A stretch of DNA of 64,000 bases. Origin: Selenomonas sp. F0473 (GTDB lineage Bacteria; Bacillota; Negativicutes; Selenomonadales; Selenomonadaceae). A program made the position numbers and the translations under genes. Below the pieces are notes generated by a model. The model made no database searches and was not told the DNA's origin. It was given only the letters and a program-made list of their open reading frames with translations. Location of the stretch: contig NZ_JH992902.1 of assembly GCF_000315545.1 (NCBI RefSeq), positions 1,384,470 to 1,448,469 on the forward strand, written 5' to 3'. Positions 1-64,000 of the stretch are shown piece by piece. Within the stretch, counting starts at the first letter, position 1; each line of letters starts with the position of its first letter.

Positions 1-1
1 A

Positions 2-111
2 TTGACTTTTTGCATGTAAATGCTATAATGATTGCAGAAAGATACGGTTGGCAAGTTGTCACCAAACGACAAATCCCCTAGAGAGTGTTGGGGCACTCCT
101 AGGGGCTTTTT
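2..111 (+). ncRNA. candidate small RNA with promoter and terminator
   Basis: A consensus-like promoter (TTGACT at 2-7, 16-base spacer, TATAAT at 24-29) sits only about 45 bases before an intrinsic terminator: stem 75-87 with one bulged A, loop 88-93, 3' arm 94-105, then CTTTTTG. No start codon with a ribosome site lies between, so the transcript from about base 36 to 111 would be a non-coding RNA of about 75 nt. It runs convergently toward the 3' end of the DUF4160/DUF2442 genes and could pair with their 3' UTR. The role is inferred. Confidence 0.45.
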
Positions 112-134
112 GTATGCAATTCACGCGCTAGAGA

Positions 135-434
135 TTATGCAGGACTCGCTTCCTGCACTGGCGCACCCCCGTCGTACAGCGTCTCGGGTGCGATGTCGAT
201 CGTGCCGCCCATCCATGTTACGACGCCATAGTCAATATAGACGGAGTGAAACGTCTCCGGCGTCCTCAGCGGGGCGAAGATGGGCAGCTTAAAAAGCGGC
301 TTACAGTCGAAAATCTTCGTTTCGCCGGTACTGAACCGCACCCACAGGCGAAAGTCGTCGAGCGGACGCACGCCACTGACGCGTAGCGCAGGCTTCTGTT
401 CTCCCGCATAGGCAATGCCGTCGATGATATACAT
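135..434 (-). CDS. DUF2442 domain protein
   Basis: This is a 99-residue cytoplasmic protein starting MYIIDGIAYAGEQ; the start at 434 has GGGAGG upstream. The pattern (LDDFRLWVRFSTGETKIFD near residues 25-43, then LFKLPIFAPLRTPETF and a closing VYIDYGVVTWMGGTIDIAPE) fits the DUF2442 family, which usually occurs beside a DUF4160 protein, as here (13-base gap). Such pairs are often compared with type II toxin-antitoxin modules, but no biochemical role is firmly known to me. Family assignment is from motif recall; function is not assigned. Confidence 0.7.
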   Translation of the reverse strand: MYIIDGIAYAGEQKPALRVSGVRPLDDFRLWVRFSTGETKIFDCKPLFKLPIFAPLRTPETFHSVYIDYGVVTWMGGTIDIAPETLYDGGAPVQEASPA

Positions 435-447
435 AGCTCTGCCTCCC

Positions 448-714
448 TTATCTGAGCGGATCGATTTTGTCGAATGCCAGACCGCGTACCGCATTGTTCC
501 ATGCGGCATATAATTCATCCTCGTGAATGGCGAGCCAGGCTTCAATGAGCCGCAGCTGTTTGACAGGGATGCTGCCGGCAAGGAGTTCGCCATCAATTCC
601 GATGGATGCCTCATATTCATTAAAGTAAACGTGCACATGCGGTTTATGGTGCTGACTGTTATCTTTGAAAATCATCTTTACAACGATGCCAAAAAAGCGG
701 CTTAACTCGGGCAT
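448..714 (-). CDS. DUF4160 domain protein
   Basis: This 88-residue protein carries the DUF4160 signature: an N-terminal PELSRFFGIVVKMIF strand, the HHKPHVHVYFNEYEA segment (residues 22-36), and a C-terminal helix (LIEAWLAIHEDELYAAWNNA). The start at 714 is preceded by AAAGGAG. It is the first gene of a two-gene unit with the DUF2442 gene. The pair behaves in genomes like a small mobile toxin-antitoxin-like module; that role is inference. A TATACT-like box lies just upstream. Confidence 0.72.
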   Translation of the reverse strand: MPELSRFFGIVVKMIFKDNSQHHKPHVHVYFNEYEASIGIDGELLAGSIPVKQLRLIEAWLAIHEDELYAAWNNAVRGLAFDKIDPLR

Positions 715-766
715 ATACTCATCTCCTTTATAATGAGTATAGCATGTTTATGATTACCTGCGCAAT

Positions 767-910
767 TCACCTTTTCAACTGCGCATCGACAAACTGCCGA
801 ATCTCCGCGTCCATTGCTGCGGATTCGGGCAGCTCGGGCAGGAGGATCGTCCGGTTGTGCGACATATGCGGGTAGATGGTAAACTGCACGGGGCCGCCTG
901 CGGCATCCGC
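767..910 (-). pseudogene. C-terminal remnant of an alpha/beta hydrolase
   Basis: The minus strand reads 47 open codons ending at a TGA (767-769) with no start. The translation contains a YPHMSHNRTILLPELPES stretch. It lines up with the C-terminus of the secreted esterase at 56790-57782 (YPGMPHDFALLLPELDES, then an amphipathic FVxxxL/M end), including the catalytic-His region (H after PHMS versus MPHD). The rest of the enzyme is missing, so this is a decayed fragment directly behind the flavodoxin-like gene. Confidence 0.65.
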
Positions 911-913
911 TTA

Positions 914-1510
914 TCAATTACCGTGCAGCACGGCTTGCAGCGCCGTCAGATCGTCCGGATCGGGCGCCGCGCCCATATATTCCATATCATACCGTGTGGC
1001 GATGCGCGACATGATATACGGCAGCTGTTCGATCGTCGTCTCCGAGGGGCCGATGCCCTGCATGAGGAAATAGAGCTTCTTCCCCGCGAGCGCCTTGACG
1101 GGCTTGTCCAGTTCGTAGAGGCGGTCGATGAAGGTCTTGAGTGCGCCGCTCATCGTGTGCCAGTAGACGGGCGTGCCGATGACGATGGTGTCCGCCTGCT
1201 CCATCGCGGCGAGCACGGCGGCGAGCTGATCGTCGTCATAGTGCTGGCCAAGCTGATAGATTTTGTAGTCGTTCAAAAAGAGCGTGTCGTGCGGGATGCC
1301 CGCAAGGAACGATTCGCCCATCTTGTATGTGTTGCCGTCGGGACGGTGGCTCGTGTTGACAAAGAGGATTTTTGTCTTGAGCGCGAGGGGCGCCGCCTGC
1401 GTACTTGCCGTCGGCTGCTGTGTCGGCGCGGCGGCCTGCTGCGCGGCGTTGCAGCCCGCGGCGCTGAGCAGGAACAGCGTCAGCAGGCACAGCGTGAGGA
1501 TCTTTTTCAT
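914..1510 (-). CDS. flavodoxin/NADPH-dependent FMN reductase-like lipoprotein
   Basis: This 198-residue protein begins with a lipoprotein signal (MKKILTLCLLTLFLLSAAGC; lipobox SAAGC, Cys at 20) and an Ala/Gln/Thr/Pro linker. A flavodoxin-like fold follows: ILFVNTSHRPDGNTYKMGES (phosphate loop, about 58-77), IVIGTPVYWHTMSGALKTFIDR (about 120-141) and YFLMQGIGPSE. It probably binds FMN as a membrane-anchored quinone or nitro-type reductase; the substrate is unknown. The start at 1510 has AAAGGAG eight bases upstream, and a TTGACA-17-TACAAT promoter lies at 1583-1555. An uninterrupted G8 tract (1531-1538 on the plus strand) sits in the leader. A similar lipoprotein is encoded at 54739-55371. Confidence 0.75.
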   Translation of the reverse strand: MKKILTLCLLTLFLLSAAGCNAAQQAAAPTQQPTASTQAAPLALKTKILFVNTSHRPDGNTYKMGESFLAGIPHDTLFLNDYKIYQLGQHYDDDQLAAVLAAMEQADTIVIGTPVYWHTMSGALKTFIDRLYELDKPVKALAGKKLYFLMQGIGPSETTIEQLPYIMSRIATRYDMEYMGAAPDPDDLTALQAVLHGN

Positions 1511-1554
1511 GATGCACACTCCTTTCGGGAGGGGGGGGAACAACCGCTGTACTC

Positions 1555-1583
1555 ATTGTACGGCGCGTGCCCCGTGCTGTCAA
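1555..1583 (-). promoter_or_regulatory. sigma-70-type promoter of the flavodoxin-like gene
   Basis: Read on the minus strand, TTGACA (1583-1578) and TACAAT (1560-1555) are separated by 17 bases. The promoter reads into the gene starting at 1510. Confidence 0.7.
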
Positions 1584-1644
1584 TCGTGAAGCGCGGTTCG
1601 GCGCGCATGCGTGCGCGGCTGCCGATGCATTTAATAGAAAAATA

Positions 1645-1675
1645 TTGATTTTTCTATAGAATCCCATGGTATAAT
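1645..1675 (+). promoter_or_regulatory. extended -10 promoter of the ABC exporter operon
   Basis: TGGTATAAT (extended -10, TATAAT at 1670-1675) lies 70 bases before the HlyD-like gene. TTGATT at 1645-1650 is 19 bases upstream, a long spacer, so the TG extension is probably important. Confidence 0.5.
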
Positions 1676-1745
1676 GTTTTTAAATAATTCGGCAATATTG
1701 TACCAAATAACGGCGCATATTTGCTGTCTCGGAAAGGATGACCGC

Positions 1746-2738
1746 ATGAAATTCAAACACGTACGCGTCGTTCTTGTTCTCATCGCGGTGACCGCGCTCT
1801 CCGTGATCGCGTACCGCTCCTACAGCACGCAGACGACGCGGGCGCAGCTCCTCACGGGTACGGTTGAGGCGATGCGCATCGACATCAGCGCGAAGGAGAG
1901 CGGATACATTGAGGAGCTGCTGCTCACGGAGGGCATGGCGGTGCGCTCAGGGGACGTTGCCGCGCGCATTCGGCGCCCCGACCTTGCGGCGGCACGCCTG
2001 CGGGATGAGGCCGCGCTTGCCCACGCGGAGGCGAATCTCGACCGCGCCGTGCACGGCAGCCGGGCAGAAGACATCGCCGCAGCCGCGGCGCGCACGCGGG
2101 CGGCCCGCGCCGCGGCGGACAAGGCGGCGGCGGACTATGAGCGCGGGGCGCAGCTCCTTGCTGTGGGCGCGATCGCGCCGCAGGCATTCGATGCGCTGCG
2201 CGCGGCGAAGGAGACCGCCAAGGCAAATCTGGTCGCGGCGGAGCAGCAGGAGGCGCTGCTCATCCGCGGCAGCCGTCCCGAGGATATCCGCATGGCCGAG
2301 GAGGATGTGAAGCGCCAACAGGCGATCCTCGCGATCGACGACGCTGCCGTCGGCGATCTCACGGTCAGCGTCCCCGCGGACGGCGTCGTCCTGACGAAGA
2401 ACTACGAGCCGGGTGAGTACGTCCGCGCGGGCGCGGCGATCGCGACCATCATCGACCCGCGGGACGTCTGGGTGAAGGTCTATGTGACGACCGACGTCCT
2501 CGGCGATCTGCGCATCGGCGACGCGGCGCTCGTCTACATCGACGGCCGCACGGCGCCGCTCGACGGGACGATCACGGAGATCAGCGACGCGGCCGAGTAC
2601 ACGCTGCGCCAGAGCATCACGAAGGACGAGCGCGCGCACCTCGTCTTTGCCGTCAAGGTCGCGGTCCAGAACGAGGACGGCGCGCTGAAGCCGGGCATGC
2701 CCGCCGATGTGGACCTGGAGTGGCACCATGCAAAATGA
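1746..2738 (+). CDS. HlyD-type membrane fusion protein of an ABC exporter
   Basis: A 330-residue periplasmic adaptor with an N-terminal signal anchor (about 7-22), a biotinyl-lipoyl half (GTVEAMRIDISAKESGYIEE ... GMAVRSGD), a long Ala/Arg-rich coiled-coil hairpin (about 75-190), the second lipoyl half (VSVPADGVVLTKNYEPGEYV) and a beta-barrel (VWVKVYVTTDVLGDLRIGD). It should bridge an inner-membrane exporter to the envelope exterior, consistent with a diderm cell. The start at 1746 has GGAAAGGATG upstream. It overlaps the ATPase gene by 11 bases. The layout resembles YbhG of the E. coli YbhGFSR exporter, but with a single permease. Confidence 0.85.
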   Translation: MKFKHVRVVLVLIAVTALSVIAYRSYSTQTTRAQLLTGTVEAMRIDISAKESGYIEELLLTEGMAVRSGDVAARIRRPDLAAARLRDEAALAHAEANLDRAVHGSRAEDIAAAAARTRAARAAADKAAADYERGAQLLAVGAIAPQAFDALRAAKETAKANLVAAEQQEALLIRGSRPEDIRMAEEDVKRQQAILAIDDAAVGDLTVSVPADGVVLTKNYEPGEYVRAGAAIATIIDPRDVWVKVYVTTDVLGDLRIGDAALVYIDGRTAPLDGTITEISDAAEYTLRQSITKDERAHLVFAVKVAVQNEDGALKPGMPADVDLEWHHAK

Positions 2739-3642
2739 AACGTCCGCCGTCCCCGTCATCGAGACGCATGACCTCACGCGCGTATTCGGCAGCTATACGG
2801 CCGTCGACGGGCTGAACCTCACCGTGCGGCGCGCTTCGATCTTCGGCTTCATCGGCGCGAACGGCTCGGGCAAATCCACCGCGATCCGCATGATCTGCGG
2901 CCTGCTCCCGCCGACGCGCGGCACCGCGCTCGTCCTCGGCTGCGACACCGCCGCGCACCCCGAACGGGTCAAGCAGTCGATCGGCTATATGTCGCAACGC
3001 TTTAGCCTATACGAGAACCTTACGGTGTGGGAGAATATGATGTTCTACGGCGGGCTCTACGGCCTCGCAAAAGAGGAGCGCCGCCGCCGCTGCGCAGACG
3101 TGCTCGCGCAGATGCAGCTCGTCGAAAAGCGGGACGTCCTCGCAGGCGGTCTCTCGGGCGGACAGAAGCAGCGCCTCGCGCTCGGCTGCGCGATCCTGCA
3201 CCGTCCGGCGCTCCTCGTCCTCGACGAGCCGACGTCCGCCGTCGATCCGACGTCCCGGCGGCTCTTTTGGAACCTGCTCTCGGAGATGGCGGGCGGCGGG
3301 GGCACGACCATCTTCGTCACGACGCATTTCATGGACGAGGCGGAGCACTGCGATGAGATCGCCTTTTTGCAGGCGGGGCGCAAGATTGCCGCGGGTTCGC
3401 CTGCCGCGCTGAAGGCCGAGCTGCCCGCGCGCCTGTTTGTCCTGCCCTATGAGAGTGCGGAGGCGGCGGAGGCGGCGCTGCGCGCGGCGTATGCGCCGTT
3501 TGACGAGGTCTATGTGTTCGGGCGGCAGGTGCGCGCGCTCATCCCGCGGGACGCAGAGCTGCCGCCGGAGGTCCGGGCGCAGCCCGCAGCGCTCTCGATG
3601 GAGGACGTCTTCATCTATTACGACAGACAGCAGAGGGGGTGA
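2728..3642 (+). CDS. ABC transporter ATP-binding protein
   Basis: A 304-residue ATPase with Walker A GANGSGKS (about 45-52), Q-loop MSQRFSLYENLTV, signature LSGGQKQRLALG, Walker B LLVLDEPTSAVDP and H-loop VTTHFMDEAEHC. These are all canonical residues, so it should be active. The C-terminal 70 residues match the extension of drug/ABC-2 type ATPases. The start at 2728 lies inside the end of the adaptor gene, with GGAG upstream, so the two are translationally coupled. It powers the permease encoded four bases downstream. Confidence 0.88.
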   Translation: MQNETSAVPVIETHDLTRVFGSYTAVDGLNLTVRRASIFGFIGANGSGKSTAIRMICGLLPPTRGTALVLGCDTAAHPERVKQSIGYMSQRFSLYENLTVWENMMFYGGLYGLAKEERRRRCADVLAQMQLVEKRDVLAGGLSGGQKQRLALGCAILHRPALLVLDEPTSAVDPTSRRLFWNLLSEMAGGGGTTIFVTTHFMDEAEHCDEIAFLQAGRKIAAGSPAALKAELPARLFVLPYESAEAAEAALRAAYAPFDEVYVFGRQVRALIPRDAELPPEVRAQPAALSMEDVFIYYDRQQRG

Positions 3643-3646
3643 GGAG

Positions 3647-4753
3647 ATGACGCGCATTGCGGCGCTCCTGCGCAAGGAGCTCATTCAGATGCGGCGCGAC
3701 CCCATGACGATCGGGGTGACCTTTCTCCTGCCGCTCGTCTATCTCATCGTCTTCGGGACGGCGATCAGCACGGATGTGAAGCATCAGTCGACCGTCGTGT
3801 TCGACCAGTCGCGGAGCGAGGAGAGCCGCAGTTTCCTCGCGGCCATGACGGCGAGCGGGTATTTTGACCTGCGTTATATCGTCTACAGCTATGAGGAGCT
3901 CGATGCGCGGATCGAGAGCGGGGACGCGCGCATCGGCATCGTCTTCCCGCCCGATCTCACCGCGGAGGCGAACCGGGGGCGGACGGTGCCGATCCAGGCG
4001 ATCGTGGATGCCTCCGACTCCATCGGCTCGACCGCCGCGATCGCTGCGCTCACGGGGCTCGGCATACATGTCCGGCCTGCTGCCGCACGCGGCGCGCCGG
4101 CGGCCGCGCCCGCCTACGACGTGCGCATCCGCGCGTGGTACAACCCGGATGCCGTCACCGCCTACTACATGCTGCCCGCGCTCATGGGCATCATCCTCAG
4201 CCTCACGATGGTGCTCATGACCTCGATGGCAATCGTGCGCGAGCGTGAGACAGGCACGCTGGAGCAGCTCCTTGTCACGCCGCTGCATGTATGGGAACTG
4301 CTCATTGGCAAGATACTGCCGTACATCGCCCTCGGCTATATCCAGGCGACCGTCTCGATCATCGTCGCGCTCGCCGTGTTCGGCGTGCCGCTGCGCGGGA
4401 GCATTCCGCTCCTCTACGCGCTCACGACCCTGTTCCTCCTCGCCTCGCTCACGATGGGCCTCATGATCTCCTCGCTCGCGCGCAATCAGCTGCAGGCCGG
4501 GCTCCTCAGTCTCGCGACACTCCTGCCCGCCGTCCTCCTCTCGGGATTCATGTTTCCGCGCGATGCGATGCCGACCGTTTTTCAATACATCAGTCTCGCC
4601 ATCCCCATGACCCACTACATCGAGATCCAGCGCATGATCTTCCTCAAGGGCGGCGGCATCGCCGCGCTCTGGCACCAGACCCTCTTCCTCGCGGGCTTTA
4701 CCCTCCTTTTCTTCGGCGTCGCCCTACGGGGGTTCAAGCGCTCCGTTGAGTGA
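3647..4753 (+). CDS. ABC-2 type permease
   Basis: A 368-residue inner-membrane protein. One N-terminal TM (about 20-40) is followed by a large extracytoplasmic domain (residues about 45-175) and five more TM segments from about 175 onward. The ABC-2 motif region MAIVRERETGTLEQLLVTPLH (around 200-220) is clear. It starts at 3647 with GAGG before it, four bases after the ATPase stop. With the adaptor it forms a multidrug or unknown-substrate exporter; the substrate cannot be read from sequence. Confidence 0.87.
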   Translation: MTRIAALLRKELIQMRRDPMTIGVTFLLPLVYLIVFGTAISTDVKHQSTVVFDQSRSEESRSFLAAMTASGYFDLRYIVYSYEELDARIESGDARIGIVFPPDLTAEANRGRTVPIQAIVDASDSIGSTAAIAALTGLGIHVRPAAARGAPAAAPAYDVRIRAWYNPDAVTAYYMLPALMGIILSLTMVLMTSMAIVRERETGTLEQLLVTPLHVWELLIGKILPYIALGYIQATVSIIVALAVFGVPLRGSIPLLYALTTLFLLASLTMGLMISSLARNQLQAGLLSLATLLPAVLLSGFMFPRDAMPTVFQYISLAIPMTHYIEIQRMIFLKGGGIAALWHQTLFLAGFTLLFFGVALRGFKRSVE

Positions 4754-4780
4754 GGGGATATAGGCTTCTCCTTAACTTCG

Positions 4781-4809
4781 TTGCTCGAAAATATGTTTTG
4801 TGGTAGAAT
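4781..4809 (+). promoter_or_regulatory. promoter of the restriction-modification island
   Basis: TTGCTC (4781-4786), 17 bases, TAGAAT (4804-4809) with a TGG extension just before the -10. It lies 50 bases upstream of the methylase start. Confidence 0.6.
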
Positions 4810-4859
4810 AAATACGTCCCGCGACTGGGCATTATAAAACGAACGATTGAAGGTGCGGT

Positions 4860-5888
4860 ATGTATAAGGCGATCGATCTTTTTGCCGGAATCGGCGGAAT
4901 ACGATTGGGTTTTGATCAGGCCTTTGAAAAAGATATCGATACGGTATTTGTCAGCGAATGGGATGAAAAGGCGCAAATCACCTACCGAGAAAATTTTCAC
5001 GATCCGTTTCCGATACGCGGCGATTTAACGAAAATACGAGAAGCAGATATCCCCGCGCACGATATTTTATTGGCGGGGTTTCCGTGTCAGGCGTTTTCGC
5101 TCGCGGGGAAAAGGCGGGGGTTCGAAGATACGCGAGGGACGCTTTTTTTCGATGTCGAACGCATTGCGCGCTTTCATCGTCCGCGCGTTATTTTTTGCGA
5201 AAACGTAAAGAATCTCGTGAACCACGATCGCGGGCGTACGTTTCGCGTCATTCGGAGTATTTTTGAAAAACTCGGCTATCGTATTTTTTACAAAGTTCTT
5301 AACAGCAAGGACTTCGGGGTTCCGCAACATCGCGAGCGTATCTATATCGTCGCGTTCCGAGACGACGCGGATGCGATCGATTTTTCATTTCCGGAAGCCG
5401 CGGGCACGCCCGCTTGTATCGAGGATATTATGGAATCGCGGGAAGTTTCTCCGAAATATTACTTATCGGATCAATATCTGCAGTCGTTGATTCGACATAA
5501 AAAACGTCACGAAGCGAAGGGACACGGATTCGGTTTCGAGATCAGGGCGCTTGACGATGTGGCGGGCGCGCTCGTTTGCGGCGGCATGGGGCGCGAGAGG
5601 AATCTCATCGTCGATACGCGCCTTACCGATTTTAAACCCGTCACACATATTAAGGGACATATCAACCGCGATTTTATACGCAAAATGACGCCGCGAGAAT
5701 GGGCGCGCCTGCAGGGCTTTCCCGATAGTTACCGCCTGTCGGTCGCCGACACCCATCTCTATCGGCAGTTCGGGAATTCCGTCACCGTCCCCGTGATTCG
5801 GGCGATTGCGGAGATGATTTATGAAAACCTCCGGAAATCGGAATCGGCGCGTCCGGAGATTTGTAAAAAGGATACGATCGCATGTTGA
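4860..5888 (+). CDS. DNA (cytosine-5) methyltransferase, HpaII-like
   Basis: This 342-residue C5 methylase has all core motifs: I DLFAGIGGIRLG, IV GFPCQAFSLAG (catalytic Cys in PCQ), VI ENVKNL, VIII QHRERIYIVAF, and the C-terminal QFGNSVTVPV. The target-recognition region contains GGMGRERNLIVD, which I associate with CCGG-specific enzymes, and the next gene is an HpaII-like nuclease, so methylation of CCGG is predicted. The gene and its two partners use more A/T-ending codons than their neighbours, a sign of transfer. The start has a weak ribosome site (AAGGTGCGGT). Confidence 0.85.
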   Translation: MYKAIDLFAGIGGIRLGFDQAFEKDIDTVFVSEWDEKAQITYRENFHDPFPIRGDLTKIREADIPAHDILLAGFPCQAFSLAGKRRGFEDTRGTLFFDVERIARFHRPRVIFCENVKNLVNHDRGRTFRVIRSIFEKLGYRIFYKVLNSKDFGVPQHRERIYIVAFRDDADAIDFSFPEAAGTPACIEDIMESREVSPKYYLSDQYLQSLIRHKKRHEAKGHGFGFEIRALDDVAGALVCGGMGRERNLIVDTRLTDFKPVTHIKGHINRDFIRKMTPREWARLQGFPDSYRLSVADTHLYRQFGNSVTVPVIRAIAEMIYENLRKSESARPEICKKDTIAC

Positions 5889-6964
5889 CCGGAAATAAAG
5901 GCGAATGGTCTGAGCTTTACGTGTTTCTAAAACTTCTCTCGGAAGGGAAACTATACGCCGCCGACGAAGCATTTAATAAGTCGGATTTGTTTTTCCCCGT
6001 CCTGAGCGTGCTGCGGAAAGAGACGGAAGAGAAGCGGGCGGAGTATAAAACGGGAGAGTTTGTAAAAATCTATATCAACGATGAAAATGTCGGCGAGATA
6101 GACGCGCGAGATATCGAGCGCGAGGCGCGATATTTATTGGACGAGCTACGCGGCGCGACGCGCGGAAGCAGTCTGGCGTTCGAGCGGACGGAAGCGTTTG
6201 CGCGAAGAATGTTCGTATTTCGATTGGCGGAGCCGCCGGCGAATAAATCCGATATCGTCGTTCACCTGCTGGACGTTCATACGGGATATCGTCCGATCGT
6301 CGGGTTTAGTATCAAATCGGAATTAGGAGACAGCCCGACGCTGTTAAACGCCGGGAAAACGACGAATTTTATTTATAGAGTTTCGGACGCGGCGATCTTG
6401 TCGCTCGCGGAGGAACAATCAAATTACGGCCGCGCGGGCGAAAAGCGACGCGCGGAGCTCCGCGAAAAAATAGCGAATCTCATACGAGAGGGACGCGTGT
6501 TTTCTTACTTCGGCATGGAGAAAAAAGTTTTTCGCGATAACCTTTTACTGATTGACAGCAATATGGATCGCATAATTGCCGAGACGCTCCTCTATTATTA
6601 TCGGGACGGGATATCGTTGTGTTCCGATATGGTCAAGCGTCTGGAGCTAGAGGATCCCTTATCCTTCGGGAATATCCATGCCTATGCTTATAAGTTCAAA
6701 AAACTACTTTCCGCCGTAGCGCTCGGCATGAGGCCCGCGACCGTTTGGAACGGGGAGGACGAGGCGACGGGCGGTTATATCGTCGTGACCCGAGAGGGCG
6801 AAGTCGTCGCGTACCATCTGTACAATCGCAATTATTTTGAGAATTACCTGCTCGCGCATACGCGATACGAAACCGCCTCCACCGGGCGGCATGGATTCGG
6901 CGATTTATATGAAGAAGACGGGGATTCTTACATGAAGTTGAATTTGCAGATTCGGTTCGTTTAA
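5882..6964 (+). CDS. HpaII-family type II restriction endonuclease
   Basis: This 360-residue protein overlaps the methylase by 7 bases. The opening GNKGEWSELYVFLKLLSEGK and the core SDIVVHLLDVHTGYRP-IVGFSIKSELGDSPTLLNAG match the HpaII restriction endonuclease family as I recall it (HpaII is about 358 residues). The Asp and the SIKSE strand look like a PD-(D/E)xK-type metal site. Predicted action: double-strand cleavage at unmethylated CCGG. The gene is full length and uninterrupted. Confidence 0.75.
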   Translation: MLTGNKGEWSELYVFLKLLSEGKLYAADEAFNKSDLFFPVLSVLRKETEEKRAEYKTGEFVKIYINDENVGEIDARDIEREARYLLDELRGATRGSSLAFERTEAFARRMFVFRLAEPPANKSDIVVHLLDVHTGYRPIVGFSIKSELGDSPTLLNAGKTTNFIYRVSDAAILSLAEEQSNYGRAGEKRRAELREKIANLIREGRVFSYFGMEKKVFRDNLLLIDSNMDRIIAETLLYYYRDGISLCSDMVKRLELEDPLSFGNIHAYAYKFKKLLSAVALGMRPATVWNGEDEATGGYIVVTREGEVVAYHLYNRNYFENYLLAHTRYETASTGRHGFGDLYEEDGDSYMKLNLQIRFV

Positions 6965-6989
6965 CATAGAGCATGCGACGGTTACCGGT

Positions 6990-7436
6990 ATGGATATATT
7001 TAGCGCGAAAAAACGCTCCGCGATTATGCGGAATATTAAATCCAAGAAAAATAAATCGACGGAATTACGATTGATCGAGATATTTCGTCGCTACGGCATT
7101 AAAGGATGGAGGCGGAACTACTCCGTTAAGGGGCGTCCGGATTTCGTCTTTTTATCGTTTAAGATCGCCGTTTTTGTGGACGGCTGTTTTTGGCACGGGC
7201 ACGATTGCAGGAACACCCGGCCGGCAGATCATCGAGATTATTGGGAAAAGAAGCGCGAGGCTAATCGACGGCGCGACGCGGAAGTCACGGCGCTGTTTGA
7301 AAATCGAGGATGGCAAGTGATTCGCATTTGGGAGTGCGAGTTAAAAAAGAAAAATGAAGATCGCTTGAAAGAAAAAATAGCGGGTCTTTTACCGACGAGC
7401 TTAAATTCAAACGTTCCGGCGGACGAGAATATGTGA
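6990..7436 (+). CDS. vsr: very short patch repair endonuclease
   Basis: A 148-residue Vsr-family mismatch nuclease. Visible features are the N-terminal MRNIKSKKNKSTELRL, PDFVFLSFKIAVFVDGCFWHG (catalytic Asp and His region), and the C-terminal GWQVIRIWECEL. Vsr nicks T:G mismatches that arise when 5-methylcytosine deaminates. Its place directly behind a C5 methylase fits repair at that enzyme's sites. The third gene of the island, 25 bases after the nuclease. Confidence 0.9.
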   Translation: MDIFSAKKRSAIMRNIKSKKNKSTELRLIEIFRRYGIKGWRRNYSVKGRPDFVFLSFKIAVFVDGCFWHGHDCRNTRPADHRDYWEKKREANRRRDAEVTALFENRGWQVIRIWECELKKKNEDRLKEKIAGLLPTSLNSNVPADENM

Positions 7437-7451
7437 TTAAATATACAAGAT

Positions 7452-7490
7452 AGAGCCGGCGCACTTATTCGGCGCGCCGGCTCTGCCTTT
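7452..7490. terminator. bidirectional hairpin between vsr and the aldolase gene
   Basis: An 11-bp perfect stem (7452-7462 with 7474-7484, AGAGCCGGCGC arm) with an 11-base loop. The T tract is weak. It lies between convergent genes. Confidence 0.55.
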
Positions 7491-7557
7491 GTATCCGGGT
7501 AAAATTTGGAGAGGCGTGCGAGCGTATGCGCAGTCGTGTTTCCGCATGTTTTGGTAT

Positions 7558-8598
7558 CTACAGCGCCGCGATCAGCCGGTCGACGTCCTCCGCGCGCGTC
7601 GCCCAGCTCGTCGCGATGCGCATGACGGTCGTCTCGTCCGAGATTTTTTCCCAAAAATCAATCTGCACATGCTGTTCGAGCCGCTCCCGCTCTGCTGGGC
7701 TCAGCGCGAGGAAGATCTGATTCGTCGGGGTCTCCCACGCGAATCGATAGCCGCGCTCCCGGAGCGCCGCACGGATGCGGTCGGCGGCGGCAATAGCGTG
7801 TGCGCCGCAGCGCTCGTAGAGACCGTCCGTAAAGAGCATGTCGAACTGGATGCCGAGCAGACGCCCCTTCGCCAGCAGCGCGCCGCATTGCTTCACGATG
7901 GAGAAGAAATGCGGCACCGTGCCCGGTTGAGGGAAGACGACCGCTTCGCCGATGAGCGCCCCGCATTTCGTCCCGCCGATGTAGAACACATCCGTGAGGC
8001 GCACGATGTCTGCGAGCGTTACTTCGTTTGCACGGCAGCCGAGCGCGTAGGCAAGGCGCGCGCCGTCGAGGAAGAGCGGCACGCCGTGCGCGCGGCAGAC
8101 ATCGCTGACGGCGGTGAGCTCCGCGCGCGTGTAGAGCGTCCCGTACTCCGTCGGATGCGTGACATAGACCATGCCCGGCATCACCATGTGGCCGCGGTTC
8201 TCGTCGTCCGCATAGGCGCTAAGACACGCCGCGACCGCGTCCGCCGTCAGCTTCCCATCGACGGCGGGCAGCGCGAGCACCTTGTGACCGCCGCGCTCGA
8301 TCGCGCCCGCCTCGTGCAGCGCGATGTGTCCCGTCTCCGCTGCGACGACGCCCTGATACGGGCGCAGCATCGCGGAGATCACCGTCATATTCGTCTGCGT
8401 CCCGCCCGTGAGGAAGTGGATCTCGGCACTCGGCGCAGCGCACGCCGCGCGGATCTTTTCGCGCGCTCTCTCTGAGAATGCGTCCAGTCCGTAGCCCGCC
8501 GCCTGCACCATGTTTGTCTCCGCGAGGCGCTGCAATATCGCGGGATGTGCGCCCTCCATATAGTCCGACGTGAAGCCGGGACGGCTCGTTTCGCTCAT
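7558..8598 (-). CDS. low-specificity threonine aldolase-like PLP enzyme
   Basis: A 346-residue fold-type I PLP enzyme of the beta-eliminating lyase/threonine aldolase family. It opens with FTSDYMEGAHPAILQRLAETN and has LTGGTQTNMTVI (cofactor phosphate loop), HGVPLFLDGARLAYAL (Asp for the pyridine nitrogen) and FYIGGTKCGALIGEAVV with the Schiff-base Lys. Expected reaction: threonine or allo-threonine to glycine plus acetaldehyde. Three ATG codons cluster at 8604-8598; the third (8598) has GGAG at the best distance. It is monocistronic and convergent with vsr. Confidence 0.82.
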   Translation of the reverse strand: MSETSRPGFTSDYMEGAHPAILQRLAETNMVQAAGYGLDAFSERAREKIRAACAAPSAEIHFLTGGTQTNMTVISAMLRPYQGVVAAETGHIALHEAGAIERGGHKVLALPAVDGKLTADAVAACLSAYADDENRGHMVMPGMVYVTHPTEYGTLYTRAELTAVSDVCRAHGVPLFLDGARLAYALGCRANEVTLADIVRLTDVFYIGGTKCGALIGEAVVFPQPGTVPHFFSIVKQCGALLAKGRLLGIQFDMLFTDGLYERCGAHAIAAADRIRAALRERGYRFAWETPTNQIFLALSPAERERLEQHVQIDFWEKISDETTVMRIATSWATRAEDVDRLIAAL

Positions 8599-8746
8599 CA
8601 TCATCACTCCGTTCCTTTCGCTCATTATACGGCGGCGGCGGAGAAAATACAAACCCTGCGCGCTTCGCTTAAATCCTGCGCGAAACGTTCGATACTATGG
8701 ATAAGGACAGCGATACTCTGCAGGACGCACGAAGGGAGGGAATCAG

Positions 8747-9181
8747 ATGGAATTTGAAAAGCTTTACGCCGGGCGCGGGGTGTCTGCGGCGGCGGCGGTG
8801 ACGGCACAGACGCCCGCGCGGCGCGTATTGCGCGGTGAGGACGCCGCCGATACGTTCGCGCACATTCTGCAGAACCTGCGCGCGGCGAAGCCTGCGAACA
8901 GCCGGGCGCGAGACGATAACGCGGAGGGCGACACCGTCGTGACGCGCGTGCTTGCCGACGGCTCCGTCATCGTGCAGGTGTTCCGTGACAACAAATTGAT
9001 TTCAGAGAGTATGACGCGCGGATCGGATCCCGCGGCCGGCAAGGAGATCATGAGCACACAGGTCGAGAAGAAGGTGCTGCAGGATCCCGACGATCCCGGG
9101 CAGAATCCCCTGCGCGCGTCGCGCGCGGCACAGGGGGCCGTCGGCACGGCGGCGGCCGCCATGATGAGCACGATGCTCTAG
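8747..9181 (+). CDS. hypothetical protein, first of a paralogous pair
   Basis: A 144-residue protein of unknown function with no signal peptide or membrane segment. The middle has a compact motif, EGDTVVTRVLADGSVIVQVF followed by RDNKLISES, and the end is RASRAAQGAVGTAAAA. Both are repeated in the protein at 9402-9800, so the two form a family. The pattern predicts a small beta-rich core with disordered Ala-rich flanks. AAGGGAGG lies upstream of the start. I do not recognise a named family. Confidence 0.7.
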   Translation: MEFEKLYAGRGVSAAAAVTAQTPARRVLRGEDAADTFAHILQNLRAAKPANSRARDDNAEGDTVVTRVLADGSVIVQVFRDNKLISESMTRGSDPAAGKEIMSTQVEKKVLQDPDDPGQNPLRASRAAQGAVGTAAAAMMSTML

Positions 9182-9199
9182 ACGCGGCCCGACGCAAAA

Positions 9200-9236
9200 G
9201 CTCTCTCACCTTACGGCCGGGCGGGAGGGCTTTTTT
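9200..9236 (+). terminator. intrinsic terminator
   Basis: An 8-bp stem including G-T pairs (9200-9207 with 9223-9230) is followed by six T. It ends the first paralogue transcript. Confidence 0.7.
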
Positions 9237-9299
9237 AGTTCTATTTGGGCGTATAAGACCTATATTGTGAGAACGTTACATACAGTTCGAAAAATTTTT

Positions 9300-9372
9300 A
9301 AATAGTATCATAACGTTTCTCCAAGCGAAACTTAACATATATCCTTGATACTATTTACAAGATGCATAGAAT
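9300..9372 (+). promoter_or_regulatory. promoter with nested inverted repeat before the second paralogue
   Basis: AAATAGTATCA (9300-9310) is perfectly inverted at 9346-9356 (TGATACTATTT). Inside lies a second pair GTTTC/GAAAC. The right arm overlaps the -35 TTGATA (9345-9350), with TAGAAT at 9367-9372 (16-base spacer). The GATACTAT core also occurs just upstream of the first paralogue (about 8691-8698). A shared operator or a structured DNA/RNA element is possible. Confidence 0.5.
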
Positions 9373-9401
9373 TTACCGAAACCGCGAAAGGAGGGACCAT
9401 G

Positions 9402-9800
9402 ATGGCACTTGAAAAAATTTCCGGCAGCCGCGCTGTGACGGCGGTGAGACCGGTGCAGCGCTCGGCACAGAAAGAGGCTTCCGACGCGTTCGAGGACATC
9501 TTGGAGGATCTCCGTCGGTCAGATGCCGCGGACGATCGTGACGATTCCGCCGCGGAAGGGGACGCCGTCTTCACGCGTCTCCTATCGGACGGCTCCGTCC
9601 TCGTGCAGGTCTACCGCGGCAGCCGACTCATTTCGGAGACCCGCATGCGCGGCGCAAACGCCGCGGTACAGCAGCAGCTCATGCGCAGCATCGCGGGCCC
9701 CCCGCGTTCGGGAACCTCCCTCGGACGCGCGCCTCTGCTCGCCTCGCGTGCCGCACAGGGCGCGGGCGGCGTGGCCGCACTGGTCAATCAGGCGGTGTAA
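9402..9800 (+). CDS. hypothetical protein, second of a paralogous pair
   Basis: A 132-residue paralogue of the 8747-9181 product. Shared blocks are FEDILEDLRRS (compare FAHILQNLRAA), EGDAVFTRLLSDGSVLVQVY with RGSRLISET, and a closing LLASRAAQGAGGVAAL. Two adjacent ATG codons (9399, 9402) follow AGGAGGG; the second has the better spacing. It has its own promoter and terminator, so the two are separately transcribed although side by side. Function unknown. Confidence 0.7.
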   Translation: MALEKISGSRAVTAVRPVQRSAQKEASDAFEDILEDLRRSDAADDRDDSAAEGDAVFTRLLSDGSVLVQVYRGSRLISETRMRGANAAVQQQLMRSIAGPPRSGTSLGRAPLLASRAAQGAGGVAALVNQAV

Positions 9801-9807
9801 CGGCACC

Positions 9808-9847
9808 AAAAGACCTCTCATTCCGCGGATGGAAGAGAGGTCTTTTT
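9808..9847. terminator. bidirectional intrinsic terminator
   Basis: A 12-bp perfect stem (AAAGACCTCTC-type arm, 9808-9819 with 9835-9846) flanked by A and T runs, placed between convergent genes. Confidence 0.85.
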
Positions 9848-9864
9848 CATTGCGCGGCCTTAAT

Positions 9865-11247
9865 TCAGCAATGCCGCTCGGTGGTAAAGCGCCAGATGCG
9901 GACGGGAACGTCCGCGGGGATGCCCGCGCAGCGGCGCGCGGTTTTGATCTGATCCTCGACGGTCGCGATGCCCGCTTGATTGGGCAGGACGAGGCCGCGG
10001 CGCGCGCGGTACTCGACGATGATGCCATAGCGCTTTACGTCAAGGTCCGCCGCGCTCCCCGCGAGCTCCGGTTCTGCGAGTACGTCGACGGTATAGACGA
10101 AGGCGGGCAGCTCCTCCTCCCGCACGGGCGGGAAGCTCGGATCGCGCAGGGCGGCGTCCGCGGCGCTTTTAACGATCTCGGCAGCGACGGACGCTTCCGT
10201 CGGCTCGAATGCACCCGCGCGACCACGCAATGCGCCGTCCGCTTCGATCGTGACATAGACGCCTGCACGCGCCGTCATCTCAGGCGACAGATCCTGCGGC
10301 AGCGGGGGGAGCGTTCCCTCCGTGACGACCTGCTCGACCGTACTGCGCGCGAGCCGTACCGCATCGTCCTCGGCGGATCTGCGTTCGGCGAGGGCATGCC
10401 GCTCCATGAGCTCGTAGCGTTCGGCGAACGCGCGGCGCGGATCCTCGCGCGTCACCCTGAGCGAGACGACGCCGTAGCCGATGCCCGTCGTCCCTTGATA
10501 GGAGAGTTTTTTAATCTTCAGCGCGCGGGCGTCGAGCGCGCCCGCCATCATCCACAGGGCGCGCAGGCCGCATTCGCCCGCGGCCTTTGCGAGGGCGGGA
10601 TCAATGCGCAGGAGTTTCAGAAAGTCCCCTTCCTCGAGGTATTTCATACACGCCTTGTCAAAGCGCGCTCCCTCGGGCGCAAAGCCCTGCGGCGCGTCGG
10701 GGGAGAGGCGGTGCGAGAGGTTGGCGCTCGCGATGAAGACGGTCTTGCGGCCAAGCGCCTCGGCGGTCTGCGCGATGCACATGCCGAATCGGTAGTGGGC
10801 GAGCGGCGAGAGACCCGAGAGCCCGACGCGCACGAGGCGGAAATCCGTGCGGTGCGCCTGCAAAAAATGTAGCGGCACCGTCACGCCGTGGTCAAGCGCG
10901 GCGTTGCGCCCGCCGACGGGCCCTGCCTCCAGCCCCGCGGCGCCTGCCGCCTTTTCGAGCGCCTTGGCGAACGGCTCGTCATAGACGGCGTCCACCTTGA
11001 TATCGGACGCGCCGAAGGCTGCGAAGTCGCCCATGGCCGCGTCGCCCGGCGCGATGTGGAAGTAGTCCGCGTACGACACCGTGTGCGGGCTCGCGATGAT
11101 AACGGTGTCGGGCTGCGCGGCGGCCGCCTCCTTCATCGCGCGCTCATAGGCGTTCGCCGTGAGCATGAGCTTTTGTTCGGCGCCTCCGCCGATCTCCGGC
11201 AGGATGGACGGCGGATGGGGCACGACATAGGCGGCAATGATGGACAT
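9865..11247 (-). CDS. LigB-like/AMMECR1 fusion (AmmeMemoRadiSam protein A/B type)
   Basis: A 460-residue two-domain protein. The N-terminal half (about 1-270) is a class III extradiol dioxygenase (LigB)-like domain with VVPHPPSILPEIG, VIIASPHTVSYADYF and DHGVTVPLHFL. The C-terminal half (about 285-455) is an AMMECR1 domain (LPPLPQDLSPEMTARAGVYV, YTVDVLAEPE, then GIVEYRARRGLVLPN-like and DVPVRIWRF). This architecture is known from the AmmeMemoRadiSam system, whose radical-SAM partner is not in the window. The substrate is unknown. AGAGGAGG precedes the start. Confidence 0.85.
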   Translation of the reverse strand: MSIIAAYVVPHPPSILPEIGGGAEQKLMLTANAYERAMKEAAAAQPDTVIIASPHTVSYADYFHIAPGDAAMGDFAAFGASDIKVDAVYDEPFAKALEKAAGAAGLEAGPVGGRNAALDHGVTVPLHFLQAHRTDFRLVRVGLSGLSPLAHYRFGMCIAQTAEALGRKTVFIASANLSHRLSPDAPQGFAPEGARFDKACMKYLEEGDFLKLLRIDPALAKAAGECGLRALWMMAGALDARALKIKKLSYQGTTGIGYGVVSLRVTREDPRRAFAERYELMERHALAERRSAEDDAVRLARSTVEQVVTEGTLPPLPQDLSPEMTARAGVYVTIEADGALRGRAGAFEPTEASVAAEIVKSAADAALRDPSFPPVREEELPAFVYTVDVLAEPELAGSAADLDVKRYGIIVEYRARRGLVLPNQAGIATVEDQIKTARRCAGIPADVPVRIWRFTTERHC

Positions 11248-11373
11248 GGGAATCCTCCTCTCGGCACTCTGCGTTCCTTACTATCTATTCGCTGCGGGAC
11301 GCAAAAGCCCTGCCGACATAGGACAATGTATGCCGTTTATGTGCCGGATCGGAGATGATGACGCACGCATGAT

Positions 11374-11413
11374 CCATGTATACATGGACATTTTCCTATA
11401 TTTTTGATATGAT
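11374..11413 (+). promoter_or_regulatory. promoter with 14-bp palindrome upstream of the AGCS symporter
   Basis: TGGACA (11385-11390), 17 bases, TATGAT (11408-11413). The perfect palindrome CCATGTATACATGG (11374-11387) overlaps the -35, a typical position for a repressor or activator site. Confidence 0.5.
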
Positions 11414-11453
11414 ACGCGCATATTTTCATATTCTTTTGACGGAGGTATGCGCC

Positions 11454-12797
11454 GTGGAATCATTCATTCCCGCTCTCAAAGCCATCGACTCCTTTCTCTG
11501 GGGCGTGCCGCTCATCACGCTGCTCGTCGGGACGGGCATCCTGCTGACCGTGCGGCTCTCGCTGATCCAGGTCACGCGTCTGCCGCGCGCGCTCGGCCTG
11601 CTCCTGCGCGCGAAGAGCAGGGGGCTCGGCGATGTCTCGAGTTTTAAGGCGCTCTGCGTCGCGCTCGCAGCGACGATCGGCACGGGCAACATCGTCGGAG
11701 TCGCGACGGCGGTCCAGGTCGGCGGGCCGGGCGCGGTCTTTTGGATGTGGACGGCGGCGTTCTTCGGCATGGCGACAAAATACGCCGAGGGGCTCCTTGC
11801 CGTGAAGTACCGCACGACGGATGCGCGCGGCGAGATCGCCGGCGGCCCCATGTACTACATCCGGCGCGGCATGGGGGAACGCTGGCGCCCGCTTGCAGGG
11901 TTCTTTGCCGTGGCGACGGTGCTCGTCGCGTTCTTCGGCATCGGCACGTTCCCGCAGGTAAACGCGATCGTGGATGCGGTGGAGCTGTCCTTCGGCGTGC
12001 CGCGGCTCTATACGGACGCCGCGCTGACGCTACTCATCGCGGCGATCACGATCGGCGGTCTCAAGAGCATCGCGGCGGTGGCGGCGCGCATCATTCCCTT
12101 TATGGCGGCGCTCTATGTCGTGATCTGCGCGGGGATCATCCTTGCGCATCTCGGCGATATCCCCGCGGCGGTCGCGCTCATCGTTGACAGCGCGTTCACG
12201 GGTACGGCGGCAGCGGGCGGCTTTGCAGGCGCGACCGTCATGATGGCAATGCAAAACGGCATCGCGCGCGGCGTCTTCTCGAACGAGTCGGGGCTCGGCT
12301 CCGCGCCGATTGCGGCGGCGGCGGCAAAGACCGAAGAACCCGCCGAGCAGGGGCTCGTCTCCATGACGGGCACATTTATCGACACGATCATTATATGTTC
12401 TATGACGGGACTGGTTCTTGTCCTGACGGGCGCATGGCAGGGAACTGCGGCGGGCGCCGCCATGACGGGCGCGGCGTTCTCCGGATTCTACGGGGAGATC
12501 GGCGGGGCGCTGTTGACCGTATCGCTCGCGCTCTTTGCATTTACCACCATCCTCGGCTGGAACTACTACGGCGAGCGTGCCGTCGTCTATCTCGCGGGGC
12601 GCGGCGGCATCCTGCCGTACCGCGCCCTGTTCATCGTCCTCATCGCGCTCGGCGCGTTCCTCAAACTCGAGGCGATCTGGATCCTCGCCGACATCGTGAA
12701 CGGCCTCATGGCGATCCCGAACCTCATCGCCCTGCTCGCCCTCTCGGGCGTCGTCGTCCGCGAGACGCGGAAGTATATGGAGAAGCCGGGGGGGTGA
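11454..12797 (+). CDS. sodium:alanine/glycine (AGCS) symporter
   Basis: A 447-residue polytopic inner-membrane transporter of the AGCS family with about 10-11 hydrophobic segments. Family motifs are GTGNIVGVATAVQVGGPGAVFWMW (about 80), GGPMYYIRRGMG, and GVFSNESGLGSAPIAAAAA (about 280). It imports small neutral amino acids (Ala/Gly) with Na+. The start is GTG at 11454 with GGAGG nine bases upstream; an earlier in-frame ATG lacks a ribosome site. It is monocistronic, with a candidate operator on its promoter. Confidence 0.9.
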   Translation: MESFIPALKAIDSFLWGVPLITLLVGTGILLTVRLSLIQVTRLPRALGLLLRAKSRGLGDVSSFKALCVALAATIGTGNIVGVATAVQVGGPGAVFWMWTAAFFGMATKYAEGLLAVKYRTTDARGEIAGGPMYYIRRGMGERWRPLAGFFAVATVLVAFFGIGTFPQVNAIVDAVELSFGVPRLYTDAALTLLIAAITIGGLKSIAAVAARIIPFMAALYVVICAGIILAHLGDIPAAVALIVDSAFTGTAAAGGFAGATVMMAMQNGIARGVFSNESGLGSAPIAAAAAKTEEPAEQGLVSMTGTFIDTIIICSMTGLVLVLTGAWQGTAAGAAMTGAAFSGFYGEIGGALLTVSLALFAFTTILGWNYYGERAVVYLAGRGGILPYRALFIVLIALGAFLKLEAIWILADIVNGLMAIPNLIALLALSGVVVRETRKYMEKPGG

Positions 12798-13028
12798 GAC
12801 TGCGGCGGAGTGCCGCCGACATGTGGGCCGTCATTCATATCGTAATAGGGACTGAGACGCTTGCACGTTCAAATGCAAATGTTACGGTCCCTTTTGTTTC
12901 TGTTTCTCAATTGACAGCGCTGCTCAAGGGAGGAATATATTCTAGAGGCGGTGGAATCGTATCATAATAGAGCATAAAGCGCATTATATCGCTCTATAAC
13001 GGGCCAACGCATCTAAAAGGAGATCCAT
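12798..13028 (+). other. intergenic: terminator-like hairpin and promoter for the membrane-protein cluster
   Basis: A stem-loop with GGGAC (about 12848) and GTCCC plus TTTT (about 12890) encloses an inner TTGCA/TGCAA stem and could end the symporter transcript. TTGACA at 12911-12916 with an AT-rich TATATT 19 bases downstream may be a promoter. AAAGGAG just before 13029 is the ribosome site of the next gene. Confidence 0.35.
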
Positions 13029-13481
13029 ATGAGCGAGCCGGAAGTGTATTGCATGCGCGCGATGATTGCGGCAGTTGTCATTCTCTCGGGGCGTGCGTTT
13101 ATTCATGTCCTGTATTGGCATCATAAGGGCGAAGCGAGTACGCCGCTGCTCTTTGTGATGTCGAGTTTCTTTTGCGCGGTGATGATGGGGGTGATCCCCT
13201 ATCTTGCGGACCTATATTCCGGCATGGTTCTTTCATTCGTACATACAGATTTAGGGTGGAAGGTCTTTGTCTTCTATGTGTGGATGATGAACCTCATCCC
13301 GTGCTATGGGGTTCGCGTCTATACGCGCTATTGGCGGCGTGTTTTGCTTGAGGGGCTGCCGCGCGTTGACCTCAAGTACTTTGCGTTCCTATGGCGGCTG
13401 GAAATTCTCACATGGGGGGTTCCTCTCTCTCTGTTCGTCCTGCTTTATCTGTTGTGGCTGATCTGCACCAATCAATTTTAG
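13029..13481 (+). CDS. hypothetical integral membrane protein (cluster gene 1)
   Basis: This 150-residue protein has about four hydrophobic segments (about 8-28, 38-60, 75-97, 125-147) and a conserved-looking YTRYWRR...LPRVDLKYF loop between the last two. It is followed by two more genes of the same size and topology. I recognise no named family. AAAGGAG precedes the ATG. The A+T content is higher than in the flanking genes. Confidence 0.65.
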   Translation: MSEPEVYCMRAMIAAVVILSGRAFIHVLYWHHKGEASTPLLFVMSSFFCAVMMGVIPYLADLYSGMVLSFVHTDLGWKVFVFYVWMMNLIPCYGVRVYTRYWRRVLLEGLPRVDLKYFAFLWRLEILTWGVPLSLFVLLYLLWLICTNQF

Positions 13482-13618
13482 CGGGTGTCATTCGCATCTC
13501 GTTAGAAGTAGGCTGATATGAGCGTTCACATAAAAAACTGATGATTGTCGCGTCGTTGTAGTCGTATGCTGCGCTCAAGGGTATAAGCAGGATCTTTTAG
13601 AACGAGGAGGGCGGTCCT

Positions 13619-14056
13619 ATAAATATTTATTCGATTATCCTGTACTTTTTTACCATTACTATTGTCTCGATCGGTATGGCAATCCGGGCAAGGGAACAGT
13701 ATAAAAAGGGGCGGCTCAGTAAACAAGGGGTACACGTATTGATAGGATATTCTTTTACGACGGCGATGTTTGTGAACTTAACGATCACAGCGTTTTTCCT
13801 TTTACCGAGATATTTTATCAACACGGATTCGGGGAGCGGGTGGTTTGCGTTTTATGCGGGGCTGACTCTTTTCGGGACTTGGTATCCGGCGCACCGGTAT
13901 CGCCGCTATTTGAAACGAACGGATGTGTGTGATCTTCCTTTTTGGGATGCGCAATATCGGTCGTATAATCTGTGGGTGACAAGACACGATTGGATGTGGC
14001 CGCTTGCTCCGGCGTTAATGATCGGCGGGCTCTACGTATTCTTCAAATATCTATGA
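13619..14056 (+). CDS. hypothetical integral membrane protein (cluster gene 2), possible ATA start
   Basis: The first in-frame ATG is at 13676 (126 residues), but it lies inside what would be the first membrane helix and has no ribosome site. An AGGAGGG at 13605-13611 is optimally spaced (7 bases) to an in-frame ATA at 13619. Starting there adds 19 residues that form a complete N-terminal hydrophobic segment and gives about 145 residues, matching the sister genes. Either a rare ATA start or a mutated ATG is likely. The loop HRYRRYLKR...LPFWDAQY resembles that of gene 1. Confidence 0.6.
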   Translation: MNIYSIILYFFTITIVSIGMAIRAREQYKKGRLSKQGVHVLIGYSFTTAMFVNLTITAFFLLPRYFINTDSGSGWFAFYAGLTLFGTWYPAHRYRRYLKRTDVCDLPFWDAQYRSYNLWVTRHDWMWPLAPALMIGGLYVFFKYL

Positions 14057-14087
14057 ATATACGGCAACATATGAGAGGGGGAGTATT

Positions 14088-14558
14088 ATGCTCGAACTTT
14101 TGGAACAGGCGGCAGGGCGGTCGGAGTTTTGGTTCGCGACTATACTCCTGATCGGTACGATCTGCGTTATCACATATAGTATATGTTTCAAGCAGTCAAA
14201 GTATCCGCTCGTGCTGCGCTGGGGCTTTCGGCATCTGTTTATCTACGCACTGCTCCCGTGGGAGCTGATTTTTTGGCTGATCACATTGGAGGGTCCCTAT
14301 CAGGATATGCTACTGATTGTACTCCTTTATCATAGCGGTATCCTTATGATTTTGCTACGGCGATATTCAATTGTGTTCATGCGAGAGATGCCGCAGGTGG
14401 ACCCGAATTTTAATCCGAGGGACTATTATCGTATCAAGGATTTGGCGGAAAGTACTGTTTTTTATTATCTAATCCTTGGATATTGGTTTGTATCTGGTAC
14501 ATTTTTTCTTTATCTCATTCTCGAACGGCGCGGGTATGTGCCGGCCTTGTTCGGCTAA
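14088..14558 (+). CDS. hypothetical integral membrane protein (cluster gene 3)
   Basis: A 156-residue protein with about four hydrophobic segments. The loop LRRYSIVFMREMPQVDPNF sits in the same place as the YTRYWRR/LPRVDLKYF loop of gene 1, suggesting that the three genes are diverged paralogues. AGAGGGGGAG precedes the ATG. Function unknown; the three genes are probably one transcript. Confidence 0.65.
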   Translation: MLELLEQAAGRSEFWFATILLIGTICVITYSICFKQSKYPLVLRWGFRHLFIYALLPWELIFWLITLEGPYQDMLLIVLLYHSGILMILLRRYSIVFMREMPQVDPNFNPRDYYRIKDLAESTVFYYLILGYWFVSGTFFLYLILERRGYVPALFG

Positions 14559-14730
14559 AGTGGGAGCCGCCGCATATTGAAAGACACACATGCTTTCGCT
14601 ATCATAGGATGCGTGAATGCGGCATTCGTATGCCGATATCCTCTCCCCGCGCCCGTCTATCAACCGCCGCATCAAAATCTATGCTATAATATCATTCTGT
14701 TCGTACCGGTTCAATCGAAAGGAGGGGCTT

Positions 14731-15870
14731 GTGAACACGCCGAAAAACATTCCCGCCGACGATCAATTCTTCCAGAAACTGCTGCTCGTACTGCTCGTTG
14801 CCATCGTTTTCGCCGCGGTGCTCAATCACTATGAGGCGGTGCTGCGCGGTCTCGCGTTCATCGGGAACGTGCTCTATCCGATTTTCGTCGGGATCGCCTT
14901 TGCCTTTGTGCTCAACATCCCCCAAAAGAGTATAGAGCGCGTACTCGCGCGCCGCAAGCGGTTCGCGTCCCATCGCCGCGGGCTGTCGATCGCGCTCTCG
15001 CTGGTCGGCGTCGTTTTCATCCTGTACCTATTCGCGAGCGCGTTCATCCCGCAGTTCATCCAGACGATGCGCTCGCTCGCCGCAGCGCTCCCGAACTCCC
15101 TCGCGCAGGCGGCGGCGGCGCTCGCGCAGATCCCGTCGCTGCAGGAATATGCCGTGCGCTTGCAGACGGTCGATTGGGACGAGGTCATGCGCCGCGGGCA
15201 GGAGTTCCTCGTCGGCGGTCGGACGGACGCCTTTTACACGGCGGTTCACACGACGGCGGAATTCGCGGCGCGGATCGTGCAGACCTTCGTCGGCGTGATC
15301 CTCGGCGTCTATTTCCTGCATGCCAAAGAAATGCTGACGCGGCAAATAAAACGGCTGCTCTACGCCGCGGGGGAGAAGAAAACGGTCGACCTGCTCATCC
15401 ACATCGGGGCGGTGTTCAATCAAAAATTCTACTCCTTCGTCTGCGGACAGATGCTCGATTCCTTCATCTTCATGATGGGGCTGTTTGCCTTCATGGTTCT
15501 CTTCGGCCTCCCGCACGCGGCGATGATCTCGGCCATCGTCGTCTTTACGGGGCTGATCCCTCTGGTCGGCGGCGTGATCGGCGGCGGCATCGGCGCGGTC
15601 TTCATCTTCGTCGAGTCGCCCGCGCAGGCGCTGATCTTTTTGGCGATCCTCATCGTTCTGCATCAAATCGACAGCAATTTCATCTACCCCAAGATCATGG
15701 GGAAATCGCTCGGCCTCCCCGAGGTGTGGAGCTTCGTCGCCATCATTGTGGGCGGCGGCATGTTCGGCGTGCTCGGCATGTTGCTCGGCGTGCCCGTGTT
15801 CAGCGCGGTCTACACGCTGCTTGCGGAGTTTGTGCGGCATCGGCTGAAAGAGCGGGATGCGGCGCCGTGA
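14731..15870 (+). CDS. AI-2E family transporter (PF01594-type permease)
   Basis: A 379-residue membrane protein with the family's layout: two early TM pairs, a helical cytoplasmic stretch (about 95-150), and a C-terminal TM bundle with GLIPLVGGVIGGGIGAVF and HQIDSNFIYPKIMGKSLGL, the hallmark region. Family members export diverse small molecules or act as Na+/H+ antiporters; the name does not prove AI-2 transport. The GTG start at 14731 has AAAGGAGGGG upstream; TGCTATAAT (14685-14690) is a likely extended -10. Confidence 0.85.
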   Translation: MNTPKNIPADDQFFQKLLLVLLVAIVFAAVLNHYEAVLRGLAFIGNVLYPIFVGIAFAFVLNIPQKSIERVLARRKRFASHRRGLSIALSLVGVVFILYLFASAFIPQFIQTMRSLAAALPNSLAQAAAALAQIPSLQEYAVRLQTVDWDEVMRRGQEFLVGGRTDAFYTAVHTTAEFAARIVQTFVGVILGVYFLHAKEMLTRQIKRLLYAAGEKKTVDLLIHIGAVFNQKFYSFVCGQMLDSFIFMMGLFAFMVLFGLPHAAMISAIVVFTGLIPLVGGVIGGGIGAVFIFVESPAQALIFLAILIVLHQIDSNFIYPKIMGKSLGLPEVWSFVAIIVGGGMFGVLGMLLGVPVFSAVYTLLAEFVRHRLKERDAAP

Positions 15871-15957
15871 AAGATGCGTGCAGTTCGTTATCGTCGGGGC
15901 GGTAGCAAAGGCGCCCGCGCATAAGCGGGGAACATCATCTACGGAGGAGGCGGTTTC

Positions 15958-16815
15958 ATGACGGAGGATTTTGCGGATATCCTGGCCGCACGCGCGGCGG
16001 AGGCGGGGATCCCGCTGACGGACAGGCAGTTGGAACAGTTCTCGCGTTATAACGCGCTGCTCCTTCGATGGAACGAGCGCATGAATCTGACGGCGCTGAC
16101 GTCTCCCGAGGATGTCGCCGTGAAGCATATCGTCGACAGTCTCGCCGCCTACGATGAGGACCTCTTTGCGCGCGCGCAGACGCTCGTCGACGTCGGCACG
16201 GGCGCGGGCTTTCCGGGGCTGCCGCTCGCGATCTATGCGCCGCACGTTTCGGTGACGTTGATGGATGCGCTGAAAAAGCGGATCGCGTTCCTCGAGGAGG
16301 CCGTGCGGGAACTCCGTCTGACAAATGTCGCCTGTATCCACGCGCGCGCGGAGGGCGCGGCGCGTACGCATACCTATCGGGAGCAGTACGATATCGCGGT
16401 CAGCCGTGCGGTCGCGCGCCTGCCCGTTCTCGTCGAGTACGCCCTCCCCTTCGTCCGCGTCGGCGGCACGTTCCTCGCGCTCAAGGGGCGGGTCTACCGT
16501 GCGGAGATGGCGGAGAGCACGGCGGCGGTGCGGCTCATCGGCGGCGGCGAGATGCGCGCGCGCCCCGTCTCCCTGCCGGGACTCGACGATGTGCGCGCCG
16601 TCGTGTATATCCGTAAGGAGCGCCCCACGCCGGATGCGTACCCGCGCCGCGCGGGACTGCCGGGCAAGGAACCGCTCGGCCGCGGGGTAGGGGCGCATAC
16701 CGCCGCGGCGGCGGGGTCCGTACCCCGGCGGGAGGAGAACCGCGCGGAGGAGAACAACGCGGAACGGGCACATATGGTAAAGGGCTATCCTAAGGGGCTG
16801 CGACGGCGGAAATAA
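15958..16815 (+). CDS. rsmG: 16S rRNA (guanine-527-N7) methyltransferase RsmG
   Basis: A 285-residue GidB/RsmG. The N-terminal LERYNALLLRWNERMNLTALTSPEDV-like block is followed by the SAM site VDVGTGAGFPGLPLAI (about 76-91) and then the SRAVARLPVLVEYALPFVRVGG and LALKGR motifs. It methylates G527 of 16S rRNA using SAM. RsmG is normally about 240 residues and ends soon after the YPRRAGLPGKEPL motif; here about 50 extra residues follow, rich in Ala, Arg, Glu and Asn (REENRAEENNAER), ending in basic GLRRRK. GGAGGAGG precedes the start. Confidence 0.92.
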   Translation: MTEDFADILAARAAEAGIPLTDRQLEQFSRYNALLLRWNERMNLTALTSPEDVAVKHIVDSLAAYDEDLFARAQTLVDVGTGAGFPGLPLAIYAPHVSVTLMDALKKRIAFLEEAVRELRLTNVACIHARAEGAARTHTYREQYDIAVSRAVARLPVLVEYALPFVRVGGTFLALKGRVYRAEMAESTAAVRLIGGGEMRARPVSLPGLDDVRAVVYIRKERPTPDAYPRRAGLPGKEPLGRGVGAHTAAAAGSVPRREENRAEENNAERAHMVKGYPKGLRRRK

Positions 16816-16969
16816 ATATTTTAATGAAGGGTTTATATCCTTTTCGTCGAAGTATGAAACCAGGTTGTGTTTCCTATGCGCTTTTTCAGGATCGGATGAG
16901 ACCGGCTTACGGGGGATTTTAGCGCGGCGGGGACGGTAAACCGGGAATCGTTGATAAGGGGATGACGCA

Positions 16970-17725
16970 ATGAACCGAGCGAAGAGATTGGCCGCGGGGC
17001 TCCTTGCCGCGCTCGTCTTCGTACTGCCTCTTGCGGGCGCACAGGCCGCGCCGGAGGAAACCGCGGCGGCTCCGCACCGTACGGCGGACGAGACGCAGAC
17101 GGGCGGGCTCAAGAGCGCGCCGCCGGAAGCGAAGACGGCGAAAGACGCCGCGCGCGCGCAGCAGAAAGCGGAGCGCGACGCGCAAAAGGCCGCGAAGAAA
17201 GCGGTCAGGGATCAAAAGAAGGCCGAGAAGAAGGCCGCCAAAGAGGAAAAGAAACGCCAGAAAGCCGCGCGGTTCAAGCGCCTTTTTGTCGACAACGGAT
17301 TTACCTATTATCTTGACTCCAAGAACTCGCGGTGGCTGCCGCGGCCGAACAGTAATTCCGAGCGCATGATCGAGGCGTGGGTACGGCTCGTGGAGGACGC
17401 GGCGGATAGCGCGTCCGCGGAGACGGGAGACGCCCGTCCGGGCAAGTATTTCCTCGAACATTATTATCTCAGTCCCACGCGGCGCGAGATCATGTTCATC
17501 TCGGAGCTGGAGGTGACGGGCCGTCCGGAGAACGCCATCCATGAACGCCCGTACGATCCGGCGAACTGGGAGCATCTGGTTCCCGGCTCGATTGAGGACG
17601 ATCTCTTCGACGCGATTGTGGCGCAGATGAAACAGGCGCCCGGCGAACGCCGCGGCGCGCTGAGCGGGACCAGCGGGATGAGCCTGCGCGACATGCTGGA
17701 GGAGTTCGGGCGTATCTCGCTGTGA
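16970..17725 (+). CDS. secreted hypothetical protein with Lys/Ala-rich coiled coil
   Basis: A 251-residue protein. The signal peptide runs to about residue 26 (LAAGLLAALVFVLPLAGAQA). A low-complexity Lys/Ala/Glu stretch (about 50-100, many AKKA/AEKKA repeats) predicts a coiled coil or cell-wall/nucleic-acid contact. The C-terminal domain (about 105-235: FVDNGFTYYLDSKNSRW ... YYLSPTRREIMFISELEVTG ... LVPGSIEDDLFDAIVAQM) resembles the smaller secreted protein at 48923-49423. It lies just before the EAL gene and is probably co-transcribed with it. Function unknown. Confidence 0.65.
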   Translation: MNRAKRLAAGLLAALVFVLPLAGAQAAPEETAAAPHRTADETQTGGLKSAPPEAKTAKDAARAQQKAERDAQKAAKKAVRDQKKAEKKAAKEEKKRQKAARFKRLFVDNGFTYYLDSKNSRWLPRPNSNSERMIEAWVRLVEDAADSASAETGDARPGKYFLEHYYLSPTRREIMFISELEVTGRPENAIHERPYDPANWEHLVPGSIEDDLFDAIVAQMKQAPGERRGALSGTSGMSLRDMLEEFGRISL

Positions 17726-17760
17726 CGGATTGGGGGAGAAAGGACCGGGAGGATGACGTT

Positions 17761-19902
17761 TTGAACGATAACGCATCTAATTACGACCGGTGTCAAGTCA
17801 CGGGACTCCTCAACATGATGCAGTTCATGCGGTATGTCTCCGTGCGGATGCAGGAGGGGGCGGCGGGGAAACTCACCTTCCTCTATTTTGACATTGAAAA
17901 TTTTAAGAGCTTCAACCAGCGCTACGGGTTCCCGCAGGGTAATCAGTTCCTGCGCTATATGGCGGACCTCCTGCGCGAGACGTTCGAGGGGGACCTGCTC
18001 GCGCGGTTCAATGACGACCATTTCGCCGTGGCGACGCTGCGGGACGATATCCCCGCGTGCATCCGGCAGATCCACGAGCGCGTGCGCACTTATGAGCTCG
18101 GCGTCGCGATGGAGGTCAAAGCGGGCATCTACCGTCCTTCGGAGGATGTGTACAATGTCGCGCTGATCATGGACCGCGCGAAGATCGCGTGCAACAGCAT
18201 CAAAAAGACCTATGACCTCACCTGGGCGGAGTTCAACCCCGCGATGGAAGAGGATATCAATTTCCGCAGCTACATCATCAGTTCGTTCCAGGATGCGATG
18301 GAACAGGGACACATCGAGGTATTCTATCAGCCGGAGATCCGCACGATGACGCGCGAGATCTCGGGATTCGAGGCGCTGGCGCGGTGGCGCGATCCGATCC
18401 ACGGGATGATCTCTCCGGGGGTCTTTGTCCCCGTGCTCGAGGATGCGCACCTCTCGCCCCAGCTCGATCTCTACATCATCGAGCAGGTATGCAAAGACTA
18501 CATGCTCGTCCGCGGGAACATCCTCGGCTGGGAGCCGATGCGTGTCTCGGTCAATATCTCGCGCGCGGATTTCCGTCTGCTCGATATCCTGCAGGCGGTG
18601 GAGGATATCCGCATCCGCTACAACATGGAGCGCAGCATGCTCAACATCGAGGTGACGGAGGGCGCGCTCAACGAGGACGAGGCGTTCCTCCAGAGCGAGA
18701 TCGCGCGCTTCCGTGCGGCGGGCTATGAGGTCTGGATGGACGACTTCGGCAGCGGCTATTCCTCGCTCAACAACATCAAGGACTACGTCTTTGACGTGCT
18801 CAAAATCGATATGGCGTTCCTGCGGGACTTTGAGACGAATCCGAAATCCCGCGTGGTCATCCGCTCGATCGTCAACATGGCGAAGGAAATCGGGATGCAC
18901 ACGCTCGCCGAGGGCGTCGAGACGGAGGAGCAGTTCGCGTTTCTCCGCGAGATCGGCTGCGAAAAGGTGCAGGGATATCTCTTTAGCCCGCCGATTCCCG
19001 TGGATAAAATGGTCGCGTTTTGTCAGAAGCACGGCGCGGTTGCGGGCGTCGAACCCTACGGGCTCGCTTCGTATTACGCGCAGATCGGCGCGATCAACGT
19101 GCTCTCGAGCCAGCCGACGGAGCGGCGCGGTTCGCCCGAGATCGGCGATGCGCCGTCGATCGCGATCCTCGAGCGCAAGGACGGGGAGATCCGCTATCTC
19201 TATCGAAGCCGCATGTTCGACCTCTTTTTGCACAACATCGAGCTGGACGACGAGAGTGCGGACACGCCGAATTACGAGCGGCGGCTCAAGCAGAACCGGC
19301 GCATGATCGGGCATATGATGGACGAGGCGGAACGCACGGAGCGCGAGGCGTATACCGACTTCATCACGCGCAACTCGTTCAACAGCGTGCGGCTGCGGCA
19401 GGTCACGCGCGACGATTCCGGGACGCGCGCGGTATTCCTCATGGCGACGGTCAACATCTCGCGGTTCAGCCCCGAGGCGGGGTCGATGCAGGAGGCGCTC
19501 AATCAGATCGTCGCGCTTTACGACCGCATTGACCTTTACGACCTCGGTACGAAGAAGGTGACCTCGCTCTACCGCGATGTCTATGAGCCGCGCTACGTCG
19601 AGGCATACGACCATTTTGAGGAGATTGTCGCGCGCTACGCGGACGAGATGGTCGTTCCCGAGGACCGCGCGGCATGCAAAGCGTTTTACGGAGAGAAGCA
19701 CCTGCGCGGCGTCCTGGCACATCCGGATGAGAGCGGCCATACCGCCGTGCTCCTCCACAAGTTGATGCCGGACGGGGAGCGGCGCCTGCGCCTGCATCTT
19801 CTGATCCCGTTCCGCGTCGAAGAGCACGACTATGTGATCTCCTGCATCCAGACCATCGACGAGAAGGGGATTGGCGCCGCCCTTGCCGCGCTCTCGGAGT
19901 GA
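17761..19902 (+). CDS. cyclic-di-GMP phosphodiesterase-like protein, degenerate GGDEF plus EAL
   Basis: This 713-residue cytoplasmic protein has a GGDEF-fold domain (about 10-145) whose active-site loop reads ARFNDDHFAV, so NDDHF replaces GGDEF and cyclase activity is unlikely. The EAL domain (about 165-410) keeps GFEALARW, EVTEGALNEDE, DDFGSGYSSL, KIDMAFL and AEGVETEEQ, so c-di-GMP hydrolysis is plausible. About 290 further residues form an unrecognised sensory or output region. A TTG at 17761 with GGGAGG eight bases upstream is the best start; a GTG at 17722 overlapping the upstream stop lacks a ribosome site. Confidence 0.83.
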   Translation: MNDNASNYDRCQVTGLLNMMQFMRYVSVRMQEGAAGKLTFLYFDIENFKSFNQRYGFPQGNQFLRYMADLLRETFEGDLLARFNDDHFAVATLRDDIPACIRQIHERVRTYELGVAMEVKAGIYRPSEDVYNVALIMDRAKIACNSIKKTYDLTWAEFNPAMEEDINFRSYIISSFQDAMEQGHIEVFYQPEIRTMTREISGFEALARWRDPIHGMISPGVFVPVLEDAHLSPQLDLYIIEQVCKDYMLVRGNILGWEPMRVSVNISRADFRLLDILQAVEDIRIRYNMERSMLNIEVTEGALNEDEAFLQSEIARFRAAGYEVWMDDFGSGYSSLNNIKDYVFDVLKIDMAFLRDFETNPKSRVVIRSIVNMAKEIGMHTLAEGVETEEQFAFLREIGCEKVQGYLFSPPIPVDKMVAFCQKHGAVAGVEPYGLASYYAQIGAINVLSSQPTERRGSPEIGDAPSIAILERKDGEIRYLYRSRMFDLFLHNIELDDESADTPNYERRLKQNRRMIGHMMDEAERTEREAYTDFITRNSFNSVRLRQVTRDDSGTRAVFLMATVNISRFSPEAGSMQEALNQIVALYDRIDLYDLGTKKVTSLYRDVYEPRYVEAYDHFEEIVARYADEMVVPEDRAACKAFYGEKHLRGVLAHPDESGHTAVLLHKLMPDGERRLRLHLLIPFRVEEHDYVISCIQTIDEKGIGAALAALSE

Positions 19903-19929
19903 GGCTGATATAAGCGTATGCGGATGATG

Positions 19930-19962
19930 CCGCCGCGGAGGAAACTTTTGCGGCGGTTTTTT
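19930..19962 (+). terminator. intrinsic terminator
   Basis: CCGCCGC (19930-19936) pairs with GCGGCGG (19950-19956), followed by six T. It ends the EAL-gene transcript. Confidence 0.85.
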
Positions 19963-20066
19963 GCGCGCGGTTTCCTTATGTTCCGGCAGACGCGGAGGGC
20001 GTCCGCATGCCGACCGGGGGCCGCGCATCTTTTTAGAGAAACGGCCGTATCGCCCTCATACGCGTT

Positions 20067-20127
20067 TTGCACGGCGGCGTTCTTCCTGCTATACTCCTTT
20101 CAAATAAAAACATGTGTTTGAAAGGAG
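20067..20127 (+). promoter_or_regulatory. promoter and 11-bp inverted repeat covering the sigma-factor ribosome site
   Basis: TTGCAC (20067-20072), 17 bases, TATACT (20090-20095). CTCCTTTCAAA (20094-20104) is the exact inverse of TTTGAAAGGAG (20117-20127), which contains the AAAGGAG ribosome site. If transcription starts upstream of 20094 the RNA would hide the ribosome site. If it starts from this promoter (near 20102) only part of the left arm is transcribed, and the repeat is better read as an operator. Confidence 0.5.
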
Positions 20128-20136
20128 AAATATGTT

Positions 20137-20790
20137 ATGAAAGAAACGACGAATGCAGATGCCGACGCGCGGGACTGTGCGCGCGGAGCGCACCCGCCGC
20201 TGACGAAGCAAGAAGAGGACGCCGTGATCGCGCGCGCCGCAGCGGGGGAAACGGCGGCGCAGGAGGAGATGTACGGGCGGTACCAGGGGCTGATCCTGCG
20301 CGCGTCGCACGCCTCCTATCTGCGGAGCGAAACGCTTGCAAGCGAGGCCGAGAGCATCGCGTCGCTCGCCTTTTTTGAGGCGCTGCACGACTATGATCCC
20401 GCGCGGGGCGTATATTTTGCGGGCTTTGCGGCATGCAGGGTCCATACGGCGCTCTATACGGCGTTTCGCCGCGCGCGCCGCCTGTGGGGCAGAGAGGCGC
20501 ATCCGGCGCGGGACGCGGCGGGCGGAGACGCATGGGAGCGAATCGGCGGCACGGTACATCCGACCGCGGCCGCAGACCGCCGGCTCCTCGTGCACGCGAT
20601 CCTCGCGCGGGCGATGCACCGTCTCACCGACCGCGAGAAGGCGATCCTCTCCCTGCACTATTTCCGCGACCTCACGCTGCGGCGCATCGCCGCCCTGCTC
20701 GGCACCTCGGCGAACGCCGTCAGCAAGAGCAAGGCGAATCTTCTGCGAAAACTGCGCATGGATATCGTCCTTCCTCTTGCGCCCGCGTGA
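20137..20790 (+). CDS. sigma-70 family RNA polymerase sigma factor
   Basis: A 217-residue sigma factor with only regions 2 and 4. Region 2 is at about 25-110 (AAQEEMYGRYQGLILRAS, then EAESIASLAFFEALHDYDP and FAGFAACRVHTALY). Region 4 is at about 155-210 (LTDREKAILSLHYFRDLTLRRIAALLGTS-ANAVSKSKANLLRKL, a clear HTH). There is no anti-sigma gene next to it. The size and region-2 style resemble sporulation- or competence-type alternative sigmas rather than classic ECF proteins; the regulon is unknown. Confidence 0.8.
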   Translation: MKETTNADADARDCARGAHPPLTKQEEDAVIARAAAGETAAQEEMYGRYQGLILRASHASYLRSETLASEAESIASLAFFEALHDYDPARGVYFAGFAACRVHTALYTAFRRARRLWGREAHPARDAAGGDAWERIGGTVHPTAAADRRLLVHAILARAMHRLTDREKAILSLHYFRDLTLRRIAALLGTSANAVSKSKANLLRKLRMDIVLPLAPA

Positions 20791-20841
20791 GAAATGTGAT
20801 ATGCTGTTTATGGTAACGAATGTGTAAAGGAGTTGTCATAC

Positions 20842-21066
20842 ATGGCACAGACCAGCATCAGCATTCGCATGGACACTGAACTCAAGAAAAACTTTGAGAA
20901 CTTTTGCAATGCCGTCGGCATGAACATGTCCACGGCGATCAACATGTTTGCCATCGCCTGCGTCCGCGAGCGGCGCGTTCCGTTCGAGATCTCGGCGCAG
21001 CGCGGCCTGCCGGGCGAGTCGCTCGACCTCTTTACCGACAGCACGTGGAGCGAGGGCGCGCATTGA
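20842..21066 (+). CDS. RelB/DinJ-family antitoxin, no toxin beside it
   Basis: A 74-residue protein with the ribbon-helix-helix start of RelB/DinJ antitoxins (TSISIRMDTELKKNFENFCNAVGMNMSTAINMFAIACV) and a short toxin-binding tail (IPFEI-like VPFEIS, then LDLFTDSTW). AAAGGAG precedes the ATG at 20842. Normally a RelE/YafQ toxin gene follows, but here a strong terminator does, so it is an orphan antitoxin or a stand-alone regulator. Confidence 0.8.
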   Translation: MAQTSISIRMDTELKKNFENFCNAVGMNMSTAINMFAIACVRERRVPFEISAQRGLPGESLDLFTDSTWSEGAH

Positions 21067-21084
21067 TACGCGTGAAATGGGGGG

Positions 21085-21132
21085 AGCCGCCGTACACTGT
21101 CGCCTGAAGACAGCGGTGCGGCGGCTTTTTTT
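21085..21132 (+). terminator. strong intrinsic terminator
   Basis: A long G+C stem (AGCCGCCGTAC ... GTGCGGCGGCT) with an inner CTGTC/GACAG pair and eight T (21125-21132). Confidence 0.88.
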
Positions 21133-21293
21133 ATTGATTTGACGTACGGCTGCCGGGGAGCAAAAACCTCGTATCATTAAATTGATACTTTTTCCACATG
21201 TGTAACTTGTGCAACAGCACGGGGGAATGAATCTCACCTATACTATATAAATCGATGAAAACAACTTTCATTTATATAGAAGGAGTGATTCCG
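21133..21293 (+). other. intergenic region with short inverted repeat
   Basis: TATCA-TTAAAT-TGATA (about 21172-21187) is a 5-bp inverted repeat upstream of the methyltransferase gene. TATACT at about 21239 may be a -10. AAGGAG lies just before the ATG at 21294. Confidence 0.3.
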
Positions 21294-22064
21294 ATGGCAG
21301 AAGAGAAGAGGCCCGAGCCGGGACATGAGTTCCTCGCCAAACTTGGCAAAACGCGCCTGCGTCCGGGCGGACGAGAGGCGACGGAGTGGCTGCTCGGACA
21401 GGCGGATTTCACTGCCGACACGCGCGTGCTCGAGGTCGCCTGCAACATGGGGACGACGATGGTGGCGCTCGCCGAGGCGCACGGCTGCCGGGTGACGGGG
21501 CTCGACATGAACCCGAAGGCGCTCGAGAAGGCGCGTGCCAATGTCGAGAAACACGATCTGTCGGACGTGATCGACGTGGTCGAAGGCAACGCCCTCGCCC
21601 TGCCGTTCCCCGACGAATCGTTCGACGTGGTGATCAACGAGGCGATGCTGACGATGCTGCCGCGCGATAAGAAGGCGGTCGCCGTCGGCGAATACTTCCG
21701 CGTGCTGCGTCCGGGCGGCGTCCTTCTGACGCACGATGTCGCCCTGCGCGCGCGCGACGAGGAGCATGCGATGGAGCTGCGCGCGGGGATTTCGCGTGCG
21801 ATCGGCGTGAACGTCGACCCGCTGACCGGGGAGATGTGGCTGTCGGTATTCCGCAACGCGGGCTTTGAACCCGAGGCGAAGACGGGCGATATGACGCTCC
21901 TCGACCCGGCGGGGCTCGTGCGCGACGAGGGATTCGACGGCGCGATGAGGATCATCCGCAACGGTCTGCGCACGGAGAACTTCGACCGGTTCCGCAGGAT
22001 GTTCAACTTCTTCTTCGATCACGGCAAGGAGTTTGCGTACATCGCCGTCGTGAGCACCAAGTAA
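21294..22064 (+). CDS. class I SAM-dependent methyltransferase
   Basis: A 256-residue cytoplasmic enzyme with motif I VLEVACNMGTTMVALA (about 40-55), acidic strand VTGLDMNP, motif II region NALALPFPDESFDVVINEAML and the post-motif LRPGGVLLTHDVAL. It belongs to the UbiE/Methyltransf_11 type; the substrate cannot be told. AGAAGGAG precedes the start. It is monocistronic, bounded by terminators. Confidence 0.82.
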   Translation: MAEEKRPEPGHEFLAKLGKTRLRPGGREATEWLLGQADFTADTRVLEVACNMGTTMVALAEAHGCRVTGLDMNPKALEKARANVEKHDLSDVIDVVEGNALALPFPDESFDVVINEAMLTMLPRDKKAVAVGEYFRVLRPGGVLLTHDVALRARDEEHAMELRAGISRAIGVNVDPLTGEMWLSVFRNAGFEPEAKTGDMTLLDPAGLVRDEGFDGAMRIIRNGLRTENFDRFRRMFNFFFDHGKEFAYIAVVSTK

Positions 22065-22129
22065 ATATCGTATCGGCGCATGCGAACCGCGCGCACCATA
22101 CGGAGATAATATGAGAACCCGATAGAGAG

Positions 22130-22176
22130 AAATCGCCTCGGCCGGAGGAAAACTGCGGCCGAGGCGATTTTATTTT
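22130..22176 (+). terminator. strong intrinsic terminator
   Basis: AATCGCCTCGGCCG pairs with CGGCCGAGGCGATT around an 11-base loop, followed by TTATTTT. Confidence 0.88.
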
Positions 22177-22320
22177 GTAAAATTATTTTCGGTAGAATAA
22201 ATAAGGATAAATAACTATAAATATGTATAAAATGAAATAAATAAAACAGCCTTTATCCGGCAGCCGAATTATAAGGGAGACAGAGGGAAACGACAACGGA
22301 GGGCACATCTTTCGGACTGC

Positions 22321-22363
22321 CAAAACAAAGGGACAGACGCACGGCTTGGCGCGTCTGCCCTTT
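22321..22363 (-). terminator. terminator of the downstream chemoreceptor gene
   Basis: On the minus strand AAAGGGCAGACGC pairs with GCGTCTGTCCCTTT (one mismatch), then GTTTTG. Confidence 0.75.
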
Positions 22364-22384
22364 CCGACGTATGCGGATGCCGAT

Positions 22385-24361
22385 TTAGAATTTGAACTTA
22401 TTCGTGGTGTTTTGGAGATCCGTTGCGAGCGTCGCGAGCGACTGCGAGGCCGAGGCGATCTCCTGGCTCGAGGCGGACTGCGACTCGGACGAGGAGGAGA
22501 TGCTCTGCATGTGGTCCGCCGTCGTTTTGCTGATCTCATTGATGTCGTCGACGGCGCGGACGATGTTTTCGGCACCCGTCGATACAGTCTGCATGGCGTT
22601 GTCGATCTCCGCCATCTGGCCGTTGATCGTATCGACCATCTTCATGATGCTCTCGAACTGGGCGCCGACGTCGTGGATCGCGGCGGTTCCTTCCTGTACC
22701 TCTGCGGTGCCGCTCTGCATGGCGGCGACGGCCTCGGCAGTGTCTTTTTGTACGCCCGTAATGCGTTCCTTGATCTGCTCGGCGGCCGTGCGGGATTCCT
22801 CGGCGAGTTTGCGGACCTCCTCGGCGACGACGGCAAAGCCGCGGCCGCTCTCGCCGGCGCGCGCCGCCTCGATGGCGGCGTTGAGGGCGAGCAGGTTGGT
22901 CTGATCAGCGATGGCGGAGATGGTCTCGACGATCTCGCCGATCTGCTTGGAGCTCTCGCCGAGTTTTTCGACGACCTCGGCCGAATGCAGAACGCTCTGC
23001 TCGATGCCCGTCATCTTCGCCATAGCTTCGTTCATGAGGGTTTCGCCCTTTTGGGCGGCGTCTGCAGTGGCGGCGGCACCGGCGGCGACGCGCTTCGCGT
23101 CGTCGGTCATCCGGCGGATATCGCCGGATACGGCTGCGACGCCGGCTTTTGCTCCGGAGACGTTCGTGAGCTGTTGTTTGGTGCCGTCGGCGACTTCGAC
23201 GACGGTGGAGGCGACGTTCGTTGCGGACTCCGCCATCTGATGCGCGCCCGCGGTGAGTTCTTCGCTTGCCTCCGCGAGCTGCTCGGCGGTGCCGGCAACC
23301 TGCTTGATGAGACCGTGGATGTTTTTCATCATGGCGTTAAAGTTGGATGCGAGCCGGCCGAGTTCATCCTCGGAGGTGACGGGGAGATCCGGAAGGTTCA
23401 GTTCCCCCTTTGCCAGCGCGCTGACATGCCCCATCAGGCGTCCGGTCGCGCCTGTGATGGCGGCCGCAAAGCGCAGGAGGGCGAAGATGATGACGCCGAC
23501 GAGGATGATGCCGAGGAGACTCATCACGGCGTAGGTCAGTTTGAGGCTGTTCAGCTCGGCAAAGGCGACGGATTCCGGTACGGAGACGGCGACAATCCAG
23601 CCGTTTACGGGGACGGTCGCATAGGCGATGATCTGCTCTTCGCCGTCCTTTTCCATTGTGAAGTAGTCGGCTTTCTTTTGCAGCATCTCGGGGAAGCGCG
23701 TTTTCAGCACTTCGTTCTGGTCGAAGCGCTGCATTTCCTGCCCTTCGGAGGAGGCGAGGATGATGCCGCTCGGATCGATAATCGCGGCTTGTCCCTCGCC
23801 GTGATACTTGAGGTTTTTGATATGTTCGGCGAGCGGGGCGAGGGAGATGTCGACGCAGACGACGCCCGCGACCGTATTGTTTTTGTCGTTGTACGGAGCG
23901 ATTGCCGAGATGAGGATCTTCTTGGTGTTGAGGTCTTCATACGCCTTGGTGAATCCCTGTTTCCCATTTGCCTTGGCTTCGTTGTACCATGGGCGTTCGT
24001 GCGGATTGACGCGACCCGTGGCGTCGCCCGTCGTCCAGCGGATGTACCTGCCGTTCTCCGCACCGTGGATGATGTTAAGCACGTCCTTGTCGTCCGCACC
24101 GAGGCTGAGCATGCTTTGGTCGAACTGCTCGGGCCTGCCCGCGTATTCGGCGAGGAGATTTGCCGTGGCTTGGGCGATACGCCCTTTTTCTTTCAGCCAG
24201 CCGTTCAGCGTTTCGCTCTCGACGGTCAACGTCGCCTTGATCTCGCCGGAGATGCTGTTTTCGAGTGCGCTTTGCGCCTTGAAATAACCGATGCCGCAAA
24301 TCGCGACGACGAGCGCTGCCATGAGGATTCCCGTCAGCAGGAGTTTTTGTTTGATCCCCAA
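22385..24361 (-). CDS. methyl-accepting chemotaxis protein, copy 1
   Basis: A 658-residue chemoreceptor. Domains in order: TM1 (about 5-25), a periplasmic double-Cache-type ligand domain (about 30-270, with [21 protein letters not shown] and [19 protein letters not shown]), TM2 (about 275-297), HAMP (about 298-350), and a long signalling coiled coil with the hairpin tip [45 protein letters not shown] at 24361 with GGAAGGG six bases upstream is the likely start; the upstream codons lack a ribosome site. The signalling half is nearly identical to the next copy. Confidence 0.88.
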
Positions 24362-24541
24362 AATAATCCCTTCCTTCAAAAACACGGAACCACTCTATAG
24401 GGAAGCCGATTCTATCGCGTTCCTTTTTTATTCTATATAATCCGCACAGCTTAATCAAGCCCTTATACGTATTTAGGGAAAATTTTCCGAGATATCCGGG
24501 GGATGATGGTTCGGCCGTGTCGCATACGCCGCGCAGACATG

Positions 24542-24575
24542 AAAAAGGCACGGCGGGGAATACCTCCGGCGTGCC
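24542..24575 (-). terminator. terminator of chemoreceptor copy 2
   Basis: GGCACGcCGG pairs with CCGcCGTGCC on the minus strand, followed by five T (24546-24542). Confidence 0.8.
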
Positions 24576-24605
24576 TTTGCGGATCCAATAGTTGATCGGA
24601 GCCGA

Positions 24606-26594
24606 TTAGAATTTGAACTTGTTCGTGGTGTTCTGGAGATCCGTCGCGAGCGTCGCGAGTGCCTGCGAGGCCGAGGCGATCTCCTGGCTCGAGGCGGACT
24701 GCGACTCGGACGAGGAGGAGATGCTCTGCATGTGCTCGGCCGTCGTTTGACTGATTTCGTTGATGTCGTCGGCGGAGGCAACGAGATTCTCGGTGCCTTT
24801 GGCGACGGTCCGCATGGCGCCGTTGATCTCCGCCATCTCGACTTTGATCTCGTCGACCATATGCATGATGTTCTGGAATTGTGCGCCGACCTCGTGGATG
24901 GCGGCGGTTCCTTCCTGTACCTCTGCGGTGCCGCTCTGCATGGCGGCGACGGCTTCTTCTGTGTCGCGCTGGACGACGGTGATGCGCTCCTTGATCTGCT
25001 CGGCGGCCGTGCGGGATTCCTCGGCGAGTTTGCGGACCTCCTCGGCGACGACGGCAAAGCCGCGGCCGGTCTCGCCGGCGCGCGCGGCCTCGATGGCGGC
25101 GTTGAGGGCAAGGAGGTTCGTCTGATCGGCGATGGCGGAGATGCTCTCGACGATCTCGCCGATCTGCTTGGAGCTCTCGCCGAGTTTTTCGACGACCTCG
25201 GCCGAATGCATGACGCTCTGCTCAATGCCCGTCATTTTCGCCATCGCTTCGTTCATGAGCGCTTCGCCCTTTTGGGCGGCGTCGGCGGTGGCGGCGGAAC
25301 TGCCGGCAACTTTTTCCGCCTGTCCGCTCATGCGCGTGACGTCGGCGGAGACCCCGTCGATGCTCTCCTTTGCCCCTGCGACGCTGTCGAGCTGACGCTC
25401 GGTGCCGTTCGCGACCTCGACGACGGTGGAGGCGACGTTTGTTGCGGACTCCGCCATCTGATGCGCGCCCGCGGTGAGCTCTTCGCTTGCCGCCGCGAGC
25501 TGCTCGGCGGTTCCGGCAACCTGTTTGATGAGGTCGCGGATATTTTTCATCATGGCGTTAAAGTTGGAGGCGAGTCTGCCGAGTTCGTCCTGCGAGGTAA
25601 CGGGGAGTTCCTCGAGGTTCAGCCGGCCTTTGGCGAGCGCATCCACGTGATGCATGAGGCGGTCGGTCGCCCCGGTGATGGTGGCTGCAAAGCGCAGCAG
25701 GGCGAGGATGATGCCCGCGACGAGTACGATGCCGATGAGGCTCATGACGGTATAAGTGACTTTAAGGCTGTTGAGCTGAGCAAAGGCGACGGACTCGGGG
25801 ACGGCGATGCCGACGATCCAGCCGGTCGAGGGGACGGTGCTGTAGGCGATGATCTGTTCCTGTCCGTCTTTTTCCATCGAGAAGTAGCCGCTCTTATTCT
25901 GCAGCATCTCGGAGAAACGGACTTTCAGCACCTCGTTTTCGTCCACCTTGTGCATGGCCTGCCCCTCGGAGGAGGCGATGATGAGACCGTCGGACTCCAC
26001 AACGATGCCTTCGCCGACGCCGTGATATTTCAGCTCTTTGACTTTGTCTTCGAGGGCGCTCAGGGAAATATCCGAGAGCACGACCCCGCGGAACGTACCG
26101 TCGGCGCCTTTGTACGGGACGGCCGCGGAGATGATCGGCTTCTTCGTGGAGTCGTCTTGATAGACGGGCGTGAAGAGCGGCTTGCCGGAAGCTTTTGCGT
26201 TTTTGTACCAGTCTCGGACGAGCGGGTCAAACTGCCCCGTAAAGTTGCCGTCCACCCAGCTGATGAAGCGGCCGTCCTCGGCTCCGTAGGCGAGGTCGAT
26301 GACTTCCTTGTCGTCGCGCGCGAGGCTCATGACCTCGCGTTCCATCTCGACGGGATTGCCGTCGAGCGCGGAGACGAGGTTTGCGGCGCTCTCCGTACGC
26401 TGCATCTTGCGCGACATCCAGCCGTCGAGTTTATCGGATTCGTCGTGCAGGACGGCGTTGATCTCGCCCGCGATGCTCTCCTCGAGCGCGCTTTGCGCCT
26501 TGTAGTAGCCGACGCCGCAGATCGCGACGACCAAGAGCGCCATAAGAGTACCCATGAGGAGCAGTTTTTGCTTGATGCCCAAATGTAATCCCAT
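24606..26594 (-). CDS. methyl-accepting chemotaxis protein, copy 2
   Basis: This 662-residue receptor has the same architecture as copy 1: TM1, double Cache, TM2, HAMP and MA domain ending NTTNKFKF. The cytoplasmic half matches copy 1 almost residue for residue, while the sensor domain differs (for example [20 protein letters not shown] against [20 protein letters not shown]), so a duplication was followed by sensor divergence or by conversion of the signalling half. ATG at 26594 with AAGGA upstream is chosen; TTG at 26582 is an alternative that aligns with copy 1. Each copy has its own terminator. Confidence 0.87.
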
Positions 26595-27020
26595 TCCTTT
26601 CCTTGGATTGGAAGCGCCGATTCCTGCGACGGCGTTTCCAAGAAACATCCAACCTGTATTTTATACCTTTCAATGAATTTAAGCAATGTTTTAGAGGAAG
26701 ATTTATGATTAGAAAATAATCCTTATAGGAAAATGAAATACGATGCGGCATTGTGCCGATCGATGCGGCGGCGTGCGCTTGGGGAACGGCTGTGCCCGGC
26801 GGGCAATGAGCCGTTACCGTTCCACTATAGGACTTTGATGCCCGACGTTCCCTATTATAGCGATTTTAATATATTTATCAAGAAGTTTTCATCGATAGGG
26901 GAGCATTGGGAAAAGATTTGCGCGGCGTGTCGAATTATGATAGGATAGGGCGGTATATTTTATTGTTAGATGCCGCGGACAGCGCTGCAATGCGTCCGAC
27001 GGCGGCAATGAGGAGGAACT
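26595..27020. other. intergenic region, no gene seen
   Basis: A+T-rich leader region of chemoreceptor copy 2 and of the yhdT-panF unit. I see no convincing conserved gene; short open frames here lack ribosome sites. GGAGG at about 27011 serves the next gene. Confidence 0.4.
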
Positions 27021-27284
27021 ATGACAACTGAAGAGAGACGTGCGGACGCCATCGCCCGTGAGGCGAGGCGTACCGCGGCTGCTGCCGTGCTGTTTGCCGC
27101 GGCGTGGACGCTGCTGGGCTTCGGGCTCGCAGACGTAGATGTGACGGTCGCGGGGTTCCCGCTGTGGGCGGTGACGGGGACGGTCGGCGTGATGGCCGTC
27201 GGGGCGCTGCTTGCCGTGTACCTTGCGCGGACGGCGGCGGATATTCCCTTTGACGATGCGGCGGGAGAGGGGGAGACGCGATGA
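27021..27284 (+). CDS. yhdT: YhdT-like small membrane protein (DUF997)
   Basis: An 87-residue protein with a charged N-terminus, two TM segments (about 20-40 and 48-68) and the FAAAWTLLGFGLAD / PLWAVTGTV pattern of YhdT. YhdT is encoded directly upstream of panF in many bacteria and is thought to be a small partner subunit of the symporter. It overlaps panF by four bases (ATGA). AGGAGG precedes the ATG. Confidence 0.8.
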   Translation: MTTEERRADAIAREARRTAAAAVLFAAAWTLLGFGLADVDVTVAGFPLWAVTGTVGVMAVGALLAVYLARTAADIPFDDAAGEGETR

Positions 27285-28726
27285 GTACGCTCTATGTGCT
27301 CCTCCCCCTGCTCGGCTTTATGGCCTTTATGCTCGCGCTCGGCGTCTATGTGCGGCGGCACGAGGGGACGGGCGGGTTCCTCTCGGGCTACTTCGTCGGC
27401 GGGCAGTCGCTCGGCGCGTTCGTGCTCGCGATGACGATGGTCGCGACGTACAGCTCGGTGAGTTCGTTCGTCGGCGGCCCGGGCATGGCGTACGAGATCG
27501 GCTTCGGCTGGATCTACATGGCGGTCATTCAGGCGATGACGATATTCCTCGTGCTCGGCATCTTTGGAAAAAAGGTGGCGCGCCTTGCCCGTCGGATTCA
27601 CGCGGTGACGATTGTGGACATCATCCGCGACCGCTATCGCTCGGATGCCCTCGCGGCGCTTGCGGCGTTCGCCATTGTGCTCTTCTTTGCGGCGTCGATG
27701 GTGGCGCAGTTCGTCGGCGGGGCGCAGCTCTTTGCGGCCGTGACGGGCTACAGCTACGAGCTGGGGCTCGTGCTCTTCGGCGTTGTGGTCGTCGTCTATA
27801 CGTCGATCGGCGGGTTCCGTGCCGTTGCGCTGACGGATACCTGCTGCGCGCTTGTGATGATGGCGGGGATCGTGCTGCTCTTTTACTATGTGCTGGACGC
27901 GGGCGGCGGACTTGCGGCCATCCTTGAGACGCTGCGGACGGCGCATCCGGAGATGCTGACGCCGACGTCCGCGGGGCATATGCCCGTCTCGCTCTACATC
28001 TCGCAGTGGCTGCTCGTCGGGGCGCTCACGATCGCGCTCCCGCAGTCGGTCGTGCGCGCCGTCAGCTATCGGAGCAGCCGCGATATGAGCCGCGCGATGA
28101 TCATCGGGACGATCGTGATTGCGTTTATGAATATCGCGGTGAATCTCGTCGGCGTGCTCGGGCGCGGCGTGCTCTCCGTCCCCGCGAAGGAGCTCGGCGG
28201 CGTCGACAGCGTGATCCCGCACCTCATGACGGCGGTGATGCCGCCCGCGCTGCTCGGGTTTGCAATCATCGGCCCCCTGGCGGCGTCCATCTCGACGATT
28301 TCGGGCGTGCTTATCGTTGCGTCCTCCGCGGTGGTGAAGGACGTCTACCTCCATCACATGAAAAAAAGCGGCCGGTCCGTCCCGGAGCAGACGCTGCGGC
28401 GTCTCTCCATGGGCATTACCGCCGCGCTGGGGGTCGTCGTATTCATTCTCGCCGTCGCGCCGCCGTCGCTCATTTGGCTCATCAACATGTTCGCGTTCGG
28501 CGGCCTCGAGACGGCGTTCTTCTGGGTGCTCGTCTTCGGGCTCTTTACGTCATGGGCAACGCGCACGGGCGCGCTCTGCTCCATGGGCGGAGGGACGCTC
28601 GTCTACTGCATCGCGATGGCGGCCGGTTTGAAACCGTTCGGCCTGCACCCCATCGCCGTCGGCATCGCCGCCTCGCTCGCGTTCTTCCTCGTCGGGAATT
28701 GGATCGAGCGGCGCGGGACCGCTTGA
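27281..28726 (+). CDS. panF: sodium:pantothenate symporter
   Basis: A 481-residue SSS-family transporter with about 13 TM segments. Family marks are GYFVGGQSLGAFVLAMTMVATYSS (about 28-51), IGFGWIYMAV, YTSIGGFRAVALTD (Na+ motif region), QSVVRAVSYRSSRDM and IIGPLAASISTISGVLIVASSAVVKD (about 330-355). It imports pantothenate, the coenzyme A precursor, with Na+. Translation is coupled to yhdT. Its TGA stop overlaps the -35 box of the antitoxin RNA that follows. Confidence 0.9.
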   Translation: MSTLYVLLPLLGFMAFMLALGVYVRRHEGTGGFLSGYFVGGQSLGAFVLAMTMVATYSSVSSFVGGPGMAYEIGFGWIYMAVIQAMTIFLVLGIFGKKVARLARRIHAVTIVDIIRDRYRSDALAALAAFAIVLFFAASMVAQFVGGAQLFAAVTGYSYELGLVLFGVVVVVYTSIGGFRAVALTDTCCALVMMAGIVLLFYYVLDAGGGLAAILETLRTAHPEMLTPTSAGHMPVSLYISQWLLVGALTIALPQSVVRAVSYRSSRDMSRAMIIGTIVIAFMNIAVNLVGVLGRGVLSVPAKELGGVDSVIPHLMTAVMPPALLGFAIIGPLAASISTISGVLIVASSAVVKDVYLHHMKKSGRSVPEQTLRRLSMGITAALGVVVFILAVAPPSLIWLINMFAFGGLETAFFWVLVFGLFTSWATRTGALCSMGGGTLVYCIAMAAGLKPFGLHPIAVGIAASLAFFLVGNWIERRGTA

Positions 28727-28852
28727 CAATTTTCGCGGGAAAAACTATAATAAGAGCACAAAAAGAGTGACAGCCGAGTGGTGTCGTCGGTCACTCCCTA
28801 GAATCTAGTAGATTGAAGAAGAGCCGACACGAACCGTGGACGGTTCTTTTTC
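28723..28852 (+). ncRNA. type I antitoxin antisense RNA with its promoter
   Basis: TTGACA (28723-28728), 17 bases, TATAAT (28746-28751) gives a start near 28757. A GAACCG/CGGTTC stem (28831-28846) with five T ends the RNA near 28852. The roughly 95-nt RNA carries no convincing frame. It is complementary over its whole length to the 3' UTR of the 27-residue hydrophobic peptide gene on the other strand, whose own terminator is at 28796-28759. This convergent 3'-overlap layout is that of txpA/RatA-type modules. Confidence 0.72.
28759..28796 (-). terminator. terminator of the type I toxin mRNA
   Basis: On the minus strand, GAGTGAC (28796-28790) pairs with GTCACTC (28771-28765), followed by TTTTTG. 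The toxin mRNA would thus extend about 100 bases past its stop codon. Confidence 0.7.
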
Positions 28853-28859
28853 TATTGCG

Positions 28860-28943
28860 TCAGAGACGCAGCAGAGCAGAAATAATGCCGACAATCAGCG
28901 TCAAAGCGGCAATCGCAAGCGAAAGCATCTCGTAGAGCGTCAT
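28860..28943 (-). CDS. holin-like type I toxin peptide
   Basis: A 27-residue peptide, MTLYEMLSLAIAALTLIVGI followed by ISALLRL: one hydrophobic helix with a short polar start and a basic residue near the end. The MTxYExLSLxIAxxTLxVxII pattern is the signature of the small putative holin-like toxins (TxpA/BsrG-like) of Bacillota, which insert in the membrane. GGAGGT (28956-28951) is seven bases before the ATG at 28943; an ATG two codons earlier is too close to it. A TATAAT lies about 55 bases upstream on the same strand. Missed by length-limited gene finders. Confidence 0.78.
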   Translation of the reverse strand: MTLYEMLSLAIAALTLIVGIISALLRL

Positions 28944-29032
28944 GCGCATCACCTCCCGACGGGAGGCCGAACCTCGTCTGTCACTTGTATCTATTATAGC
29001 ACATATTTTCGATAATGAGAAGAGCGAATATC

Positions 29033-30301
29033 CTATGATTCCGCGGTGACAAGCGGTACGAAATACGCCTCGGTCCCCGCGATCTCCTCGGGGGAGAAGC
29101 GCGCGCCGACGGCGGACGGCTCGCCGAAGAGCATGAAGCAGGACAGCGTGAGGTACCCGTCCTTTGTGCCGGAATCCACCGTGTGCCGAAAGCGCGGCTG
29201 ACGGATGAAGTCCTGGCACATCGCCTTGCGGCTGGTACGGCAGACGATGTCGTCGTAGTTCTCCACATACTTTTCAAGGGCAGTCCGCGTGCGGCTGCCT
29301 TCTTTTTGTACGATGCTGACGTTGCGTCCCTCGCGCCCCCAAATCTCCTTGCGGATATAGGCGCCGTCGGCGAGTGCGGCGAAGTCGTCCTCGAAATACG
29401 ACGGCGCGAGATAGCGCAGGGCGAGCGCGCATTCCTCCGCGGAGAAGAATTGCCGCGTCCGCGCGAGGGCGTAGACGAGCGCCATAAAGGATTTGTTCTG
29501 CAAAATGATCGCCTCGGGCGGGTTCATCATCGCAAACTTTCCCTTGTTGTAGAGGTCGAGGAACATCGCGCCGAGGGGCTCGTCCGCGGGCGTGCGCTCG
29601 TCGATGAGGATCTCCATCGGGTGCAGGCGGTAGAGCGCACCCGCATAGGCGTCGTCGGGGAGGACGATGCCGTTCGTGTCGATCTCCATATCGTAGAACG
29701 AGAGGAAGCGGATGTCCGCCTGCGGATGCGTCTCCCGCATGAGCCGCTGTAAAAAGAGCGTATTCGCCAGATCCTCCGGGTAGTCGTCAAAACAGGCGAA
29801 GACAAAAGGTGCCGCGGTGCCGGCGCAGCGCTCCCACACATGCGAGAGAAAGACGCGCAGCTGCGCCATGGTGCCCGCGTTCGGGTCGGCTTTACCGAAA
29901 TAGTCCGCGGCGACGCCGTTCGCATAGTAGCTCTCGATGATGAAACAGGGCGTATCCGCGTTGATCTCCACCATGCGGATCTGTCCCGTCTCGTCCAGCA
30001 CATAGTCGAACCGCGAGAGCCATGTCGGCAGTCCGAACGCGTTCGGCGCGCGCAGATAGGGCAGCAGCTCCTCGGGCATGTCCATCGCGCGCGCAAAATC
30101 GTCGGGCGCCTCCCGGAACACCGCCGCCGCCTTGCAAAACACATGAAAAAGCCCCCGCGACGCCGCACGCATCTCCTCGTAAAGCGTCTGCGGGAACTCC
30201 TGCGCCGTATGGGCGGGATAGCGATCCGCATAGTCGCCGTAATTGATATAGGTGAAAATATCGGGATCGAGCCGATCGATGTAGGTTTCGGATGCGCTCA
30301 T
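29033..30301 (-). CDS. glutathionylspermidine synthase-like ATP-grasp amidoligase
   Basis: A 422-residue protein of the GSP_synth family (YjfC/YgiC-like). Marks include LRAPNAFGLPTWLSRFDYVLDE, QIRMVEINADTPCFIIESYY (about 110-130), MNPPEAIILQNKSFMALVYAL and YFEDDFAALADGAYIRKEIWGREGRNVSI (nucleotide- and Mg-binding ATP-grasp segments). It lacks an amidase domain. Stand-alone members ligate peptides or amines of unknown identity. It starts at 30301 with GAGGAA, as the last gene of a four-gene operon with DUF4178 and DUF350 genes. Confidence 0.85.
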   Translation of the reverse strand: MSASETYIDRLDPDIFTYINYGDYADRYPAHTAQEFPQTLYEEMRAASRGLFHVFCKAAAVFREAPDDFARAMDMPEELLPYLRAPNAFGLPTWLSRFDYVLDETGQIRMVEINADTPCFIIESYYANGVAADYFGKADPNAGTMAQLRVFLSHVWERCAGTAAPFVFACFDDYPEDLANTLFLQRLMRETHPQADIRFLSFYDMEIDTNGIVLPDDAYAGALYRLHPMEILIDERTPADEPLGAMFLDLYNKGKFAMMNPPEAIILQNKSFMALVYALARTRQFFSAEECALALRYLAPSYFEDDFAALADGAYIRKEIWGREGRNVSIVQKEGSRTRTALEKYVENYDDIVCRTSRKAMCQDFIRQPRFRHTVDSGTKDGYLTLSCFMLFGEPSAVGARFSPEEIAGTEAYFVPLVTAES

Positions 30302-30311
30302 GGCAGATTCC

Positions 30312-30890
30312 TCACGACCCGTGTCCGGACGAGCGCACCCCCGCGCGCCCAAAGCCAGATTTCCGCGTCAGCTGTTTGACATTCCCGCTCTTCTTCCCGT
30401 CATAATTCGTGCCGCTGCGTCCCCAATAGCCGCGTCCGGCGCCGCCGTGGTAGCGGGACACCCCTTGGACGCGGCCGGGCGGCGCGGGCAGCGCCTCGAG
30501 CGTCCCCACGGGGCGATAGGTCATCGCAGACACATCCATCGCGCCGCCGGGATAGGCGATCCCGTGGAATGCGAAATAGTTTGCGGCAATCGGCGCGAGG
30601 AGGCTCGCCGTGCCGTACTCCCAGATGAGATTGCCCGCCTCGTCGCGGCGAAACGTCACCGCCGTGTCGTCGTCGTAGAGCGCCGTCTCCGTCCCGTCGC
30701 CGCCGTTCATGAGCGTATAGCGCCGCCCATAGGCATCCGCGAGTCGCTGTTCGCCCGCATTCCATGCGGGATGTACGAGCGCGCACAGTTCATATGTGAT
30801 GTCGTTGCGATAGTAATATCCCGCGCCGAGCGCCGCGACCGAAACAAATACGGCGGCGAGAATTTTTGCCTTTCGTCCTGCGTTCTCCAT
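30312..30890 (-). CDS. membrane-anchored hypothetical protein, YjfM-like position
   Basis: A 192-residue protein with one N-terminal TM (about 9-26) and a periplasmic or external domain. A Gly/Arg/Ser-rich tail (RYHGGAGRGYWGRSGTNYDG, then basic) ends it. It sits between the DUF350 and ATP-grasp genes, the place occupied by yjfM (DUF1190) in E. coli; the Gly-rich tail could be a substrate for the ligase. That idea is inference. No family recognised. Confidence 0.65.
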   Translation of the reverse strand: MENAGRKAKILAAVFVSVAALGAGYYYRNDITYELCALVHPAWNAGEQRLADAYGRRYTLMNGGDGTETALYDDDTAVTFRRDEAGNLIWEYGTASLLAPIAANYFAFHGIAYPGGAMDVSAMTYRPVGTLEALPAPPGRVQGVSRYHGGAGRGYWGRSGTNYDGKKSGNVKQLTRKSGFGRAGVRSSGHGS

Positions 30891-30901
30891 GGCGCGCCCC
30901 G

Positions 30902-31333
30902 TTAGCGCAGCGCGCCGCTGATCACGAGCGCAAGCCCGACAAAGATGCCGAAGACGAAGATGCCCGCCGCCGTATTGCCGCGCATGATCTCTTCGGGCAG
31001 CTCGTATTTCCGGTGCCAGATATTGATGATGAAGAACCCGAGGATGAAGAAAACAATGCCGACCGCCGCATAGACGGCGCTCGCGACGGCGCCGCCCACG
31101 AAATCAAGCGGCGCAGCATCATAGACGGGCGCAGCGATGACCGCCCGCAGAATCTCGCCGATCCCGATGAACGAACCGGCCGAGAGCCACGCGACCGCAC
31201 GGTTGCCGCGCCGAATCTCCTCGGAGAAATCCCCGGGGATGAAGAAATCGATGACGACGTTCGAGACAATCATCATCAAGATGCCGAACATGGCGTAAAA
31301 CGCGGTCAGCATGAGGACGGACAGATCGATCAT
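30902..31333 (-). CDS. DUF350 membrane protein (YjfL-like)
   Basis: A 143-residue protein with four TM segments arranged as two similar halves: an N-terminal pair with VVIDFFIPGDFSEEIRRGNRAVAWLSAGSFIGIGEIL and a C-terminal pair with YELPEEIMRGNTAAGIFVFGIFVGLAL. The repeated EEIxRGNxAxxxxxxGxFxG motif is diagnostic of DUF350. ATG at 31333 has AGGAG eight bases upstream. Partner of the DUF4178 and ATP-grasp proteins. Confidence 0.85.
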   Translation of the reverse strand: MIDLSVLMLTAFYAMFGILMMIVSNVVIDFFIPGDFSEEIRRGNRAVAWLSAGSFIGIGEILRAVIAAPVYDAAPLDFVGGAVASAVYAAVGIVFFILGFFIINIWHRKYELPEEIMRGNTAAGIFVFGIFVGLALVISGALR

Positions 31334-31362
31334 AAGGGGCACTCCTATCTTCTCCTAAACTG

Positions 31363-32331
31363 CTACGGACGAACGACAACGGAACGACCGCGCACATCCC
31401 CTGTACGGACAACCTCCGCGTAGCGTGCGAGCGTATAGTCCCGTTTGAGTTTTTCCTGTGCGGGCGTGTCGTCGGCGCCGCGCGGCGCACAGGCAATGCG
31501 CGCCGTCCCCGCGGATGCGGCGGTGATCCGCGCCTCCTCCTGCACGGTGCGCAGGACGAAGGGATGCGCCGGCAGAGAGAGCTCCGTATGCCCCTCCATG
31601 ATGCGCCCGTCGATACCCTCGATGAGATCGAGCGCCGCCGTCCCCGCATCCGTATCCACATCGTAGACCTTCGCGCCGTCCGCGCTGTGTTCCTTCGATT
31701 CGTACGGCGCATCCTCGACGCGCTCCTCCATCGCGTAGGGCATCCCCGCGAGGCGGCGCAGATCGTGCCATGTCCCGATATCGGGCATCTCATCGATCAT
31801 GAAGAAGAAGAACAGCCCCACACCGAGAACGGTAACGCTCTGTGACAGCCCGTTCATGAACCGCTTCTTTCGCGCCGACCACTTCATCGCGCCGACGCGC
31901 GTCTCAGAGACCTCGGGATCGAGACGAATGTCCCCCGGCTTTACACTGTGTCCCTCGGCGGCATCCTGTGTGCCGCCCTTCCATGATTCGATGAAAAAGA
32001 AACGCTTTCCGTCCACATGCCGATACTGTCGGTACGATGCCGTATCCCCGACGGAGGCATCCGTGTCGCCCCACACGCCCGTGACGACCTGCTCCCCCTT
32101 GTCTCGGAGCGCGTAGCCCTGCGGCGCGGTCGACCGATGCGCCGTCCTGCTGAGCGTGCACGCGAGATTGTCCCCTTCGACGGTCAGCCACATGCGGCTC
32201 GCCTCACCCTCGGCGACAAGTCCGTATTCCGTCCAGCGGTCGTCCGAACCCTTCTCCTTATACCGGATTTTCTCCACGATCGTGTACGGCTTCCCCTCGA
32301 CGAGGATGCCCGTCCAACAGTCGAAATCCAT
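31363..32331 (-). CDS. DUF4178 domain protein with C-terminal membrane segment
   Basis: A 322-residue protein. The N-terminal 140 residues (VEGKPYTIVEKIRYKEKGSD ... WTEYGLVAE ... FFFIESWKGGTQDAAEGHSV) fit DUF4178, a beta-rich domain found beside DUF350 and ligase genes. One TM segment lies at about 190-205 (VTVLGVGLFFFFMIDEM), and the remainder is a soluble domain. It is the first gene of the operon; TATAAT on the minus strand (32370-32365) is its likely -10. Confidence 0.72.
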   Translation of the reverse strand: MDFDCWTGILVEGKPYTIVEKIRYKEKGSDDRWTEYGLVAEGEASRMWLTVEGDNLACTLSRTAHRSTAPQGYALRDKGEQVVTGVWGDTDASVGDTASYRQYRHVDGKRFFFIESWKGGTQDAAEGHSVKPGDIRLDPEVSETRVGAMKWSARKKRFMNGLSQSVTVLGVGLFFFFMIDEMPDIGTWHDLRRLAGMPYAMEERVEDAPYESKEHSADGAKVYDVDTDAGTAALDLIEGIDGRIMEGHTELSLPAHPFVLRTVQEEARITAASAGTARIACAPRGADDTPAQEKLKRDYTLARYAEVVRTGDVRGRSVVVRP

Positions 32332-32413
32332 GAGAATACGCCCCTCTCATGATATGTTCTCTCTATTATATAATGAATATTTTGAGATAGCAAATGGGAG
32401 AGACCGCACGGGA

Positions 32414-32722
32414 TTATGGGAAAAAGAGCAGTTCCACGAGAAAGACCGTCGCCGACGCCGCGGCGGCCGTGCGAAAGAGACTCGCCCCGTGCCACGCAAG
32501 CCAGCCGGAGACGGCGAATGCCGCCGCGCCCGCCGCCGGGAGACGCGTCGCCTCGACGATGGCGGGGAACGTCATCACCGCCAGCGTCACATACGGCACA
32601 TAGTAGAGAAACGAGCGCACGAAGACATTTTTGATCTCGTGACGCAGGAGAAGTGCCGGCGTGAGACGGATCGCGATCGTTACCGCCGACATCACCGCGA
32701 TATAACTCCAAATATCATGCAT
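32414..32722 (-). CDS. azlD: branched-chain amino acid exporter small subunit AzlD
   Basis: A 102-residue protein with three to four TM segments and the AzlD marks (AVTIAIRLTPALLLR, FVRSFLYYVPYVTLAVMTFPAI). It works with AzlC to export branched-chain amino acids or analogues. It overlaps azlC by 8 bases and follows it in the same transcript. Confidence 0.85.
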   Translation of the reverse strand: MHDIWSYIAVMSAVTIAIRLTPALLLRHEIKNVFVRSFLYYVPYVTLAVMTFPAIVEATRLPAAGAAAFAVSGWLAWHGASLFRTAAAASATVFLVELLFFP

Positions 32723-33455
32723 CGCCGTTCTCTCCTTCCGTGCGCACGGGGAAGAGCGCCGCGCCGAGACCCGCGATGAGCAGCGTCAGGATAATCGTTC
32801 GCGTGCCGCCCGAGAGATCCGACACGAGGGGCGCGTGTGCCGTCGCAAAGGACAGCAGGAAACTCGCGAGCACCATCCCGCCGATGACGCGGCTCTTTTT
32901 CGCGGGCGGCAGGATCACCCAGACGAACATGCCGTAGAGCGCGACCGAGAGCGCCGAGAGCGCCGCCGCGGGGAGAATCCCGCCCGCCATGATGCCGATC
33001 GACGTGCCGATCGACCAGACGGGAACCGAGACCGCGATCGCCCCGTAGTTATAGTACGGATCGATGCGGCCGCCGCGCGCGACCGTGATGCCGAAGATCT
33101 CGTCCGTTACGCCGAAGGAGACCGCAAGGCGGTGGGCGAGGGAGGTTTCCGAGGAGAACCGCTGCGTGAGCGCTGCCGCCATGAGCAGATAGCGCGCATT
33201 CGCCACAAGCGTCAGCACCGCCAGCTCGAGGTAGGGCGCATGCGCCGCGATCACCGTGAAGCCCGCGTACTCGCCCGCCGAGGCGATGTTGAGAAGACTC
33301 GTCACGAACCCCTGCCACGGCGTGAGGCCCGCGGTCTCCGCGAGAATGCCGAGCGTGAACGCCACGACAAAATATCCGAGCGCGATCGGCACCCCGTCGC
33401 GCATCCCCTCCATGAACGCCGCGCGGCGCGACGGCCGCATCTCTCCTTCGATCAT
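32715..33455 (-). CDS. azlC: branched-chain amino acid exporter large subunit AzlC
   Basis: A 246-residue membrane protein with the AzlC opening FMEGMRDGVPIALGYFVVAFTLG and then SLLNIASAGEYAGFTVIAA, LVANARYLLMAAALTQRF and GVTDEIFGITVAR. ATG at 33455 is chosen from its position after the promoter (TTTACA at 33550-33545, 17 bases, TACAAT at 33527-33522, minus strand); ATG at 33437 is an alternative. It is divergent from the relBE pair. Confidence 0.85.
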   Translation of the reverse strand: MIEGEMRPSRRAAFMEGMRDGVPIALGYFVVAFTLGILAETAGLTPWQGFVTSLLNIASAGEYAGFTVIAAHAPYLELAVLTLVANARYLLMAAALTQRFSSETSLAHRLAVSFGVTDEIFGITVARGGRIDPYYNYGAIAVSVPVWSIGTSIGIMAGGILPAAALSALSVALYGMFVWVILPPAKKSRVIGGMVLASFLLSFATAHAPLVSDLSGGTRTIILTLLIAGLGAALFPVRTEGENGDA

Positions 33456-33582
33456 ATAGAATATCGACCTTTCTCGTATCTTTTTTCGCATCGTTCTCGA
33501 AATCCCATGAAAACATACTCTATTGTATGATAAAACGATTGCTTTGTAAAATAAAGACGCAGACACAAATGGAGCGGCACGG

Positions 33583-33611
33583 TTGAAAATTCCGCGCCGT
33601 TATTGTACACT
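33583..33611 (+). promoter_or_regulatory. promoter of the RelBE module
   Basis: TTGAAA (33583-33588), 17 bases, TACACT (33606-33611), 22 bases before the antitoxin gene. It is divergent from the azlC promoter. Confidence 0.6.
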
Positions 33612-33633
33612 ATGGGAAAAGGAGGCGATCGGG

Positions 33634-33855
33634 ATGGCCGTCATTGTCGAACTCACGGGAGAGGAAGAACGGCTCGCACAGAGCTATGCCAAAATCCACG
33701 GAACGTCTGTCGAAGAGGCGATGAAGCGAAACTTCTTCGAGATGATCGAGGATGAGTACGACGCCGCTGTGGCGGATGCGGCGTATGAGGAGTATGTCAA
33801 GAGCGGGAAAAAGTCGCGCCCCATCGAGGAACTGTGGGAGGAACTTGGCCTGTGA
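33634..33855 (+). CDS. RelB-like antitoxin (DUF6290 type)
   Basis: A 73-residue antitoxin. A ribbon-helix-helix start (MAVIVELTGEEERLAQSYAK) is followed by an acidic helix and the tail YVKSGKKSRPIEELWEELGL, typical of this group. AAAAGGAGG precedes the ATG. Overlap of its stop with the toxin GTG (GTGA) couples translation. Confidence 0.85.
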   Translation: MAVIVELTGEEERLAQSYAKIHGTSVEEAMKRNFFEMIEDEYDAAVADAAYEEYVKSGKKSRPIEELWEELGL

Positions 33856-34121
33856 AATACCGCGTGGAGAGTGCAGCGAGTTTCGATAAAGACTTTAAGA
33901 AACTAGATAACTACACGAAACGCATGATTCAATCGTGGATTGAAAAGAATCTCATAGGCACCGAAGACCCGCGGGCACACGGCAGAGCGCTCACCGCAAA
34001 CCGTAAGGGACAGTGGCGGTACCGCATCGGCGATTACCGATTGATCTGTCTTATTGAAGATACAAAGCATGTCATTCTTCTGCTAAGTGTAGAGCATCAC
34101 AGGGATATATATACTGCCTGA
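33852..34121 (+). CDS. RelE-type mRNA interferase toxin
   Basis: An 89-residue RelE/ParE-fold toxin: YRVESAASFDKDFKKLDNYT, then GRALTANRKGQWRYRIGDYRLICLI and VHRDIYTA-like VEHHRDIY end. The basic Arg/Lys and the terminal Tyr/His positions expected for ribosome-dependent mRNA cleavage are present, so it looks intact. GTG start, GGGAGG upstream inside relB. Confidence 0.85.
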   Translation: MKYRVESAASFDKDFKKLDNYTKRMIQSWIEKNLIGTEDPRAHGRALTANRKGQWRYRIGDYRLICLIEDTKHVILLLSVEHHRDIYTA

Positions 34122-34183
34122 GTTCATATATGAACAGTAAACGGGGCAGGCGCGCGAAATACCATCGCGCGTCTGCCCCGTTT
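34122..34183 (+). terminator. strong terminator after relE, with a small palindrome
   Basis: A 19-bp stem with one mismatch (34139-34157 with 34165-34183, arm AAACGGGGCAGGCGCGCGA) is preceded by the palindrome GTTCATATATGAAC (34122-34135), directly after the relE stop. Confidence 0.8.
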
Positions 34184-34202
34184 CGTATGAGATGATACGG
34201 CG

Positions 34203-34241
34203 TCAGCCTAGTTCGTAGCCCGCATCGTCGAGGACGGCGGC
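34203..34241 (-). pseudogene. 3'-end remnant of a heavy-metal-binding (copZ) gene
   Basis: Thirteen codons reading AAVLDDAGYELG and stop match the last codons of the CopZ domain at the end of copA (50944) and the frameshifted copZ copy at 35045. No other part of the gene is present. Confidence 0.7.
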
Positions 34242-34259
34242 ATTCCCTCAGAGCCGCGC

Positions 34260-34883
34260 CTACCAATCCCTTTCGCGAATGGCTTCTTCGATATCGATGT
34301 CGATGCCGTGCGTCCATAGGATATAGCCGACGCCCTCGGCGATGCTCTCGCGCGCCGCCGTCTCGATTTCGCTGTCATTTTCTGCGAACACGTCCTCCAA
34401 ATCGTTGATGGCGTTCACGATCTCGTCGAGCTTTGCCTGCACCGCATCGATTTCCGTCACACCGCCCGAGAGAAAATCGTCGAGTTTCAACAGCTGCGCC
34501 TTCACCTTATCGACCAAAAAGTCGGGGAAATATTCGTCGTCGTACATATCGCCCAGCAGTTCGTAATCGGGAGAGAATCCGCACTCGGCCACATCTATGA
34601 TAGGTTTCGGCGCGGGGGGAACAGCCGGCATCGACTTACATCCGCCTGTCGCAAAATCGCTGAAGCATTGCTCCGGTATCTCCATCAACATGCCGTTGAC
34701 ATGCAGTTGATACATTCTCTTCGCTGGATTCTGCACAAAATGCGTCGCATCGATGCGTGCAATCTGTTTGTCTGCATACTTCTCGAGACGGAGCGTCCCC
34801 GCCCCAAACTCCTCTGTGAACGTCCGGTAATCGTCGTAGTTCAAGCAAAATAATTTCCCATCGACCGATGCGATGTGGTTCAT
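34260..34883 (-). CDS. hypothetical acidic protein between two copZ ends
   Basis: A 207-residue cytoplasmic protein starting MNHIASVDGKLFCLNYDDY, with a helical, coiled-coil-like acidic second half (about 120-205). ATG at 34883 has AAAGGCGG upstream. No family is recognised. It lies between a 39-bp copZ 3' remnant (34203) and the frameshifted copZ (35045), so its insertion or a local duplication split an older tandem copZ arrangement. Confidence 0.65.
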   Translation of the reverse strand: MNHIASVDGKLFCLNYDDYRTFTEEFGAGTLRLEKYADKQIARIDATHFVQNPAKRMYQLHVNGMLMEIPEQCFSDFATGGCKSMPAVPPAPKPIIDVAECGFSPDYELLGDMYDDEYFPDFLVDKVKAQLLKLDDFLSGGVTEIDAVQAKLDEIVNAINDLEDVFAENDSEIETAARESIAEGVGYILWTHGIDIDIEEAIRERDW

Positions 34884-34991
34884 CGTGTGCCGCCTTTCTA
34901 AGACCGTGATCGATTCCAACGATACGCGCCTATTATAAGAGAACCGCGTGAGGCGGAAATTAAAATCACGTTTCTTGCAAGCGCATATAAT

Positions 34992-35036
34992 AAAAACTGC
35001 CGCAAGCGAAGTTCCGCATGCGGCAGTTCCTTTTTT
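34992..35036. terminator. bidirectional terminator behind the broken copZ
   Basis: AACTGCCGCA (34995-35004) pairs with TGCGGCAGTT (35019-35028); A run on one side and T run on the other. Confidence 0.8.
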
Positions 35037-35044
35037 GAGTCGGG

Positions 35045-35246
35045 TTAGCCCAATTCGTAGCCCGCGTCGTCGAAGGACGGCGGCGAGCTCCGTATGCGGG
35101 ATGTCGCGGCTCGTCTTGAACATCGCGGTGCCGGCCTCGAGGCTGACGTTTACATCCGAGACGCCCTCCATGCCGGAGAGCGATTTCGTGACGTGCTTGA
35201 CGCAGTTGGGGCAGGTCATGCCCTTGACGCTGATTGTTTTTTCCAA
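35045..35246 (-). pseudogene. copZ copper chaperone copy, frameshifted and cut at the start codon
   Basis: The frame opens MEKTISVKGMTCPNCVKHVT (HMA metal site CPNC) and matches the C-terminal domain of the copA product at 50944-51147. One extra base near 35076 (minus-strand CCTTCG where copA has CCTCG) shifts the last 12 codons out of frame. The ATG is replaced by TTG and the ribosome site is absent because foreign sequence starts at about 35246. Likely non-functional. Confidence 0.8.
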
Positions 35247-35315
35247 TGATAAAAAGATGAGTTTTCTTAGGGATACATAATCAACGTAGTTTTATCGACA
35301 ATCTTCAAGAGGAAG

Positions 35316-35350
35316 ACGACCATGTGGATGCAAAAATCCTGCATGGTCGT
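35316..35350. repeat. hairpin near the left end of the element
   Basis: ACGACCATG (35316-35324) pairs with CATGGTCGT (35342-35350), with an inner GGAT/ATCC pair. It could be a terminator protecting the element or part of a recombinase-recognised end. Confidence 0.45.
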
Positions 35351-35450
35351 TGCTTTATGAGAGTATATCTCAAAAAGTACTTGCAATTTCTGCCTCGGCG
35401 AGTGATAGATAGACATGGAAAACCACACCATTACAAAGGAGGACAACATC

Positions 35451-36245
35451 ATGGAACGCAATTACAACGTGAGCGGAGCAGACCGCAAGCGCCTAGTCAA
35501 GACTATCGGAGATGCTTTGGGAATCAGACCAAAGTATATGGAGACACCGAGCTTTGCCTTTCAGATTGGCAGTTACGAGGTCACTAAGCACGGCGTGCTG
35601 ATTTTCGAGAAGGATGAGCAGACGGCAAACGTCCTCGCAGCCATTGAAGCAGCAGGATTCATGGCAGAGCAGTCCGAAGGGGATGTTCTCACTGACAGCA
35701 GTATGGAAGAGGCCAAGGACACTCTGCAGGAGGAGGGTACACAGATTACGGAGATTGAAGCGATGGCGCAGACAGTCGAGGAACACATCATGGAGGAATC
35801 TGCCCCCATTGAGTCACAGGAGGATATCGTCAATCTTTCTATCAGTATGCCGAGGGAAAATTTCTCCGACACTGCATTGGCAAATTTAGATGCCTTGCTC
35901 AAAAGCAAAGGGAATCTCATCAAGGCGGCGTTCGACATCGAGGAGGTAAACTATACGCTGACAGAGGAGCGGATTACTTTCGCATGGTTTCACGGAACAC
36001 TCACGCCGGAGGCGTATCGTGCCTACGCTGATTTCATCAGCAAGCTGTGCGATATGGCACAGCGGCAGAAGCGTGTACTTGCCAAAGAAAAGAAAGTGGA
36101 CAACCCCAAGTACGCATTCCGCTGCTTCCTTTTGCGATTGGGGTTGATTGGAAATAAGTATAAGACCACCCGGAAAATTCTCCTTCAGAATCTTTGGGGG
36201 AACAGTGCATTCAAATGCGGACATCGCAAAGGAGACTGCTTATAA
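35451..36245 (+). CDS. mobile-element 'virulence protein' of unknown function
   Basis: A 264-residue protein. The N-terminal block GADRKRLVKTIGDALGIRPKYMETPSFAFQIGSYEV (about 7-42) and the later YTLTEERITFAWFHGTLTPE (about 175-195) match a protein widely carried by integrative elements of Clostridia and relatives and loosely annotated as virulence-related. An acidic linker lies between. AAAGGAGG is eight bases before the ATG at 35451. No enzymatic motif seen. Confidence 0.7.
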   Translation: MERNYNVSGADRKRLVKTIGDALGIRPKYMETPSFAFQIGSYEVTKHGVLIFEKDEQTANVLAAIEAAGFMAEQSEGDVLTDSSMEEAKDTLQEEGTQITEIEAMAQTVEEHIMEESAPIESQEDIVNLSISMPRENFSDTALANLDALLKSKGNLIKAAFDIEEVNYTLTEERITFAWFHGTLTPEAYRAYADFISKLCDMAQRQKRVLAKEKKVDNPKYAFRCFLLRLGLIGNKYKTTRKILLQNLWGNSAFKCGHRKGDCL

Positions 36246-36496
36246 TGAAATTTCCCAGTAAAGAACACATCGAAATGTTCCGCAAAAAGTACCCCGCGGG
36301 GACGGTGGTCGAGATTATCTCGATAGAAGATACCCAAGCGCCTCCTGCCGGGACATTGGGGACGGTTTGGGGAGTAGACGATGCTGGAAGCATTTTGGTG
36401 CGCTGGCAAAATGGCTCATCCCTAAGCCTTATTCCTGAAGTGGACGAATTCCGAAGTATGAAGGCTGCAAATAAAAAGTCAAGCCATCAACAGTAA
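36245..36496 (+). CDS. DUF4314 protein
   Basis: An 83-residue protein: YPAGTVVEIISIEDTQAPPAGTLGTVWGVDDAGSILVRWQNGSSL is the DUF4314 barrel-like signature. Its ATG shares the last base of the previous stop (TAATG), so the two are coupled. It is common on plasmids and integrative elements; function unknown. Confidence 0.8.
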   Translation: MKFPSKEHIEMFRKKYPAGTVVEIISIEDTQAPPAGTLGTVWGVDDAGSILVRWQNGSSLSLIPEVDEFRSMKAANKKSSHQQ

Positions 36497-36515
36497 AAAG
36501 ATGAGGAGTTGAGGA

Positions 36516-36546
36516 AAGGCACGGAAAGATTTTTTCTCCGTGCCTT
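36516..36546. terminator. bidirectional terminator between DUF4314 and the specificity gene
   Basis: GGCACGGA (36518-36525) pairs with TCCGTGCC (36537-36544). Confidence 0.65.
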
Positions 36547-36551
36547 CAGAT

Positions 36552-37931
36552 TTACGCAAATATAGTCTTCTCGAAATCTGTGTAGGCTTTTTTCCTTAAT
36601 TCTTCAGCTTTTGTATAGAACTTGTCGGCTCCGTCTTTTGTGGAGTAGTATTTCTTGATGATTTCCTCTTGCTCTGAGATTGAGGGAATCGGGATACGGA
36701 TAGAACCTATTTCGTCACTATTTATATTACACTGTCCTGCTGTTTGTCTGCTCATAGTATCGATTTGAAATCGTACCAATGGAAGCATGAATAGGATGTT
36801 CACATATTCTGGCAAAACTATAGAAGTATCAAACCGATACCGTATGACGTATGAGGCATAGGTGTAATCGCCGTCAAGGTTAAAGACTGCTGATTTCCCA
36901 ACGAGCTCTTTGCTGTTTGTTCTGTTAATCAGGAAGTCGCCTTTACGTAATAACCATTTATCCGGCTCCCTTGCCGTAGTCGCAGTTTTGCGTGGTAAGT
37001 ACTTTAAATCGTCTAAATCAAGAGCCCCATCGACGATGTTAGGCATTCGCAGCATTGGTATCATACCCGTTTTCTGTGTGGGAGATGCCTTTATCGACAG
37101 CCCGAAAAGCGACTCCTTTGTAAGTTCCGCAATTGTGTGTATGGGGGATTTGAAACTGTTATAGACCTTGTCCAATTTGCCTTCTTTTAAACCAAACGCA
37201 ACTTCCCAGCGTGATACGGATGAATAAGATATGATTTGAAGAATCGATGATGTTGTCGCTGTCGACACATCCTGCTCCTTCAAATCTGAAACTGTAGACT
37301 GGATATCGAATAGTAAGCCACTGCTGAAATCGTCCCCGTCAGACATACTTTTTTCGGCCGCCGCAATCGTGGCGTGATATACCTTTAGGATCTGTTCTTG
37401 TTCCGGGATTGGCGGAATAGGTGCCTCAATAGCTGCTAATTTTTCATAACTCAACGTTTGTCTAACCGAACCTGTGGTTGAATCTTTGATTAAAGTGTTG
37501 AAGTATTCGCTCCTCATCATCAACCATAAGAATTGTGGAATTAGAGTTTCCATGCAGCTGAAAACGACATATGCGGGACTGATGTAGTCACCTTTTAAAT
37601 CGGCTGTTTTAATGCCTATAGAGCCGACATTGATCCTGTACGGGTTATAAGCAAGCCAACCGCTTTCTACCCTGTGGTATTTCTGCTTTATCTTCTTACC
37701 CTTTTTAACACCGGCATCAAACATTCCGACCTTATTGGAAACGCCAAGAATAGTGCAATCCTCATCAGGGTAATCGGATAGCTGAATCTTTTCTGTTTGA
37801 TGAATTAAATGCTTTCCTAATGGCTCTACTGGATAGATTGACTTTATCTTGTTTAGCAGAAACTGCTTTACATCCCACTGCCCAAGTGAAGAAAACAAAA
37901 CATTGGAAAGGATGGCCGACTTATTGTTCAT
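36552..37931 (-). CDS. hsdS: type I-like DNA specificity subunit with two TRDs
   Basis: A 459-residue HsdS-like protein made of two similar halves, each opening SxGQWDVKQF / SVSRWEVAFG, holding a target-recognition domain and closing in a helical spacer (PIPPIPEQEQILKVYHATI near 200; PIPSISEQEEIIKKYYSTK near 430). Two TRDs predict a bipartite recognition sequence. It overlaps the nuclease-methylase gene by 11 bases, with AAAGGAGG upstream. This region is clearly A+T-rich compared with the host. Confidence 0.88.
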   Translation of the reverse strand: MNNKSAILSNVLFSSLGQWDVKQFLLNKIKSIYPVEPLGKHLIHQTEKIQLSDYPDEDCTILGVSNKVGMFDAGVKKGKKIKQKYHRVESGWLAYNPYRINVGSIGIKTADLKGDYISPAYVVFSCMETLIPQFLWLMMRSEYFNTLIKDSTTGSVRQTLSYEKLAAIEAPIPPIPEQEQILKVYHATIAAAEKSMSDGDDFSSGLLFDIQSTVSDLKEQDVSTATTSSILQIISYSSVSRWEVAFGLKEGKLDKVYNSFKSPIHTIAELTKESLFGLSIKASPTQKTGMIPMLRMPNIVDGALDLDDLKYLPRKTATTAREPDKWLLRKGDFLINRTNSKELVGKSAVFNLDGDYTYASYVIRYRFDTSIVLPEYVNILFMLPLVRFQIDTMSRQTAGQCNINSDEIGSIRIPIPSISEQEEIIKKYYSTKDGADKFYTKAEELRKKAYTDFEKTIFA

Positions 37932-40317
37932 TTAATACAACCTCCTTTTCATGGCTGTTTCTGCAATAAAATCCGTCTGCATTAAGACTGTATTCGACAT
38001 TGATTTTTTCTGAATACCATAAGTGGTTCTGAATTCGATAATCCCGATATTCATTCACCAAGGCAGGTAACTGATTGCCTTCTGATGCCGCTCCGGTGGT
38101 AGTGATTCCTGCATCATCGATCTTTGCAATCGGCACATCGTAGTCAAATTTTTTCTTTACGACGGGTTTGGTCTCATCCGCGATCTGTTTCTGCAGGTCT
38201 TTGAGAGCCTTCTCTGCAGACTTCTTCGAGTCTCTGTTTTCTTTCTGTTCCAGCTGAATGGCTTCGACCTCTTTCTCAATTGCAGAGAAATCCGCATCTT
38301 TTGCTTTTTTTGCCTGTTTCATTCGAATACGAGCATCCTTCAAATCTTTTTTTAAGATATCTGTATTGGAGCTACATTCGGCGATAGTGGTATTCAGGTC
38401 GTCGATTTCGGGTTGATGAAGTGCGGTTACTTCATCGAGCGCAGTTTTTTTACAACGAGCATATTCTTGCTCTTCCTCATCTGTAAACTTGCGCATAAAG
38501 ACGAGGGACGGCTTTACTGTTGCTCCTGCTGCGATGAACACATCTTGGGGGATCGAGCAAATGAGTATAAGTTTTGCACGTCCTTCAAAGTATTCTCTGA
38601 CTGTGGCAAGGTTTTTATTGTTAAGTACGCCTTCGGGGAGAACCATGCCCATCCTTCCACCTTTTTTGAGCAAACGAAGACACCGCTCCATAAAAAGAAC
38701 TTCCGTAAGGGTACTTGTGTTGCCAAGGTCGTAAAGCGAGAGTAGGGATGCACCGATGTGGTCATCAACCTGTTTAAGAGCTTCATCATAGGATTTCCCA
38801 TATTTTTGTTTGTATTTTCTTTTCATCTCCTCATCAGTAAAGCGATCAGCCTCGGAAATGAGCTGATTACGGTCAACATTCTGACCAAATGGCGGATTTG
38901 TCAGAATTACATCAAATCTTTCCTCGAATATACCGTTGACATTGAGCAGACCATCGTGATGATGTACGCCGCCGTGACCATCACCATGCATAATCATGTT
39001 CATTTTGGATGTTCGTGCCATACGAGGATTTGCATCCGTTCCATAAATACAATTGCGGGAAAGCTGATACATTCGACTCTCCTTGATAGAAGTATCTAGT
39101 TCAGTATTCAGTGCAGTTTGCATCGCATCTATTTTATCGCTGATTTCTATCTGTTCTTCTTCCAGCTTGCTGTCAAAGTCATTTCCTTCAAGAGAAGCTC
39201 TCAGTTTTTCTTTCTGTAATCTGACATCAGCCTCTATTTTCTCACGCACATATTCAAATGCTTTGATGAGAAACCCCCCAGAGCCGCAAGTTGGATCGCA
39301 GATAACTTCCCCTTCCTGAGGATCGAGTATCTCCGTCATAAAATCCACAATTGTTCTCGGCGTAAAGAATTGTCCAAGTTCACCGCGAAAAGTTGTACCG
39401 AGAAATTGCTCAAAAGCGATGCCTTTTACATCATCCTGTGTATCAGACAAATTGTAATTTTCCAGCTTCTCCAAAATCTGCACAAAGCTGTTCTCTCTGA
39501 TTTTAATTTCATCATTATCCTCGAACAGATGGTCTTCTTTAAATTCGATTTTTGTGGTGTCGAATAGGTTCTGCATATAAGCTTGGTCAATACCTCTCGC
39601 TTTTAACCCGGGACGCATATTTTTTTCGTAATTATCAGCTTGAGACAGATATTCCGCTTTGGTAAATACTTTTGTGCCTCTTTGCTGACGCTCATATCTG
39701 ATTTTCATAAAAAGTAGTTTGCTGATTTCGTCAAATGCCGCCTCTGGTGATAATTTATCATTATTGCGGATGATGTTATGGCAAGCCTGTAAAGTTTTTG
39801 TAAATTCCTCACGTGTGAATGTCTTTGTCTGATTCTTGATTTGCTCAATTTTCTTAGCGTCGTCGATGTCCTTAGCAGTAGGTATGGCTACAACTTCCTC
39901 CAGTTTTTGTGGAAGAAATGCCGGATCAACATTAAAGAACTTTGTTTCCTTCTCGTTTGTAGTAACAAAGAAATCAGCGTGTGCCCAAGCGGCATAGTTG
40001 AAGCCTTGATAGTAGTCCTCTACGCGGATTTTTACATTTTCAGCTTTGCATTCTATAACTATAAAAGCTGTTTTTTTATCATCTTTATCTTTTTTGCTTT
40101 TCCATATTACAATATCTGCACGAGCCTTGCCTTGCCCACGCTGCGAATTATTGACTTTTAACTCTTGCGCCATCTGGTCTAAAGAGTACCCATAGTCATT
40201 CACCAGAGTACAGACATATCTCTGCCTAACCTTTTCCTCCGGTTTTGCAACAAGCCACTTATTTGCTAATGGGCAAAATACCTTGCCATCTTTTTCTTGA
40301 TATTCAAGCTTTGCCAT
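37921..40317 (-). CDS. fused restriction nuclease and N6-adenine methyltransferase
   Basis: A 798-residue protein. Residues about 1-140 form an HSDR_N-like PD-(D/E)xK nuclease domain (ARADIVIWKSKK ... FIVIECKAENV; Asp and the ECK triad visible). Residues about 165-600 are an N6_Mtase/HsdM domain with GELGQFFTPRTIVDFM, the SAM loop DPTCGSGGFLIKAFEY and catalytic NPPFG (ILTNPPFGQN). A coiled-coil spacer lies at about 605-720. There is no helicase. With the separate S subunit this resembles BcgI-like type IIB/IIG RM-S enzymes rather than classic type I. Confidence 0.85.
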   Translation of the reverse strand: MAKLEYQEKDGKVFCPLANKWLVAKPEEKVRQRYVCTLVNDYGYSLDQMAQELKVNNSQRGQGKARADIVIWKSKKDKDDKKTAFIVIECKAENVKIRVEDYYQGFNYAAWAHADFFVTTNEKETKFFNVDPAFLPQKLEEVVAIPTAKDIDDAKKIEQIKNQTKTFTREEFTKTLQACHNIIRNNDKLSPEAAFDEISKLLFMKIRYERQQRGTKVFTKAEYLSQADNYEKNMRPGLKARGIDQAYMQNLFDTTKIEFKEDHLFEDNDEIKIRENSFVQILEKLENYNLSDTQDDVKGIAFEQFLGTTFRGELGQFFTPRTIVDFMTEILDPQEGEVICDPTCGSGGFLIKAFEYVREKIEADVRLQKEKLRASLEGNDFDSKLEEEQIEISDKIDAMQTALNTELDTSIKESRMYQLSRNCIYGTDANPRMARTSKMNMIMHGDGHGGVHHHDGLLNVNGIFEERFDVILTNPPFGQNVDRNQLISEADRFTDEEMKRKYKQKYGKSYDEALKQVDDHIGASLLSLYDLGNTSTLTEVLFMERCLRLLKKGGRMGMVLPEGVLNNKNLATVREYFEGRAKLILICSIPQDVFIAAGATVKPSLVFMRKFTDEEEQEYARCKKTALDEVTALHQPEIDDLNTTIAECSSNTDILKKDLKDARIRMKQAKKAKDADFSAIEKEVEAIQLEQKENRDSKKSAEKALKDLQKQIADETKPVVKKKFDYDVPIAKIDDAGITTTGAASEGNQLPALVNEYRDYRIQNHLWYSEKINVEYSLNADGFYCRNSHEKEVVLNEQ

Positions 40318-41416
40318 TGTAATTCTCCTCCGTTTGCATTTTCTTTCCCGCCTTTAACATTCTCTTGCGATTGCGAAATTCTCGCTGATTTTTGGCATTC
40401 CGTGCTTTCTGGCATTTTTCCTTGTCGCAGTATTCCTGCCGATTGTTCCTGCGAATGAAGAAGTCTCCGCAGTGGCGGCAGGTCATCATAACGCCCGTCA
40501 ATCCTTCGTGAGAACCACCGTGGTGTTCCTCGATGGGATCTTCTGACATCATGTGGGCAAGGGTGAGCCAAGCAATCTCAAAGACCGAATCCACATCTAC
40601 GGCAAAGGTCATACGTCCTGTTTTCGGACTGAGTTTGAGCTGCAGACGGAAATCCGGGACACTTTCCATGAGCAAATCCCGTAGCCGCTCGTAGTCATCG
40701 AAAGGCTCCACAGCATAATCGCCATCGGCGGTCTGCTTGGCAGGGTGCGCCTCCATATACGTGCGCTCGAGTTGCATTTCCTTGAGCAAGTTGTCCTTGG
40801 CGGCGCTCACGTCAATATTTTTTACATTCCTCATGTTATGTTTGTACCGCTCCAAGTACGGCAGCCCCGGGAAGCGTTTCTCTTCATCGTACATATCGTA
40901 GGTTTCATCGGAATCTCCCTCGCAAATCCGCATGAGAGCCGTGTAGAAACGGGCAGTATCATAGAGCTTCCCGAGTTCTTCCATAAAGGCATGAAGGGAG
41001 AAGGTGGCATCACGGCCAGCAAGCTCCGCTGTCATGTCGCAAAGGTCGAATTGCTCATCCGTCAATTCGCCGTAGACTTCATCTATATGATAAGGGTGCA
41101 TCACATCCTTGCACCAGTCCAAAATCAAATCCGTGAATGGCTTCTCTTTTGGGAGGTCATTTATTTTTTTTGCCAGATTGCACAAGCTGGAAAGTATGTA
41201 TCCTCCCGAAATGCAATCCTTCTGCGTTATATCCGGGGGATGATGAGCGTCGCATACGGGTATGGCAGCCCAAGTACCGTCCTTCAAATAATCAATCTCA
41301 TAATCGGCAAAGCGGAAGCTGTGGTAGACAAGCTGTCCCACGCCGCCGACTTCCCCAAAACCGAGCATATCCGTCTGCCTGTTGGCTCTCATGTTGTTTC
41401 GTCTATATCCCATCAT
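40304..41416 (-). CDS. hypothetical protein with C-terminal zinc ribbon, coupled to the RM genes
   Basis: A 370-residue protein. The C-terminal segment MTCRHCGDFFIRRNNRQEYC followed by DKEKCQKARNAKNQREFRNRKRM has a CxxC-x(15)-C-x(4)-C zinc-binding pattern and a basic tail, as in CGNR/AbiEi-like zinc ends. The rest is helical and unrecognised; it may be the DUF6076 type, from memory. It overlaps the nuclease-methylase start by 14 bases, whose GGAGGAG lies inside this gene, so it is the first member of a three-gene operon. The start (41416 or 41413) has only a weak ribosome site. Confidence 0.65.
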   Translation of the reverse strand: MMGYRRNNMRANRQTDMLGFGEVGGVGQLVYHSFRFADYEIDYLKDGTWAAIPVCDAHHPPDITQKDCISGGYILSSLCNLAKKINDLPKEKPFTDLILDWCKDVMHPYHIDEVYGELTDEQFDLCDMTAELAGRDATFSLHAFMEELGKLYDTARFYTALMRICEGDSDETYDMYDEEKRFPGLPYLERYKHNMRNVKNIDVSAAKDNLLKEMQLERTYMEAHPAKQTADGDYAVEPFDDYERLRDLLMESVPDFRLQLKLSPKTGRMTFAVDVDSVFEIAWLTLAHMMSEDPIEEHHGGSHEGLTGVMMTCRHCGDFFIRRNNRQEYCDKEKCQKARNAKNQREFRNRKRMLKAGKKMQTEENYNGKA

Positions 41417-41643
41417 TATCACACCAATCGTTTGATAGTAAGCGTTAGAGTAAGTATAAGCGTGAGTGTGAATATGTTGATTACGGTTATAGTTTATAGT
41501 AGAATAGAAACAAATACAAGGGGGTGTGAAAAAAATTTTTTCAAGAAAATAAAACACGTTCCCAATCGTCAGCGGATGTCAGCCGGAAACGGCGGTTTCC
41601 CGCATCAAGGGAGGAGTCTTTCTGTTTTGAGAGGAGATGCACC
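41417..41643. other. divergent intergenic region with short tandem motifs
   Basis: On the plus strand GTAAGCGTTA, GTAAGTATAAGCGT and GTGAGTGTGAA follow each other (about 41439-41471), a run of related 10-12-base units, between the zinc-ribbon gene (minus) and a small gene (plus). AT-rich TATAAAC boxes lie beside it. It could be a control or iteron-like site. Confidence 0.35.
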
Positions 41644-41799
41644 GTGAAGGACAGAAAACGACAACGGGAGAATCGGCGAAGGAAGCATCGAGAGGAGGGG
41701 CTTGAGAGGAAAAACATCTTCGGCGTCAAGGACATGACCGCCTACAATGCCGTCCAACGAATACGGATTGGAGGAAGGGCAACGCTCAAGCTGGCATAA
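41644..41799 (+). CDS. small basic protein of mobile elements
   Basis: A 51-residue protein, very basic at the start (KDRKRQRENRRRKHREEGL) with a GVKDMTAYNAVQRIR core, of a type often seen just before the HTH/primase genes of Bacillota integrative elements. GTG start at 41644 with GAGGAG upstream. Function unknown. Confidence 0.55.
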   Translation: MKDRKRQRENRRRKHREEGLERKNIFGVKDMTAYNAVQRIRIGGRATLKLA

Positions 41800-41818
41800 C
41801 AGAATAGGACGCATACGC

Positions 41819-41848
41819 GCCGCTCGAATGTTCGAGTGGTTTTTGTTT
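41819..41848 (+). terminator. intrinsic terminator
   Basis: CCGCTCGAA-TG-TTCGAGTGG stem followed by TTTTTG. Confidence 0.75.
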
Positions 41849-41875
41849 GCCCATTTTTAAGGGAGGTAGGTGTAT

Positions 41876-42055
41876 ATGGAGAAAACGACCATGAGCGTGC
41901 GGGAATTGGCGGAGCGGATGGGCATCAGTCTGCCGATGGCATACGACCTGACTCGCCGTGCAGACTTTCCGAGCATCCGGGTGGGAGCGAGAATCCTCAT
42001 TCCCGTCGAGGCGTTCCATACGTGGCTTGCCAAGGAAGCAAGCCACAAAGCGTAA
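41876..42055 (+). CDS. AlpA/excisionase-like helix-turn-helix protein
   Basis: A 59-residue winged-HTH protein (HTH_17 type): MSVRELAERMGISLPMAYDL followed by TRRADFPSIRVGARILIPVEAF. Proteins like this act as recombination-directionality factors or repressors. GGGAGG precedes the ATG at 41876. It lies just upstream of the primase gene. Confidence 0.8.
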   Translation: MEKTTMSVRELAERMGISLPMAYDLTRRADFPSIRVGARILIPVEAFHTWLAKEASHKA

Positions 42056-42087
42056 TGTATGACTGATTTTGCAAAGGAGGTGATATT

Positions 42088-44382
42088 TTGCAGGAGCTGA
42101 AAGCACAGAAGATATGGGTGTGTTGGCGATACACCATGGTCAAAGGGTGCAGGACGAAAAAGCCGTTCTCGGCTTATGGAACGGCAACGGGAACGGATGC
42201 ACCGCATCGACATTCTTGGGTGACGTATGATGAGGCTCTGACGGCCTCCAAGGAGAAGCACTTTGACGGCATAGGATTCATTATTCCCGAAGGATATGTA
42301 TTCCTCGACATTGACCACAGAGGTTTGGATGATCCTCTGGTACAGACCATGCTCCAAAGGTTCGATACCTACGCCGAGCATTCTGTCAGTGGCGAGGGCA
42401 TACACTTCTACGGAAAATGCGACCGGGAGAAGATCCCCTCCTATATTGACGGCAAAGGTCAGCGAAAACTCGACAAGACATACTACACGAAGCATCCCAA
42501 AACCAAAATCGAACTGTATGTCGGTGGTATGACCAATCGCTTCGCCGTCTTTACGGGGAACGTCATAAGCGACAAGCCGCTCAAAGACTGTACGGCAGCC
42601 GTTCTTACCACGTTGGATAAGGATATGCGCCGCTCCAAGAAGCAGAAGTACAGTGCCAAGCGGGATGGGGACAGGAATATCTACAACACCATCTCCAAGC
42701 TACGGGAGCAGAAGAACGGCGAGAAGTTCGCCGCGCTCTTTGACCGTGGGGACATCACGGGCTACGGCTCTCCATCGGAGGCAGATGCCGCCCTCTGTTC
42801 CTTGATTGCCTTTCGTACCGGCGCGGATGCCGAGATGATCGATGCCATTTTCCGTCAATCCGCGCTCTATCGTGAGAAGTGGGAACGGGAGGATTATCGG
42901 GAGGCGACCATCGCGGTCGGGATTGAAGCCTGTCAAGGCGTGTTCCATCGCTCTAAGATGGAGCATCCCTATTTTATCCGCTTTCATGAGAAGACGGGCG
43001 CACCGTATGTGGAGCCTTCCATGCTTGCCAAGTATGTGCGGGAACATTTGGATTACATCCTCGTTCGGAACAGCGGGAAGCAGGGAATGATCAAGTACGT
43101 ATACGAGCGGGGCGCTTACCGCATCTATGCCGACGACATGATGAAGGGCGTCATCAAGAAATTCATCGCCGATTATGACGAGGAACTGGTGCGCATCAAG
43201 CCGATCAACGAGGCATTTCAGCTTCTAGCGACCGACCTCGACTATGTGCCGCAGGAAAAGCTCGACGCCGACGAGCGTCTTATCAACTTTCGGAACGGCT
43301 TGCTCTATGTGTCCGCTGCGGAAGCCGTGCTCCATCCGCACTCTCCCAAGGCGATGTCTACCATTCAAATTCCCTGCAACTGGACGGGGAAGGAAACGCC
43401 GACGCCTGTATTTGACCGCTATATGCATATACTGACGGGCGGTGATGCAGCCATTCGGCAGCTCCTCCTTGAATTTATGGGAGCGTGTATCTCCAATGTG
43501 AAGGGATGGCGCATGAAAAAAGCACTTTTCCTCGTGGGGGAGGGAGATACGGGAAAGTCACAGTTAAAGAGCCTCGTGGAGCGGCTGTTGGGCACAGGAA
43601 ACTACATCGGAATTGACCTCGCGGAGATTGAGGCGCGATTCGGAACGGGAACACTCTACGGCACACGTCTTGCGGGAAGTTCCGATATGAGCTTCCTTAC
43701 CGTTGCGGAATTGAAGACCTTCAAGAAAATCACAGGTGGGGACAGCCTTTTTGCCGAGTTCAAAGGACAGCAGGGATTTGAGTTCACTTACGGCGGTCTC
43801 CTCTGGTTCTGTATGAACCGTCTGCCGAAATTCGGCGGGGATGATGGGAAGTGGGTGTATAACCGCATCATGGCAGTGAACTGCCCCAATCCAATTCCAA
43901 AGGATGCGCAGGACAAGCTGCTTCTCGAGAAGATGTATGCCGAGCGGGAGGGCATTGTCTACAAGGCTGTGCTTGCCTTGCAGACGGTCATCGCCAACGG
44001 CTATCGGTTCTCCGAGCCGGAATCTATTCATGTGATTCGTGAGACTTACCGCAGAGAGAACAATACCGTTATTTGCTTCTTCGAGGAATGCATGGAGGAA
44101 CGAGAGGAGTCGAAATACACCGATGGCGCTACTACGGGGAGAATCTACAATGTGTACAAGGCTTGGTGTCAGGACAACAACCATGGCTTCTCCAAGACGG
44201 CGAAGGAGTTCCGTGACGAACTTGCGGCTCACGTGGGCAGCACCTTCAAGGACATCTCGCTCCACACGCGCACAGGCACATATTACAGGAAGTTCACGCT
44301 CACGCAGGAAGTGATGATGCACTACCGAAAAACCTTTGATTTCTATGCGGCAGGCGACTTTTTGGAGGACTTTCTCGCCTGA
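42088..44382 (+). CDS. D5-type phage/plasmid primase-helicase
   Basis: A 764-residue replication protein. The N-terminal primase-polymerase-like domain (about 1-200) has WVCWRYTMVKGCRTKKPFSA, GIGFIIPEGYVFLDIDHRGL (acidic metal site) and SGEGIHFYGK. The middle has a D5_N-like region (DERLINFRNGLLYVSAAEAVLHPHS). The SF3-type ATPase shows LFLVGEGDTGKSQLKSL (Walker A) and ARFGTGTLYGTRLAGSSDMS. The C-terminus is the usual primase-C region. It supports autonomous replication of the excised element. The TTG start at 42088 has AAAGGAGGTGAT upstream. Confidence 0.88.
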   Translation: MQELKAQKIWVCWRYTMVKGCRTKKPFSAYGTATGTDAPHRHSWVTYDEALTASKEKHFDGIGFIIPEGYVFLDIDHRGLDDPLVQTMLQRFDTYAEHSVSGEGIHFYGKCDREKIPSYIDGKGQRKLDKTYYTKHPKTKIELYVGGMTNRFAVFTGNVISDKPLKDCTAAVLTTLDKDMRRSKKQKYSAKRDGDRNIYNTISKLREQKNGEKFAALFDRGDITGYGSPSEADAALCSLIAFRTGADAEMIDAIFRQSALYREKWEREDYREATIAVGIEACQGVFHRSKMEHPYFIRFHEKTGAPYVEPSMLAKYVREHLDYILVRNSGKQGMIKYVYERGAYRIYADDMMKGVIKKFIADYDEELVRIKPINEAFQLLATDLDYVPQEKLDADERLINFRNGLLYVSAAEAVLHPHSPKAMSTIQIPCNWTGKETPTPVFDRYMHILTGGDAAIRQLLLEFMGACISNVKGWRMKKALFLVGEGDTGKSQLKSLVERLLGTGNYIGIDLAEIEARFGTGTLYGTRLAGSSDMSFLTVAELKTFKKITGGDSLFAEFKGQQGFEFTYGGLLWFCMNRLPKFGGDDGKWVYNRIMAVNCPNPIPKDAQDKLLLEKMYAEREGIVYKAVLALQTVIANGYRFSEPESIHVIRETYRRENNTVICFFEECMEEREESKYTDGATTGRIYNVYKAWCQDNNHGFSKTAKEFRDELAAHVGSTFKDISLHTRTGTYYRKFTLTQEVMMHYRKTFDFYAAGDFLEDFLA

Positions 44383-44803
44383 ACGTGACAGTTCTATGAC
44401 TGCCCGTGAATGCAGGAATTGCGCTGTTTTGCCTATGCTCCGTGATTCCTCTGTGACGGTCTGAAACCGTAGGAATCACACGAGGAAGCCAATCATCTCA
44501 AGGGATTAAGTCAACCTGTGAACGGTGTGACAGTTTTTCAAACTTCTTGGGGGGATTTGAAAAAGTTAGGAAGATATAGATATGAAGTATAAAGATATGA
44601 AAGATATGAAAAGAACGGGGGAGGTTCTGTCACGGATGTCATGAAAATCTGTAAAGCCCTGCGGGATAAGCCGTTGCGCGTGTTTTTCATTGTCACGCGG
44701 CAAGCACGGGAAGAATCACGCCATCACAACAAATCACCGACTGCTGTCATGCCGGAGAAAACCTGCATTTTCGCTAGTGAAAATCTTAAGGGAGGCTGTA
44801 TAT
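44383..44803 (+). other. 421-base intergenic region with direct repeats
   Basis: It contains several GTGACAG/GTGACGG copies (about 44387, 44453, 44527) and an A+T-rich cluster of AGATATGAA units (about 44572-44610). A 20-codon frame (44582-44644) with AGGAAG upstream may be a leader peptide. A small TTTTC/GAAAA hairpin precedes the next ribosome site. A replication origin or regulatory leader is possible; no other gene is supported. Confidence 0.4.
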
Positions 44804-45175
44804 ATGTCAAAACGAGACCGTATGCTTCGGGACTTGTGCAAGTCCTTGGGCAAGCATTACATCATCGTTACCATCGATCTTGAACGTGTCATTTACCGCG
44901 ATTTCGGCAACGGATTCCATGTGGAAATCAGCGGCGTGCATACGAGCAAGGAAAACAAGAGGGCAACGCTCTATCTGTGGCACGGAAACAGTGCGCCGGC
45001 TTGCCTCATTGTGAAGACCGTTTCCGATGTTCCTCGCGGAAGCATCGGGGATGTAGCAGAGGAACTTCTCCGCTATTCCGAGGAGCTGATTCGCTCCGGG
45101 AAGGGGGACAGAGACACGCTCTTTCAAATGCTTCATCCGGAAATGTGTGGCAGGAACGCCACAGCAAGATCATAA
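44804..45175 (+). CDS. hypothetical protein of the mobile element
   Basis: A 123-residue protein starting MSKRDRMLRDLCKSLGKHYI, with an alpha/beta-looking core (IIVTIDLERVIYRDFGNGFHVEISGVH) and a helical end. GGGAGG is eight bases before the ATG. The residues LYLWHGNSAPACLIVKTVSDVP suggest a compact domain. No family recognised. Confidence 0.6.
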   Translation: MSKRDRMLRDLCKSLGKHYIIVTIDLERVIYRDFGNGFHVEISGVHTSKENKRATLYLWHGNSAPACLIVKTVSDVPRGSIGDVAEELLRYSEELIRSGKGDRDTLFQMLHPEMCGRNATARS

Positions 45176-45252
45176 GTCGAATGTCAACGCGACAGATGAG
45201 AAGCGTCTGCCGCTGTATTGCTGCCTTGCTTGCAGCAGGAAGGAGGAACTGT

Positions 45253-45585
45253 ATGTTCCATCACGCTCAAAACTATCCCCTTATCCCTACCGTCAAGAAC
45301 GGCACGCGCCTTCATCCGCAGAACAATCTTTGCTCGGAGGAGCACACACGCAACATCTACGATCTCTATATGACGCGTGAATTGGTGCGCAACGAGTATA
45401 ACGAGGTGCGCGGCTTCTATCGTCTTCATGCCAAGAATCCCCACACACTGGATATGGCATTGGTTTATGACATTGAATGCCCCAAGTGCGGCAATCTCTT
45501 GAAGCAAGTGGGACATTGTCTGAACGATCATGAACTGGGGCTGTATGCCTGCCGGGTATGCGATAAGAAAAAGGGAGGATTTTGA
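45253..45585 (+). CDS. small zinc-ribbon hypothetical protein
   Basis: A 110-residue protein with a C-terminal four-Cys ribbon: CPKCGNLLKQVGHC ... YACRVCDKKKGGF. AGGAGG precedes the ATG at 45253. It ends two bases before the capsid gene and is probably co-translated with it. Whether it is a capsid partner or cargo cannot be told. Confidence 0.6.
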   Translation: MFHHAQNYPLIPTVKNGTRLHPQNNLCSEEHTRNIYDLYMTRELVRNEYNEVRGFYRLHAKNPHTLDMALVYDIECPKCGNLLKQVGHCLNDHELGLYACRVCDKKKGGF

Positions 45586-45587
45586 TT

Positions 45588-46517
45588 ATGTCTGCAAATT
45601 TCAATATCATCGGTACGTCCGACTACCGTAAAAACTTCTGGAACGCCATGCGCCAAGAGCCGTACAACTGCATGGTTCTCAATCATGCGGAGGGGAAACC
45701 TGTATCGGCGTATACGCTTCCCGCCGAAGACGCTTCCTCTATGGACGATTTCATCAAGCAGGAGAGCATTTCGCGGAACCTCTGCACCACGGTGAAGTTC
45801 TACGGTGGGGCAAGCCGCATCTTTGCCCATGACTGCGCCGATTTTGCTAACTGGGTACCGGAAGGAAGTGTCATCCCGCTCTATGACGGCTTGAATGACT
45901 TTACCAGATACCCGGTGGACTCCCATAAACTTGCCGTGTTCGTCAAATTGACCGAGGAATTCGTGCATGATGCCGCCTTCGATATGGAGGAGCATCTTAC
46001 CCGTCGCTTTGCCAAGAACTTTGCCAAAGCCGAGGACGATGCTTTTCTGAACGGTGACGGGGCAAATAAGCCCACAGGACTTCTCCATGCCGAAAAAGGA
46101 GCGGAAGTCGGTGCGACTGCCAAGAAGCTGTCCTTCGATGACCTTATCAAGCTGTATGCATCGGTGAAACCGGAGTACCGCAGCAAAGGCACATGGCTGA
46201 TGAATGATGATACGGCTCTTTTTCTTCGCACGATGAAGGATGATAGCGGAGCCTATCTCTGGAACAGCGATAAGGACACCATTCTCGGCAAGCCTGTGGT
46301 TATTGGTGAGGGGATGCCAAACGCCGAGAGCGGGAAATTTCCTGTGCTTTTCGGAGATTTCAGCTACTACTGGATGATTCATCGCTCTCCCGTTCGTGTG
46401 CGCTCCCTCAAGGAGAAATTTGCGCTTCACGGACAAGTCGGTTATCTCGCCATGGAATTCGTGGACGGCAGACTCATGCGCAGGGAGGCTGTCAAGGCAC
46501 TCAAGATAACTGCATAA
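45588..46517 (+). CDS. solitary HK97-fold phage major capsid protein
   Basis: A 309-residue protein of the HK97 gp5 family: FVKLTEEFVHDAAFDMEEHL (spine helix region), AEDDAFLNGDGANKPTGLLH, KGTWLMNDDTALFLRTMKDD-SGAYLW, ILGKPVVIGEGMPN and FGDFSYYWMIHRSPVRV. The usual N-terminal scaffold (delta) domain is absent, so the product begins where mature capsid subunits do. No portal, terminase, protease, head-tail or tail gene is present in the element. ATG at 45588 has GGGAGG upstream. Confidence 0.85.
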   Translation: MSANFNIIGTSDYRKNFWNAMRQEPYNCMVLNHAEGKPVSAYTLPAEDASSMDDFIKQESISRNLCTTVKFYGGASRIFAHDCADFANWVPEGSVIPLYDGLNDFTRYPVDSHKLAVFVKLTEEFVHDAAFDMEEHLTRRFAKNFAKAEDDAFLNGDGANKPTGLLHAEKGAEVGATAKKLSFDDLIKLYASVKPEYRSKGTWLMNDDTALFLRTMKDDSGAYLWNSDKDTILGKPVVIGEGMPNAESGKFPVLFGDFSYYWMIHRSPVRVRSLKEKFALHGQVGYLAMEFVDGRLMRREAVKALKITA

Positions 46518-46682
46518 AGGTGTTATGGGTACGGCGGAGTGATTTGCTCCGCTGTATCTGTTTTCGGCAGGGAGGAAGGATAGAGCTTTGATTTTTATGG
46601 GACAGCATTGTGCCGGATCGCCTCCCAATAGCCGCTATTTATCTCTATGACGGGTTAATCCCTCGTTTGAATTGTCGTTTTT

Positions 46683-46780
46683 GTGCGCGTGACCCAGCGC
46701 CGGTCACCACGCCAAAAGATTGTAGAGATTTGACCGCCCCCTGGGGGCGTCGTCAGAGGACGTAGCGAAACGTGACACCC
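46683..46780 (+). ncRNA. candidate structured RNA upstream of tnpW
   Basis: Three compact hairpins lie in about 90 bases: GTGACC/GGTCAC (46689-46707), CGCCCC/GGGGCG-type (46735-46749) and ACGT-AGCGAA-ACGT (46760-46773). Highly ordered, G+C-rich and non-coding, in an otherwise A+T-leaning element, directly before the TnpW-like gene. A cis-regulatory leader or small RNA of the element is proposed. Confidence 0.4.
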
Positions 46781-46816
46781 TTGATGCTATCACAAATAAG
46801 GAAGGGAGGGGAAGCA

Positions 46817-48726
<1,910 letters not shown>

Positions 48727-48922
48727 CCGGTTTTACGGACTGGCTGTGCCATATTTTTTTGCGAAAGCGGTATCCATAAGGGAAGTTATCTAACGTATAA
48801 TTTGTAAAACGATAGGTCTGCCAACAGGATATATTTTTATCATATGTTGCAGGAATATTTTGGAAAGAATAGAATACTAATATAATACTAATGATGAAAA
48901 CATAATCAAGAAGGAAGTTATT

Positions 48923-49423
48923 ATGAAAAAACATATCAGTACACTGTTTGTTTTCATTGGTTTTTGGCTCTTAACATCTACGACATACGCCGCTAATTGG
49001 GAAAAAATAGATTCGACACGTAAAGCAGATTGGTTTTTCGATACCGACAGTATCCGCTACGAATTAAAGCATGATGATCTAACAAATCAAGATGTGCCAG
49101 ACACTACAAAAATCACTTATTGGGAGAAAGCTGTTATTCCAGACAAGGTGTTAGAGGATGCGAAAAAGAATGCTTATAAAACACACAAAATATTAGCAAC
49201 AAAATACAGGCTGCGGATTATAACACTTTCTCTACCTCATAGGACATTCACCGTTCATGAGTCAATACAATATACGCCTTACTGGATCATTCTTTTTCAT
49301 GATACAAAAGAGTCATCAGAAAGAATAGTACCTGGAACCAGGGGAGAGAAAATATATAACGTGATTCGAGAATATGCCCGCACGCATTATGACCAACTCG
49401 TGAAGAATGCTTACGGGAATTAA
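48923..49423 (+). CDS. secreted hypothetical protein, related to the 17-kb protein
   Basis: A 166-residue protein with a signal peptide (about 1-24, ending STTYA-AN). The mature part reads WEKIDSTRKADWFFDTDSIR ... ITYWEKAVIP ... LSLPHRTFTVHESIQYT ... RIVPGTRGEKIYNVIREYAR. The last two blocks resemble LSPTRREIMFISELEVT and LVPGSIEDDLFDAIVAQM of the 16970-17725 product, so both belong to one small exported family. AAGGAAG precedes the ATG. Function unknown. Confidence 0.7.
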   Translation: MKKHISTLFVFIGFWLLTSTTYAANWEKIDSTRKADWFFDTDSIRYELKHDDLTNQDVPDTTKITYWEKAVIPDKVLEDAKKNAYKTHKILATKYRLRIITLSLPHRTFTVHESIQYTPYWIILFHDTKESSERIVPGTRGEKIYNVIREYARTHYDQLVKNAYGN

Positions 49424-49576
49424 ACTTTCGGGGCGGCTATCAAAATGAGTCCGTCTTTGTACGGTGATAGTTGCTTTGGTTGAGTTTGGTTCCCATGCAT
49501 CCATTAAAAGTTCTCAGCCTTGGTTTATTAGTAAACATCATACGGAAAAAGCCTACTAAAAGGAAAGGAATTCATC

Positions 49577-50047
49577 ATGGATTTGGGGCAAGCCGAGATC
49601 AATACGCTTTTAGCAATAGAAAAATATCTAACCGATCCTAAATCTGTTGGTATTCCGAAAGCAGGCAGGACAGAAAAGTTTTCTTTACGGTATCATCTAA
49701 AAGAATTAGATCATGATGATATGCATGTATCGGCATACAAAGGGAAGAAAGATCCGCGAAAGGCATCGTACCGACTGATATACGAGGGGAATATTATACT
49801 GATTCGTGTAGATCTCGGAGACCGCTCTCCCCACATCAACCCGGACGGTGAAATCATCCCGGCGATGACACCGCATATCCATATATTTAGAGAGGGATTT
49901 GAAGATCGCGTCGCGTATCCTTTACCATCAGAATTCAAAGACTCTAACGATTTAATACAATCCTTGAAAGACTTTTTGTCTTATGCTAAAGTCATGAATG
50001 TATCAGAGGTTGAAATAAGGGCGCAGGAGGTGTTGCCGTATGAGTAA
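49577..50047 (+). CDS. hypothetical protein, first of a coupled pair (DUF6978-like)
   Basis: A 156-residue cytoplasmic protein: YRLIYEGNIILIRVDLGDRSPHINPDGEIIPAMTPHIHIF at about 75-115 with several His residues is the most distinctive part, and it recalls DUF6978, from memory. It overlaps the next gene by 8 bases (ATGAGTAA). AAAGGAA precedes the ATG. Confidence 0.6.
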   Translation: MDLGQAEINTLLAIEKYLTDPKSVGIPKAGRTEKFSLRYHLKELDHDDMHVSAYKGKKDPRKASYRLIYEGNIILIRVDLGDRSPHINPDGEIIPAMTPHIHIFREGFEDRVAYPLPSEFKDSNDLIQSLKDFLSYAKVMNVSEVEIRAQEVLPYE

Positions 50048-50807
50048 CTCTGTACTGGCTGACAATTATTATAACTGGCTGAGAGAAAATACGCTCGAAG
50101 AGGAGCTGCCGAACGGCTGGGTTGTGATGGGCACGCCTTTTGTTGATCGGCACAATGACGGATTGACGATTTATATTAAAAGAGATATGGGGGACTTTGT
50201 GCTTTCCGACGATGGGTATATTATCTCAGATCTTACCAGTGATGGAATTTCATTGAATTCTCCCAAAAGGAAAAATATGATGGATAAAATCCTTCAAGGA
50301 TACGGCGTATCAAATAAATCCGGTGAACTCACGATACGCGCCTCTAAGGAGAATCTTCCGCAGAAAAAACACATGCTCATCCAGGCGATGCTTTCGTTGA
50401 ACGATATGTTTATGGTGAGCAGCAAAAATGTGAAGTCTGTCTTCCTCGAGGATGTTGCTCGTTTTTTTGATGAGAATAATATCGTAAATATACAGGATGT
50501 TAGTATTACTGGTGCGAGTGGATTTTCCTTTAAAATAGATTTTGTTATTCCTGCCATTAAGGCGAAGAGGAAACCTGAGCGTATGATTCGCGTATTTAAT
50601 GCGCCTAGAGAGGATCGAATAAAGAGCCTGCTTTTCGAGTGGGGTGATGTAAAAAAACAGCGCCGCCGTGATACAGAGTTGGTTACTATTCTAAATGATG
50701 AAAAACGCATAGATGATAAAATCGTCTACGCATTGAATCAATATGAGACACAGTTTATCCTGTGGTCAAAGCGAGGAGAGGCCGTTTCTGATCTTTCTGC
50801 CGCATAA
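50040..50807 (+). CDS. DUF1828/DUF1829 protein, second of a coupled pair
   Basis: A 255-residue protein. The first half (YIKRDMGDFVLSDDGYIISDLTSDGISL, about 45-75) is DUF1828-like, and the second half (about 125-245: FFDENNIVNIQDVSITGASGFSFKIDFVIPA ... ILNDEKRID) is DUF1829-like, with a nuclease-fold flavour. Such pairs occur in accessory regions and have been suspected of toxin-antitoxin or defence roles; unproven. CAGGAGG precedes the ATG, inside the upstream gene. Confidence 0.65.
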   Translation: MSNSVLADNYYNWLRENTLEEELPNGWVVMGTPFVDRHNDGLTIYIKRDMGDFVLSDDGYIISDLTSDGISLNSPKRKNMMDKILQGYGVSNKSGELTIRASKENLPQKKHMLIQAMLSLNDMFMVSSKNVKSVFLEDVARFFDENNIVNIQDVSITGASGFSFKIDFVIPAIKAKRKPERMIRVFNAPREDRIKSLLFEWGDVKKQRRRDTELVTILNDEKRIDDKIVYALNQYETQFILWSKRGEAVSDLSAA

Positions 50808-50881
50808 AGTAAAGCGGCAGACTCTGTAACAATAAAATATATGATATGCCCGGTGTCATTTTTCTGGAAGTAGCTTATTAT

Positions 50882-50927
50882 AAAAAGGCTCTAATGTACA
50901 ACATCAATTGTGCATTAGAACCTTTTT
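50882..50927. terminator. bidirectional terminator between the DUF1828 pair and copA
   Basis: AAAAGGcTCTAATG pairs with CATTAGAaCCTTTT around an inner CAA/TTG pair; A and T runs on the two sides. Confidence 0.8.
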
Positions 50928-50943
50928 GTATGCTTTGTATTTC

Positions 50944-51144
50944 TTAGCCGAGCTCATAGCCCGCGTCGTCGAGGATGGCGGCGAGCTCCGTGTTCGGGAT
51001 GTCGCGCGGGGTCTTAAAGGTCGCGGTGCCCGCTTCGAGGTTCACGCTGACATCCGAGACGCCCTCCATGCCGGAGAGCGCTTTCGTGACGTGCTTGACG
51101 CAGTTCGGGCAGGTCATGCCCTTGACGTTGATTGTTTTTTCCAT
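50944..51144 (-). CDS. copZ: possible free copper chaperone from an internal start in copA
   Basis: In the same frame as copA, ATG at 51144 follows GGAAAGGAAGG with five bases of spacing, better than chance for coding sequence. It would give a 66-residue CopZ-like chaperone (MEKTINVKGMTCPNCVKHVT ... ELAAILDDAGYELG). The free copy at 35045 has the same length, supporting the idea that CopZ was once a separate gene that became fused, or that both forms are made. Confidence 0.5.
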   Translation of the reverse strand: MEKTINVKGMTCPNCVKHVTKALSGMEGVSDVSVNLEAGTATFKTPRDIPNTELAAILDDAGYELG

Positions 51145-53571
51145 GGTATTTCCTTCCTTTCCGGAGCTGCCGGCGGCAGACTCCTCCATATCTTCACCCC
51201 GATCATCGGGGAGTGAAAGCTCCAAAATATTGACCTCCGCCGTGGGCGCATCCGTCGCAGCCTTCTCCTCGTGCGCGATGGCAAAAAAGCGCAGGCGCAG
51301 GGCGTTCAGCACGACGCAGACGCTCGACAGGCTCATCGCCGCCGCGCCGATCATGGGCGAGAGCTTGATGCCAAACGCGGGATAGAGCACGCCCGCCGCG
51401 AGCGGGATGCCGATGATGTTGTAGAAAAACGCCCAGAAGAGATTTTCCTTGATATTGCGTATGACCGCACGGGAGAGGCGCATTGCAGATACGGCGTCCA
51501 GCAGGTCGCTGCGCACGAGCACGGCATCCGCGCTCTCGATGGCGACGTCCGTGCCCGCGCCGATGGCGATGCCGAGATCCGCCTGCACGAGGGCGGGTGC
51601 GTCGTTCACGCCGTCGCCGATCATGGCGACGCGGTGTCCCTCAGATTGAAGCCGCTCGACGTGGACGCGTTTATCGCTCGGCAGGACGCCCGCAATGACC
51701 GTCTCGATGCCGAGCCGCGCGGCGATCGTGTGCGCGGTGCGCTCATCGTCGCCCGTCAGCATGACGGGGGTCAGCCCCATGCGCTTCATCTGCGCGACGG
51801 CCGCGGCGCTCGACGGCTTCTCCGCGTCGCGCACGCCGAGGAGCCCCGCGATGCGCCGGTTGCGAAGGACGATGAGCGCGGTCTCGCCGCGATCCGCCAT
51901 CTCCTCCATCCGCGCGCGGACAACACCCGGGAGGTCAATTCCCATTTCATCGAGCAGGGCGGCATTGCCCGCCGCACACGATGCGCCGCCGACCGTGCCG
52001 CGTACTCCCTTGCCAAAGACCGCTTGAAAATCGGTGACGGGCGGGACGGTGAGACCGCGTGTCGCCGCATAGCCCGTGACGGCGGCAGCAATGGGATGCT
52101 CGCTGCCCGCTTCGAGCGCGGCGGTGAGCCGGGTGAGTTCGTCCGCCGTCATGCCCGCGGGCGCGACGCTCGTGAGCTGCGGGCGTCCCGCGGTGAGTGT
52201 GCCCGTCTTGTCCATGAGTACGGTGTCGATGTTCCCTGCGGTCTCAAGCGCCTCGCCCGACTTGATGAGGATGCCGTGCGCCGCGCCGCGTCCCGTACCG
52301 ACCATGATGGCGACGGGCGTTGCGAGCCCGAGCGCGCACGGGCAGGAGATGACGAGGATGGAGATGACGATGGAAAAGGCAAACTCGGTGTCCGCGCCCA
52401 TGGCGAGCCATACGCCGCCCGCAATGAGGGCGATCACGATGACCGCGGGGACAAAGACGGCGGACACGCGGTCGGCAAGGCGCGCGATTGGCGCCTTTGA
52501 CCCGCTCGCATCATCCACGAGACGGATGAGCTTCCGGATCGTCGTGTCCTCGCCGACGCGCGTTGCGGCGAATTGGATCGTCCCTTCGACGTTTAGCGTG
52601 CCGGAGGTGACGGTATCGCCCGGGGATTTCGTCACGGGCATGGATTCGCCCGTGACGGCGGATTCGTCGATGCTCGTTGCGCCGTCCGTGACCGTGCCGT
52701 CCACGGGGATGCGTGCGCCCGGGCGGACGACGATGATGTCGCCGACCGTGAGCGATGCGACGGGGACGGTCTCCTCGACGCCGTTTCGCACGACCTGCGC
52801 CTCGGCGGGGGCGAGCTGCATGAGCGCCTTGAGCGCGCCCGTGGTCTGCCCCTTTGCGCGCGCCTCAAGATATTTCCCCACTGTGATGAGCGTGACGATC
52901 ATGCCCGCGGATTCGAAATAGAGGTTCTCGCTATACGCCTCCACAAGCGCAAGATCGCCGTGTCCGAGCCCCCAGCTCATGCGGAACATGGCAAAGACGC
53001 CGAAGAGGGCGGACGCCATCGAGCCGATCCCCACGAGCGAGTCCATGTTCGGCGCGCCCGTCAGGAGGTTGCGGAACCCATGGACGTAGTAGGCGCGGTT
53101 GACGTACATGATCGGCAGGATCAGTACGAACTGCGCGAGCGCGAATGTCAGCGCGTTCTCCGCGCCGTGGAATACCGCGCCGAACGACGACGGGTACGGG
53201 ATGCCGAGCGGCATGAACATGTGGTGCATCGCGATATACATCGTCGGCAGGAGGAAGATGATCGAGATGAGAAGCCGCGCCTTCATCGCGCGAATCTCTT
53301 TCTCGGCGGTATCTTCCGCGGATGTGGCGGCAGGCGATGCGCTCTGCGCGCCGGCGGCGGATTTCACGCGCGCCCCGTAGCCGGCGTCCTCGACGGCGGC
53401 GATGATGGCGGCGGGACTTGTGCGTCCTTCGTCGTAGGAGAGCGTCATCGTATTCGTCAGCAGGTTCACGCTGACGTCCGCCGTCCCCTCGACTTTTTTC
53501 GTCGCCCGCTCGACGCGCGCGGAGCAGGCGGAACAGGTCATGCCTGTGATGGTGAAAGATTCTTTTACCAT
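50944..53571 (-). CDS. copA: copper-translocating P1B-ATPase CopA with C-terminal CopZ domain
   Basis: An 875-residue inner-membrane ATPase. The N-terminal HMA domain has GMTCSACSARV. Eight TM segments carry the CPC motif (ISCPCALGLATPVAI) in TM6. The A-domain has AVTGESMPV, the P-domain DKTGTLTAG, then HPIAAAV (SEHP) and GDGVNDAPALVQADLGIA. It exports Cu(I). A second HMA domain (last 66 residues, GMTCPNCVKHV) is joined in frame after a linker; an internal ATG at 51144 with AAGGAAGG before it could also give free CopZ. AAAGGGGAT precedes the main start. Confidence 0.9.
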   Translation of the reverse strand: MVKESFTITGMTCSACSARVERATKKVEGTADVSVNLLTNTMTLSYDEGRTSPAAIIAAVEDAGYGARVKSAAGAQSASPAATSAEDTAEKEIRAMKARLLISIIFLLPTMYIAMHHMFMPLGIPYPSSFGAVFHGAENALTFALAQFVLILPIMYVNRAYYVHGFRNLLTGAPNMDSLVGIGSMASALFGVFAMFRMSWGLGHGDLALVEAYSENLYFESAGMIVTLITVGKYLEARAKGQTTGALKALMQLAPAEAQVVRNGVEETVPVASLTVGDIIVVRPGARIPVDGTVTDGATSIDESAVTGESMPVTKSPGDTVTSGTLNVEGTIQFAATRVGEDTTIRKLIRLVDDASGSKAPIARLADRVSAVFVPAVIVIALIAGGVWLAMGADTEFAFSIVISILVISCPCALGLATPVAIMVGTGRGAAHGILIKSGEALETAGNIDTVLMDKTGTLTAGRPQLTSVAPAGMTADELTRLTAALEAGSEHPIAAAVTGYAATRGLTVPPVTDFQAVFGKGVRGTVGGASCAAGNAALLDEMGIDLPGVVRARMEEMADRGETALIVLRNRRIAGLLGVRDAEKPSSAAAVAQMKRMGLTPVMLTGDDERTAHTIAARLGIETVIAGVLPSDKRVHVERLQSEGHRVAMIGDGVNDAPALVQADLGIAIGAGTDVAIESADAVLVRSDLLDAVSAMRLSRAVIRNIKENLFWAFFYNIIGIPLAAGVLYPAFGIKLSPMIGAAAMSLSSVCVVLNALRLRFFAIAHEEKAATDAPTAEVNILELSLPDDRGEDMEESAAGSSGKEGNTMEKTINVKGMTCPNCVKHVTKALSGMEGVSDVSVNLEAGTATFKTPRDIPNTELAAILDDAGYELG

Positions 53572-53582
53572 AAAATCCCCTT

Positions 53583-53862
53583 TAAGGCGTGACAGCCGAT
53601 CTTGGCGCCTAGCGTCGTTATTCGTCGAATCCTGCGCTCGACGTAGCGCTTAACTACGCCTTCGCTTGTATTCTCCTCATGCCTAGCTATGCATCCAAGC
53701 TTGACTGTCACTTAGGTTGCGGAGGCGTGACGCGGGATTTTCGCGCATAGTTGTGTCACTGCGAAAAATCCTGCGGTTGACGTAGGTTTCATCTACGCCT
53801 GCCCTTGGATTTTTCTCGTTCCTTGCTCTGCATCGAAACTTCCGCGTTACTTAACACACGCA
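53583..53862 (-). repeat. dispersed repeat, two tandem copies (inverted relative to 62.5 kb)
   Basis: Two units of about 130-140 bases (about 53583-53708 and 53709-53862), read on the minus strand, share CAAGCTTGGATGCATAGCTA or GAAGTTTCGATGCA starts, a central CCTACGTC/GTAGG hairpin and CGCAGGATTTTTCGC ends. The first unit ends in CTAGGCGCCAAGATCGG. The same units recur at 62.34-62.63 kb in the other orientation. Confidence 0.75.
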
Positions 53863-53973
53863 TCGCTCCCCCCACGTGCGATACGCACATATATTGTAAC
53901 TTGATGTTTTTCTATTATATCACGCCTTGGCAAGAGGAGCTGTGCTTTTATGAAAATGTCAAGAGTACAAAAG

Positions 53974-54009
53974 AAAAAGACGACAGACCGGTTCATCTGT
54001 CGTCTTTTT
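53974..54009. terminator. bidirectional intrinsic terminator
   Basis: A 14-bp perfect stem (AAAAAGACGACAGA arm, 53974-53987 with 53996-54009), loop of eight bases. Confidence 0.85.
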
Positions 54010-54075
54010 ATTGTATAAAGAAAACCACGTGATAGTCGCGTGGTTCCAAAGAGCTTAAGCGGTGAAAAAAATATA

Positions 54076-54134
54076 CCCTAGTATGGTAGACTAGAGCCGA
54101 GCCTGCCAGCTTAGCAAGAGCAACCGTACTAGGG
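54076..54134 (+). promoter_or_regulatory. translation-blocking stem in the IS200 leader
   Basis: CCCTAGTA (54076-54083) pairs with TACTAGGG (54127-54134), with GGT/AACC extending it. The 3' arm covers the start of the GGGAGG ribosome site (54132-54137). This matches the self-limiting leader structure known from IS200. Confidence 0.65.
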
Positions 54135-54144
54135 AGGTCACATA

Positions 54145-54618
54145 ATGTCAAAACAACAAAATGCAGACAGACATAGTTTAGCACATACGAGGTGGAATTG
54201 TAAGTACCACATAGTATTTGCCCCGAAATATCGGAGGAAAGTGTTTTATGCAGAGAAACGGACGGCAATACGAGAGATATTGCGGACGTTATGCCAGTGG
54301 AAAGGAGTAGAAATAATCGAAGGAGAGGTGTGTCCGGATCATATCCACATGCTGATAAGTATCCCACCGAAAATGAGTGTATCGGGGTTTATGGGGTATC
54401 TAAAAGGCAAGAGCAGCTTAATGATATTCCAGAAGTTTGGGAATATGAAATTTGCATATAGGAACCGGGAGTTTTGGTGTAAAGGTTACTATGTGGATAC
54501 GGTAGGGAAAAACACGAAGGCGATAACAGAATACATCGAAGGTCAACTGAAACGAGACAGGGAATCTGATCAGTTGAGTTTATTTGACCCAAGAGACCCA
54601 TTTATGGGTGGCAAGTAA
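54145..54618 (+). CDS. tnpA: IS200-type Y1 transposase
   Basis: A 157-residue HUH transposase: KYHIVFAPKYRRKVFY (first strand), CPDHIHMLISIPP (HUH pair, HIH) and the helix with catalytic Tyr, GYYVDTVGKNTKAITEYIEGQL. It is full length with the residues needed for single-strand transposition. GGGAGG precedes the ATG. Confidence 0.92.
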   Translation: MSKQQNADRHSLAHTRWNCKYHIVFAPKYRRKVFYAEKRTAIREILRTLCQWKGVEIIEGEVCPDHIHMLISIPPKMSVSGFMGYLKGKSSLMIFQKFGNMKFAYRNREFWCKGYYVDTVGKNTKAITEYIEGQLKRDRESDQLSLFDPRDPFMGGK

Positions 54619-54738
54619 CAAACGCATGGCTGGCAGGCCAATAAAAAGCGTACTTGTACGCCGCTAGTAATATTAGGGCTATGCCCGAAAATGAAAAACC
54701 ACCCGCTACGCGGGTGGATATTTATTTGTGCAAAAATT

Positions 54739-55371
54739 CTACTCAATCAGCCCGATTTCCTGAAAGCATTGGCCGAGCGTATCGTCGGAGGCGTCGGGCT
54801 CAAACCGTTTGCCCTCTTTCCAGGTCGCTGCGCCGGTCGTATTGACGGCAAGCGCCGCGGCACTGCGGTCGATGTCGCTGCTGCCGGAGGTGCAGATCGG
54901 AACGATGGTCTTGCCGGAAAAGTCGTAGCTCTCGACGAAGGTGTCGATGATGCGCGGCTCCTGCCCCCACCAGATCGGGTAGGCAAGCACGACGGTATCA
55001 TATTGATCGAAATTCTCGATCTTGTTCTTGATCTTCGGGCGGGCGGAGGGATCGTTCTGCTCCCGCGTTGCGCGCGAGGTCTTGTCGTTGTAGTTCAGAT
55101 CCGCGCTCGTATAGGGCTCCGCGGGCTGAATCTCAAAGACGTCGGCGCCGAGGACGTTTGCCGCGTTGCCGGCGAGCTTCTTCGTGTTCCCCGTGCCGGA
55201 GAAATAGACGACAAGCGTTTTGCCGCTTTGGGTCTTGGGCGCGGGGGCAGAGGATGGGGCCTCTTGTTTCGGCGCGCCGGCTCCCGCGGCGTTCTTTTCG
55301 GAAGAACTTCCGCAGGCGGTCAGCAGGGCTGCCATGAGCAGTGCGGTGAGGATACACAACAGCTTCTTCAT
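54739..55371 (-). CDS. flavodoxin-like lipoprotein
   Basis: A 210-residue protein. The lipoprotein signal (MKKLLCILTALLMAALLTAC, lipobox LTAC) is followed by a Ser/Ala/Pro linker and a flavodoxin domain: TLVVYFSGTGNTKKLAGNAA (FMN phosphate loop), VVLAYPIWWGQEPRIIDTFV, SFSGKTIVPICTSG-like. It is probably an outer-face flavin protein paired with the aldo-keto reductases and esterase upstream in the same orientation. A relative is at 914-1510. Start 55371 with GAGGTAA upstream. Confidence 0.82.
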   Translation of the reverse strand: MKKLLCILTALLMAALLTACGSSSEKNAAGAGAPKQEAPSSAPAPKTQSGKTLVVYFSGTGNTKKLAGNAANVLGADVFEIQPAEPYTSADLNYNDKTSRATREQNDPSARPKIKNKIENFDQYDTVVLAYPIWWGQEPRIIDTFVESYDFSGKTIVPICTSGSSDIDRSAAALAVNTTGAATWKEGKRFEPDASDDTLGQCFQEIGLIE

Positions 55372-55597
55372 CTTCGTTACCTCCAATCTAAAATCTCTTA
55401 TGGTCTGAGCATAACGCTTTGTGCGCGGCACGTCAAGGGAAAGTAGGTTTATCGGTCGTTTATTTTATCGATTTGCGGATTCCCATTTGTACGAGCCCCT
55501 TCTTCACACAGTATGCGCCTATGGCGCACAGCCCCATGAGGCGGACGATGAGGAGCGGGTACGGGGCGCCCGGCAGATGCCGTGCGGGCGCCGCAGA

Positions 55598-56635
55598 TCA
55601 AAGCCGCTGCTTGCCGACGCTCCAGACCTTCTTTTCGCGCGCGGTCTCGGGACGGTTCTGCGCCATGACACCCGAGAGCGGGTGCGGCACGTAGGGCTCT
55701 TCGAGATAGGCAATCTCGTCCGCGGTCAGCTTGAAATCGACGGCCGCGGCGGGCGCGTCGATATGGCGCGTCTTCGTTGCGCCGACGATGGGCGCGGTCG
55801 CCTTCGTGAGCAGCCATGCGAGGGAAATCACGGTCATCGGGACACCGTGCCGATCCGACAGCTCCCGGACGCGGTCGACGATGCGCGCATCCTCGTCCGC
55901 CGTCGCGTCGTATTTGAACCGTGCGTAGCTGTCTTCCGCAAGGCGTTTTGACGTCTCGCCGGGGCGGCGGGAGAGGCGCCCGCTTGCAAGCGCGCTGTAC
56001 GGCGTCGTCGCGAGATGCCTCTCGCGGCAGTAGGGGAGCATTTCGCGTTCCTCTTCGCGGAAGATCAGGTTCCAGTGGTTTTGGACGGAGACGAACTCCG
56101 CCCAGCCGCGGTCCCGCGCGAGGGCGTTCATTTCGGCGACCTGCCACGCGAATGCGTTCGCGATGCCGATATACCGCGTCTTGCCCGCGTGCACCGCCGC
56201 GTTCAGTCCCTCCATGATCTCCTCCATCGGCGTGTTGTAGTCCCACATATGGTAGATGTAGAGGTCGACATAATCCATGCCGAGATTCGTGAGGCTCCCC
56301 TCGATCATGCGGCGGATATGCTCTTGCCCCGAGATGCCCGCCGCGATGTCCTCCTGCGTGCGCGGCAGGAACTTTGTCGCCAGGACGACCTTCTCCCGCC
56401 GGGCGAAATCGCGGAGCGCGCGCCCGACGTACCGCTCGCTCGTGCCGCTCTGGTAGGCGATGGCCGTGTCAAAGAAGTTGACGCCCCGATCAAGCGCATG
56501 CTTGATGATCGCGCGCGTCTCCGTTTCATCGACCGTCCAGCTGTGTTGTCCGCACGCGGCGTCGCCGAATCCCATGCAGCCGAGACAGATGCGCGAGACC
56601 TTGAGGCCGCTTGTGCCGAGTTTCGTATATTCCAT
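55598..56635 (-). CDS. aldo/keto reductase
   Basis: A 345-residue AKR of the YajO/Tas-like group. YTKLGTSGLKVSRICLGCMG opens it. The catalytic tetrad region is visible: Asp in FFDTAIAYQSG with Tyr, Lys in VVLATKF, and His in YVDLYIYHMWDY. The NADP(H)-binding end IVGATKTRHI follows. It reduces aldehydes or ketones of unknown identity. GGAGGG precedes the ATG at 56635. Confidence 0.87.
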   Translation of the reverse strand: MEYTKLGTSGLKVSRICLGCMGFGDAACGQHSWTVDETETRAIIKHALDRGVNFFDTAIAYQSGTSERYVGRALRDFARREKVVLATKFLPRTQEDIAAGISGQEHIRRMIEGSLTNLGMDYVDLYIYHMWDYNTPMEEIMEGLNAAVHAGKTRYIGIANAFAWQVAEMNALARDRGWAEFVSVQNHWNLIFREEEREMLPYCRERHLATTPYSALASGRLSRRPGETSKRLAEDSYARFKYDATADEDARIVDRVRELSDRHGVPMTVISLAWLLTKATAPIVGATKTRHIDAPAAAVDFKLTADEIAYLEEPYVPHPLSGVMAQNRPETAREKKVWSVGKQRL

Positions 56636-56726
56636 GGGTACCCTCCGTCTCAGATATCCGGGCGCGCTTGCTTTATGCGCGCCGCCTGATTTCATCCTAT
56701 CACCTCGAGCGCAGTCTAAGTCAAGC

Positions 56727-56773
56727 AAGAAAAAGAGGAGAACCCGTACGCTTCCGTATCGTACAGATTCTCC
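56727..56773 (-). terminator. terminator of the esterase gene
   Basis: On the minus strand GGAGAA...TTCTCC with an inner GTACG/CGTAC pair, followed by TCTTTTTCTT. Confidence 0.75.
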
Positions 56774-56789
56774 GATTGCTTTTGAAAAA

Positions 56790-57782
56790 CTAATTCATAT
56801 GCCGTCGTACGAAGTCCGCCATCTCGTGCAGGGACTGCACGCTTTCGTCAAGCTCCGGCAGGAGCAGGGCGAAGTCGTGCGGCATCCCGGGGTAGACCGT
56901 GAGCGTAACGGTGACGCCGTTCGCCGCAGCCTTTCTTGCAAGATCCTCGTTTTCCGTCAGGAAAAGCTCATCGCCGCCGGTCTGGATGAGCATGGGCGGC
57001 AGTCCCGTAAGATCGGCATAGACGGGCGAGACGCGCGGGTCGGTGAGCGCGAGTTCCGGCGCGTAGACGGCGTGCGCGACCGCGTCGTAGAGCGGCGTGT
57101 TCGTGCCGAGGAAGGCGTCCTTATCCGCATTTGTCGTGCGGGATGTCCCCTTCTCATGCACGAAGGTTGCCCACGGCGAGGCGAGGAGGAGGACGCCCGG
57201 CATCGGCTCGTCGTGCGATTTGAGATCGAGGAGGAGTTCGAGCGCAAGGTTGCCGCCCGCAGAGTCTCCGACGAGGATGATATGCGCGGGATCAATGCCG
57301 CGCGCGATCAGCCCGCGGTAGACGGCAACGGCATCCTCGAGCGCCGCAGGATACATATAGGTCGGTGCGGTGCGGTAGTCCACACAGTAGACCTCGGCCG
57401 CGTCCGTCAGCACTGCCTGCCGCATCGCGAGCCTGCGGTGGGCATCGCTCATGCCGAGCACATAGCCGCCGCCGTGGAGCTGGAGCAGGACGCGCTTCGT
57501 CTTTTGCTGCGCCGCACTCATATGATCGACGGGAACCCCGCCGATCTTCGTCTGCTCCCATGTCCATCCGTCGGGTGCGGCAAATGCCTCGTGCGCCGCG
57601 CCCTCCTGCGGGTGGAACACGCGATCCGCGACGTCTCGAATGTAGCTCTGCTGCTCGACGCCGTGTAACGTAAGACCGCGGTCGGGGACGACAAGCGGCG
57701 CGGTCGCCCCGGGAAAGGGGGCGAGGGCGATGCTCGCGGCGGCAAGGGCGGCGAGGAGGAGACGGTTCATGCTGCGTTTCAT
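56790..57782 (-). CDS. secreted alpha/beta-hydrolase of the HSL esterase family
   Basis: A 330-residue enzyme with a signal peptide (about 1-28, LLLAALAAASIALAPFPGAT). Hormone-sensitive-lipase family marks are LLQLHGGGYVLG (oxyanion hole), VGDSAGGNLALELL (nucleophile Ser), the Asp region GGDELFLTENEDLA and the catalytic His in YPGMPHDFALL. It should hydrolyse short acyl esters in the cell envelope. ATG at 57782 with GGAAAGGAAG. The fragment at 767-910 is the tail of a relative. Confidence 0.85.
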   Translation of the reverse strand: MKRSMNRLLLAALAAASIALAPFPGATAPLVVPDRGLTLHGVEQQSYIRDVADRVFHPQEGAAHEAFAAPDGWTWEQTKIGGVPVDHMSAAQQKTKRVLLQLHGGGYVLGMSDAHRRLAMRQAVLTDAAEVYCVDYRTAPTYMYPAALEDAVAVYRGLIARGIDPAHIILVGDSAGGNLALELLLDLKSHDEPMPGVLLLASPWATFVHEKGTSRTTNADKDAFLGTNTPLYDAVAHAVYAPELALTDPRVSPVYADLTGLPPMLIQTGGDELFLTENEDLARKAAANGVTVTLTVYPGMPHDFALLLPELDESVQSLHEMADFVRRHMN

Positions 57783-57804
57783 CAGGGTCTTCCTTTCCGG
57801 CAAA

Positions 57805-58743
57805 TTACTTCATTTCCTTTTCCCATGCGCGGATGATGCTGAAGTCGAGTCTGTCCGCCGTATCCTCGAGCAGAGAGATCTCCTCGAGGGTCAGCGCGAT
57901 GGAGGCGGCGCGCACGGCATCCGCAACGTGATGCGGCTTCGTCACGCCGATGATGGGGAGCGTCCCCTTGCCGATCGCCCACGCGACGGGGATCTGCGCG
58001 ATCCCGACGCTGTACTTATCCGCGAGCGTCCCCAGCGCCGCGTTCAGCACCTCGATCTTGTCGAGGACGGGGTTGTAGGTCGCTGCGCGCGCCGAGCCCT
58101 CAGGCATGGGGTGATGCGTGTCGTACTGCCCCGAGAGCGCGCCCTGTTCGAGCACCATGTAGGAGAAGAACCGGATGCCGCTTGCGCGGCAGTAATCAAG
58201 GATGCCCGATTCCTCCGAGGAGCGGTTCAGCAGGCTGTAGTGGTTCTGCACGGCGCCGAGCTTCAGCCCGTGTTCGCGGAGAATCCCGTCCGCCTCTTTG
58301 ATCTCCTCGATGTTGTGGTTCGAGACGCCGATCATCGGCGCGTCCGCCCTGCCCTCGAAGAACTCTGCAAGGGCGCGGATCCAGCGCGGCGCGTCGACGG
58401 GGTTGTGCACCCAGTAGATATCGATGTTCTCGACGCCGAGGAGCGCGCGCTGTTTCTCCCACATGTCCTGCACGGGCGTGTCCGATTCGTAGTCCATGCA
58501 CTGCGGCGTGAGCTTGTCCGAGACGATGTACTTATCGCGCGGCAGTCCCCGCAGGAACGCGGCGAGCATTTTCTCAGAGGTCCCCATGCCGTAGGCGTAC
58601 GCCGTGTCCCAGAGGTTCAGTCCCGCCGCCGTCGCCGCGTCGAAGATCGGGCGGAGCGAATCCTCCGTGTAGTTCGTGCCGAATGTGCCGTCGTTGCCCC
58701 ACGCCCATGCGCCGAGCGCGATCTTTGGCAGTTGTGCCGTCAT
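57805..58743 (-). CDS. aldo/keto reductase
   Basis: A 312-residue AKR with the features of the YdhF/Tas-like group: KIALGAWAWGND, LWDTAYAYGMGTSEKML (catalytic Asp and Tyr), YIVSDKLTP (Lys), IDIYWVHNPVDAPRW (His) and PIIGVTKPHHVADAV (NADPH end). It is the first gene of an operon-like run with the esterase 22 bases downstream. AAAGGGGCAG precedes the ATG. Confidence 0.87.
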   Translation of the reverse strand: MTAQLPKIALGAWAWGNDGTFGTNYTEDSLRPIFDAATAAGLNLWDTAYAYGMGTSEKMLAAFLRGLPRDKYIVSDKLTPQCMDYESDTPVQDMWEKQRALLGVENIDIYWVHNPVDAPRWIRALAEFFEGRADAPMIGVSNHNIEEIKEADGILREHGLKLGAVQNHYSLLNRSSEESGILDYCRASGIRFFSYMVLEQGALSGQYDTHHPMPEGSARAATYNPVLDKIEVLNAALGTLADKYSVGIAQIPVAWAIGKGTLPIIGVTKPHHVADAVRAASIALTLEEISLLEDTADRLDFSIIRAWEKEMK

Positions 58744-58844
58744 TGTATCTGCCCCTTTCTATCGATGCGATCCATATGGCTGCATTTAGTATAGCACCGG
58801 GAGTACGGTTGAGGTCAAGAAAAAATCATGCGGGCACGGCATAC

Positions 58845-58876
58845 AAAAATACCCCGCAGGATGCGTGCCCGCGGGG
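58845..58876 (-). terminator. terminator of the DUF3829 gene
   Basis: CCCCGC/GCGGGG (58852-58876) then TATTTTTG on the minus strand; an alternative longer stem GCGGGCAC/GTGCCCGC overlaps it. Confidence 0.65.
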
Positions 58877-58907
58877 CGTTTCGTTCCAATGAAGTTTTCA
58901 GCGGCGC

Positions 58908-59828
58908 CTACTTCTTCCCGCCGTCGAGTTCGTCCATATCGACCCGGTTCGAAGTGTTCACGGTGTCGTTGAAGTCGTCGATGACTTCGTTGCCGTCTTC
59001 CTTGCCCGCAAGGTAGCTGCGGAAGGTGCCGATGAACGTATTGACTTCACGCTTGTACGACTTGGTGTCGCTCGTGTCGGGGAGCTGTCCGGCGAGGTTC
59101 GTGATCTCGGCGATCTTTGCCTCCGCGGCCGCCTGATCGACCGGCTCCTTGTCGAGCATATCGACGAGGTCGCGTACCTTCATGGTCAGTTCGATGAAGT
59201 TCGCGGCGTTGGGCCTGCCGTTTTTGCGCATCTCCTCGAGCTGTGCGGCGCGCAGCTCTTTGTGGTGCAGGGCGACGGCGGCGTCGAGTTTTTGGTAGGC
59301 GGCATCGAACTTGTCATAGAGCGGGAGATACTGCGCAGTCATCTCGGCCGCTCCTTTGTGGCCGTCGTTCATGTAGGTCTTGGCCGAGTAGTAATCGTCC
59401 ATCTTCTGCGCAAGCGGCGCGAGGTCCTTGAGCACGGCGATGACGCCGTCGGCAGCTTCGTCGACATCCTTGTAGACGCCGTCGGCAGCCTTATTGGCGC
59501 GCGCCGCCTCGAGGGCGGTCTTCAGCCCGTCAAAATCCGGCACGGAGATATTGTCGGACTGCACGCCGTCGCGCATCCTTTGGAGACTAGGCTCGTAGCT
59601 GAAGGCAAATGTGACGTAGCTGTCGTTGTACCGGTTCGTCGCCTCGACGTAGGGCATGAGCGCCGCAGTCTTGCTCTCGACCGAGTCGCCGGAAAGCATG
59701 GACGAGACGGCGGAGCCGGCCTTTTCGGCGGTGTTGCCGGAGCAGCCGGTCATGAGCGCGGCGGGGGCGAGCAGGAGCCCGCCGATGACAAGAACGGAGA
59801 GGGTACGACGCATCGGATGATGGGACAT
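58908..59828 (-). CDS. DUF3829 lipoprotein (YiiG-like)
   Basis: A 306-residue lipoprotein with signal and lipobox ALMTGC (Cys about 27). The DUF3829 helical domain follows: YVEATNRYNDSYVTFAF, LAPLAQKMDDYYSAKTYMNDGHKGAAEMTAQYLPLYDKFDAAYQKL (about 140-185) and the ENGRPNAANFIELTMKVRDLV-like end. Probably an all-helical envelope protein; function unknown. AAGGAGG precedes the ATG at 59828. Confidence 0.8.
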   Translation of the reverse strand: MSHHPMRRTLSVLVIGGLLLAPAALMTGCSGNTAEKAGSAVSSMLSGDSVESKTAALMPYVEATNRYNDSYVTFAFSYEPSLQRMRDGVQSDNISVPDFDGLKTALEAARANKAADGVYKDVDEAADGVIAVLKDLAPLAQKMDDYYSAKTYMNDGHKGAAEMTAQYLPLYDKFDAAYQKLDAAVALHHKELRAAQLEEMRKNGRPNAANFIELTMKVRDLVDMLDKEPVDQAAAEAKIAEITNLAGQLPDTSDTKSYKREVNTFIGTFRSYLAGKEDGNEVIDDFNDTVNTSNRVDMDELDGGKK

Positions 59829-59961
59829 GAAGATCCTCCTTCGATTCACAATACACGGCCGGTCGGATCATATCTCCGACCCATTTATCATTAGAAACGA
59901 TAATCTCAGTATAACCGAACCGAATATTTGTGTCAAATTTAGGACAAATCTCTCATATGTG

Positions 59962-60957
59962 CTAGCCGATTCCGACGATTGCGCCGAGCCCGCGGAAGAT
60001 GCCGCCGATGACATTGCCGATGATATTGCCGCCGCCGCCTTGCTTTTTCACGCGTTTCTCGACGCGTTCAAGCTGGGCGGAAAGCGCGGTATCGGTCTTG
60101 TCGGAGGCCTCCCACGCGCGGCGGAGGAACTGGGCGGCCCACTTGTATTTCTTGTGGCGCTCGCAGATGAGCCCGTAGTACTGGTCGCTGCGCCAAAGCG
60201 GATAGACCGTGCTCTCGCGCGTGACGTCGTCCGCGGCGGCGAGGCTGCGCACGGCGTTTTCGTCGTCGCCCATCTCGTAGTAGGCGCGCCCGCGCAGAAC
60301 GTGCGCGTAGGCGAGCGCATCGCCCGTGACGCGCGGGTCGCCGATGAGGCGCGAGATCTCCTGTACGGCTTCGGCGGGCTGCCCTGCTTCGATGAGACGC
60401 GCGGTCTCGTCAAAGATCGCCGTATAGGGGAGCGTGTCCTCGAGCCGTGTGCCGTGCGTCGCTGCCGCCGCATTCTTCGCGACTTGTTCGCGGATGCGCA
60501 GGGCGCTGTTCTGCGCCTTCAGCGCGTCGCGCTCCCGCTCGAGACGGGCGATTTCTTCCTTTTTATGCGCGAGGGATTCGACATCGACCTCTTCGGTATC
60601 CACCTCACAGGTGAGGCGGACGCGGTACTGCCACGCTCCGCGCACGGTTTCGGGGACGGCTTCCTCCTTGATGATCCGCAGGATCGTGCCCGCGACCGTG
60701 CGCACCTCGTCCTTTGTCAGCGTGAGGTTCTTCGCTTCGGTATAGCTCTCGACGTAGACGCCCGCCTGCTCGACGGCGGCGCGCATGGCCTCCTTGCGGG
60801 CGGCGTCGCGCGCGTCCTTCGGCGCGTCGCTGTCGCCCATGACGTAGACGCCCTCGGCTTCGATGATCTGCGGGGCGGCAAAGGCGCCGCGGCTGCCGAG
60901 CGGGCAGCCGACGAGCATGAGGAGTACAAAAACGAATAGGACCGTCCGTGGTCGCAT
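59962..60957 (-). CDS. LPP20/FlgT_N-like exported protein with TPR-like repeats, copy 1
   Basis: A 331-residue exported protein (signal about 1-28). PQIIEAEGVYVMGDSDAPKD-ARDAARKEAMRAAVEQAGVYVESYTE is the LPP20/FlgT N-type domain. A short coiled coil (about 128-150) and TPR-like helices (YAHVLRGRAYYEMGDDENAVRSLAAAD, about 210-235) follow. The tail is Gly-rich and hydrophobic (GGGGNIIGNVIGGIFRGLGAIVGIG), possibly membrane-interacting. It follows its paralogue by three bases. Confidence 0.75.
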   Translation of the reverse strand: MRPRTVLFVFVLLMLVGCPLGSRGAFAAPQIIEAEGVYVMGDSDAPKDARDAARKEAMRAAVEQAGVYVESYTEAKNLTLTKDEVRTVAGTILRIIKEEAVPETVRGAWQYRVRLTCEVDTEEVDVESLAHKKEEIARLERERDALKAQNSALRIREQVAKNAAAATHGTRLEDTLPYTAIFDETARLIEAGQPAEAVQEISRLIGDPRVTGDALAYAHVLRGRAYYEMGDDENAVRSLAAADDVTRESTVYPLWRSDQYYGLICERHKKYKWAAQFLRRAWEASDKTDTALSAQLERVEKRVKKQGGGGNIIGNVIGGIFRGLGAIVGIG

Positions 60958-60960
60958 GAT

Positions 60961-62004
60961 TTATCCCTCCTGTCGGTCTTGGCGGTCCTGTTCCATGGAT
61001 CCGCGAATGATCTCGGTAACGATCTGCGTCCAGTTGATGCCGCGTTTCGCGCCGCCGTCGCCGCGCTCCATGTGGCGCCGTTCCTGCTCCGCCTTGTGTT
61101 CCGCGCGGCGCAGGTTCATCCAAAGCTCGTCGTCGGTCTTATCCGAGGCGTCCCATGCGCGGCGCAGCTCCGCCGCCGCGTCGTCGTAGCGTTCCGCCTC
61201 GTAGTAGATCTGTCCGCGGTACTGGTGCAGGCGCCAAATGGGGTAGACGTCGTTCGTGTGCGGGGTGCGGTCCGCCGCGTTAAAATCTGCGAGCGCGAGT
61301 TTATCGCTGCGCAGCTCGTAGTAGGCGCGCCCGCGCAGGTAATAGGCATAGGCCCGCGCACTGTCCGTCACGGTCGGATCGCCGACGATGCGTGAGAGCT
61401 CTTCGATGGCGCGGCGTTCTTCGCCGCGCTGAATCATCGCCGTCGCTTCGTCAAAGACGCGCCCGAGGGAATAACTCTCCTCAAGTTGGGCGCCGATGGC
61501 TTTTTTCTCCGAACCCTCGGCGCGTTCGTAGCGGGCGAGGAGATCGTCGTTTTGGCGTTTTAGCGCGTCGCGTTCCTTTTGGAGGCGCGCAATTTCGGCC
61601 TTATTGGACGCAAGGGCGGCGATGTCGACCTTTGACGCGTCCACTTCGCAGACGAGATGTACGCGGTAGCGCCACGCGCCGTCGACGAGTTCGGGCGTCG
61701 CCTGCTCCTTCAGCACGCGCAGAACGGTGCCCGCGACCATGCGCACCTCGTCCTTCGTGAGCGTGAGGTTCTGCGTCTCGGTGTAGCTCTCGACGTAGAC
61801 GCCCGCCTGCTCCGTCGCCGACCGCATCGCCTCCTGGCGCGCCGCGTCGCGCGCGATCTTCGGCGAGTCGTTGTCGCCCATCATGTAAACGCCCTCTGCC
61901 TCGATGATCTGCGGGGCGGCTCCCGCCGCGGGCGAAGCGAGCAGCAGATAGAGGCTGAGCGCAAAGACGGCGGCGCATGCGCCGCGTAATTTTTGTACCA
62001 TCAT
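60961..62004 (-). CDS. LPP20/FlgT_N-like exported protein with TPR-like repeats, copy 2
   Basis: A 347-residue paralogue of the preceding entry and the first gene of the pair. Signal peptide about 1-29, the same IIEAEGVYMMGDNDSPKIAR domain, coiled coil (about 130-165), TPR-like helices (YAYYLRGRAYYELRSDKLALADFNAAD) and a charged tail instead of the Gly-rich one. AAGGAG is six bases before the first of two ATG codons (62004). A role in envelope or flagellar-type assembly is possible but unproven. Confidence 0.75.
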   Translation of the reverse strand: MMVQKLRGACAAVFALSLYLLLASPAAGAAPQIIEAEGVYMMGDNDSPKIARDAARQEAMRSATEQAGVYVESYTETQNLTLTKDEVRMVAGTVLRVLKEQATPELVDGAWRYRVHLVCEVDASKVDIAALASNKAEIARLQKERDALKRQNDDLLARYERAEGSEKKAIGAQLEESYSLGRVFDEATAMIQRGEERRAIEELSRIVGDPTVTDSARAYAYYLRGRAYYELRSDKLALADFNAADRTPHTNDVYPIWRLHQYRGQIYYEAERYDDAAAELRRAWDASDKTDDELWMNLRRAEHKAEQERRHMERGDGGAKRGINWTQIVTEIIRGSMEQDRQDRQEG

Positions 62005-62165
62005 ATATCTCTCCTTGGCCGCGTGCGCCGACGCTGTACGCGGCTCTTCTCTTATCCATGAGTTCAACCGTATTGTTCCAAAACTCCATTAAATCGCTGT
62101 GAAAGGAGCATTAGGACGGCGTTGTATTTTCCCCGCCGTACGCGGAAAAAACTTTGCGCGCGGGG

Positions 62166-62194
62166 TTGACAGTCCTTATCTTTTTGGATATACT
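62166..62194 (+). promoter_or_regulatory. tRNA promoter
   Basis: TTGACA (62166-62171), 17 bases, TATACT (62189-62194), 12 bases before the tRNA. Confidence 0.85.
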
Positions 62195-62205
62195 TACTGG
62201 GCGAT

Positions 62206-62281
62206 GCTGATTTAGCTCAGTTGGTAGAGCAGCTCATTCGTAATGAGCAGGTCGTAGGTTCAAGTCCTATAATCAGCTCCA
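62206..62281 (+). tRNA. tRNA-Thr (anticodon CGT)
   Basis: A complete cloverleaf: acceptor GCTGATT/AATCAGC, D-arm GCTC-AGTTGGTA-GAGC, anticodon stem GCTCA/TGAGC with loop TTCGTAA (anticodon CGT at 62239-62241, decoding ACG), T-loop TTCAAGT, encoded CCA end. Own promoter and terminator. Tails of tRNA genes are common integration sites; none is visible here. Confidence 0.95.
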
Positions 62282-62296
62282 TCTTGAAATAAGCGA

Positions 62297-62323
62297 GGCT
62301 CCCGAGAGATCGGGAGCCTTTTT
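62297..62323 (+). terminator. tRNA terminator
   Basis: GGCTCCCGA-GAGA-TCGGGAGCC then TTTTT. Confidence 0.92.
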
Positions 62324-62337
62324 GTGTGCATGAAGCG

Positions 62338-62626
62338 GAAATTCAGCGTAGAGCCGCAACCTCAGTGATGCGGAAGTTTCGATGCATCGCACGGAATGAG
62401 GAGAATACGAGCGAGGCCGTAGTTAAAAGCCTACGTCGAGCGAAGTAAAGGGCGACATGACAAAGCGAGGCGCGAAAATCCTACGTCACACCGCAGCCTA
62501 AGCGACGCGCAAGCTTGGATGGATAGCTAGGAACTAGGAAAATACAAGGGTAGGCGTGGTATAATACCTACGTCAACCGCAGTATTTTCCGCAGTGACGA
62601 CGCTAGGCGCCAAGATCGGGCGTCGC
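62338..62626 (+). repeat. dispersed repeat, two tandem copies
   Basis: Two units (about 62338-62494 and 62495-62626) with GGAAGTTTCGATGCAT or CAAGCTTGGATGGATAGCTA starts, the central GGCGTAGTTAAAAGCCTACGTC-type hairpin and AGGCGCGAAAATCC / CTAGGCGCCAAGATCGGG ends. They are inverted relative to the doublet at 53.6 kb. The second unit overlaps the last codons of the sirtuin gene (from 62603). Confidence 0.75.
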
Positions 62627-63340
62627 ATCATGCAGCACATCCCCGATCGGCTCCCGTATCACCAGCTCCGCCCGCCCATCGGCGCGCGTCTCCGTGCGGT
62701 TGATGAGGACGAGGTGATCCCCGCGGAAATAATCGATCAGTCCCGCTGCCGGATAGACGATGAGCGAGGTGCCGCCGATGATGAGCGTGTCGGCGGCGCG
62801 GATCGCCGCGACCGCGCCCTCGACGGTGTCGGTGTCGAGGCTTTCTTCATATAATACGACATCGGGGCGGACGATGCCGCCGCACGTGCAGTGCGGTACG
62901 GGGCGGTTGTGCAGGATAAAGTCGAGTTCGTAATGCGCGCCGCAGTCCATGCAGTGCGCGCGGCGGATGGAGCCGTGCAGTTCATAGACGGTCTTCGAAC
63001 CCGCCGCCTGATGCAGTCCGTCGATGTTCTGCGTCACGACGGCGGCGAGGATGCCCCGCCGCTCGAGCTCCGCGAGCGCATAGTGTCCGGGGTTCGGCTC
63101 TGCGGCGAGGTAGACAAAACGCGATCGGTAAAAGTCGAAGAACTCCGCCGGATGCGCGATAAGAAACGAGTGCGACGCCATCTGCTCGGGGCTGTACTCT
63201 TTGTGCAGCGTCTCGCTGTAGATGCCGTCCGCACTGCGAAAATCCGGAATGCCCGACTCGGTCGACATGCCCGCGCCGCCGAAGAACACGGCCCGCGTGC
63301 TCTTACCGAGGATTTCCCGAAGCTGTGCAATTTTATCCAT
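62603..63340 (-). CDS. cobB: NAD-dependent protein deacylase (sirtuin)
   Basis: A 245-residue Sir2 enzyme: GGAGMSTESGIPDFRS (NAD loop), VVTQNIDGLHQAAG with the catalytic His in ELHGSI, the four-Cys zinc site HCMDCGAHYEL ... CTCGGIVRPDVVLYEE, and IIGGTSLIVYPAAGL. It removes acyl groups from lysines using NAD+. The last codons (about DATPDLGA and stop) come from the CTAGGCGCCAAGATCGG part of the dispersed repeat, so the native C-terminus was replaced by repeat insertion. AAGGAGG precedes the ATG. Confidence 0.9.
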   Translation of the reverse strand: MDKIAQLREILGKSTRAVFFGGAGMSTESGIPDFRSADGIYSETLHKEYSPEQMASHSFLIAHPAEFFDFYRSRFVYLAAEPNPGHYALAELERRGILAAVVTQNIDGLHQAAGSKTVYELHGSIRRAHCMDCGAHYELDFILHNRPVPHCTCGGIVRPDVVLYEESLDTDTVEGAVAAIRAADTLIIGGTSLIVYPAAGLIDYFRGDHLVLINRTETRADGRAELVIREPIGDVLHDATPDLGA

Positions 63341-63454
63341 GATATCCTCCTTCCGTCGATCCTGTTTCTTTTCTTATTTTATCGGCTCTGCGGCGGAAAT
63401 GCAACAAGTTGGTTCCGTCGGGATAATTTTCTTATTTTTATAATTTTGTAAGAC

Positions 63455-63613
63455 AAAAGTAAAAAATGTTATACTCTAATGAAAAATAAAGTTTACACAA
63501 AGTATACATATTCTCATACGACACGAACGAATCCGCAGCAACGGGATCCCTGCGCTCTATCGGTACGCCGGCATCACCACAGGAACTGCCGCGGCGGTTC
63601 GTTCGTGTTTTTA
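63455..63613 (+). ncRNA. candidate branched small RNA
   Basis: ACACGAACGAA (63521-63531) pairs perfectly with TTCGTTCGTGT (63598-63608), followed by TTTTTA. Inside are two more stems: CGCAG/CTGCG (about 63534-63554) and CGGCA/TGCCG (about 63569-63592), a three-way-junction shape. TATACT at about 63472 and TTTACA near 63492 are possible promoter parts. No reading frame with a ribosome site is present. No known RNA family recognised. Confidence 0.5.
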
Positions 63614-63654
63614 TTTCTTAAATAATGTCTGCGGGAGGGGGGACGGGGATATCC

Positions 63655-63810
63655 GGAAAATTAGGCAATAAACGATTAGGGGCAGATGCAAAAATCGGGC
63701 GCTGCCACCGTAATCTAAGCGATGCGGAAGTTTCGATGCACAGCGAAGCGTTCGACAAAATGACGCGGCTATGCGCGAAAAATACTGTACTCGACGTAGC
63801 CTTTAACCGC
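63655..63810 (+). repeat. degenerate copy of the dispersed repeat
   Basis: TCTAAGCGATGCGGAAGTTTCG (as two overlapping pieces), then GCTATGCGCGAAAAATAC and CTCGACGTAGCCTTTAAC match parts of the units at 62.4 kb, in scrambled or shortened form. Confidence 0.55.
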
Positions 63811-63826
63811 CTTCGCCCGTATCGAA

Positions 63827-63863
63827 CCGCCGCATCCGTTCTTCGCGTGATGCGGCGGATTTT
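63827..63863 (+). terminator. intrinsic terminator-like hairpin
   Basis: CCGCCGCATC (63827-63836) pairs with GATGCGGCGG (63849-63858), then ATTTTCTC. Confidence 0.6.
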
Positions 63864-63896
63864 CTCTTGTATACCTTTCTGTCGCGGCGCCGTTTC

Positions 63897-63925
63897 TTTC
63901 ATATACTCGTAAACTATGATATAAT
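63897..63925 (+). promoter_or_regulatory. promoter of the gene at the window end
   Basis: TTTCAT (63897-63902), 17 bases, TATAAT (63920-63925). Confidence 0.5.
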
Positions 63926-63967
63926 AAGTAACAGTTTTGAAAATTTATGAAAAGGGGCAATGCATGT

Positions 63968-64000
63968 ATGAAGCACGAAGAAACCGAGTTTATGCGGCAC
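63968..64000 (+). CDS. start of a gene cut by the window end
   Basis: Eleven codons (MKHEETEFMRH) after AAAGGGG (63951-63957) and a good -10. ATG at 63964 in another frame is an alternative start. Too short to identify. Confidence 0.35.
   Translation, partial: MKHEETEFMRH

Follow-up and report, generated by a model that had tools for sequence, protein, structure and literature searches.

An unconserved terminator-like hairpin between the Sir2-family and OPT transporter genes of Selenomonas sp. F0473

In a 64,000-nucleotide stretch of the Selenomonas sp. F0473 genome, referred to here as the window, the intergenic stretch 63341-63946 separates a Sir2-family gene from an OPT oligopeptide transporter gene and holds a hairpin whose stem runs into a T-rich tail. 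We give about an even chance to the reading that this hairpin is a lineage-specific intrinsic (Rho-independent) terminator, which would close a short orphan noncoding transcript and carry an unusually long, weakly structured loop. Unless RNA data reveal a discrete transcript, the hairpin is ordinary; as a single unconserved terminator-like hairpin, it means little as it stands. The features of the locus, in window coordinates, are:

62603-63340, minus strand: Sir2-family gene sir2 (PF02146)
63446-63475, plus strand: TTGTAA-18-TATACT, a promoter-like site whose -10 box is preceded by TG, 9 of 12 matches; predicted transcript start near 63482
63479-63625, plus strand: 48-codon ATG frame running through the whole hairpin, probably chance
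63519-63611, minus strand: the same element in a single long rod-shaped fold interrupted by internal loops, -47.6 kcal/mol
63521-63531, plus strand: left arm of the closing stem, ACACGAACGAA
63532-63597, plus strand: GC-rich interior between the arms, 66 nt
63533-63536, plus strand: inner stem extension CCGC, past one bulged base, pairing with GCGG at 63594-63597 in both the fold and the centroid
63598-63608, plus strand: right arm of the closing stem, TTCGTTCGTGT
63609-63619, plus strand: terminator-like T-rich tail TTTTATTTCTT, directly 3' of the right arm
63827-63858, plus strand: a further terminator-like hairpin ahead of the OPT gene, reading CCGCCGCATC...GATGCGGCGG with ATTTTCTC after it
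63947, plus strand: first ATG of the OPT oligopeptide transporter gene (PF03169; L027:6417-8468)

The closing stem is a perfect 11-bp inverted repeat with pairing probabilities of 0.92-1.0. An earlier note on this DNA had claimed an 11-bp closing stem running straight into a T run, and both parts of that description hold, with 63521-63531 pairing perfectly to 63598-63608 and TTTTATTTCTT beginning directly after 63608. Among 5000 dinucleotide shuffles of 63341-63960 (620 nt), 121 contained at least one perfect 11-bp inverted repeat and 2 contained such a repeat together with a T-run, odds that are to be read knowing that this stretch was picked after the fact. Across the whole 64-kb window there are 12 such inverted repeats, two of them nested, and T-rich sequence follows a few. 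Our terminator pattern scanner, which is restricted to loops of 3-8 bases, does not report the 11-bp stem itself. We conclude that stem and T-run together make a genuine terminator-like signal, even though the stretch was chosen afterwards.

About 45 nt before the stem lies the promoter-like site, of the extended -10 type. Five such sites were observed in the 2 kb scanned, compared to 1.5 (sd 1.2) expected, and a single site is weak evidence alone. The element had originally been taken to start at 63455, a position that falls inside the promoter-like site and not at a transcript start. The 48-codon frame begins 4 bases past the -10 box, upstream of the predicted start of transcription. It has no Pfam match and no ribosome-binding site visible by eye, and a frame of at least 48 codons arises in 566 of 2000 shuffles of 63460-63660; on these three grounds we consider a small protein improbable. 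Most likely the frame is due to chance, and there is probably no likely gene over the hairpin. The earlier description of a gene-free stretch thus stands in that sense, although an ATG frame does cross the whole hairpin.

The terminator reading rests on the rarity of stem plus T-run among shuffles, the promoter-like site, the pairing probability of the stem and the probable lack of a coding frame. Against it count a 66-nt loop that is long for an intrinsic terminator, a promoter-like site with only 9 of 12 matches where 1.5 are expected by chance in the 2 kb scanned, a better fold on the minus strand, the absence of relatives for comparison and the small chance that the 48-codon frame is translated. 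Under this reading, RNA polymerase would start near 63482 at the extended -10 promoter and transcribe an AT-rich leader followed by the GC-rich 66-nt loop. At the U-run both arms would anneal into an 11+4-bp stem, and an RNA of ~130 nt would be released near 63610. Termination there may also shield the downstream OPT gene from read-through. Should a discrete RNA be detected, the locus would exemplify a noncoding gene of very recent origin.

The overall stability of the plus strand at first suggests a structured RNA. The 159-nt stretch folds at -42.4 kcal/mol (z -3.46), and the putative transcript as a whole has a z of -3.4. When the closing stem is kept and the interior shuffled, however, z is +0.09 and 522 of 1000 shuffles reach an equal or lower energy; the 66-nt interior alone has a z of +0.74, with 770 of 1000 shuffles as low. 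It is thus the closing stem that produces the global z of -3.4 to -3.5. This is a useful example of how one closing stem lends a whole stretch a structured look, as a z of about -3.5 vanishes once the stem is fixed. The three-way junction with two further stems that the earlier note described fares poorly. Since that note gave no base pairs, we tested a reconstruction from its description, which folds at -28.8 compared to a minimum of -38.5 kcal/mol, about 10 above. Pairing probability in this reconstruction is 0 for the first branch stem, 0 for the outer half of the second stem and 0.46-0.49 for its inner half. The minimum-energy fold is also branched, but otherwise, and several alternative interiors lie within about 1 kcal/mol. 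A CsrA-sponge idea, drawn from GGA in two loops, was dropped because it rests on the unsupported fold. The promoter plus terminator anatomy and the overall z of the putative transcript would also suit a true regulatory small RNA that has a defined fold and acts in trans on mRNAs. We consider this unlikely, given a plus-strand interior no better than shuffles and the results from relatives described below.

On the minus strand, 63518-63612 folds at -47.6 kcal/mol, compared to -38.5 on the plus strand. With the stem kept and the interior shuffled, 18 of 1000 shuffles are as good (z -2.43); for the minus-strand interior alone, 68 of 1000 are (z -1.64). We read the minus-strand fold as a mild signal, bearing in mind that two strands were tested. 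The lower energy and the stem-kept result are what a structured minus-strand RNA would predict, for instance a rod within a transcript toward sir2. Such an RNA is quite improbable: the interior alone stands out less and was one of two strands tested, no T-run follows the rod on the minus strand, and the only nearby upstream minus-strand promoter-like site is a 9/12 match at 63943-63916. Additionally, a covariance model of the minus-strand fold (R2) found only its own genome within the genus, the scope to which that scan was confined.

We looked for the element in RNA families and related genomes. Consistent with the earlier statement that it matches no known RNA family, no Rfam 15 family reaches its gathering score over the hairpin, and the sole gathering-score match in the window is a tRNA at 62206-62278. 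Allowing E up to 10 on the 620 nt yielded rliD at 63341-63607 (14.5 bits, E 0.13, cut-off 50) and a minus-strand match to RAGATH-30 at 63421-63441 (15.3 bits, E 3.3, cut-off 59.5), both far below their cut-offs. The element is single copy in its own genome, and on that ground a dispersed repeat or MITE identity for the hairpin was dropped. An integron attC site was also dropped, since inspection of the stem ends by eye did not reveal the end motifs of such sites.

The relatives searched comprise 188 other genomes of the family, 13 of them congeners examined more closely. A DNA search of the 189 family genomes, with at most 4 candidates scored per genome, returned the own genome only. In a set of 60 genomes including its own, matches occurred in just two, the own genome and a 36-nt match in G018 (83%, E 8.3e-4). 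We set the latter aside because it lies in an AT-rich gap between a 373-aa ORF, presumably FtsZ, and the next ORF, and resembles only a promoter. BLAST of 63441-63640 against loci L001-L141 gave only weak matches outside the own genome; the same G018 place was best (E 0.001), and a match in L046 covered the AT-rich part at 66% over 85 nt (E 0.023). The exact stem pattern was found in 1 of 380 genomes of the class, its own, and in none of the 379 others. Viral contigs held no match for two patterns. The phage search returned 12 records, all of which covered less than 80% of the query (best E 0.05), and the plasmid search returned 2 records (E 0.6).

A more permissive search of the 14 genus genomes (E up to 10) gave 121 short matches besides the element itself. 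From these we fetched eight places, four in the own genome and one each in G005, G012, G010 and G002, and added a covariance-model match in G011. No copy of the hairpin was seen by eye in these nine stretches, and eight of them contain an open frame of over 90 codons. The model behind the G011 match (R1, plus-strand fold), like R2, was built from a single sequence given twice. Within the genus R1 found the own genome and G011 (E 0.9); with stricter filters across the 189 family genomes it found the own genome, G185 and G080, the latter two at E 0.02 per genome, which is about what chance predicts when 189 genomes are scanned. All three outside matches lie inside long open frames and were rejected.

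The earlier note had named a lack of conservation as grounds for refuting its small RNA. With no credible relative in the 188 other family genomes, that is what we observe at the species level, nor was conserved structure with covariation found among them. A species-specific small RNA, unlikely but compatible with this result, has no comparative argument in its favor. Among the titles listed in one literature search, none concerned Selenomonas small RNAs. For a trans-acting regulator, the lack of conservation means that neither a retained seed nor a retained fold is in evidence. One 17-nt segment within the loop does recur with one mismatch in 10 of the 14 genus genomes, but in the four places examined it lies in the sense of a conserved coding frame, which we take to be hemC, and not antisense to it.

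The genomic setting points to a junction specific to this genome. The Sir2 and OPT genes are both present in all 14 genus genomes, and the window's genome alone has them on either side of a single intergenic stretch. Nine of the 13 congeners carry both on one contig, separated by about 42-128 kb, and the other 4 have them on different contigs. In G003, the nearest congener by protein identity (92-93%), sir2 and OPT each have other neighbors. The DNA upstream of sir2 resembles that of G003 strongly over 63341-63425, where 0 of 1000 shuffles do as well. The resemblance is marginal over 63425-63520 (54 of 1000), with 63429-63457 as its best piece, and there is none over the hairpin, 63512-63620 (157 of 1000). 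When 63425-63620 was aligned with the 400 nt upstream of sir2 in each of the 13 congeners, the three best alignments (L008, L016 and L004) were equaled by 5, 8 and 11 of 200 shuffles, which we take as chance given 13 tests on AT-rich DNA. Downstream of the hairpin, 63701-63822 consists of pieces of a dispersed repeat, and 63613-63960 has 19 matches in the genome, the query itself counted. Because sir2 and OPT are neighbors only here, similarity to G003 fades and dispersed-repeat pieces follow, we place the hairpin in a genome-specific junction.

These same observations, together with the absence of credible relatives, are what one would expect of a non-functional or decaying imperfect inverted repeat (an 88 bp palindrome) left at a rearrangement junction, with no transcript unit at all. 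We regard such a remnant as possible, if rather unlikely. An inverted repeat of this kind requires neither the T-run that directly follows the stem nor the promoter-like site ahead of it, and the stem and T-run coincided in only the 2 of 5000 shuffles given above.

Other observations concern the surroundings. The dispersed-repeat pieces are modular and occur in the window at 63701-63822 and 62354-62600 in varied combinations and orientations. At 59962-60957 and 60961-62067, both on the minus strand, are adjacent ORFs with paralog-like translations that by eye share APQIIEAEGVY.MGD. Centipeda periodontii and Selenomonas noxia were among the best 80 of 583 relatives retained from a scan of genome contigs with the Sir2 protein.

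The second hairpin raises the question of whether the two terminator-like structures act together. The segment 63823-63853 is an inverted near-copy of 63571-63601, with 24 of 31 positions matching, and links both hairpins. In an RNA that reads through the first, the two segments could form an attenuator/antiterminator pair, opening both terminators before OPT. The complementarity of 24 of 31 positions is in its favor, as is an ungapped score of 17, which tops all others in the stretch and was reached in 0 of 300 shuffles; however, shuffles break palindromes, so chance complementarity is likelier than that count says, and genome-wide the same match has an E of 2.24. When the 386-nt read-through RNA is folded, the hairpins stay separate in the minimum-energy structure, inspection by eye of the 1 kb preceding OPT in G003 showed neither hairpin, and a promoter-like site of the OPT gene's own lies at 63898-63925, beyond both hairpins. 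We find this pairing scheme scarcely credible. The place in G003 that corresponds to this promoter-like site still reads CTATGATATAATAA; with this retained and OPT having a promoter-like site of its own, the orphan RNA is not needed as an OPT leader, which favors the terminator reading given at the outset. A bolder version would make the element a species-specific regulatory RNA of ~130 nt, newly arisen at the rearranged junction, whose right half can pair with the second terminator hairpin, about 220 nt further on; termination of the small RNA would thereby be tied to how the neighboring oligopeptide transporter gene is expressed. We give it hardly any credence.

The 1.5 kb upstream of sir2 in the 13 congeners, which we surveyed separately, contains a putative type I toxin-antitoxin unit in eight (L005, L007, L008, L010, L011, L012, L015 and L016); none was found in the window. 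In this unit an antitoxin-RNA-like module (GACTGGTGATTGG..CGCCGGTCTCTCC) faces a hydrophobic ORF of about 27-30 aa, which, from a peptide typed by eye, bears a weak resemblance to Pfam Hol_Tox (13.2 bits against a cut-off of 23.3, E 0.086). The module is present twice in L010, L012 and L016, and had no Rfam match in the 4 loci scanned, nor in L011 at E up to 1. A MITE-like element of ~160 bp, with terminal inverted repeats like GGAATCACTGATAAA/TTTATCAGTGATTCC, lies upstream of sir2 in L008, L012 and L015 and downstream of it in L005 (1263-1424). It alters how the toxin-like ORF ends in L015, and no ORF of this kind was found in L008.

Among known systems, 6S RNA (RF00013) shares a rod-like fold, seen here on the minus strand. 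We rejected this identity, as the genome's one RF00013 match lies elsewhere, at G000:C1:1704683-1704857 (38.8 bits, E 1.9e-6, cut-off 46.4). With orphan intergenic bacterial small RNAs the element has in common a candidate promoter-like site, a probable lack of coding, a terminator-like end and an intergenic place; it differs in being predicted from sequence, in having no credible relatives in the genomes searched and in an interior that folds no better than shuffles. Intrinsic terminators commonly have a short loop of a few bases. Like them, the hairpin has a stable, GC-containing stem followed at once by a T-run, but its loop is 66 nt long. We therefore file it as terminator-like in mechanism and not as a typical member of that class.
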